DNA of 30,125 nucleotides, from positions 1-30,125 of the IMG/VR virus record IMGVR_UViG_3300023115_000075; one strand, 5' to 3'. This document shows, piece by piece, positions 1-30,125 of this stretch. The position numbers were made by a program, and so were the translations under genes. Position 1 is the first letter of the stretch; every line of letters starts with the position of its first letter. Origin of the DNA: a virus. The notes under the pieces were generated by a model. That model worked only from the letters and a program-made list of their open reading frames with translations. It ran no database searches and was not told where the DNA came from.

Positions 1-20
1 TTTTGACAAAATTTTCAAAG

Positions 21-50
21 AGTTAGCCGATTATCTTAAACCGGCTAACT
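21..50 (-). terminator. Hairpin downstream of the 904-aa gene
   Basis: Perfect 9-bp inverted repeat AGTTAGCCG (21-29) and CGGCTAACT (42-50) with a 12-nt loop. It lies six bases past the stop codon of the 904-aa minus-strand gene. On the minus strand it is followed by CTTTGAAAATTTT, a weak T tract, so it is a probable but not textbook intrinsic terminator. Confidence 0.6.
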
Positions 51-55
51 TTATT

Positions 56-2770
56 TTATCTTGTGCCTCTACGTCCGCCTCTTGTGCGTGGACCGCCGCT
101 TCCGGGCAATGGTGCTGCTGCTGGTGCTGCTGCTCCTTGTTGATTTACAGGACGGAATATTTTATTTCCTTGTGCGTCAACATCTCTAACATGTGGTTGT
201 CCAGCAATAGTGACCTGTTCACCCGGTTCCCAATAGTTAACATTTTGCATTGCTGCTGCCATACTTGGATAATTTGCATTAGCAGCGCCTTGTGCTCTTG
301 GCTGTGCTGTTGCCGGATCACCATCTACTGCTGCTGCATCATCAGCTGCATCTTGTGCTGCTGCACCCTGTCTTATTCTATCCAATATACCTGGTAGTGC
401 AGCTTGGTTACCATAGAAACCATATTCTCTTGCCTTACCTGTTAGCCACGTTTCTTCTTCTTGTGTTCTTGCGCCTTTACCCATCAGTGCTGAAATAGCA
501 TCTGCATCGTTAGCATACACTTGTCCGCCTACTTGAACTGATCTTTCAAACTGACCTTGTCCTGCTGTTCTTGCAGTAGGTGCAGGTGCGGCACCTTGTT
601 GTCCTTGAGCAGGTGCTGCCGGTGCATCTCCTGCTGCTTGTGGACTATTTGGATCTCTTGTTGCTGCTGCATCTGCATCCATTCTATTGTCAATTGCTGC
701 TGTGCTGTTAGCCATTGCTGCCCTGTGTGCTTCTTTGGTTTCAGGACCAACAACACCATCTGCTTCCAATCCTGCTGCTGTTTGGAAATCTCTGACTGCC
801 TGTGTAAGAGCATTTGCATCTGCTGCTGTTGCCGCTTCTGCTAATTGTTTTATTCTATAAATCTCTTGTTTTGCTTCTAGTATTTTTGCTTTTTTGAAAA
901 GACTTTCACCCATCTGCATTTGAGCATTTGCTAACATTGTTTTCAACTGATCCAACTCCTGTCTGTATTGCTGTGCTTTAGGATGATTAGGATTTTGTTG
1001 TAGTAGAACTTCAAAATCTCTAATTGTTTTTTCAATGTATTTGTAGGCACCGGAAACACCTGTTTTGATTAAATTACCTAATTCCTCGCCTGCTTCTTCT
1101 AAATTAAAATTATCTGCCTCTCTGTAGCCCATTACTTCTGCGACCTTTGCGTCGATGCGTTCTATGAACTTTTGTGCTGGCCTTACAAAACGTTCTCCGT
1201 ATTCTTTTTCTACCATAGTAAGTACGGCAGTTGGACCTTTTGGAAACTGGCCAGTTTCTCTATCAAAATATGAAAGTATAAATTCGCCTAGTGGTATTTT
1301 TGACTCTTCTTCTTCATCGTCGTCGTTGTTTGCTGCGGCTGCGGCTGCCATACGTGCAAGTTTAACATCTTCCCAATCGTTTTTGCCGTCGCCGTTGCGA
1401 TCAATTCTTTTGCCTGAATTTGCTTCATCTAGTTTATCAGCAAATTGGCCCATTAAACTATCAATAGCTCTATCAATTGCTTCACTGTATCCTGGTTGTC
1501 CTGTTAGTCTTGCTAAGTCTGCTGCACTGTAATTTTGTGCAGGATCAATGCCTCTAGTTGCGCCTGGTGTTGTAGGACTTGCACCAATTTGTACTGGTTC
1601 TCTAATTCTAAGGACTGTACCGGCATTAACATTGCCTTTAGAATCAACTACTGATCTGTTATCAATCATAATCTGATCAACTGTTGTTTCTATGCCTTCG
1701 TCGTTCATACTTTGCACAATAGCTGTTAATGTATCGCCTGGTTGTACCTCATATTCAACATAGTCTTTTGCCTGCTCTGAAATAATATCTTCGAAATGCA
1801 ATTCTTTTGTTTTTGTAGTTTCGCTTACTAGGTTGTAAATGTAAGGAAATACATCTTTTAGTTCTTCATTAAACTGTTTTACAGTCAATTGGTCAATCCA
1901 GTTTTCTGCAACTTCACTTGGAACTTCTGTTTCTTCAATTGGCACATACTGTTCAAACGCTTCGGCGTAATATGATGGCTTTTGAAGATTTTGGATTTCT
2001 TTTTTGACTGCTACCATTCTTTCATTTACTGTGCCCATGTGCTCAGCTAGACTTTCTGCCATTACACTACTGCGACCCATGTAAGTTTTGAACTTGCGGA
2101 GATTAGATAGTTCTTCACTTAGTCCTGTAATGTATTTGCCAAAATCATCAAATGGATGACCACCTTCGCTAATATGTAATGCTAATGCTCTAGCACCACT
2201 TAGATGTTTATATGGATACTTGAATCTTTCACCGTCTGTATTTTCAATGAAAATAGCACCAATTTTTGAAGTACGACTTCCGCCTTCTTCTATAGCACCT
2301 GTGTGCTTGATTGATAGTTTTGCACCACCAATCTTTTGGAAACTTGTTTTTGCGTTTCCATACATTCTTGATTCAGCCATTGTTTGTTCTCCGCTACGAT
2401 TACTAGCTAAAAATTTATAATCTCTTTTTGTTAGGTTAGATCTGTTAATATCTCTTACTTCAAAATTTAGCAATCTTTTCTTTGTAAATGTTCTTAGATT
2501 TTTTAGGAACCCATACCAATCTGTCTTAATAGATCCAAATTCGTTTTCAACGAAATTTTTGCTGTACATTACAACAATGCCATCGCTCTCATCTAAACTA
2601 ACACTAACTTTACCTAATTTTCTTCCATTTGATTGAAAGTCAAAATCGTAAAATCTTGCTGCTTTTGGTTCGTTGGTAATATTACCTTCGGAATCACCGA
2701 GTTCAACACTTGGAAAGCGTCCACGTATTTCGTTGAATAATTGTTCAGCTATTGTATCTAAGTTTTTCAT
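56..2770 (-). CDS. Large LysM / peptidoglycan-binding phage protein, probably structural
   Basis: 904 aa, acidic to basic, with no signal peptide or membrane segment. I recognise the N-terminal ~270 residues (including 'LASNRSGEQ', 'KHLSGARAL' and 'LRKFKTYMGRS') as a protein common in marine T4-like phages, but it has no established function. A LysM-like module occupies about residues 337-392 (VQPGDTLTAI...AGTVLRIREP). An EF-hand/dockerin-like calcium loop is at 457-469 (DRNGDGKNDWED), followed by an Ala run and an acidic run. A peptidoglycan-binding-domain-1-like segment is at about 652-685 (AVRDFQTAAGLEADGVVGPET). The last ~215 residues are Ala/Gln/Pro-rich and end in a basic GGPRTRGGRRGTR tail. 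No lytic catalytic domain is visible. It lies directly after gp17, with a GATAAATA promoter overlapping the gp17 stop and only 7 nt before this ATG. A virion or internal protein that contacts cell wall is an inference. Confidence 0.85.
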   Translation of the reverse strand: MKNLDTIAEQLFNEIRGRFPSVELGDSEGNITNEPKAARFYDFDFQSNGRKLGKVSVSLDESDGIVVMYSKNFVENEFGSIKTDWYGFLKNLRTFTKKRLLNFEVRDINRSNLTKRDYKFLASNRSGEQTMAESRMYGNAKTSFQKIGGAKLSIKHTGAIEEGGSRTSKIGAIFIENTDGERFKYPYKHLSGARALALHISEGGHPFDDFGKYITGLSEELSNLRKFKTYMGRSSVMAESLAEHMGTVNERMVAVKKEIQNLQKPSYYAEAFEQYVPIEETEVPSEVAENWIDQLTVKQFNEELKDVFPYIYNLVSETTKTKELHFEDIISEQAKDYVEYEVQPGDTLTAIVQSMNDEGIETTVDQIMIDNRSVVDSKGNVNAGTVLRIREPVQIGASPTTPGATRGIDPAQNYSAADLARLTGQPGYSEAIDRAIDSLMGQFADKLDEANSGKRIDRNGDGKNDWEDVKLARMAAAAAANNDDDEEEESKIPLGEFILSYFDRETGQFPKGPTAVLTMVEKEYGERFVRPAQKFIERIDAKVAEVMGYREADNFNLEEAGEELGNLIKTGVSGAYKYIEKTIRDFEVLLQQNPNHPKAQQYRQELDQLKTMLANAQMQMGESLFKKAKILEAKQEIYRIKQLAEAATAADANALTQAVRDFQTAAGLEADGVVGPETKEAHRAAMANSTAAIDNRMDADAAATRDPNSPQAAGDAPAAPAQGQQGAAPAPTARTAGQGQFERSVQVGGQVYANDADAISALMGKGARTQEEETWLTGKAREYGFYGNQAALPGILDRIRQGAAAQDAADDAAAVDGDPATAQPRAQGAANANYPSMAAAMQNVNYWEPGEQVTIAGQPHVRDVDAQGNKIFRPVNQQGAAAPAAAPLPGSGGPRTRGGRRGTR

Positions 2771-2777
2771 AGTAAAG

Positions 2778-2785
2778 TATTTATC
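2778..2785 (-). promoter_or_regulatory. T4-like late promoter GATAAATA before the 904-aa gene
   Basis: The minus strand reads TGATAAATACTTTACTATG. The octamer resembles the T4 late promoter TATAAATA. It overlaps the TGA stop of gp17, and its last base is only 7 nt before the ATG, so the predicted start site lies about 2 nt upstream of the start codon. Confidence 0.65.
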
Positions 2786-4364
2786 AATAATTGCTGCTTA
2801 TGAAGATCGGCATGGGCATTTCATAATCATCGTCATGTTCTATTTGTGCAAACGTATCATAAACCGTAGGATCCCAGTCTTTCATTACAGTCATCATTCT
2901 TAATAACAAAATAGTAGCACTTACTAAATCATCACTGTGTCCTGGTTTTGCTTGGAAACTACTACCAGTAGCAATAAATGATTTAAGCTCACTAACTAAT
3001 GTTTTGCTTTTTACAACTAATTTGTCATTTTCTATCATTGTTTTTAATCTAGCACAAGCAGTTGTTTTTGAACTGTGTGTTGTATTAAAGCCTTTGCGGA
3101 ACTTTCTAACGTGTCCTTTGCGTATAGGTTCACTGATAAACAAACCTGGAATATTTTCTTCTCCAAAGTCTTGTATTACTAATAATGCAGCTTCACCTAT
3201 GCCGTTGTTTTCTACGCTCCAGTATATATTTGATTGCTGTTTTGTTTCTTCCCAAATGTATGTACAAATATCTCTAAGCACACGTATTTGTCCAGGTATA
3301 GCAGTAAGATTATGTTGCCATTCTGCTACTTGTTCATAAGTAGGCAATTCAAATACTTGTATAGCAGCATTATCACCTCCTGTGCCCATTGCGGGATCTA
3401 ACCCTATTACATAGTTAAACTTTGGATCTGGTTTTTTATACCAGCGCACTTGTCCCATGTGCAATAAAGGACTTACACCTTCCATTGTTGCAAGTTTAAT
3501 ACTGTTTATTAGTGTTTCATCAAAGATTAGGAATTCACAGCCGTACTCACGTCTAAACTTTTCTTCACCAATACGACCGATTTCGTCTGCTTTCCATTGT
3601 TCATCTCTGTCAGGATGTTCATTCCAATCTGCTCTAAATGCATGAAAGCCGTTTATACCTACATCGTTTTCATTTCCGTATTCATCAAACTTTTGTTCTG
3701 CTTGTTTCCAAATAGTAGCAAACGTGTCTTCGTCTGAGTTTGGTGTGCTAGTAATAATAGCTTTACCACCTGTTGCTAGTGTAGGTGAAATTGAAGTCCA
3801 AAACTCTTCGGCAATATTAGGTTGTACGAACGCAAACTCGTCACAGTATAACAATGAAATAGATAAACCACGTCCAGTAGTGCCTGTAGTTGTTTGACTA
3901 ATAATACGTGATCCGTTTTCAAATTCCATACTGCCTTTGTTATAACTTGTCACACCTGCACGTATATGATCGGGGCATAATTCATATACATATCTTATAC
4001 GTTGCATAATCTCCTGCGCACCTGTATATTTGTGTGCGGCAATAAGAATAGTTTGATCAGGATTAAACATAGCATACCAACACAAATAGATACTTGCACA
4101 AGTTGTTTTTCCTGTTTGTCTAGGCATCATATTAATGTTAAATCTATAACTATGATAACTGTACATTAAACGTTCTTGATACTCGTAAGGATCAAATAGA
4201 AGTTTTCCTTTTGTAGGATGCTGTATGTGTGCAAAGTGTTTTGCAAAATGCAAATAACCTAAATCAGGATCCATACATAACATAAGATCCTGTATTTGTG
4301 CTTCTGTATATGTTTCCTGTTGATTGGCTTTTTTTGTTAATACGCCGTCTAAACTTTTGCTCAT
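2784..4364 (-). CDS. gp17: Terminase large subunit, T4 gp17-like
   Basis: 526 aa from the ATG at 4364. A longer reading from a TTG at 4379 adds five residues, but that codon is part of the upstream terminator and promoter and is unlikely. This is the ATP-driven DNA packaging motor and headful nuclease docked on the portal. The ATPase domain has Walker A RQTGKTT (82-88), Walker B LLYCDEFAF (171-179) and motif III TSTPN (205-209). The RNase H-like nuclease domain has its first Asp in VIGLDPAMG (D323), a second acidic residue in SVENNGIGE (E385) and the third in GHSDDLV (D478/D479). The length is slightly shorter than the 610-aa T4 protein. In T4 gene 16 adjoins gene 17, but here two genes separate them. 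A strong hairpin terminator lies just upstream and the gene appears to have its own variant late promoter. Confidence 0.97.
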   Translation of the reverse strand: MSKSLDGVLTKKANQQETYTEAQIQDLMLCMDPDLGYLHFAKHFAHIQHPTKGKLLFDPYEYQERLMYSYHSYRFNINMMPRQTGKTTCASIYLCWYAMFNPDQTILIAAHKYTGAQEIMQRIRYVYELCPDHIRAGVTSYNKGSMEFENGSRIISQTTTGTTGRGLSISLLYCDEFAFVQPNIAEEFWTSISPTLATGGKAIITSTPNSDEDTFATIWKQAEQKFDEYGNENDVGINGFHAFRADWNEHPDRDEQWKADEIGRIGEEKFRREYGCEFLIFDETLINSIKLATMEGVSPLLHMGQVRWYKKPDPKFNYVIGLDPAMGTGGDNAAIQVFELPTYEQVAEWQHNLTAIPGQIRVLRDICTYIWEETKQQSNIYWSVENNGIGEAALLVIQDFGEENIPGLFISEPIRKGHVRKFRKGFNTTHSSKTTACARLKTMIENDKLVVKSKTLVSELKSFIATGSSFQAKPGHSDDLVSATILLLRMMTVMKDWDPTVYDTFAQIEHDDDYEMPMPIFISSNY

Positions 4365-4368
4365 ATTG

Positions 4369-4376
4369 TATTTAAC
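4369..4376 (-). promoter_or_regulatory. Variant late promoter GTTAAATA before gp17
   Basis: Minus-strand GTTAAATACAATATG. It matches the local GATAAATA consensus at 7 of 8 bases, with the same downstream C seen at other sites. It follows the T run of the upstream terminator. The spacing puts the predicted transcript start at the gp17 ATG (4364). Confidence 0.5.
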
Positions 4377-4382
4377 CAAAAA

Positions 4383-4404
4383 AATAGCGCCCTAAGGCGC
4401 TATT
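4383..4404 (-). terminator. Intrinsic terminator after the 516-aa gene
   Basis: Perfect 9-bp stem AATAGCGCC (4383-4391) and GGCGCTATT (4396-4404) with a 4-nt loop. On the minus strand it is followed by a run of seven T. It sits between the stop of the 516-aa gene and the gp17 start. The space next to it carries a G7 run (4411-4417). Confidence 0.9.
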
Positions 4405-4422
4405 GAAGTCGGGGGGGATGTA

Positions 4423-5973
4423 TTACATAAATCTAGCTTTTTGCTTGTGTCTTTTTTTGAACTTGCCAATTTTATAACCTTCGGCTGTTTCTTCTTTATC
4501 TTTGACTGCTTTCTTCATTGGTTCTTCTGTGTCGCCATCGTTGTCAATGTCAATATAGTCTGGCTTTGCTTTCTTTTCAGCAAGTGCTTGTGTTAGTTTT
4601 GATTTTAGCTCTGACTCTAATGATTCTGTGTTCATTGGATTGTCGCCGCCTGCTGTTGCAGGATATGATTTTTTCTTTTTGTGCATATCGTTGCCTTCTG
4701 GATATGCTGCGTCAGTTGCATTCATATACTCAGCATCGCCTTCGTGTCCTGGTGCGTTGTTTTCCCATTCGTCTAGTTCTTCTTCTTCTGAACTAATCAT
4801 ACGGATCATATCGCCCATTCCTGGTTCTGATGGTTTACTACCACAACCGCCTGGTGATGGCATTGGGCCGTGTACTTTACCACATATTGGGCAAGGCTTA
4901 GGACCAGGATTAATATCATCTGCTCCAACTACTTTAGCACCTGATGCTCCTGCTAGTTGCATCATACGTAATATTTCTGCAACTTCGCTTGCATCAGCAC
5001 CATTTATACTAATGCTTGCTTCATCAAGTCTTTTCTTTTCTAAGCCTGCATTTTTTAGAATACCTTCCACTAGTGCATTTCCTTTGTTTTCTCTGCTTTG
5101 GTTTTGAATTTGTCCAGGCTGTACATTACTAGGAGCATTTGGATTTCCTCTAAGCCTTTGTATTGCTGCAAGTGTTTGAGCTCCAACAATACCATCAACT
5201 TGTAGTCCTTGGTTTTGTTGGAATGTTCTTACTGCTTGTGCTGTACGTGGACCAAAAATACCATCTTGTTCGCTTTGTGGCATGTTTAGTGCTGCTTGTA
5301 AGCGTCTTACTTCATCACCTCTGCTACCTTGACGTAGATTGCCACTTAATGTAAATTCTGGTTCTGATGATTGTGATGGTTCAGGACCATCGCCTGCGTC
5401 TGGATCTTGTGTTGCAGGTGTACCACCAGGTGTTGGTGCAGGACTTTCTCCTGGACTCTCAGGTGGTGTTTCTGCAGGTGGTGTTTCTGCAGGTGGTGTT
5501 TCTTCAGGTGGTGTTTCTTCAGGTGGTGTTTCTGCAGGTGGTGTTTCTGCAGGTGGTGTTTCTGCTCTCGGAGGTGGCGCTGTCTGATCGCCTCGTGGAT
5601 CTGTTGCATCAGGATCTTTTGGTGTACCATCTGGGTTATGTGTTTCACCATAACGTTGGTCCCAAATTCTACGTGCATGGCCACCGTTTGGTCTTGGAGG
5701 AACACTGCCTGCTGGACTAGCATTTTGACCCATTGCTTGTCTAACTGCTTGTTGCATTGCTGAAGGAACTTCATACGATTTCAAACGCATTCTATTACCG
5801 CCACGAACTACTGATTTATAGTAATAAAAATTTCCATCTTCATTTGGCTCGTTTGCTACAAAATAGTTATAACCATCTGAACCTAAAAAACTAGTGTACC
5901 CGTCACGCTGTTCTGATCCTGGTGTTAGTTCAGTTGGAAATGCTTCACCTAATGTTACTTCATTTATTTTCAT
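4423..5973 (-). CDS. Proline-repeat protein with peptidoglycan-binding domain, CCHC cluster and Ca-loop
   Basis: 516 aa, function unknown. The N-terminal ~70 residues may form a small globular domain. Residues about 136-172 are seven copies of a five-residue PP(A/E)ET repeat, followed by a Pro/Gly linker. A peptidoglycan-binding-1-like domain spans about 212-272 (LRQGSRGDEVRRLQAALN ... QDGIFGPRTAQAVRTFQQ). A possible zinc site C-x2-C-x3-H-x8-C lies at 361-377. An acidic stretch follows, then an EF-hand-like loop DIDNDGDTEEPM (475-486) and a strongly basic end. The start MKINEVTLGEA resembles short T4 capsid-targeting leaders cut after Glu. The ATG overlaps the upstream stop (ATGA), so it is translationally coupled to the 186-aa gene. 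No catalytic residues for lysis are seen. A structural or head-internal role is inferred from the position between gp16 and gp17. Confidence 0.85.
   Translation of the reverse strand: MKINEVTLGEAFPTELTPGSEQRDGYTSFLGSDGYNYFVANEPNEDGNFYYYKSVVRGGNRMRLKSYEVPSAMQQAVRQAMGQNASPAGSVPPRPNGGHARRIWDQRYGETHNPDGTPKDPDATDPRGDQTAPPPRAETPPAETPPAETPPEETPPEETPPAETPPAETPPESPGESPAPTPGGTPATQDPDAGDGPEPSQSSEPEFTLSGNLRQGSRGDEVRRLQAALNMPQSEQDGIFGPRTAQAVRTFQQNQGLQVDGIVGAQTLAAIQRLRGNPNAPSNVQPGQIQNQSRENKGNALVEGILKNAGLEKKRLDEASISINGADASEVAEILRMMQLAGASGAKVVGADDINPGPKPCPICGKVHGPMPSPGGCGSKPSEPGMGDMIRMISSEEEELDEWENNAPGHEGDAEYMNATDAAYPEGNDMHKKKKSYPATAGGDNPMNTESLESELKSKLTQALAEKKAKPDYIDIDNDGDTEEPMKKAVKDKEETAEGYKIGKFKKRHKQKARFM
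5461..5565. repeat. Seven tandem 15-bp repeats encoding PPxET
   Basis: Seven head-to-tail copies of AGGTGGTGTTTCTGC. Copies three and four read TCTTC at the end instead of TCTGC, so the array has an A-A-E-E-A-A pattern of encoded residues. It lies inside the 516-aa gene, in frame (5 codons), and forms its proline-rich spacer. Such arrays change length readily by slippage. Confidence 0.95.
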
Positions 5974-6530
5974 GATAATACCGCCTTATTGTTTTGAGCA
6001 TCGCCAATGTCTTTGCTGTCTCCAACAGGCGCTTCACCAACATAATCGGTTTCACGCTCTTTGCGAGCTGTTTCTAATTCTTTCAACAGATCCATAACTC
6101 TACCACCGGCTACACTTGATTGTGGATCGCCTTCTGCTTGCCCCATATCTTCTACAGTTAGCTTGGCAACATATTCACCTGATTCTTTTTCTTGCTGATA
6201 TTGTTCTTGCGGTTCGTTTGGATTTCTAACTATAATATTGCTTTGTGATACATCACAGCATTGTCCGATGTATTCTTGTAATACTTGTACTGTAGTTGGA
6301 TATGATAATTCAACTTCGTAATATGTTACGTTTGTATTACTCAATTGTGGAAAGTCTAGTGGACGTTCTTGTATAGGTGTACTCTTTCCTGCAGACATTT
6401 TAAGTACACCATATTTTTTCAATGATGTTTCCATTCTGTCAGCAAAACCTTCTGGAATTTCTCCAGCGACACCAACTTTGAATTCGTAAGTCTTTTTTGA
6501 CTCTGTTAAATATTCAGCAAATGTTTTCAT
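5970..6530 (-). CDS. Conserved marine T4-like phage protein with possible capsid-targeting leader
   Basis: 186 aa. I do not recognise a function, although the block 'TPIQERPLDFPQL' followed by 'VTYYEVELSYPTT' is familiar from marine T4-like phages. The first eleven residues, MKTFAEYLTES, closely resemble the leader of T4 internal head proteins (MKTYQEFIAEA), which targets them to the prohead and is cut after Glu by the gp21 protease. If that holds, this protein is packaged inside the head and trimmed after residue 10. The rest is a small alpha/beta-looking domain and a polar acidic C-terminus. The gene has a GATAAATA promoter at the end of gp16 and overlaps the 516-aa gene by 4 nt (ATGA). Confidence 0.8.
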   Translation of the reverse strand: MKTFAEYLTESKKTYEFKVGVAGEIPEGFADRMETSLKKYGVLKMSAGKSTPIQERPLDFPQLSNTNVTYYEVELSYPTTVQVLQEYIGQCCDVSQSNIIVRNPNEPQEQYQQEKESGEYVAKLTVEDMGQAEGDPQSSVAGGRVMDLLKELETARKERETDYVGEAPVGDSKDIGDAQNNKAVLS

Positions 6531-6554
6531 AGTTATAGGATCCTGTTTATAGTA

Positions 6555-7040
6555 TTATTTATCTTTATCTAGGCCTTTTAGACGTTCTAACAGACTGTTT
6601 CTATCTGTTACAACATAACCTTCCCCGTCTACTATACCAGATGGATTGCCGCTATCTTTGTCTAATTTTTCTTTTTTCAATTGCAAATCAATCATTTTTA
6701 ATTTTTTATCAATCTTAGCAACTTTTGCATCTAAACTAGTTTTTAACATAGTACCTGCTACTTCGAATACTCTGCCGCTATACCGACTTTCAACATTCAT
6801 ACCTAAATCCATTAAATCGTCATAGGCTTGCATGGCTTTATCAGCAACATCGTTAAGTTCATTATCTGCCATTTCACCTAAACCTTTTACAGCAGGCAAT
6901 GCACTAGATATTTTATCCAATTCGCTAATATCTCTGAAAGTATCTTCAGTTTCAACTATTTGTGCTTTTTTCTTTTTATCTTCCTTGACAATATCTTTGT
7001 TGTCAGGTAAGTTGAGCATTTCTTCTAGTTTTTTTGTCAT
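6555..7040 (-). CDS. gp16: Terminase small subunit, T4 gp16-like
   Basis: 161 aa. Small terminase subunits form rings that regulate gp17 and recognise DNA for packaging. The segment of about residues 60-125 (a helical stretch with RVFEVAGTMLKTSLD, then the Lys-rich heptad KIDKKLKMIDLQLKKEK) matches my recollection of cyanophage and T4 gp16, including the (Y/F)EV-G-x-L-K motif before the coiled coil. The N-terminus (1-35) is charged and probably disordered. The short C-terminal VVTDRNSLLERL resembles the end of other gp16 proteins. It lies directly after gp4. It is separated from gp17 by two genes, unlike T4. The assignment rests on motif memory rather than a search. Confidence 0.72.
   Translation of the reverse strand: MTKKLEEMLNLPDNKDIVKEDKKKKAQIVETEDTFRDISELDKISSALPAVKGLGEMADNELNDVADKAMQAYDDLMDLGMNVESRYSGRVFEVAGTMLKTSLDAKVAKIDKKLKMIDLQLKKEKLDKDSGNPSGIVDGEGYVVTDRNSLLERLKGLDKDK
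6556..6563 (-). promoter_or_regulatory. Late promoter GATAAATA at the gp16 stop
   Basis: Minus-strand GATAAATAATACTATAAACAGGATCC. The octamer overlaps the TAA stop of gp16 (GAT AAA TAA). It lies about 25 nt before the 186-aa gene's ATG, leaving room for the AGGA of AGGATCC. The extended stretch is strikingly like the one before gp18. Confidence 0.65.
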
Positions 7041-7066
7041 AGTAGTGTTCCGTTATATGCTACTAT

Positions 7067-7074
7067 TATTTATC
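7067..7074 (-). promoter_or_regulatory. Late promoter GATAAATA at the gp4 stop
   Basis: Minus-strand AGATAAATAATAG. It overlaps the TAA stop of gp4 and lies 26 nt before the gp16 ATG. No strong Shine-Dalgarno is seen (only GGAA). Confidence 0.6.
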
Positions 7075-7507
7075 TACGCTTTCCCTGATGGAAAATATCT
7101 TGTTCGTTTACAACACGGAATACAATGCCTTTTTGTTTACACCATGCTCTAGCTGCTGACCATTTTGCTTGATTTACTACATAGTGTAATTTATTTGTAT
7201 TGCTGTTTCCTAATCTGTTTATATCAGATTGACTAAACGGTTTTACTTCTACTAGTTCTACTTTTTCTTTGCCATTTTTATCTGTATATGCAACAAAAAA
7301 ATCCGGAACATATATTGTCATTTTACCACTGAGTGGATTTCTATATGGTATACGTATTGCTTCACTTGCCCATTTTGTTACATTTTCATTGAGATCACAA
7401 AAACGCATAAATGCAAATTCCCAACTTGATCTATATGTAGGAGTGCGACCACCTATATATTTTTCAGGGTTTTTGCATGTGTATTTTCCTTGAGCAAAAT
7501 GTGCCAT
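7070..7507 (-). CDS. gp4: Head completion protein, T4 gp4-like
   Basis: 145 aa, close to the 150-aa T4 protein. T4 gp4 (gene 50/4) is needed to make filled heads competent for tail joining. The family has a restriction-endonuclease-like fold. The expected PD-(D/E)xK residues are visible: E30 in RSSWEFAFMRF, D69 in VPDFFVAY, and E87-x-K89 in VELVEVKP. A C-terminal segment (KWSAARAWCKQKGIVFRVV) matches the usual helix-strand ending of such nucleases. The ATG overlaps the previous gene's stop by one base (TAATG), so it belongs to the operon that starts with the gp48/gp54-like gene. Confidence 0.88.
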   Translation of the reverse strand: MAHFAQGKYTCKNPEKYIGGRTPTYRSSWEFAFMRFCDLNENVTKWASEAIRIPYRNPLSGKMTIYVPDFFVAYTDKNGKEKVELVEVKPFSQSDINRLGNSNTNKLHYVVNQAKWSAARAWCKQKGIVFRVVNEQDIFHQGKRR

Positions 7508-7881
7508 TAGTATACAATATTTCTCTTTTCGCTAGTCTCTTGTGTTGACTCTACTGAAAATCCTATTGCACTCATTTTACTTCTATTGGTGTTTAGAATA
7601 GTAGCAACCAACTTGCTTATAGATACTTCGTTTAGTCCTCCTAAAGTATCTAGTAGTTTGTAAACGTTTACATTATCTATCTTTGCTTGTTGTAACAGTA
7701 CACTTGCTATAGCTGTGGCACTATTTTTGTCAAAGCCTCTTTTTTGGAAAAAACCAACCACACTGTCAACTTGGTTACTAGTTACAGATATTTTTTTACT
7801 AAAGTATTTGTCAAAAAATTCTTTAACTTCGCCTGCACTATCAGTAGGTTGTCTTATACTTGAATCTGTTATACTGCTCAT
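7507..7881 (-). CDS. Conserved T4-like phage protein, unknown function
   Basis: 124 aa, soluble, mostly helical by eye. The core (KEFFDKYFSKKISVTSNQVDSVVGFFQKRGFDKNSA and LLQQAKIDNVNVYKLLDTL, each in two pieces) is familiar to me from marine T4-like phages next to gp4 and the tail-tube-like baseplate gene, but it carries no named function. It overlaps the preceding gene by 4 nt (ATGA) and gp4 by 1 nt, so all three are probably translated together from one message. A role in baseplate or head completion is inferred only from this coupling. Confidence 0.8.
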   Translation of the reverse strand: MSSITDSSIRQPTDSAGEVKEFFDKYFSKKISVTSNQVDSVVGFFQKRGFDKNSATAIASVLLQQAKIDNVNVYKLLDTLGGLNEVSISKLVATILNTNRSKMSAIGFSVESTQETSEKRNIVY

Positions 7882-8933
7882 CGTGTCACTACCTGTTTGG
7901 TTGGAATTATTTCATTTGTATTTTGTGTTCTAGGCAATACAAATCCTGTTTGTTGTACAGTGTTTAGTTCAACTAAATTTGGAGACGTAGTAGTTGTTTT
8001 CAAATTTTGTAAATTTTGTAATGTAATTATACCTGTTAAAATAGTATTCAAATCTACTTCGTTATTTCTAATATCATTAAATACTGTGCTAACACCATTT
8101 ATAAGTCCACCAATTGTAAACAGATCTCCTATTACTCCGTTTGTGTTTAATACACCAACAGATAAATCGTAATGCGAAGGATCTGCAAAACCAGCCGGCT
8201 CGTCTACACCTGTTCTTCCTCTGCCATACAAAACATTCTCGTAACTCAAACGCATATTGTTTTTTGTAAAACTGTTTTCAGCTTGATTCAATGAATCGTG
8301 ATTCCAATTAGTAATCATAGGATTTACTAAAGTAAAACTAGTAAATTCAGGTCTAGCATCATTTGAATACAAATGGTTTACTGTAATGCTGTTAAAAAAT
8401 GGAACATTGGTTTTTCTGTTATTGTCTAAACCATATCTATAACTGTTTACATCTTCACCTTTGTACATATTATTAATATAAGATCTAGGCACAGATGTAT
8501 CAGGCTGTCCACTACTGTTCTTTTGTGCGTAATTTGGATCTTGTGAATAGTATCTAAAATATGCTTCCCAAAGTAGTGTTGTTAATCCTGCCATATCATC
8601 ATGGAATGACATTTGTATTGGTTCATATCTAATTCTAGTTTGTACTAGTTTTTTTCTATTGTACTGATTCTTTTCTTCAACTTCTGCGTTGAATCTTGGC
8701 ATATCAACACTATCAACTAGTAAATTAAATTCACGTTTGTTTAGTAAATTTTGTACTGTTATTCCTAGTGAAGCAAGTGCTTTTTGATTAACATCAAACA
8801 CTACATGATATAAAAATTTGGTTTTTGGAGCCAAACGCATATTATTGCGGATGTATAATGCATCAGCATGTGCGAAGTCTGCCAGTGTACCGGCTCTACT
8901 GTTATTATCGAAAAATCCACTAAACTTTGACAT
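7878..8933 (-). CDS. Baseplate tail-tube cap/initiator-like protein (gp48 or gp54 class)
   Basis: 351 aa. T4 gp54 and gp48 are tail-tube-fold proteins that sit on the baseplate hub and start tube polymerisation. The region of about residues 40-130 contains strands typical of that fold: FLYHVVFDV, LLVDSVDMPRF, then QYNRKKLVQTRIRYEPIQMSFHDD. The last mirrors the gp19 pattern of 'YN-K ... T-TLRDD'. The later segment (RPEFTSFTLVNPMITNWNHDSL) fits the second half of the domain. I cannot separate gp48 from gp54 without alignment. The gene begins a coupled operon with the 124-aa protein and gp4. A GATAAATA promoter lies only 5 nt from the ATG, and a bidirectional-looking terminator separates it from gp19. 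Confidence 0.6.
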   Translation of the reverse strand: MSKFSGFFDNNSRAGTLADFAHADALYIRNNMRLAPKTKFLYHVVFDVNQKALASLGITVQNLLNKREFNLLVDSVDMPRFNAEVEEKNQYNRKKLVQTRIRYEPIQMSFHDDMAGLTTLLWEAYFRYYSQDPNYAQKNSSGQPDTSVPRSYINNMYKGEDVNSYRYGLDNNRKTNVPFFNSITVNHLYSNDARPEFTSFTLVNPMITNWNHDSLNQAENSFTKNNMRLSYENVLYGRGRTGVDEPAGFADPSHYDLSVGVLNTNGVIGDLFTIGGLINGVSTVFNDIRNNEVDLNTILTGIITLQNLQNLKTTTTSPNLVELNTVQQTGFVLPRTQNTNEIIPTKQVVTR

Positions 8934-8937
8934 ATAG

Positions 8938-8945
8938 TATTTATC
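8938..8945 (-). promoter_or_regulatory. Late promoter GATAAATA, leaderless arrangement
   Basis: Minus-strand GATAAATACTATATG. Four bases separate the octamer from the ATG of the 351-aa gene. With T4 spacing the transcript would begin at or inside the start codon. Confidence 0.7.
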
Positions 8946-8974
8946 TCTAGGTATTAAGTGCGTATATAAACAAA

Positions 8975-8995
8975 AAAGGAGCCTGAGGCTCCTTT
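8975..8995 (-). terminator. Intrinsic terminator after gp19
   Basis: Perfect 9-bp stem AAAGGAGCC (8975-8983) and GGCTCCTTT (8987-8995), loop TGA. On the minus strand it is followed by a T-rich tract TTTTTTGTTT. It lies in the 87-nt gap between gp19 and the next gene. Confidence 0.9.
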
Positions 8996-9020
8996 ATGTT
9001 AATGGCAATCTTAGTTATTA

Positions 9021-9650
9021 TTAACCAGTTGCTGTTGTACCTGCGTTGCTGGTTGAACGTTTTTGTTTTACGCCGTTGATGCCTACACCAACACCTAACT
9101 GTACAGCGTTATCATACTGCATTGTTAGCGATACTGTTGCAGCATCGTTGTTTGCATACGCTAGTGCGCCATATTCTACGTTTGTTAGCATACAACCGTA
9201 TAGTTCCCAAGTTTCTAATACACCTGGTGTGTTTGTACCGTTACCACCGTCTAGTATTTCAATACGTTCTACGAACTTGTAATCAATACCAGATGCAGCA
9301 CTTGCTTGCTCAAAGAAGTCGAATTGCTTCTGTAGCTGTTCACCAACCATTTTTTGTACACTACCGTTTACATCATCACGTAATGTAAGTGTTACAGTGT
9401 TCCAAGTGTGTTTACCTGCTAGGTATACTTTTGAGTTATATACTGGTAATTCAATTGGATCAAAAGACACTGTTGGTCTTGCTGCATCAATAACCTGCTT
9501 TGTTAGTTCTTGTGTTTCTTTTGACACACCAAAGTTTTCTAGTGTTACACGGAAACGATATTGTAGTTTCGGCATTAGCAAACCTTGTGAGCTTGAGCTG
9601 CTATCGTTTGCTAATGGAACTGTTAAATTTAGTAGAGTTGAGATTGCCAT
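9021..9650 (-). CDS. gp19: Tail tube protein, T4 gp19-like
   Basis: 209 aa against 163 in T4. The protein polymerises into the inner tail tube inside the sheath. Typical features are the N-terminal KLQYRFRVTLENFG strand, ARPTVSFDPIELPVYNSKVY, then HTWNTVTLTLRDDVNGSV, a helix KQFDFFEQ, and LETWELYGCMLTNVEYGALAYANNDAA, a series diagnostic of T4-type tube proteins. The Gly-rich, basic C-terminus (VGVGINGVKQKRS) is a short extension. The start is supported by AAGGAG about 9 nt before the ATG. A GATAAATA promoter lies upstream and a strong terminator downstream, so it is probably a single-gene, highly expressed late unit. Confidence 0.95.
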   Translation of the reverse strand: MAISTLLNLTVPLANDSSSSSQGLLMPKLQYRFRVTLENFGVSKETQELTKQVIDAARPTVSFDPIELPVYNSKVYLAGKHTWNTVTLTLRDDVNGSVQKMVGEQLQKQFDFFEQASAASGIDYKFVERIEILDGGNGTNTPGVLETWELYGCMLTNVEYGALAYANNDAATVSLTMQYDNAVQLGVGVGINGVKQKRSTSNAGTTATG

Positions 9651-9676
9651 CTATTTGTTTCTCCTTAATACACAAG

Positions 9677-9684
9677 TATTTATC
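9677..9684 (-). promoter_or_regulatory. Late promoter GATAAATA before gp19
   Basis: Minus-strand AGATAAATACTTGTG. It is followed 14 nt later by AAGGAG and then the gp19 ATG. This is the classic spacing with a short leader carrying a Shine-Dalgarno site. Confidence 0.75.
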
Positions 9685-9690
9685 TAATTA

Positions 9691-9710
9691 GGGCCGACTT
9701 TTGTCGACCC
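9691..9710 (-). terminator. Hairpin after gp18
   Basis: Stem GGGTCGAC / GTCGGCCC on the minus strand (8 pairs including one G-U), loop AAAA. It lies a few bases past the gp18 stop and just before the gp19 promoter. No T tract follows, so it may attenuate or protect the 3' end rather than fully terminate. Confidence 0.55.
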
Positions 9711-9716
9711 CAATTT

Positions 9717-12700
9717 TTATAGACCTGCTATCTCTCCTGTGTTTTTCAAGCGTAGCGGAATGTAAATAAATTCTACTGCTTTTACTGGTTCAATTGCAAT
9801 ATCTACATACAACTCATTTCTATCAATTCTAGCTGGTGTGTTGTTTGTTTCATCACATACAACTAGGAAGTCATAAAGTGCTCTTAGTCCAACTAGTTCA
9901 ACCATCAAGCTCTCAACTTGCTGTTTGATTTCATCACGTGTGATTTTATCATTTGGTTCAAACAAGTATGGTTTTGCTAGGCTGTTTAGCTGGCTGCGTA
10001 GATACACAACTAGTCTTGCTACGTTTACTCTGTCTAGCGCACTTGCATTTCTTGCACGAGTCTTTTGACCAAACACTGTTATACCTGCTCCTGTTAGGAA
10101 TGTGATTGGGTTAACATTGTTTGCATATAGTGTGTCTCTTTGACCTTCATTAAGTGCAATGCTTGTAAATTCGCCTTCACTGTTGATATAACCTGTTGCT
10201 GTAGCGTTGGTTACGCCACCACGTCTTGTACCTGCTGGTGCAAACCATGGATATGCAACTTGGTCATTTAGTGCAATAGTACGTAGTACCATGTGGCTTG
10301 GTGGAACAACAATGTTGTTTCCTGCATTATCACTTGTGAAACCACTTGGATAGTAAACGCCCAAGTATTCGTCACTTGTAACCAATCCATCGTCGTTGTC
10401 TTCAACTGCAAGTTCTTGGTTAGTTGTGTAGTTCAGCAATGATGTTGCATCACTTGGTAGTCTAAATGGTGTATCACCTACAACAAATGCTGTTAAGCCT
10501 CTGTCATAGTTTAGTGTTACCATTTCACCAATTAGTTCTGGATAACCTGGAGTTGCAATCAAGTTAAACAATCTTGTTTCGTTGTCACGAATATCTTCGT
10601 TACTGTTCATCAATGATTGTAGTGCTTGTACAACAACTTTACGCTGTGCTTTACGTCCAAAGCTACCCGAGCCATCTGCTTCGTTAGCTGATTCAGTTAC
10701 CCAACGGTGTGGATAGTAACTTGACATACTTGCATCGCCCATACGTGGGTTATCACCATTTACATCAATATAGTTACGTTCAAAACGTTTTACGTTAAAT
10801 CCGCTTCTACGTAGGTTCCATAGTAGCATACCTTTTGGATATAGTGCTGGATCTGGTGCATCTGGATCTAGATAATTGCTTACTAGTAGATCTGTAATAT
10901 CACCTGCTTCGTCGCTGTTAGCACCGCTTGTGTTATAACGTGCATCTGCAAACAACATACCATTTTCAGTTGTTTGATCTGTAGTATCAACTTCTACCCA
11001 AGGATTGCTTCCTGCTGCTGCTAGGATTGCATTGTATACATATACACGAGGATAGTTTTCTAAATCAGCTGTGCTAATCCAAATATCACCTGTTACAAGC
11101 GGCGAAGTATCTGATTGTTCAGTAGGCTCACTTGCACTTACAATAGGACCTGCTGGGTCTGTACCGTTTGCATAGTATGGTGCAGTTGCATCTTGATATC
11201 CAACCCATGTTGTGCCGTTGTGTACCATAATATCAACTTCGTCAATGATACTGCTGTACCATAGTGCTCCGTTAGCTGCAATAGCAGTAGGTGCATCATC
11301 GCTTGCTGTGTAAACCAATGGCTTCCAGTTTGAAATTCTGTACTGGTCTCCACCTTCTGCATAGAAGTTTGCAGTTGGTGTACCACCACTTGCTGTTATA
11401 CCAATAGCGTTTAGCAATCCACCTGCATCTACAACAACAATATCACCGCCAATTCTGTGTGATATTTTTACTCTGTTGCCGCTGTCAACACTTGCTACAA
11501 CATTTGTAAGTCCTGCTGCGTTAATTGCATTTGCAATCACGTCTGCATCTGTTGCTGCGCCTGTTGCTACAACACTTATTGTTACTGCTGAAGTTAAGTT
11601 TGCATTGCCTTTTAGTGTTTCTTGTACAAACAATGTGTATGTACCTCCTGCAACAGTACCTGCTTCAACTTTAGCACTGGTTACATCTGTTGCACCTGTT
11701 AATGCTCTTGAATACAGTTGGAAATCTGCTACCGGATAATCTGAAATGTTGTCTAGATTTGTTTCAACATATACAGCACCTTGTGCTAGGTTTGCACCGC
11801 CACCTGATGCATCAAGTGCTGCAAGAGCTGCTTGATTATCAGATGCTAGTGGAGCATCGTAGCTATCCCATGTTTCTGTAGTTGCATTCCATGCTTTAAC
11901 TCTCCAACGTGCGCCTGCATTTGGTTCAGTTGTTTTAACCCACATACTACCAGTTGGTCTGCCGTTGATTGTACCTGTGTTATCTGCTCTTTTGAAACTC
12001 GGTACTTGTGTGTGCTTGTCTATTGTTAAATCTGGTGCCATGTATGTACCAGCTGCAATACCTGCCCACTGTAGTGGTGTACCTGTTCCGTCAGCTAGTG
12101 TAAAGTCATCGTGTAAACCATCTGAGTAAAGATGAACTACACCTGCTTCTAATGTTGCGTAAATACCGCTTGGGTTAGCTGCTGTGTTAATATCAGTAAC
12201 CATATCTGCTAGACTATCGTTAGCACCTGTTAATGTAACTGTAATATTTGCACTATCTGTTAGTCCAATTTCAAACTGTTGGTTTTGTGCTAGTCCAACA
12301 CCGTTTGCAGTTGAAGATACCATTGGCCAGCTTAGTTTCCATTCTTCGCTACCAACTTGTACCCAAGTACCAGATGCAATACCTGCTGCGCTGTTTCCGC
12401 TTGATTTATACCATAGTCTAATTACGTTGCTTACTGCAACCATAGCGTATTCACCAATTGCTCCAACACTACCTTTAGGTGCATATGGCGAAGAACCTGA
12501 AGTTTGTGTTGAGTCAGTAATAACAATAGGAGATTTGTTTGTGAATGTTTGTCCGCCTGTTGTGCTTATTGCTGCACTATTCCACTCAAAAATACCCCAT
12601 GTAGTTGATTGAGTGTCTAACCAGTAAGTACCGTTTGCTGGATTGTCTGCTGTTGCTGTAGCACTTGCATTGATAGCATTTAGGTCAATATCAGCACGTA

Positions 12701-13028
12701 CAACAAACGCTCTATTGCTAACACCTAAATATGAATATGCCGCTTGTAATCCATATTCGTTTTGCTCGCCGCCGTTGATCGGATTGTTGTTAGCGTCAGT
12801 CTTAAATTCTGGATCGCCAAATGTTTCAACAAGATCACGCTGCGATGTGAGCAAGTATACTTTACCAGCATTTGCTGCTAGTGTGCCTGGTGCAATGCCT
12901 GTTCCTGCACCGTTAGTTTTATTTTCCGCTGTTGCGACAAATATAATTGGTGTTGTTCCTGGTTCAGCTGGAGTGTAGAAACTCTCGTCAATTACCGAAA
13001 CCTGGACGCCTGGTGATACTAATGCCAT
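9717..13028 (-). CDS. gp18: Contractile tail sheath protein, T4 gp18-like, with large central insertion
   Basis: 1103 aa against 659 in T4. It polymerises around the gp19 tube and contracts during infection. The N-terminus (MALVSPGVQVSVIDESFYTP, then an acidic 'DLVETFGDPEF' and 'YGLQAAYSYLGVSNRAFVVRA') and the C-terminal ~370 residues (from about 'NLRRSGFNVKRFE' through 'GAGITVFGQKTRARNASAL', 'ARLVVYLRSQLN' and a final 'VEFIYIPLRL') are clear sheath sequence. Between about residues 120 and 730 lie extra beta-rich, Thr/Ala/Gly-rich domains, including two copies of a 'GxxW...YNGTxW' type strand motif. These probably decorate the sheath surface. The start has GGAG 8-12 nt upstream. A GCTAAATA promoter variant precedes it and a hairpin follows. 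Confidence 0.95.
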   Translation of the reverse strand: MALVSPGVQVSVIDESFYTPAEPGTTPIIFVATAENKTNGAGTGIAPGTLAANAGKVYLLTSQRDLVETFGDPEFKTDANNNPINGGEQNEYGLQAAYSYLGVSNRAFVVRADIDLNAINASATATADNPANGTYWLDTQSTTWGIFEWNSAAISTTGGQTFTNKSPIVITDSTQTSGSSPYAPKGSVGAIGEYAMVAVSNVIRLWYKSSGNSAAGIASGTWVQVGSEEWKLSWPMVSSTANGVGLAQNQQFEIGLTDSANITVTLTGANDSLADMVTDINTAANPSGIYATLEAGVVHLYSDGLHDDFTLADGTGTPLQWAGIAAGTYMAPDLTIDKHTQVPSFKRADNTGTINGRPTGSMWVKTTEPNAGARWRVKAWNATTETWDSYDAPLASDNQAALAALDASGGGANLAQGAVYVETNLDNISDYPVADFQLYSRALTGATDVTSAKVEAGTVAGGTYTLFVQETLKGNANLTSAVTISVVATGAATDADVIANAINAAGLTNVVASVDSGNRVKISHRIGGDIVVVDAGGLLNAIGITASGGTPTANFYAEGGDQYRISNWKPLVYTASDDAPTAIAANGALWYSSIIDEVDIMVHNGTTWVGYQDATAPYYANGTDPAGPIVSASEPTEQSDTSPLVTGDIWISTADLENYPRVYVYNAILAAAGSNPWVEVDTTDQTTENGMLFADARYNTSGANSDEAGDITDLLVSNYLDPDAPDPALYPKGMLLWNLRRSGFNVKRFERNYIDVNGDNPRMGDASMSSYYPHRWVTESANEADGSGSFGRKAQRKVVVQALQSLMNSNEDIRDNETRLFNLIATPGYPELIGEMVTLNYDRGLTAFVVGDTPFRLPSDATSLLNYTTNQELAVEDNDDGLVTSDEYLGVYYPSGFTSDNAGNNIVVPPSHMVLRTIALNDQVAYPWFAPAGTRRGGVTNATATGYINSEGEFTSIALNEGQRDTLYANNVNPITFLTGAGITVFGQKTRARNASALDRVNVARLVVYLRSQLNSLAKPYLFEPNDKITRDEIKQQVESLMVELVGLRALYDFLVVCDETNNTPARIDRNELYVDIAIEPVKAVEFIYIPLRLKNTGEIAGL

Positions 13029-13063
13029 TTTAATTTTCTCCTATGGATCATCTGTTATAGTAT

Positions 13064-13071
13064 TATTTAGC
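13064..13071 (-). promoter_or_regulatory. Variant late promoter GCTAAATA before gp18
   Basis: Minus-strand GCTAAATAATACTATAACAGATGATCC, 7 of 8 matches to GATAAATA. The next ~20 bases parallel those before the 186-aa gene (TAAATAATACTATAA then CAG and GATCC). It lies about 35 nt before the ATG, with AGGAG between. Confidence 0.6.
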
Positions 13072-13081
13072 TGATCTTAGG

Positions 13082-13103
13082 AAAAAATACGGTTTTAAGC
13101 CGT
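13082..13103 (-). terminator. Weak hairpin and T run after the nucleotide kinase
   Basis: Minus-strand ACGG (part of the stop-codon region) and CCGT with a 7-nt loop, followed by ATTTTTT. The stem is only 4 bp, so this is a weak intrinsic terminator overlapping the kinase stop codon. Confidence 0.45.
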
Positions 13104-13618
13104 TATGTGCGTGTTTTACTGTGTAAATAGCTCATTAAATCTTTGATCCAAAATTCTAAATCATTTAATGTGCCATTGTTATCAATATGATAATCTGCCA
13201 TCCAAGGCTTCAAACTCATTGACTCTTCTGATTCAGGAGGCAAATAATCACTACGGTCTACCCAAATTGCATAATCAAAAACACCGGTATTACGCATAGC
13301 AAAATATTCTCTTTTGTTACGTAAGCCACAATAGATATCATGCTCTTGAAATATAGCTCTACCTAGTTTTGCAGCATCTGGTTGATTGTAATCGCAAATA
13401 GCATTATACCATTCTGCTCGATGATTGTGTCTATCAGCGTAACATTCTTCTTCATCGTTGTAATTGTATTTCTTTTTTAACATATCATAGATAAACAGTT
13501 TGGAGCAGAACTTGCTGCTGCTTTCAAAACTATATCCATATTTGTCTCTAAGTATTTCGCAGACAGTATCTTTACCGTGCCTGCCATGACCGATTACCAA
13601 CAGTTTCTTTTTATGCAT
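13103..13618 (-). CDS. P-loop nucleotide kinase, deoxynucleoside monophosphate kinase-like
   Basis: 171 aa. The N-terminus is a P-loop, KKLLVIGHGRHGKDTVCEIL (GxxxxGKDT, residues 10-18). The Asp after Lys is typical of phage dNMP kinases such as T4 gp1. Predicted role: phosphorylating dNMPs to dNDPs for phage DNA synthesis. A later AIWVDRSDYLP and DYHIDNNGTLNDLEFWI resemble the C-terminal core and LID-region elements of that family. It is shorter than T4 gp1 (241 aa). This is a metabolic gene inside the structural block. It has its own TTGACA-type promoter and no Shine-Dalgarno, with the predicted transcript start at the ATG. Substrate specificity cannot be read from sequence. Confidence 0.75.
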   Translation of the reverse strand: MHKKKLLVIGHGRHGKDTVCEILRDKYGYSFESSSKFCSKLFIYDMLKKKYNYNDEEECYADRHNHRAEWYNAICDYNQPDAAKLGRAIFQEHDIYCGLRNKREYFAMRNTGVFDYAIWVDRSDYLPPESEESMSLKPWMADYHIDNNGTLNDLEFWIKDLMSYLHSKTRT

Positions 13619-13624
13619 AAGTGT

Positions 13625-13653
13625 ATACTATAATAAAATACACAAGTTGTCAA
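13625..13653 (-). promoter_or_regulatory. Sigma70-like promoter for the nucleotide kinase
   Basis: Minus-strand TTGACA (13648-13653), overlapping the TGA stop of the SGNH-like gene. It is followed by TAGTAT at 17 nt (13625-13630) or TATAGT at 15 nt (13627-13632). The -10 choice is ambiguous. Either puts the start within about two bases of the ATG. Confidence 0.5.
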
Positions 13654-14333
13654 CCATTTATAAATTCTACAACTTTTTGTTTTGTATGTTTTGCAAATTC
13701 TTCTGTGGATTTTCTGTTTGGATGATTTCCACAAAACAAATTATCTTGTTCCATTTGTTTCCAGTATGGCCATTGATTATAAACATAATCTACTACTTGT
13801 ACCGATGGTTTTATTTCTGTATATTCTAAAATCATATTGTTAGCAACTTCTACACCCCAACCATGTTGTACACTATTGCACATAAATTTTTGCCAACTTT
13901 GTTCTAACATAAAAATGTTGTTAAAATTTAATGTTTCTTTGAAAACATCACTGTGTGATCCAATTAACCCAATAGGAATATCTAACATTAATATTTCTTT
14001 TAATTCTTTTTCTGCTAAATTGCATCTAAAATCATAAGGATCTTTGCAAGTTAGAAATCTAATACATTGCTTAGTATCGTGATAGGATTGTTTTTTATAT
14101 CTGCTGCCTTGTCTTATGCTTACCAATGGTTCGCAATAAATCCAAATAATTTTATCTATTTTTTTGTTTATTTTTTTGATTCTACGCAAACAACTAATAT
14201 TACTTGATCCACGTAAACTACTGTTTACCAAATCAAGATTCCATTCTTTTAATAAATTTGTATAATTGTTCCAATCACCACCAGGAACGTCATAGCTTAA
14301 CGCTGCCCAACTTGGTCCTGTATAAAGTATCAT
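13650..14333 (-). CDS. SGNH-hydrolase-like or unknown protein
   Basis: 227 aa, soluble, Cys-rich for a phage protein. I do not recognise it with confidence. The start, ILYTGPSWAALSYDVPGGDW, has Ser in a G-x-S block near the N-terminus. 'NSSLRGSSN' follows, then a strand-like IDKIIWIYCEPL, and a late HPNRKSTEEFA block. This order (Ser block, Gly/Asn block, late His) resembles SGNH/GDSL esterases, with S8 and H204 as candidate catalytic residues, but the Asp partner is not at the usual D-x-x-H spacing. If correct, it could deacylate glycans. The ATG overlaps the gp13 stop by one base, so it is co-translated with a neck protein. It is AT-rich with many Lys and Asn residues compared with gp13. 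Confidence 0.55.
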   Translation of the reverse strand: MILYTGPSWAALSYDVPGGDWNNYTNLLKEWNLDLVNSSLRGSSNISCLRRIKKINKKIDKIIWIYCEPLVSIRQGSRYKKQSYHDTKQCIRFLTCKDPYDFRCNLAEKELKEILMLDIPIGLIGSHSDVFKETLNFNNIFMLEQSWQKFMCNSVQHGWGVEVANNMILEYTEIKPSVQVVDYVYNQWPYWKQMEQDNLFCGNHPNRKSTEEFAKHTKQKVVEFING

Positions 14334-15100
14334 TATCCTATAAGGAAACCGTAACCTGTTCCGCCAGCAACAGCCATTGCTAGATCGTTCTCTAGTTTTT
14401 CCATTTCAGCTTGTGCTTCAGCTTTTAGTGTATCACCATTCAATGTAGTACCACCGCCTGGTCCAACAATGGTGCTAAATTTACTACGTGCTTCACCTAA
14501 CATATATTTACAACTTGCAAGTGTATAATCTTTTAGCCATTGCAATGCTTTGTAATCTTCTAGTAATTCCATGTCAGGTCTATAATTGTAGCAAAACAAC
14601 AGTACTTCTTCATCTGCTCTAGGACGTTGTAATATAGTTAATTTTTTGTTTGTTGGGTTCCATTTGAACTCCATAAAACTACCAAACATTCTACCAACTA
14701 ATTCTTGCTGCTGTGCAAAGAAATCATAAGTTGCAAGACCACCAATACCACTGCCTGCCAGCAAATAGGTGTTTGTATATGCTAAATTAAATGGCTCAAA
14801 CAAACTTCCGCCATCTGCGCTGCCACCTAGTCTACTTCCAACGCTTCTACGATATATTTTTCTTACTTCAATAATTTCATGAGGTAATGTGTATACGTTT
14901 TGGTCTTCGCTAAGTTGAATAGTAACATAACTTTCTTCAACACTGTTTTCACTACGTTGTCTATATTTTGTCAACGCTTTTGTTAATGCAGTTTCATAGT
15001 GCATAGGATCTAGTTCAACGTCAACCATGCCACCACCTAAAAAGGTGTGAACATAATCAAATACTTGTTGTTTTTGTGTAGTTAAATTTGCATCTGCCAT
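14333..15100 (-). CDS. gp13: Neck protein, T4 gp13-like
   Basis: 255 aa from the ATG at 15100. A TTG at 15112 would add four residues but would use up the GGAG Shine-Dalgarno, so the ATG is preferred. gp13 and gp14 form the connector between the filled head and the tail. Recognisable blocks include an N-terminal helix with 'VFDYVHTFLGGGMVDVEL', then 'YETALTKALTKYRQRSENS', 'VYTLPHEIIEVRKIYRR', 'FFAQQQELVGRMFG', 'MEFKWNPTNKKLTILQRPR' and a C-terminal helical segment around 'LASCKYMLGEARSKF'. This series is typical of gp13 of cyanophage-type T4-like phages. A GATAAATA promoter lies just upstream, divergent from that of gp14. Confidence 0.88.
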   Translation of the reverse strand: MADANLTTQKQQVFDYVHTFLGGGMVDVELDPMHYETALTKALTKYRQRSENSVEESYVTIQLSEDQNVYTLPHEIIEVRKIYRRSVGSRLGGSADGGSLFEPFNLAYTNTYLLAGSGIGGLATYDFFAQQQELVGRMFGSFMEFKWNPTNKKLTILQRPRADEEVLLFCYNYRPDMELLEDYKALQWLKDYTLASCKYMLGEARSKFSTIVGPGGGTTLNGDTLKAEAQAEMEKLENDLAMAVAGGTGYGFLIG

Positions 15101-15115
15101 TTTGATCTCCAATAG

Positions 15116-15123
15116 TATTTATC
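15116..15123 (-). promoter_or_regulatory. Late promoter GATAAATA driving gp13
   Basis: Minus-strand CGATAAATACTATTGGAGATC. The ATG is about 15 nt downstream, with GGAG in between. It is the left arm of the divergent palindrome. Confidence 0.75.
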
Positions 15124-15129
15124 GCTTAC

Positions 15130-15137
15130 GATAAATA
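15130..15137 (+). promoter_or_regulatory. Late promoter GATAAATA driving the gp14 operon
   Basis: Plus-strand CGATAAATACTTACATG. The last base of the box is 6 nt before the A of the gp14 ATG. With T4 spacing the transcript would start exactly at the start codon. No Shine-Dalgarno is present. Confidence 0.75.
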
Positions 15138-15142
15138 CTTAC

Positions 15143-16297
15143 ATGCCACGTATTAGTTTATATAGACCAAATAAAACCGCCGATTATGAATTTATAGACA
15201 AACAAGTCTATGAAATGTTCACTGTAGGCGGTACCGATTTACACGTACACAAGTATCTTGGTCCAAAGAATACCAGTAGTGAAAATGCTACCGCAGAACA
15301 GCCCACATACGATGCTGTTGCTGAAACAAATATACAAGATTTACTATTTTTAGAAAATAGAGATAGAAAATATGATGACGAAATTTACACAATACGTGGT
15401 CATTATAATTTGGCTGATACAGATTTTAATTTAAGTCAATTTGGTTTGTTTTTACAAAACGATACAATCTTTATGACTGTGCATATTAACAGCAGTGTAA
15501 AAACCATTGGCAGGAAATTAATGGCTGGCGATGTTATTGAATTACCTCATATGAAAGAAGAATATGCTGCAAATGATTTTAGTGTAGCAATGAAACGTTT
15601 TTATGTTATTGATGAAATAACAAGAGCAGCAGAAGGTTTTTCACAAACATGGTATCCGCACTTGTATAGATTAAGATTGAAAATGATTATGGATTCACAA
15701 GAATATAAAGACATTTTAGATCTACCTGCTGAAGATGAAGATGGTAATACACTTAGAGATATACTAAGCACATACGAACGTGAAATGCAAATTAATAATG
15801 CTGTAATCAATCAGGCTGAAGAATATGCAAAAGCCAGTGGTTATGAAACTGCACACTTGTACACTGTAAGTGTTTTAGACAATGGCGAAGTTGCTATTGT
15901 TAGCACTGATTATGAAAGTTTACTTGCAGATGGTACAATTACAACAGATACAGTTTTCCTAAATCCTGGAGATACTGGATACAAAGGTTATTTGGTAGGC
16001 GATGGGTTTCCTCCAAACGGAGCATTGTATGGTTCAGGAACAGGATTTCCAAGTGCTGCAAATGCAGGCGATTATTTTTTAAGAATAGACTTGTATCCAA
16101 ATAGGTTATTTAGATATAGCGGCACAAGTTGGCAAAAGGTAGAAGACGCAGTGAGACAAACACTAACACCTGATATAACAAGACAAACCCTAAAAGGAAC
16201 CTTTGTAAACAACGAAACAGTAAATAATATTGCTGGTGAAGATGTACAAGAAAGACAAGCATTGAGTAAAGCACTCAAAGTTAGGGCGGATACCTAA
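15143..16297 (+). CDS. gp14: Neck protein, T4 gp14-like, with C-terminal extension
   Basis: 384 aa against 256 in T4. gp14 joins head to tail with gp13. The diagnostic run is near residues 67-190: LLFLENRDRKYDDEIYTIRGHYN, then DTDFNLSQFGLFLQNDTIFMTVHIN, GRKLMAGDVIELPH, and EGFSQTWYPHLYRLRLKMIMDSQEY, a cyanophage-type gp14 signature. After about residue 200 a helical linker leads to a C-terminal extension with a beta motif 'GDYFLRIDLYPNRLFRYSGTSW'. This kind of extension is also seen in marine relatives. It starts at a possibly leaderless ATG after a GATAAATA box. It is on the opposite strand from gp13, and its stop overlaps the gp15 start (TAATG). Confidence 0.9.
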   Translation: MPRISLYRPNKTADYEFIDKQVYEMFTVGGTDLHVHKYLGPKNTSSENATAEQPTYDAVAETNIQDLLFLENRDRKYDDEIYTIRGHYNLADTDFNLSQFGLFLQNDTIFMTVHINSSVKTIGRKLMAGDVIELPHMKEEYAANDFSVAMKRFYVIDEITRAAEGFSQTWYPHLYRLRLKMIMDSQEYKDILDLPAEDEDGNTLRDILSTYEREMQINNAVINQAEEYAKASGYETAHLYTVSVLDNGEVAIVSTDYESLLADGTITTDTVFLNPGDTGYKGYLVGDGFPPNGALYGSGTGFPSAANAGDYFLRIDLYPNRLFRYSGTSWQKVEDAVRQTLTPDITRQTLKGTFVNNETVNNIAGEDVQERQALSKALKVRADT

Positions 16298-17970
16298 TGT
16301 TATATTTTTATGATGGACAAATACGTAGATATCTAACACAGATTGTTAGAGCATTTAGTCACTTTAGCTATCAAGACGGCGACGGTGATATAAAACAAGT
16401 GCCTGTAATGTACGGTGACATTACTAGACAAGTTGCTAGTATCATAAGAGACAACAGTGAAAATAAACTGCCAAGTGCTCCACGTATGGGTGTATACATT
16501 ACTAACTTGCAAATGGATAGAGCTAGACTTAGTGATAGTAGTTATGTTAACAAAATTAACTTGCGTGAAAGAGCTATTGACAGCGAAACTGGTGAATACC
16601 TAAACGAACAAGCTAGAGGGTATACTGTTGAAAGATTGCATCCAACTCCTTATATGTTAAGTGTAAATGTAGATGTATGGAGTACCAGCACTGATCAAAA
16701 GTTACAAATACTAGAGCAAATATTCTTTTTGTTTAATCCTGATTTAGAATTCCAAACCACAGACAACTATGTTGATTGGACAAGTTTAAGTGTTTTACAA
16801 ATGGAAAACATTACTTTTAGTTCTAGAACAATTCCAGTTGGCACAGAAACAGAAATTGATGTTGCAACACTAAGTTTCAACGCACCGATTTATATTTCGC
16901 CACCTGCAAAAGTTAAAAAACTAGGTATAATTACCGACATTATTACCAGTGTATACAATCAGGATGCAGGCACAATCAGTCTAGAAGGATTCAATCCACC
17001 AACTGACGGTAAAGCGTATGCATCGTCAGGTACAGTTGTTTTACCAGATGGTACTGTTGTTGACGACGGAGGTTTAGGACTTTCAAGCACTATAATCAGC
17101 GGCAGTGGTAGACTAGATTTAAGCAATCCGGTAGTGGCAAGTTACAGGAATTTTGATATTATTGTTAGTGATGCTACCGCAAAATTAGCTCAAAACAAAA
17201 GACTACGTGTTGGTGAAATCAGCTGGCAAAATGTTTTTGAAGCAGAAGCACCAGCTAAATTCCAACCTAACATTAGTCAAATCAAACTGTATAGATCAGA
17301 ATTGATTACACCAATAGTAGGTACAATTTACTATGGCAATCCAAATGACAAATTCTTAATTAATATTACATATGATCCTGACACATTGCCAAGTGATACG
17401 CTGATTGCAGGTGTTACTACTAGAGGCAGTGTTGATGGTATTATTGATCCTATTAAGAAAAGTCCAAAATCTGACAAAGCAACTAGAGGTGCAGGATTAA
17501 GATATTTGTTCTTAGGACCAATAGGTGGTAAGGTTGAAAGAAAGTTTACAATAACAGAAAGGTCTAGTAGAATAGATACCGATGTTGATGCTGATAGAAT
17601 ATACAGTCACAAAGTTTATGTTGACGGATTAGAAGTTAGTACAACTAATCGCACAATTGACGAAAAGTATGTTATTGACTTTGTTACACTACCAGATTTT
17701 AATAGTTCTGTAAGATATGAATTGTATTTGAACGAAGATGGTGCTGATGATTGGAAAAACGCAGATAGCAGTGATTTTGTTGCAGATTCAAATGATATAG
17801 TAGAATGGGATGGTACAAAATGGAACATACTATTTGATGCATCAGAAGAAACTGCTCTAACATACATAACAAATGTAAATACAGGACAACAAGTTTATTG
17901 GAACGGTTACTATTGGCAAGCAAGTGTTGACGGATACTATCCAAGAGGCACTTGGGAACTATCAATCTAA
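16297..17970 (+). CDS. gp15: Tail sheath stabiliser/terminator, T4 gp15-like, extended
   Basis: 557 aa, about twice the 272-aa T4 protein. gp15 caps the finished tail and joins it to the neck. The first ~210 residues match the family as I know it from marine phages: GQIRRYLTQIVRAFSHFSYQDG, VPVMYGDITRQVASIIRDNSEN, an MGVYITNLQMDRARL segment, GYTVERLHPTPYMLSVNVDVW, and TDNYVDWTSLSVL ending with ISPPAKVKKLG near residue 209. The remaining ~345 residues are beta-rich and unassigned, ending in an aromatic-rich QVYWNGYYWQASVDGYY tail. The start overlaps the gp14 stop by one base. Together with gp14 this is a coupled pair, downstream of the plus-strand late promoter. Confidence 0.85.
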   Translation: MLYFYDGQIRRYLTQIVRAFSHFSYQDGDGDIKQVPVMYGDITRQVASIIRDNSENKLPSAPRMGVYITNLQMDRARLSDSSYVNKINLRERAIDSETGEYLNEQARGYTVERLHPTPYMLSVNVDVWSTSTDQKLQILEQIFFLFNPDLEFQTTDNYVDWTSLSVLQMENITFSSRTIPVGTETEIDVATLSFNAPIYISPPAKVKKLGIITDIITSVYNQDAGTISLEGFNPPTDGKAYASSGTVVLPDGTVVDDGGLGLSSTIISGSGRLDLSNPVVASYRNFDIIVSDATAKLAQNKRLRVGEISWQNVFEAEAPAKFQPNISQIKLYRSELITPIVGTIYYGNPNDKFLINITYDPDTLPSDTLIAGVTTRGSVDGIIDPIKKSPKSDKATRGAGLRYLFLGPIGGKVERKFTITERSSRIDTDVDADRIYSHKVYVDGLEVSTTNRTIDEKYVIDFVTLPDFNSSVRYELYLNEDGADDWKNADSSDFVADSNDIVEWDGTKWNILFDASEETALTYITNVNTGQQVYWNGYYWQASVDGYYPRGTWELSI

Positions 17971-17982
17971 CATATATATTTT

Positions 17983-18414
17983 ATGAACGCAATTATTTGT
18001 AGTGGTGCATTATTTTATGCACTAGATACCAAAAGATTTTTATTACTACACAGAGCAAATGGTAGAAAAAATAAACTATGGGGATTAGTTGGAGGCACCA
18101 ATGAAGGTGTTGAAACTCCATGGGAAGGTTTACAAAGAGAAATAAAAGAAGAAATTGGTAGTGTTGATATTAAGAAAACTATTCCATTAGAAACATTTAT
18201 CAGCAACGATGACAAGTTTCATTTCCATACATATCTTTGTGTAACAGAAAAAGAATTTTTACCTAAACTGAATTTAGAACATGACGGATATTGTTGGGTA
18301 AGTTTTGGTATGTGGCCAAAACCTCTACATTTTGGTTTGCATAACACTCTCAAGAGTAAAACTAATACACAAAAATTAGAAACAGTTATTCAGCTTGTTG
18401 ATATGATTGCTTAA
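17983..18414 (+). CDS. Nudix hydrolase
   Basis: 143 aa. A complete Nudix box is present at residues 38-60: G-x5-E (G38, E44), x7, then REIKEEIG (52-59). This is the Mg-binding loop that cleaves nucleoside diphosphate-X substrates. The rest fits the compact Nudix alpha/beta/alpha fold (ALFYALDTKRFLLLHRA before the box, HFHTYLCV after it). The substrate cannot be deduced. Phage Nudix enzymes act on (d)NTPs, ADP-ribose, dinucleoside polyphosphates or RNA caps. The gene starts 12 nt after gp15 without a clear Shine-Dalgarno or its own promoter, so it is probably transcribed with gp14-gp15. Its last 29 nt overlap, tail to tail, the glycosyltransferase-repeat gene on the other strand. Confidence 0.9.
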   Translation: MNAIICSGALFYALDTKRFLLLHRANGRKNKLWGLVGGTNEGVETPWEGLQREIKEEIGSVDIKKTIPLETFISNDDKFHFHTYLCVTEKEFLPKLNLEHDGYCWVSFGMWPKPLHFGLHNTLKSKTNTQKLETVIQLVDMIA

Positions 18415-21004
18415 ACTGTTCTTCTAGCCATTCAAAATCATTTATCTTTTTTAATGCCTCAGGATCGTTTACAGAACTTTCACCGTATTTTTTACCAAGA
18501 ATAGCACCCGCAATTGCAGCATCTCCAAACGGTTTATCTGATCCTTTTGTACACCATGCATCTAATCTAAATTGTGTTTCGTCATCTTTTTGTCTGTCAA
18601 TGCTACGGCTTGCTAGTTTTACACACTCACGGAAGCCACTACGCCATGCACTAAATGCATCTGTATTAAATGCAGTTGTATTACTCATTTCAGGTATTGC
18701 TTTGAAATTTTTACTAATACTTGTTGTCATGTCAGGTTTGCTTGTATCCATGTCAATTGTTAATTGTCTTGGTAACAACTTAACGCCACCATATCCATAT
18801 ACAAGACTATTAATAGGATTATAGCTACGCCAAACGTAAACTGTGCTACGCCCGTCTATGTCATATCTTGCTATTTGATAATCAAAATTAAATGTATCAA
18901 TTATTTGTGCATCGCCGTCTACTACATAAAACATTTCTGTCTCAGCAGTTTTTGCTGCCATAATATGCGCTTGGTGAATACCTTCTACACCGTGAACTCT
19001 GTGTATAACTCTATCAGGAAATTGTTGTTTTAATTTTTCAAAATTTTCATCTGCATTTGGTTCGTTATAACTAATAAAAACAATATCATAAGGTTTAGGT
19101 ACACTTGCTACTTGATCATATTCTTTTTTAATTGCTAAAAATCTATAATCAATTTCACGTTGTGTTAAAGGTTTGTGTACATTGGTTAGCATAACACCAT
19201 CATAAAAATCTTTGTTTTTCCAAACGTGATTAATTTTTCTTTCATATTGATTATGATAGCTTATATAAAAATTCCAATCAAAATCTTTTTCAATTTCGAT
19301 GTCTTCGTTTATCATAAAAAACATTTCGTTATCAGTATCAGCTAATGCTTTTTCATAATCTTCAAACGTGTTTACAGTGAACACAGGATATGGTTTTGGA
19401 TTGCTTACTACAATATCCCATTCTTTTTTCTTAATATAAAATCTGTGTTCTACTTCTTTTTCACTTACTAATAAATGTCTGCTAAACAGTACAACACCGT
19501 CTGTGTGTTTGCCGTTTTTGAAAATATGATTTATTTCTCTATCGTATCTATTGTGATGACTAAAGTAGAAATCAAATTCCCAATCGTTGGCAATTTCTAC
19601 ATCACTAGGTACACCCCAAAACATTTCGCTTGTTGAATTATACAATGCTTCTGTATAATCTTCGTAATTGTTTATTGTAAAAATATCATATTTTTTTGGA
19701 GTGCTTGCAATTTTATCATGTTCTTTTTTATCAATATAGAATCTATGTAGTAATTCTTTTTTGCTTACTTCAGCACTGGTGCTGTATAAAACAATACCAT
19801 CATAGTGTTCTCCATTCTTAAAAACATGAGTAATGTCTCTATCTAAAACATTTGTTTCATTGAAATAATCGTCCCATTCAAACTGCTGGTTTGGAATAAC
19901 ATCACTTGGAATACCCCAAAACATGTTTGTGGTACTGTGCTGTAATGCTTCTAGGTAGTCTTCATACGTATCAATAGTAAAGCGTTCAAACTGCTTGCTT
20001 CTACTAACAACCTTGTTGTGTTCAATTCTATTTGCTAAAAATCTATATTCAATTTCTCTTTCACTTACTGGTGCATTTTTACTGAATAAAACAACACCAT
20101 CGTATTTGTTTTTGTTTTTCCAAACATGATTGCTATTACGACTTGTATCTTGATGGCTTAGATAAAAATCAAAAACACTTTCGTCTAATATTTCAATGTC
20201 ACTAGGAACACCCCAGAATAAATCTGTTGTAGATTTTTCCATTGCTTCTAGATATTGCTCATATGTGTTAATTTCAAATCTGTCGTATTTTCTTGGCGTA
20301 CTTGCCATAATACGTATTTCTTTTTTGTTTGCAAAAAATCTATGTTTTAGCTCTCTATCAGTAACACGATAATGTTTTGGTACTAGTGCAACACCATCTA
20401 GTTGATCAATGTCACCGTTACCAAATACATGAACATAATCGTAACTCCATTCGTCCGGTGTATAACTGAACTTAAATGTATCTCTAATCATTATGTCATC
20501 ATACACTAACCAAAACATATCTGTGTTGCTGCGTTGTTGTGCTTGTTCAAATGATTCTACAACCTGTAAATTAGGTATACGTTTAATAAGTTCTGCATGA
20601 CTTGTTCTGTCATCTCCTATGTAAAAAACTTCAAACTTTTCTTTACCATAATAAGGATCATACTCACCACAAATATAACTGTGTTTTTTTGTTTCATAAC
20701 TGCCTGGTTTTGTAGGAACTAGTTGTACTTTACTCCAGCTCATAACTTCTCTGCTTTTCTTGTATACATATGGAAAAGCATGAATATAGTAGTCATCATA
20801 TTGTGGTCTAAAGTACCAAGGAAAACTATCGTAAATTTTTATATCAGGATCTACAAGCCAAACATAATCAACAGATCCAACCCAATCTTCTATTTCAATT
20901 TCATTATTAACAACAGGATACTGATCAAAGATATGCTTTTTTAGATAGTCTTGTCCATTATGTACAGGATGATTAAATCTTTCAAACTTATCTATTGCTC
21001 TCAT
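18386..21004 (-). CDS. Tandem glycosyltransferase-like repeat protein
   Basis: 872 aa, no signal peptide. Residues 636-~760 form a GT-A glycosyltransferase-like module (YDIVFISYNEPNADENF, later HQAHIMAAKTAETEMFYVVDGDAQI) with a candidate metal-binding DxD at D696/D698. Residues 237-635 are four near-regular 99-100-residue repeats of pattern TYEDYLEAL..ST..MFWGVPSDVEI, then REINHVWKN, DGVVLFS, VSEREIEHRF. They align with the second half of the C-terminal module, but PSD or NED replaces DGD. Two more diverged copies lie at about 1-114 (DPD) and 115-236 (YDD). The C-terminal 110 residues (SGFRECVKLASRS onward, AWCTKG) form another conserved segment. It overlaps the small glycosyltransferase gene by 4 nt (ATGA). 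Function is inferred: sugar transfer or glycan binding, possibly acting on fibres. No nucleotide-sugar specificity can be read. Confidence 0.75.
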   Translation of the reverse strand: MRAIDKFERFNHPVHNGQDYLKKHIFDQYPVVNNEIEIEDWVGSVDYVWLVDPDIKIYDSFPWYFRPQYDDYYIHAFPYVYKKSREVMSWSKVQLVPTKPGSYETKKHSYICGEYDPYYGKEKFEVFYIGDDRTSHAELIKRIPNLQVVESFEQAQQRSNTDMFWLVYDDIMIRDTFKFSYTPDEWSYDYVHVFGNGDIDQLDGVALVPKHYRVTDRELKHRFFANKKEIRIMASTPRKYDRFEINTYEQYLEAMEKSTTDLFWGVPSDIEILDESVFDFYLSHQDTSRNSNHVWKNKNKYDGVVLFSKNAPVSEREIEYRFLANRIEHNKVVSRSKQFERFTIDTYEDYLEALQHSTTNMFWGIPSDVIPNQQFEWDDYFNETNVLDRDITHVFKNGEHYDGIVLYSTSAEVSKKELLHRFYIDKKEHDKIASTPKKYDIFTINNYEDYTEALYNSTSEMFWGVPSDVEIANDWEFDFYFSHHNRYDREINHIFKNGKHTDGVVLFSRHLLVSEKEVEHRFYIKKKEWDIVVSNPKPYPVFTVNTFEDYEKALADTDNEMFFMINEDIEIEKDFDWNFYISYHNQYERKINHVWKNKDFYDGVMLTNVHKPLTQREIDYRFLAIKKEYDQVASVPKPYDIVFISYNEPNADENFEKLKQQFPDRVIHRVHGVEGIHQAHIMAAKTAETEMFYVVDGDAQIIDTFNFDYQIARYDIDGRSTVYVWRSYNPINSLVYGYGGVKLLPRQLTIDMDTSKPDMTTSISKNFKAIPEMSNTTAFNTDAFSAWRSGFRECVKLASRSIDRQKDDETQFRLDAWCTKGSDKPFGDAAIAGAILGKKYGESSVNDPEALKKINDFEWLEEQFKQSYQQAE
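19100..20296. repeat. Four ~300-bp in-frame repeats in the glycosyltransferase-like gene
   Basis: Protein repeats 3-6 of the 872-aa product (residues 237-335, 336-435, 436-535, 536-635) correspond to 20000-20296, 19700-19999, 19400-19699 and 19100-19399. Three of the four units are exactly 100 codons and one is 99. Motif order is the same in each, while DNA identity is only moderate, so this is an old duplication series. Confidence 0.9.
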
Positions 21005-21585
21005 AATAGGTGTGCCTTTGTTCCAATGTGTGCTAACACTATGTCAGCATCTAACCAAACATCTATGCCGTGATGCATTGCTTGATTACAAAAATATATA
21101 TCTTCGCCACCAAATGTATCGGTGCCTTTATTGTATTCATGAGAAAACCAAGGTTTAGGTAACTCACTGTACACACTGGCTTTGGTCAACATACAACCCA
21201 TGCCTACACCCCATATTTTGTGTAGCCCTGTTTTCTTATCAAATCTTTTATCAGTATTGTTAGGATCTGTAAAAGCAACACTACGATAAGGAGCATATCG
21301 TGTGCTATAGTTTGCTGCAACAATATCTTTATCGTGTGCAGCCAATCTTTCAAAAACATTATGAGGAAAATGAATATCACTGTCTAACCAAAGTATATGA
21401 CTCGGATTAGTTTTAAGTGCTTCATTTACAAGTGCTGTACGCTGATCAACAATAACACTACCTACAATAATGTGCAAGTCATAGTCAATAGACTTACTGG
21501 TAAGTCTACTGGTTAAAAATGCTAATTGTTTTGCAAAGGCAGTGTGTACAGTATCTCTAGCAGGAATACAAATGCTAAGTTTCAT
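21001..21585 (-). CDS. Small GT-A glycosyltransferase (family 2-like)
   Basis: 194 aa, short but complete-looking. The N-terminus KLSICIPARDTVHTAFAKQL is the usual first strand. Then come LHIIVGSVIVDQRTALVNEAL and ILWLDSDIHFP, with the DxD metal/nucleotide-sugar motif at D68-S-D70. GVGMGCMLTKASVY (about 126-139), GGEDIYFCNQAMHHGIDVW (159-177) and AHIG (185-188) match the acceptor-side Gly-rich loop, catalytic acidic 'ED' and late His of such enzymes. Expected reaction: transfer of a sugar from a nucleotide-sugar donor. It overlaps both neighbours (1 nt upstream, 4 nt downstream) in a three-gene operon next to the tail fibre gene, suggesting decoration of fibre or another virion protein. It could alternatively modify host glycans. 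Confidence 0.85.
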   Translation of the reverse strand: MKLSICIPARDTVHTAFAKQLAFLTSRLTSKSIDYDLHIIVGSVIVDQRTALVNEALKTNPSHILWLDSDIHFPHNVFERLAAHDKDIVAANYSTRYAPYRSVAFTDPNNTDKRFDKKTGLHKIWGVGMGCMLTKASVYSELPKPWFSHEYNKGTDTFGGEDIYFCNQAMHHGIDVWLDADIVLAHIGTKAHLL

Positions 21586-21965
21586 TACAACATTGTGCTT
21601 GGTACAGTTTCCTGGTTAAGATCTTTTTCTGCTGCAATAGTAAGTTGGTTCCAATTACGTGCTGATTGTGTAGCAACTTTTACACATTCTTGAAAATCAT
21701 CTTCTGACAAACTAGCCATTTTAATCATGTTCTCTGGCTGCACTTTACCAATAGTTAGTAGGTCAGCACCTGCTGCTTTACCGAATGTCATAATCCAATG
21801 GATTCTGTCATCATCGTCTGGAATATCCATTGCATCAATTTCTTTATTAATTTCAATTTCTAATTGCGCATCGCCAATTTCCAGTGTTTTGAGAATTGCT
21901 CTCTTACGAGATTTTGTATATGCTTGTGCTAAGTCAACATTTAAGACTTCATAGAGTGATTTCAT
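21585..21965 (-). CDS. Hypothetical protein at the head of the glycosyltransferase operon
   Basis: 126 aa, acidic, helical by eye, no signal or membrane segment, function unknown. The middle (DDRIHWIMTFGKAAGADLLTIG) is its most distinctive part. The segment SEDDFQECVKVATQSARNWN (about 87-106) resembles SGFRECVKLASRSIDRQ in the 872-aa product two genes downstream, sharing F-x-E-C-V-K-x-A-x-x-S. A strong AAAGGAG lies 8 nt before the ATG and a consensus sigma70-like promoter lies further upstream. The stop overlaps the glycosyltransferase start. A helper role for the enzymes is a guess based on coupling and the shared motif. Confidence 0.8.
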   Translation of the reverse strand: MKSLYEVLNVDLAQAYTKSRKRAILKTLEIGDAQLEIEINKEIDAMDIPDDDDRIHWIMTFGKAAGADLLTIGKVQPENMIKMASLSEDDFQECVKVATQSARNWNQLTIAAEKDLNQETVPSTML

Positions 21966-21987
21966 GTATAATGCTCCTTTATACTAT

Positions 21988-22016
21988 AATATAGTATATT
22001 ATTGTTTGATTGTCAA
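21988..22016 (-). promoter_or_regulatory. Sigma70-like promoter of the glycosyltransferase operon
   Basis: Minus-strand TTGACA (22011-22016), 17-nt spacer, TATATT (21988-21993). The -35 begins 4 nt past the stop of the 58-aa ORF. The predicted start near 21981 gives a ~16-nt leader containing AAAGGAG. Confidence 0.75.
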
Positions 22017-22019
22017 GTC

Positions 22020-22196
22020 TTATGGTAGAATTGGGAAGTAATATCCTCCAAATGTACTACTCATAGTAATGCTACCAGTGCTAATACCAAGATAGGCGCC
22101 GAGATCAGCTCGTAAGGTGATCGGTGTTGAACTACCGCCAAAATAATTTCTTATCTGGCTCATTGTAATCGGGTCGCCTGTTGGTGGTAATGCCAT
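22020..22196 (-). CDS. Small tail-associated ORF, 58 aa
   Basis: Starts MALPPTGDPITMSQIRNYFGG and ends with a Gly/Tyr/Phe-rich tail (GGYYFPILP). I recognise the 'MALP-x-x-G-x-(I/L)-(S/T)-xSQI/V' opening as that of short proteins found beside tail fibre genes in many marine tailed phages, with no assigned biochemical role. They are probably virion or fibre-tip associated. The ATG is preceded by AGGA at a suitable distance, by a consensus sigma70-like promoter, and by the hairpin after the fibre gene. It is a discrete, complete ORF with its own signals, which supports it despite its size. Confidence 0.8.
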   Translation of the reverse strand: MALPPTGDPITMSQIRNYFGGSSTPITLRADLGAYLGISTGSITMSSTFGGYYFPILP

Positions 22197-22217
22197 TACT
22201 TATTCCTGTTTTCGTTC

Positions 22218-22246
22218 ATTGTAGCACATTATTTAACAAGTGTCAA
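22218..22246 (-). promoter_or_regulatory. Sigma70-like promoter of the 58-aa ORF
   Basis: Minus-strand TTGACA (22241-22246), 17-nt spacer, TACAAT (22218-22223). A start near 22211 gives a ~15-nt leader with AGGA. The -35 sits immediately after the fibre-gene hairpin. Confidence 0.75.
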
Positions 22247-22248
22247 TT

Positions 22249-22275
22249 GGCAGTAGCCATTTACTGACTACTGCC
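22249..22275 (-). terminator. Hairpin after the tail fibre gene
   Basis: Perfect 8-bp stem GGCAGTAG (22249-22256) and CTACTGCC (22268-22275) with an 11-nt loop. It lies 9 bases beyond the fibre stop codon. There is no T run on the minus strand, so termination efficiency is uncertain. It may protect the mRNA end or be factor-assisted. Confidence 0.5.
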
Positions 22276-22283
22276 TTGTTTTA

Positions 22284-25200
22284 TTATTTATCTGCTAGTT
22301 TTTTAACTATTTCTTTTAGTTCATCAATTTGTTTTTGCTGTTCCTTAAACGCTTCAATAAACGCACCTGCCATTGCTCCGTAATTAACAGTTTTCATACC
22401 GTTGTCTTCTACATGTACAACTTCTGGGAAATATTGTTCAACTTCTTGAGCAATCACACCCATGTGTTTACGTATTGTATCTTCTTGATCAGTACGAGTA
22501 AATGTTACACCACGTATGCTTAGGATCTTAGTTAAAGGATCTGCAATAACTTCAATGTTGTCTTTGATTCTAGCATCTGAATATGCTGTAACTTCGCCTG
22601 TGACAGTTAGGTTACTGCTACTATCCAATGTCATTGCTACTGTACCGCCTGAACCTGGGTTGTTTTCAGTATCGCTGTGCGTACCGCCTCTATGGAAACT
22701 AAATCTACTAGCACTACGCAAGTATGTTGTACTGCCTTGTACACCAATACCGTAGTTTGTGCTCCACAAGTTGATCATCTGACGTGTACTACTACCAAAC
22801 GATAAGATAGCACTCATTGTATCGTTTACGTCACTACGTAAGAACTGTGTACTATCAATACCGTCAAGTGTGTCAGCATCATCAGCACCAATACCCGTAA
22901 GTCCACTACCGTCTCCTGAGAAGCTATTAGCTGTAATGTTACCAGTAATGTTAATGCTACCTGCACCACTTAGTGTGCCAGAGAAACTGTCGTTAGCATC
23001 AGCACGTAAAAACGATCCACTATCAAGTCCATCTAGGTTATCAGCACTTAGTCCGCTACCAGCACCGTCATTACCTGAGTGCCAAACAGTGTATGTATTT
23101 GTTCCGTCCCAGAATTGAAGTCCGCTTGTACCGCCATCAATGTTAACTCTAGTGTTGCCACCTTCGTTAGCAATGTAAATAACATCGCCTGAATCAGCAT
23201 ACTGCATGTAAGCTCTACGTGTTGCACCTTGATACCAACTAATGTATGGCGAACCTGTTGAGCTTGTATCAGCAAAACGCATTTGTTCGCCGCTTCTACT
23301 TGTAGTAATCAACCCTGTAGCAGTATCGTCTGCATCACTGCGTAGGAAACTTGTGCTATCTAAGCTATCTAGTGTCTCTGCATTAACGCTTGAAAGTCCA
23401 CTACCATTACCGGTAAATGTACTTGTACCAATATTAATGTTGCCAAATCCACTAGTAATACTACCTGCGTTTAGAGCACCAGTACCGGTTAGGTTACTGT
23501 ATGTTCCGTCAATACGTGCGTTAGGCACTGTACCACTTGCTAGGTTACCTGCTGCAAGTGCTTGTATACCTGCACCATTTGTTGTATTCAAACTACCTGC
23601 ATAGATAGCACCTACTACACCCATACCGCCTGCAAGTCTTACAGCACCGGTAGCAGTATCAACTGCTGCACTTGTATCGGTAAATGTTTTGACTCCTGCC
23701 ATTGATTGGTTGCCACCAAGTCTAGCACCGTCTACTGTTCCTGATGTAATATTATCAGCATTCAGTGATCCTAGTCCACTACCATTACCGGTAAATGTAC
23801 TTGTACCAATATTAATGTTGCCAAAACTTGAAGTAATACTACCAGCAGCCAATGCTCCTACTGTTGTTAGGCTACTTGTTACAACCGCACTTCCTAATGT
23901 TGTTGCATTAAGTACACTGGTGTTGTTGATTCTGTATTCTTTAGTGCTTATTAGATTTACATGTTCACTAAAGTCCCAGCTATCATTTGTATTACTCCAT
24001 GTAATTGTGTGGTTAGTACTACCTAACAATGTAATACCGCCGCCATTAGCAGTTGTATCACTAGGTATTGCTACTTTACCTATTTCAATATTTTTGTCTT
24101 CAACTTGTAGCGTTGTAGTATCTAAAGTAGTTGTTGTACCGTTAACTGTTAAGTCTCCAGTTATTACAAGATTACCTGCAATATCTGTATTACCAGTTGC
24201 CCAATCCATTACGACTTTGTTTAGACCATCACCAAACTTGATATCACCGTCTGCATCAATTTGCATACGTTGTGTTGCTGCTGTGTAGAAATCAAGTTGA
24301 TCGTTATCTGATCCTACACTTGCCTCAGCAACAATATACGAGTCTTGATCGCCATCAATAACACCGCCAAGCTCTGCCCAACGTGTACCGTCATAGCCTT
24401 CAAATCTTAGTAATTGGCTATTGAAACGTGCGTCACCTTGTACAGGAGAACCTGGTCTTGCTGCTGTGTTACCAACAGGTAACTTGATTGCACCATCATC
24501 TGAGAAATTGGTGTATCCTGTGATTTCAGTTATACCACCTGCATTTACACGTATTCTAACTTGTGAATCATTTTGTACTTGTCCTGTAGATCCTACATCG
24601 CCAGTTCTAATTATTACATCACCGCCTGTTGCTGCGCCTGTACCTAAACCTCCTTCAATTGTAAGATCACCGCCTGCAACGTCAGTTCCTAATCCATCAG
24701 TACCTTTGATTTTACCGTTAGCTGGAGAAGAACTTGTTTCTGCATTACCAACAACAACAGTTTCGTTACGTAATACTAGGTTGTTGTTAATAGTTAACGA
24801 ACCTGCTGGTATATCTAAAGGATCAGCAGTTACAAGGTCATCAACTCTAATTGTAAATGATGTAGCAGTTGGCGTAGCACCACTTACTGGCCATGTACCG
24901 TCTAGGTTCGCCACTGTGCTGCTTGCAATGTTGATTGTATCACCTGGACTAATACCTAATGTATATGGTGTGTATGTAAACGATAGAGCTACACCAGATA
25001 ATATAGTTCCAGTTGTTGCTGCACTCAAGTAAATTGCATCCTCGGTAACACCACTGACTGTTGTGTTACTTGGAATACTTGCACTACCGCCAACAATCAT
25101 ACCTGCTAGAATGCCTGTTGTGTCATTCATGATAACTTCTTTGATTGCGTTGTCTGTAACTTCGGCTGTGCTTTGAGTTACTGATTCTAAGTTTACTGCA

Positions 25201-28200
25201 ACATCTCTGGCAGCAGTAGCTTCATAACTTGCAACATATGTAAACAAGTTTCTTGCACCATTTGGGCTACCAACAGTTATGTTTGTAGCAGAGCCGCCTA
25301 TTTTCAAACTTGTAACATTTTCATCATAAATTCTACCTGCACCAATACTTGATGAAGTAAGAGCAGCAGAACCAACGTCCAATCCTTCTGCAAGATCAAG
25401 TGCTGTACCCCACTCAGGTGTTGTACCATTTGACTTTAAGAAGTTGTTTGCTCTACCAATGTTTAGTGTATTCAATGTACTTGCAGACTGAGCATATAGT
25501 ATGTCACCAATTGCATATGTACCAATACCAGTACCACCTCTAGTAACTGGAACCAAACTGGTTAAGTTTGCAGGGTTTAGGAAGTATGCACTGTCCAAAC
25601 TATCAAGTGTACCAGCATCAATAACGCCGTCTTTAATGAATACTTGTCCTGTGCCTCCAGCATCTACGTCAAATTGAGACTGTAAGAACCTACTTGTTCC
25701 TAGTGTAGAAAATGTTCCTAGTGGATCATAGTCAGCATTAGCAATACCAATATTAACTGGATCACCGTAAAACTCTCCGCTTAGACTCGAACCTGTAAGT
25801 GTAATTGGGTTATCTGTTGTTGTTGCAACTTTCAAACTTTGTACAACAGTTTTATAACTACTATCACCAAACAATGCTGTATCACTGTTTGGAACACCTG
25901 ATGCTGCAAGTCGACTTGGAGATACTGTACCAGAAATAATGTTTTCTGCGTCAATGTTTGTAACAGCAAGTGTGTTCCAGTTTGCAATCAATCTACTTGA
26001 AGTATTAATAACACTTTCAATTTGTACGTTATTAGTAATTACTTCAGCACTACCCGTACCTGTTGTAGTAATATCTTGTGCGTTTGTAACCAAATCGTTA
26101 ATACTGCTCAAAGCATCTGAACGTAGTGCGTGTATAGTAAATGAGTTTGTTGTAACAGATCCTACAAAGAATCTTGCACCACTGTCAACTGGTCCACCTG
26201 CTCCGCCGGTACTAAACAATTCGTTTGCAGTAGAACCGTCATCTAATGATTCAATACGTATTGCATCACCTGTTGTTAGTCCATGTCCTTCAACTACAAT
26301 ACTATTATCAGTTGTGTTTACAGTGTAACGTGTAATGTTGTGATTGTTGTTTGCAGGAGTACTTGTAAATTCTACTTTGTTTAATAGAGCAAAGCCTTCA
26401 TACAATTCAATTGTATTTGCATCGATGCGTTTTACATAGTAAACTTGTTGGTTTAACAAACCACCAATTGGAACATTTGCTAGTGTATCGTATGTTACAG
26501 GATCACCGTTGCTTAGTCCGTGATTAGTAATTGTAATTCTATATGTACTGTAATCAACAGCACCACCACCGCCTACATCACCTGCTAGGAAGTTATGTGT
26601 AATAATATCGTCTAAGTTGATATCTTTTGAAGTTGCAACAGCAGTGTTATCTTCAACATAGTCTAAAGATGAAGCACTAGCAACAAATAGCTCGCCGCCA
26701 ATAATGTTTACGTAGATACGTTTTTCAATACCTGTAACTTCAATTTCAAAGCCACTACCGGTTCCGCCTACATCGCTTGCATTAACTTCTAACAAGTCTC
26801 CTTGTGCATAACCTGTACCACCTCTGTTGATATCAACATCTGTAATTTGTCCTGCTGTAACTGTGATGTTGGCTTTTGCTCCTGTACCAGATCCTGTTTT
26901 TGCCTGTAAAGGAACAGATTCGTATACTTTATTTCCTAATACAGGTGTATAACCAGATCCGCCTACAATGTTTGCGTTGTCTAAATTAGCAGCAACGCCG
27001 CTTTTGAATTCAGTAACAGCACCTTGAGCGCCGCCGTCAGCACTTGTAACAATAGTGCGCACTGTACCAGTTGCTGCTGCACTTGCTTTGGTTGGATCGG
27101 CACTATCTACGTTTGCATAGGTAAATGTTGTTGATGTTGGAACACTTAGAACAAGACCATTTTCGTTATATGTTTCGTCTGTAGTGTTCAAAATTTGAAC
27201 AGTGTTACCTACTTGTAAATTGTGTGCTGCACTGGTTGTTATAGTAGCAACGTCACTGTTACGTTCTGCAAATGTTAAACTACATGTTTCGTCTGTTGTA
27301 AACGTATAACTTTGAGTTGGATCCATTACTAAGTATTGGCTTGAATTTGAACTACGTAGGAACCAGTTGTCGATAATCTCTGTGCTTGGTCCTTTAGATG
27401 TAGGTGCAACACCTGAATCAACACCGTTAACAAACAAGTTAGGTGCTGTTCCGCTAGTATCCCATGGATCTCCGGTTGAGTCATCCTCGTCATTCCATGC
27501 TCCATCAATAGTAACAACAAGTACGTTACCACTTAAAGCATAGTTACCTTTTGCATAACCGGTTGCACCGTCAATACCAGGCTGTGTAATAATATCACCA
27601 TCTGATGCTGTAAACAAGTTAGCACTCAATGTTAGTTCAACTTGTTCGTAGTTTTCAGTAGCAATGTCACCAGCTTTCAAATCAATAGCAGGAATATCAT
27701 CAACTTGTTCTAGTCGTGATTGATAACCATTTGTGTTTGTGTTTGTAAACTGACGTGTTGCAGGAATCAAGTCTGGATTAAGCTGACCGTTTACGTTCAA
27801 CTGAACAATAGCACCTGGAACAGCCGCAGTACTCACAGTTTTGTCAACAAAGCCACCTAGTCTGTTTGAAATAAAACTTCTTACTGCTAACTGTGTTGAC
27901 AATCTGCCATCACTAGGACCGCCGATCTCATCGTCGCCTAAGTTAACACTGGTTGAAATTTCTTCGATAGCAACATCAGACAGACTTAGACGTAGTGCGT
28001 CAAGTTCGTCCACCTGAACTTTGTTACGGAAGGTAATGTTACCAGTTCTGTTGAACGCTGTAATAAAATCACCAACTTTGAAGTCACCAAGTTCGTTTGT
28101 ACCTGATGAGTACACACGACCTGGTAATTCTTCAAACTGTTCGTATTCTGCTCTTGTATTACCGCCGTTTTGTGGTAGAGCGTTATAGTCTGTGCCTGAA

Positions 28201-30125
28201 CCTGCATATTCCCAAGTGTGTGCAGATGAGTTAACAACAGAAGGTCTGTGGAACCAACATTGCTTTTCTGGCAGTGCTGTCAAGTTTGTTAAACTTGAAC
28301 TACCGTCTGTAGCTGTAATACTAAATGTTGCAGTGCCTAAACCTAGTCTTGCACTTGTTTCATTAACACCGATAACAGTATTAGGAGTGCCAGCAGTATG
28401 GTCTTCATCAATTGTACTAGTTTCATCAAATTGTATTCTAAGTAGTGCTTGTCCTACTGCAACTTCTTCAATACTTACAACTAGTCTGCGCTCTCTTGGT
28501 TCCCAACTATAAACAATAGCACTATTGTTTTGTGCGCCTGTAGTACCTGTAATAGATCTACCAGGAACAAATTCATAACTTTCAGAACCTGATTCAAGTA
28601 TCAATGTTTGATATGTTTGATGCGAACTTAAAATTTCTTCTACATAAAATTCAATAACATCAGAGAAGAACTTGTGTGTTCCTGTGCTTGCTTCGATAAT
28701 GTTAACATCAAAATCCAAACTATCGTCAAACGCAAGTGTAAACTCATCTTCACTTAGAAGTTTTACATAGTACTGTTGTTCATCATCTAGTCCTCTAATA
28801 ACGTTGTTACCATTTGGATCGTAGATAACTTTTTGTCCATTAACAAACCCGTGTCCAACGATTGTAAAGATATTTGTTTCATCATTTACATCTACTGCAC
28901 CATCGAAAGTTGTTTCTGTAGGTGTAAGTTTATAATCGTTAGTGATATCACCTTCTGAACTAACTTCAGTTGGATCTGGCAAGTCTTGTGGATCATTGAT
29001 AATTGTGTTAACAATATCAAATCTACTACCAACAAAGTTTTGAACGTCTGCTGATACACCGGTAATGTATGTTAGAGCTTCTGTTTTTGCTTGTTCAATA
29101 GCTGCAATAGTTTGTAACTCTTGTCCACTGATACTGATACGTGAACTGTCTTGTAAGTTTTGTGTATAATATGCTAGACCAGCACTACGTGAATATCTGT
29201 TACCTGTATCCCAAGTGTCTTTGGCTGCCGCTTCAACAATAAGCTGAGTATCTCTATTACATTTTGATTCGTCGTATGTAAATCCATACCAAATGTTTGC
29301 TTGTATTTGGGTGTTGATATATTCTGTTACGTTCTGCGCAATGTTTATAGCACCAATAGTATCAAGCAATCCGTATGCTTCAGATTCGCTTCCTGTTACC
29401 CATGAAACATCTGGCTCAATAGTTGTAATTGGTGTAGCGCCTGTGCCGTCAATAAAATCAATAATTTCTTGTAATCTATCAGAAGCTGCTGTGGCTGCTG
29501 CTGCACTACCTGCGGCTGCACTAGTATCTTGTGTTTCAGCATTGCCTGCACTTACTGTTACAGTTGTTTCTAATATAACTTCGCTTAAAACAGTTTGCAG
29601 TCTGCCATATGCAGCAACAGTTTCTTCTTGCTGTCCTGTGCCATATTGTGCAGTCCCGTCAATGAAGTATGCTGCTGCTGCTAGTTTAGATTGTAAATTA
29701 CCGCCGTATGTTAAATCATACAGCAATCCATCAATAATTAATTTTGAATCTCTTAAACATTTTGCTTCATTGTAAACAAAGCCTGTAGAGAATGGAGCAG
29801 TGCCTGCTGCAATTTGTGTGTCAATCCATGCATTAACTTCTGCTGCAATAAAATCTTTGTTGTTGATCAGTTGCGTTACAGCATTTGCGTATCCGCTATC
29901 GCTTGCATTGTCACTACCACCAGTTGGTGTTGGTCTTGAATATGCTGCTGCAACACTGTCACCTGGCACGGTATTTTCATCGCCGTTGGTAATAATGTCA
30001 ATAATCTCATCCCATAGGGCATTTGATCTTGAAATTGCTGTAGCATCATTTAACAAATTACCAGTAAACGTTTTTGCTTGTCCAAATGCTGCAATGTGTT
30101 GATCTTTCTGTGCAGCAAATGTATC
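22284..30125 (-). CDS. Giant tail fibre/structural protein with S74 chaperone end (5'-truncated by window)
   Basis: At least 2613 aa. The frame stays open to the right edge, and the TTG at 30056 that an ORF finder would pick is internal. The N-terminal part has two KCxRD repeats (Y(D/N)E(A/S)KC-x-RD ... DxxxGxN..S) near 29752 and 29256, typical of giant marine T4-like structural proteins. The middle is beta-rich with repeated HGL-xxGD-x-V strands (near 28850, 27220, 26510, 26270). Then come repeated TSGTV/NINIG segments and LDxxDSxxFLRSD motifs (near 22855, 23015, 23350, 25600). The last 98 residues are a peptidase S74 intramolecular chaperone, with the Ser-Asp of YSDARIKDN (Ser at 22578-22580), HMGVIAQEVEQYFPEVV and a terminal coiled coil. 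S74 domains trimerise the fibre and cut themselves off before that Ser. Host-recognition fibre is the likely role. Confidence 0.9.
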   Translation of the reverse strand, partial: DTFAAQKDQHIAAFGQAKTFTGNLLNDATAISRSNALWDEIIDIITNGDENTVPGDSVAAAYSRPTPTGGSDNASDSGYANAVTQLINNKDFIAAEVNAWIDTQIAAGTAPFSTGFVYNEAKCLRDSKLIIDGLLYDLTYGGNLQSKLAAAAYFIDGTAQYGTGQQEETVAAYGRLQTVLSEVILETTVTVSAGNAETQDTSAAAGSAAAATAASDRLQEIIDFIDGTGATPITTIEPDVSWVTGSESEAYGLLDTIGAINIAQNVTEYINTQIQANIWYGFTYDESKCNRDTQLIVEAAAKDTWDTGNRYSRSAGLAYYTQNLQDSSRISISGQELQTIAAIEQAKTEALTYITGVSADVQNFVGSRFDIVNTIINDPQDLPDPTEVSSEGDITNDYKLTPTETTFDGAVDVNDETNIFTIVGHGFVNGQKVIYDPNGNNVIRGLDDEQQYYVKLLSEDEFTLAFDDSLDFDVNIIEASTGTHKFFSDVIEFYVEEILSSHQTYQTLILESGSESYEFVPGRSITGTTGAQNNSAIVYSWEPRERRLVVSIEEVAVGQALLRIQFDETSTIDEDHTAGTPNTVIGVNETSARLGLGTATFSITATDGSSSLTNLTALPEKQCWFHRPSVVNSSAHTWEYAGSGTDYNALPQNGGNTRAEYEQFEELPGRVYSSGTNELGDFKVGDFITAFNRTGNITFRNKVQVDELDALRLSLSDVAIEEISTSVNLGDDEIGGPSDGRLSTQLAVRSFISNRLGGFVDKTVSTAAVPGAIVQLNVNGQLNPDLIPATRQFTNTNTNGYQSRLEQVDDIPAIDLKAGDIATENYEQVELTLSANLFTASDGDIITQPGIDGATGYAKGNYALSGNVLVVTIDGAWNDEDDSTGDPWDTSGTAPNLFVNGVDSGVAPTSKGPSTEIIDNWFLRSSNSSQYLVMDPTQSYTFTTDETCSLTFAERNSDVATITTSAAHNLQVGNTVQILNTTDETYNENGLVLSVPTSTTFTYANVDSADPTKASAAATGTVRTIVTSADGGAQGAVTEFKSGVAANLDNANIVGGSGYTPVLGNKVYESVPLQAKTGSGTGAKANITVTAGQITDVDINRGGTGYAQGDLLEVNASDVGGTGSGFEIEVTGIEKRIYVNIIGGELFVASASSLDYVEDNTAVATSKDINLDDIITHNFLAGDVGGGGAVDYSTYRITITNHGLSNGDPVTYDTLANVPIGGLLNQQVYYVKRIDANTIELYEGFALLNKVEFTSTPANNNHNITRYTVNTTDNSIVVEGHGLTTGDAIRIESLDDGSTANELFSTGGAGGPVDSGARFFVGSVTTNSFTIHALRSDALSSINDLVTNAQDITTTGTGSAEVITNNVQIESVINTSSRLIANWNTLAVTNIDAENIISGTVSPSRLAASGVPNSDTALFGDSSYKTVVQSLKVATTTDNPITLTGSSLSGEFYGDPVNIGIANADYDPLGTFSTLGTSRFLQSQFDVDAGGTGQVFIKDGVIDAGTLDSLDSAYFLNPANLTSLVPVTRGGTGIGTYAIGDILYAQSASTLNTLNIGRANNFLKSNGTTPEWGTALDLAEGLDVGSAALTSSSIGAGRIYDENVTSLKIGGSATNITVGSPNGARNLFTYVASYEATAARDVAVNLESVTQSTAEVTDNAIKEVIMNDTTGILAGMIVGGSASIPSNTTVSGVTEDAIYLSAATTGTILSGVALSFTYTPYTLGISPGDTINIASSTVANLDGTWPVSGATPTATSFTIRVDDLVTADPLDIPAGSLTINNNLVLRNETVVVGNAETSSSPANGKIKGTDGLGTDVAGGDLTIEGGLGTGAATGGDVIIRTGDVGSTGQVQNDSQVRIRVNAGGITEITGYTNFSDDGAIKLPVGNTAARPGSPVQGDARFNSQLLRFEGYDGTRWAELGGVIDGDQDSYIVAEASVGSDNDQLDFYTAATQRMQIDADGDIKFGDGLNKVVMDWATGNTDIAGNLVITGDLTVNGTTTTLDTTTLQVEDKNIEIGKVAIPSDTTANGGGITLLGSTNHTITWSNTNDSWDFSEHVNLISTKEYRINNTSVLNATTLGSAVVTSSLTTVGALAAGSITSSFGNINIGTSTFTGNGSGLGSLNADNITSGTVDGARLGGNQSMAGVKTFTDTSAAVDTATGAVRLAGGMGVVGAIYAGSLNTTNGAGIQALAAGNLASGTVPNARIDGTYSNLTGTGALNAGSITSGFGNINIGTSTFTGNGSGLSSVNAETLDSLDSTSFLRSDADDTATGLITTSRSGEQMRFADTSSTGSPYISWYQGATRRAYMQYADSGDVIYIANEGGNTRVNIDGGTSGLQFWDGTNTYTVWHSGNDGAGSGLSADNLDGLDSGSFLRADANDSFSGTLSGAGSINITGNITANSFSGDGSGLTGIGADDADTLDGIDSTQFLRSDVNDTMSAILSFGSSTRQMINLWSTNYGIGVQGSTTYLRSASRFSFHRGGTHSDTENNPGSGGTVAMTLDSSSNLTVTGEVTAYSDARIKDNIEVIADPLTKILSIRGVTFTRTDQEDTIRKHMGVIAQEVEQYFPEVVHVEDNGMKTVNYGAMAGAFIEAFKEQQKQIDELKEIVKKLADK
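22285..22292 (-). promoter_or_regulatory. Possible late promoter GATAAATA at the fibre stop
   Basis: Minus-strand GATAAATAATAA formed by the last codons and stop of the fibre gene (GAT AAA TAA). It is ~90 nt before the 58-aa ORF. The hairpin lies between them, so its use is less certain than at other sites, and the codons alone could explain it. Confidence 0.35.
22578..22580 (-). other. Predicted S74 autocleavage serine codon
   Basis: The codon TCA encodes the Ser of YSDARIKDN, the conserved Ser-Asp pair of endosialidase-type intramolecular chaperones. Known members cleave just before this Ser, which would release a 98-residue C-terminal piece from the mature fibre. Confidence 0.7.
23395..23447. 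repeat. 53-bp direct repeat, copy 1 (fibre gene)
   Basis: Begins AGTCCACTACCATTACCGGT and ends TTGCCAAA. It is identical to 23773-23825. It encodes the fibre segment FGNINIGTSTFTGNGSGL. The identity at third codon positions, in a gene whose other repeats have diverged, indicates a recent duplication or gene conversion. Confidence 0.9.
23773..23825. repeat. 53-bp direct repeat, copy 2 (fibre gene)
   Basis: Identical to 23395-23447 and 378 bp (126 codons) away, so recombination between copies would remove or add a whole in-frame unit without breaking the fibre reading frame. Confidence 0.9.

Follow-up and report, generated by a model that had tools for sequence, protein, structure and literature searches.

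The 872-aa protein encoded on the minus strand at positions 18386..21004 carries a predicted GT-A glycosyltransferase domain at its C-terminus (the head), preceded by five degenerate copies of this head of about 100 aa each (modules 2-6) and by a weak, diverged relative of them at the N-terminus (module 1). The window, the whole 30,125-nucleotide stretch analyzed here (IMG/VR record IMGVR_UViG_3300023115_000075), is a fragment of a contractile-tail phage including terminase, sheath and tube genes. In it the array gene closes a conserved cassette that begins with a long tail fibre gene. We propose with moderate confidence that the protein glycosylates the virion, probably its fibre, and that the acceptor is docked by the non-catalytic array; acceptor, donor and array ligand are all inferred from the observations below.

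The open reading frame described in an earlier note on this sequence was confirmed. Since a BLASTP self-comparison of the protein returned the trivial self-match only, the repeats were examined by pairwise alignment against shuffled sequences and by profiles. Modules 2 to 6 are true repeats (33-56% pairwise identity, Z-scores of 17-43 against shuffles), the closest being modules 3 to 6 (39-56%, Z 30-43). They occupy residues 124-239 (module 2, 20288..20635), 240-338 (module 3, 19991..20287), 339-438 (module 4, 19691..19990), 439-538 (module 5, 19391..19690) and 539-637 (module 6, 19094..19390), all on the minus strand. Module 1 (residues 1-123, 20636..21004, same strand) is only weakly module-like: its best score, to module 2, is Z 6.1 and its profile E-value 0.05. 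Of the seven serial modules announced by the earlier note, modules 2-6 are true repeats and module 1 a weak relative. A profile of the terminal domain, built without any internal module, recognizes residues 1-637 with an E-value of 9e-26, while the best of 1000 shuffles reached 1.6e-5. A chance origin of the repeats was considered and is excluded by these shuffle-controlled alignments and by the profile test.

Profile-profile alignment relates the head to the internal modules (hhalign E 8.5e-11) and, more strongly, to the first-type module represented by module 2 (E 1.9e-18). These values show a common descent of the internal modules and the GT-A head. The first-type module corresponds to residues 1-112 of the 228-residue terminal domain and the internal modules to residues 41-110; the repeats are therefore the N-terminal, nucleotide-binding half of the head, and not its C-terminal half as had been claimed. 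Module 2 retains the β1-αA-β2 part of the GT-A fold, of which the internal modules lack the β1-αA stretch. The C-terminal part of the terminal domain (about 115 residues) is present once only in the protein.

The head itself (residues 638-872, 18389..19093, minus strand) consists of this nucleotide-binding half, with a DGD metal motif at residues 696-698 (18911..18919, minus strand), followed by the unique C-terminal helical half. A whole-protein AlphaFold2 model was obtained from 13 sequences (pLDDT 78.6). Residues 636-845 of this model match B4GALNT1 (Z 11.8, 141 aligned residues, 2.7 Å), WrtF (Z 10.7) and the capsid glycosyltransferase of PBCV-1 (Z 9.8), and many other GT-A chains were retrieved with Z-scores of 9-12 across about 130-143 residues. 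This agrees with the earlier assignment of the last module as a full GT-A domain. The nucleotidyltransferase IspD is nearly as close (Z 10.6). As nucleotidyltransferases of this type score about equally, the fold alone is no proof of a sugar transferase. For the modules, a joint model of modules 5 and 6 (residues 424-638, 34 sequences) reached a pLDDT of 92. Nearly all of its listed matches are GT-A or nucleotidyltransferase chains, but the best of them has a Z-score of 6.9, and single modules of about 100 residues likewise gave modest structural matches (Z below 8). A value of 6.9 is too low to convince from structure alone, but homology is established by the sequence profiles. The two-module model also matches two BFVD entries, A0A6J5LK21 and A0A6J5L5L5 (E 1e-8 and 2e-7), indicating that other arrays are present in sequence databases. 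The 872-aa protein has no sequence match in Pfam, PHROG, NCBIfam or PDB; the best Pfam signal, PF00535 in relative L052, is below the cut-off (E 0.0047). No match was found in annotated phages using tblastn with the 872-aa protein, a stand-alone head, the 126-aa protein of the cassette or a 1496-aa relative.

The loss of the metal motif is all-or-none, intact in heads and absent in modules. In the first set of homologues, D[GA]D occurs in 112 of 112 heads and D.D in none of 349 modules, where P, Y, N, S, W or H stands first in the motif. In the protein of the window, YDD replaces DxD in module 2, PSD is found in modules 3, 4 and 5 and NED in module 6. In a wider set, D.D is again absent (0 of about 311 modules; a single D.D row falls inside a head), and 53 of the 57 distinct cassette proteins with a head retain D[GA]D. 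The gradient of a decaying DxD described in the earlier note was not seen. Its suggestion that both terminal modules keep the metal motif holds for the C-terminal head; the DPD of module 1 is not conserved, occurring in just 5 of 56 relatives. Away from the metal site, six module residues (H54, N58, G64, L67, E78 and S95, module numbering) are conserved at 97-100%. The dN/dS ratio is 0.01-0.23 in every module, similar to that of the head (close relatives; dS nears saturation in more distant pairs), so that every module is under purifying selection. The modules are therefore functional units without a metal motif rather than decaying remnants. A catalytic head combined with non-catalytic repeats, the architecture first proposed, is well supported as a predicted activity by the GT-A fold, DxD conservation and the neighboring genes.

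The cassette has a conserved order: long tail fibre, 126-aa protein, Anp1-like glycosyltransferase and, last, the array gene. The fibre gene (22284..30125, minus strand) ends with a C-terminal Peptidase_S74 chaperone; its 5' part is cut by the end of the window and complete relatives are 2716-3920 aa long. It is followed by the 126-aa protein gene (21585..21965, minus strand), a conserved cassette member with a weak match to PHROG 1409 (unknown function), and by that of a 194-aa Anp1 (GT62)-like GT-A glycosyltransferase (21001..21585, minus strand). This gene directly precedes the array gene, and the two share four bases (ATGA, 21001-21004). Its product carries a DSD motif, of which D68 and D70 are invariant, and matches PF03452 across about 50 residues (E 8.3e-10, 39.0 bits for a cut-off of 28.8). 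On the other side, a Nudix hydrolase gene on the plus strand (17983-18414) converges on the array gene and overlaps its 3' end by 29 bases, an arrangement kept in the clade. Among the 56 proteins that have at least five modules, 55 are encoded next to the Anp1-like gene, and wherever a record extends far enough, the three upstream genes nearly always stand in this order. Glycosyltransferase genes lie beside a virion structural gene here, the fibre gene, as expected of a virion-glycosylation cassette. The nearest annotated homologues of the Anp1-like protein include those of MW202711 (42% identity) and of mycobacteriophage Redno2; in both, the gene follows the major capsid gene at a short distance, and more glycosyltransferase genes come after it in Redno2.

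Arrays of this kind occur in a large set of uncultured bacterial viruses, most of them aquatic. The homologues carry from 0 to 11 modules. The first set includes heads alone (59 proteins), heads with one (14), two (4), four (1), five (58), eight (1) or nine modules (1) and four two-head fusions; exactly five modules are thus found in 58 of the 60 proteins having five or more. The wider set, gathered by anchoring on the neighbor gene, covers 1 to 11 modules. In the module tree, the first-type modules form one clade (100/99) and modules group by position, so that modules at each position are orthologous between viruses. The additional modules of L019 and L020 are placed between the first module and the fourth from the head.

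In the first set modules seemed never to occur without a head. This idea was overturned by the wider set, where seven distinct cassette proteins have kept the array but carry either no head or a head without the DxD half. The last gene of the fibre cassette of a 382-kb virus (L247) encodes modules 1-2 only (277 aa, headless), and a GT-headed array is located 80 kb from this cassette beside a gene of the UDP-glucose/GDP-mannose dehydrogenase family. Such a separation of modules 1-2 from a distant headed array constitutes Rosetta-stone evidence that both work together. The cassette proteins L300 (347 aa) and L301 (848 aa) are also headless, and no frame-shifted head was seen in any forward frame of the 4.6 kb following the L301 array. 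L302, L305, L308 and L309 have lost the head's DxD half: the last module joins the C-terminal helical half directly, with PSN at the motif. The 330-kb record of L302 contains a second array with 6 modules and an intact DGD head. Each of the two large genomes whose cassette copy is headless or stripped therefore encodes an intact-headed array elsewhere. The persistence of arrays after loss of the head is evidence for an independent function of the array.

In the mechanism that we favor, the head would be a metal-dependent enzyme that transfers sugar from a nucleotide-sugar donor, as its predicted fold and invariant DxD suggest. The array, of five modules here and 1-11 in relatives, derives from truncated copies of the nucleotide-binding half of the head that lost the metal motif. 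It would most likely form a non-catalytic docking scaffold for a long acceptor of repetitive build, probably the tail fibre of the same cassette. The docked acceptor might then be modified by the head and the neighboring Anp1-like enzyme, either sequentially or at several sites. It is possible that the array binds sugar or fibre, as the fibre-linked cassette favors. The fibre-linked cassette and the capsid-adjacent homologues of the Anp1-like protein in MW202711 and Redno2 count in favor of virion glycosylation; virion glycans are known on the capsid and tail tube of mycobacteriophages, as cited in PMC12619734. Counted against this model are the seven headless or stripped proteins, which imply that catalysis is dispensable for the cassette protein, the headed arrays of other viruses that lie in clusters of radical-SAM and sugar-nucleotide genes, and the modest structural matches of single modules. 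The same seven proteins, in which modules 1-2 and the cassette persist, suggest an alternative: the protein may primarily be a repeat scaffold of GT origin, acting as fibre adaptor, assembly chaperone or sugar-binding arm and perhaps belonging to the virion, with catalysis optional and an active head kept in some viruses only. The variable array length, from 1 to 11 modules, and the strong conservation of module-specific residues fit this explanation. We nevertheless consider it unlikely, though the most serious of the competitors, given the retention of D[GA]D in both sets and the intact-headed second array of both large genomes. A further proposal, made tentatively and with less confidence than fibre glycosylation, is that the array represents a new class of repeat scaffold, in which a half-domain that bound nucleotide sugars lost its active site and was multiplied into a binding arm of 1-11 units, working in tail-fibre maturation or recognition even where the head is lost.

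Alternatively, the enzyme might modify glycans of the host surface, for receptor masking or superinfection exclusion, or build a polysaccharide, with the array binding the growing chain. The GDP-mannose dehydratase and UDP-glucose/GDP-mannose dehydrogenase family genes near headed relatives in other viruses fit this idea, as does the resemblance of the head to glycan-building GT-A enzymes. It appears rather improbable: in the clade of the window the cassette is fibre-linked, inspection of the cassette without a dedicated program revealed no gene for a lipid carrier or membrane protein, and the homologues of the Anp1 partner lie in virion structural modules. The earlier note had suggested a ruler, and serial modules of constant size in counts of 1 to 11 might indeed set or measure the length of a fibre or glycan. 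However, module number (2-11) does not correlate with the length of the adjacent fibre (2716-3920 aa; Spearman 0.21, P 0.42, n = 17 viruses with a complete fibre gene, not phylogenetically independent), and the predominance of exactly five modules also speaks against a ruler, which we judge very unlikely. Equally little credit can be given to DNA hypermodification resembling that of the T4 alpha/beta-GT or of TET-associated glycosyltransferases. Virus-encoded glycosyltransferases often act on DNA, according to PMC12619734 and references therein, but the cassette is linked to a fibre and not to nucleotide metabolism. Pfam scans up to E 10 gave no match to TAGT or T4-GT profiles, an absence that is weak evidence. 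No Tet_JBP match was obtained among 10 relatives in a search whose positive control was also silent, and a thymidylate-synthase family exceeded the cut-off in one large record out of 10, some of which are fragments.

Glycosyltransferases with a non-catalytic accessory part of GT fold are already known; the array form, its length range, the half-domain unit and the fibre cassette are undescribed as far as we searched. In human LH3 (PLOD3), a GT-fold accessory (AC) domain is regarded as non-catalytic, with a suggested role in substrate recognition (PMC6082870). LH3 thus resembles the array protein in joining a catalytic GT-A domain to a second, non-catalytic and possibly acceptor-binding domain of GT fold, but it has one nearly full-length accessory domain rather than 1-11 truncated half-domains in series, which here are found in bacterial viruses. 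The CHSY/CHPF chondroitin polymerase, the K4 chondroitin polymerase and LARGE1, which appeared among the structural matches, also have several GT-A domains per chain or complex; these are full domains, mostly catalytic, and are not known to form half-domain arrays. The Redno2 cluster (Omegavirus, gp14-gp19, behind the major capsid gene) shares an Anp1-like homologue and additional glycosyltransferase genes beside a virion gene. Mycobacteriophage clusters of this type differ by the absence of a module array, by being adjacent to the capsid gene instead of the fibre gene, and by more numerous, single-domain enzymes. The PBCV-1 capsid glycosyltransferase (PDB 2p72) is likewise a viral GT-A enzyme of virion-protein glycosylation, but has a single domain, belongs to an algal virus and shows about 11% identity. 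The two BFVD proteins, from uncultured Caudovirales, are similar in predicted structure, yet share 11-12% identity and are uncharacterized. We know of no described array of truncated non-catalytic GT-like domains, single ones such as the LH3 accessory domain being known, and none was found in the literature searched, whose coverage excluded most subscription journals.

An evolutionary series survives in living viruses, comprising heads alone, heads with every number of modules from 1 to 11, and heads secondarily deleted, which makes the array a tractable system for how an enzyme domain becomes a binding repeat. The array is tied to the tail fibre in a group of phages that is widespread in aquatic settings and has no match in annotated phages, which suggests that fibre glycosylation may be common there.

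In other viruses, some on contigs above 300 kb, headed relatives lie in radical-SAM and sugar-nucleotide clusters and not directly behind a fibre gene, although several clusters of the radical-SAM type sit a few kb downstream of fibre-like genes. Head relatives flanked by several radical-SAM proteins, some with SPASM domains, were observed in L021, L023, L037, L040 and L052. These clusters also hold a GDP-mannose dehydratase, a protein of the UDP-glucose/GDP-mannose dehydrogenase family and a fatty acid desaturase, and may represent an undescribed biosynthetic cluster. Some five-module relatives continue for about 225 aa beyond the head at their C-terminus, in L015 (5962-9297) and also in L120, L127, L133, L134 and L138. 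A second paralogue of about 300 aa, a head-type glycosyltransferase with DGD or DAD (profile E about 1e-38), is present in L049, L053, L055-L061, L065-L073 and L076; it is located directly upstream of the terminal-type glycosyltransferase or is fused to it (L048, L052 and L068).
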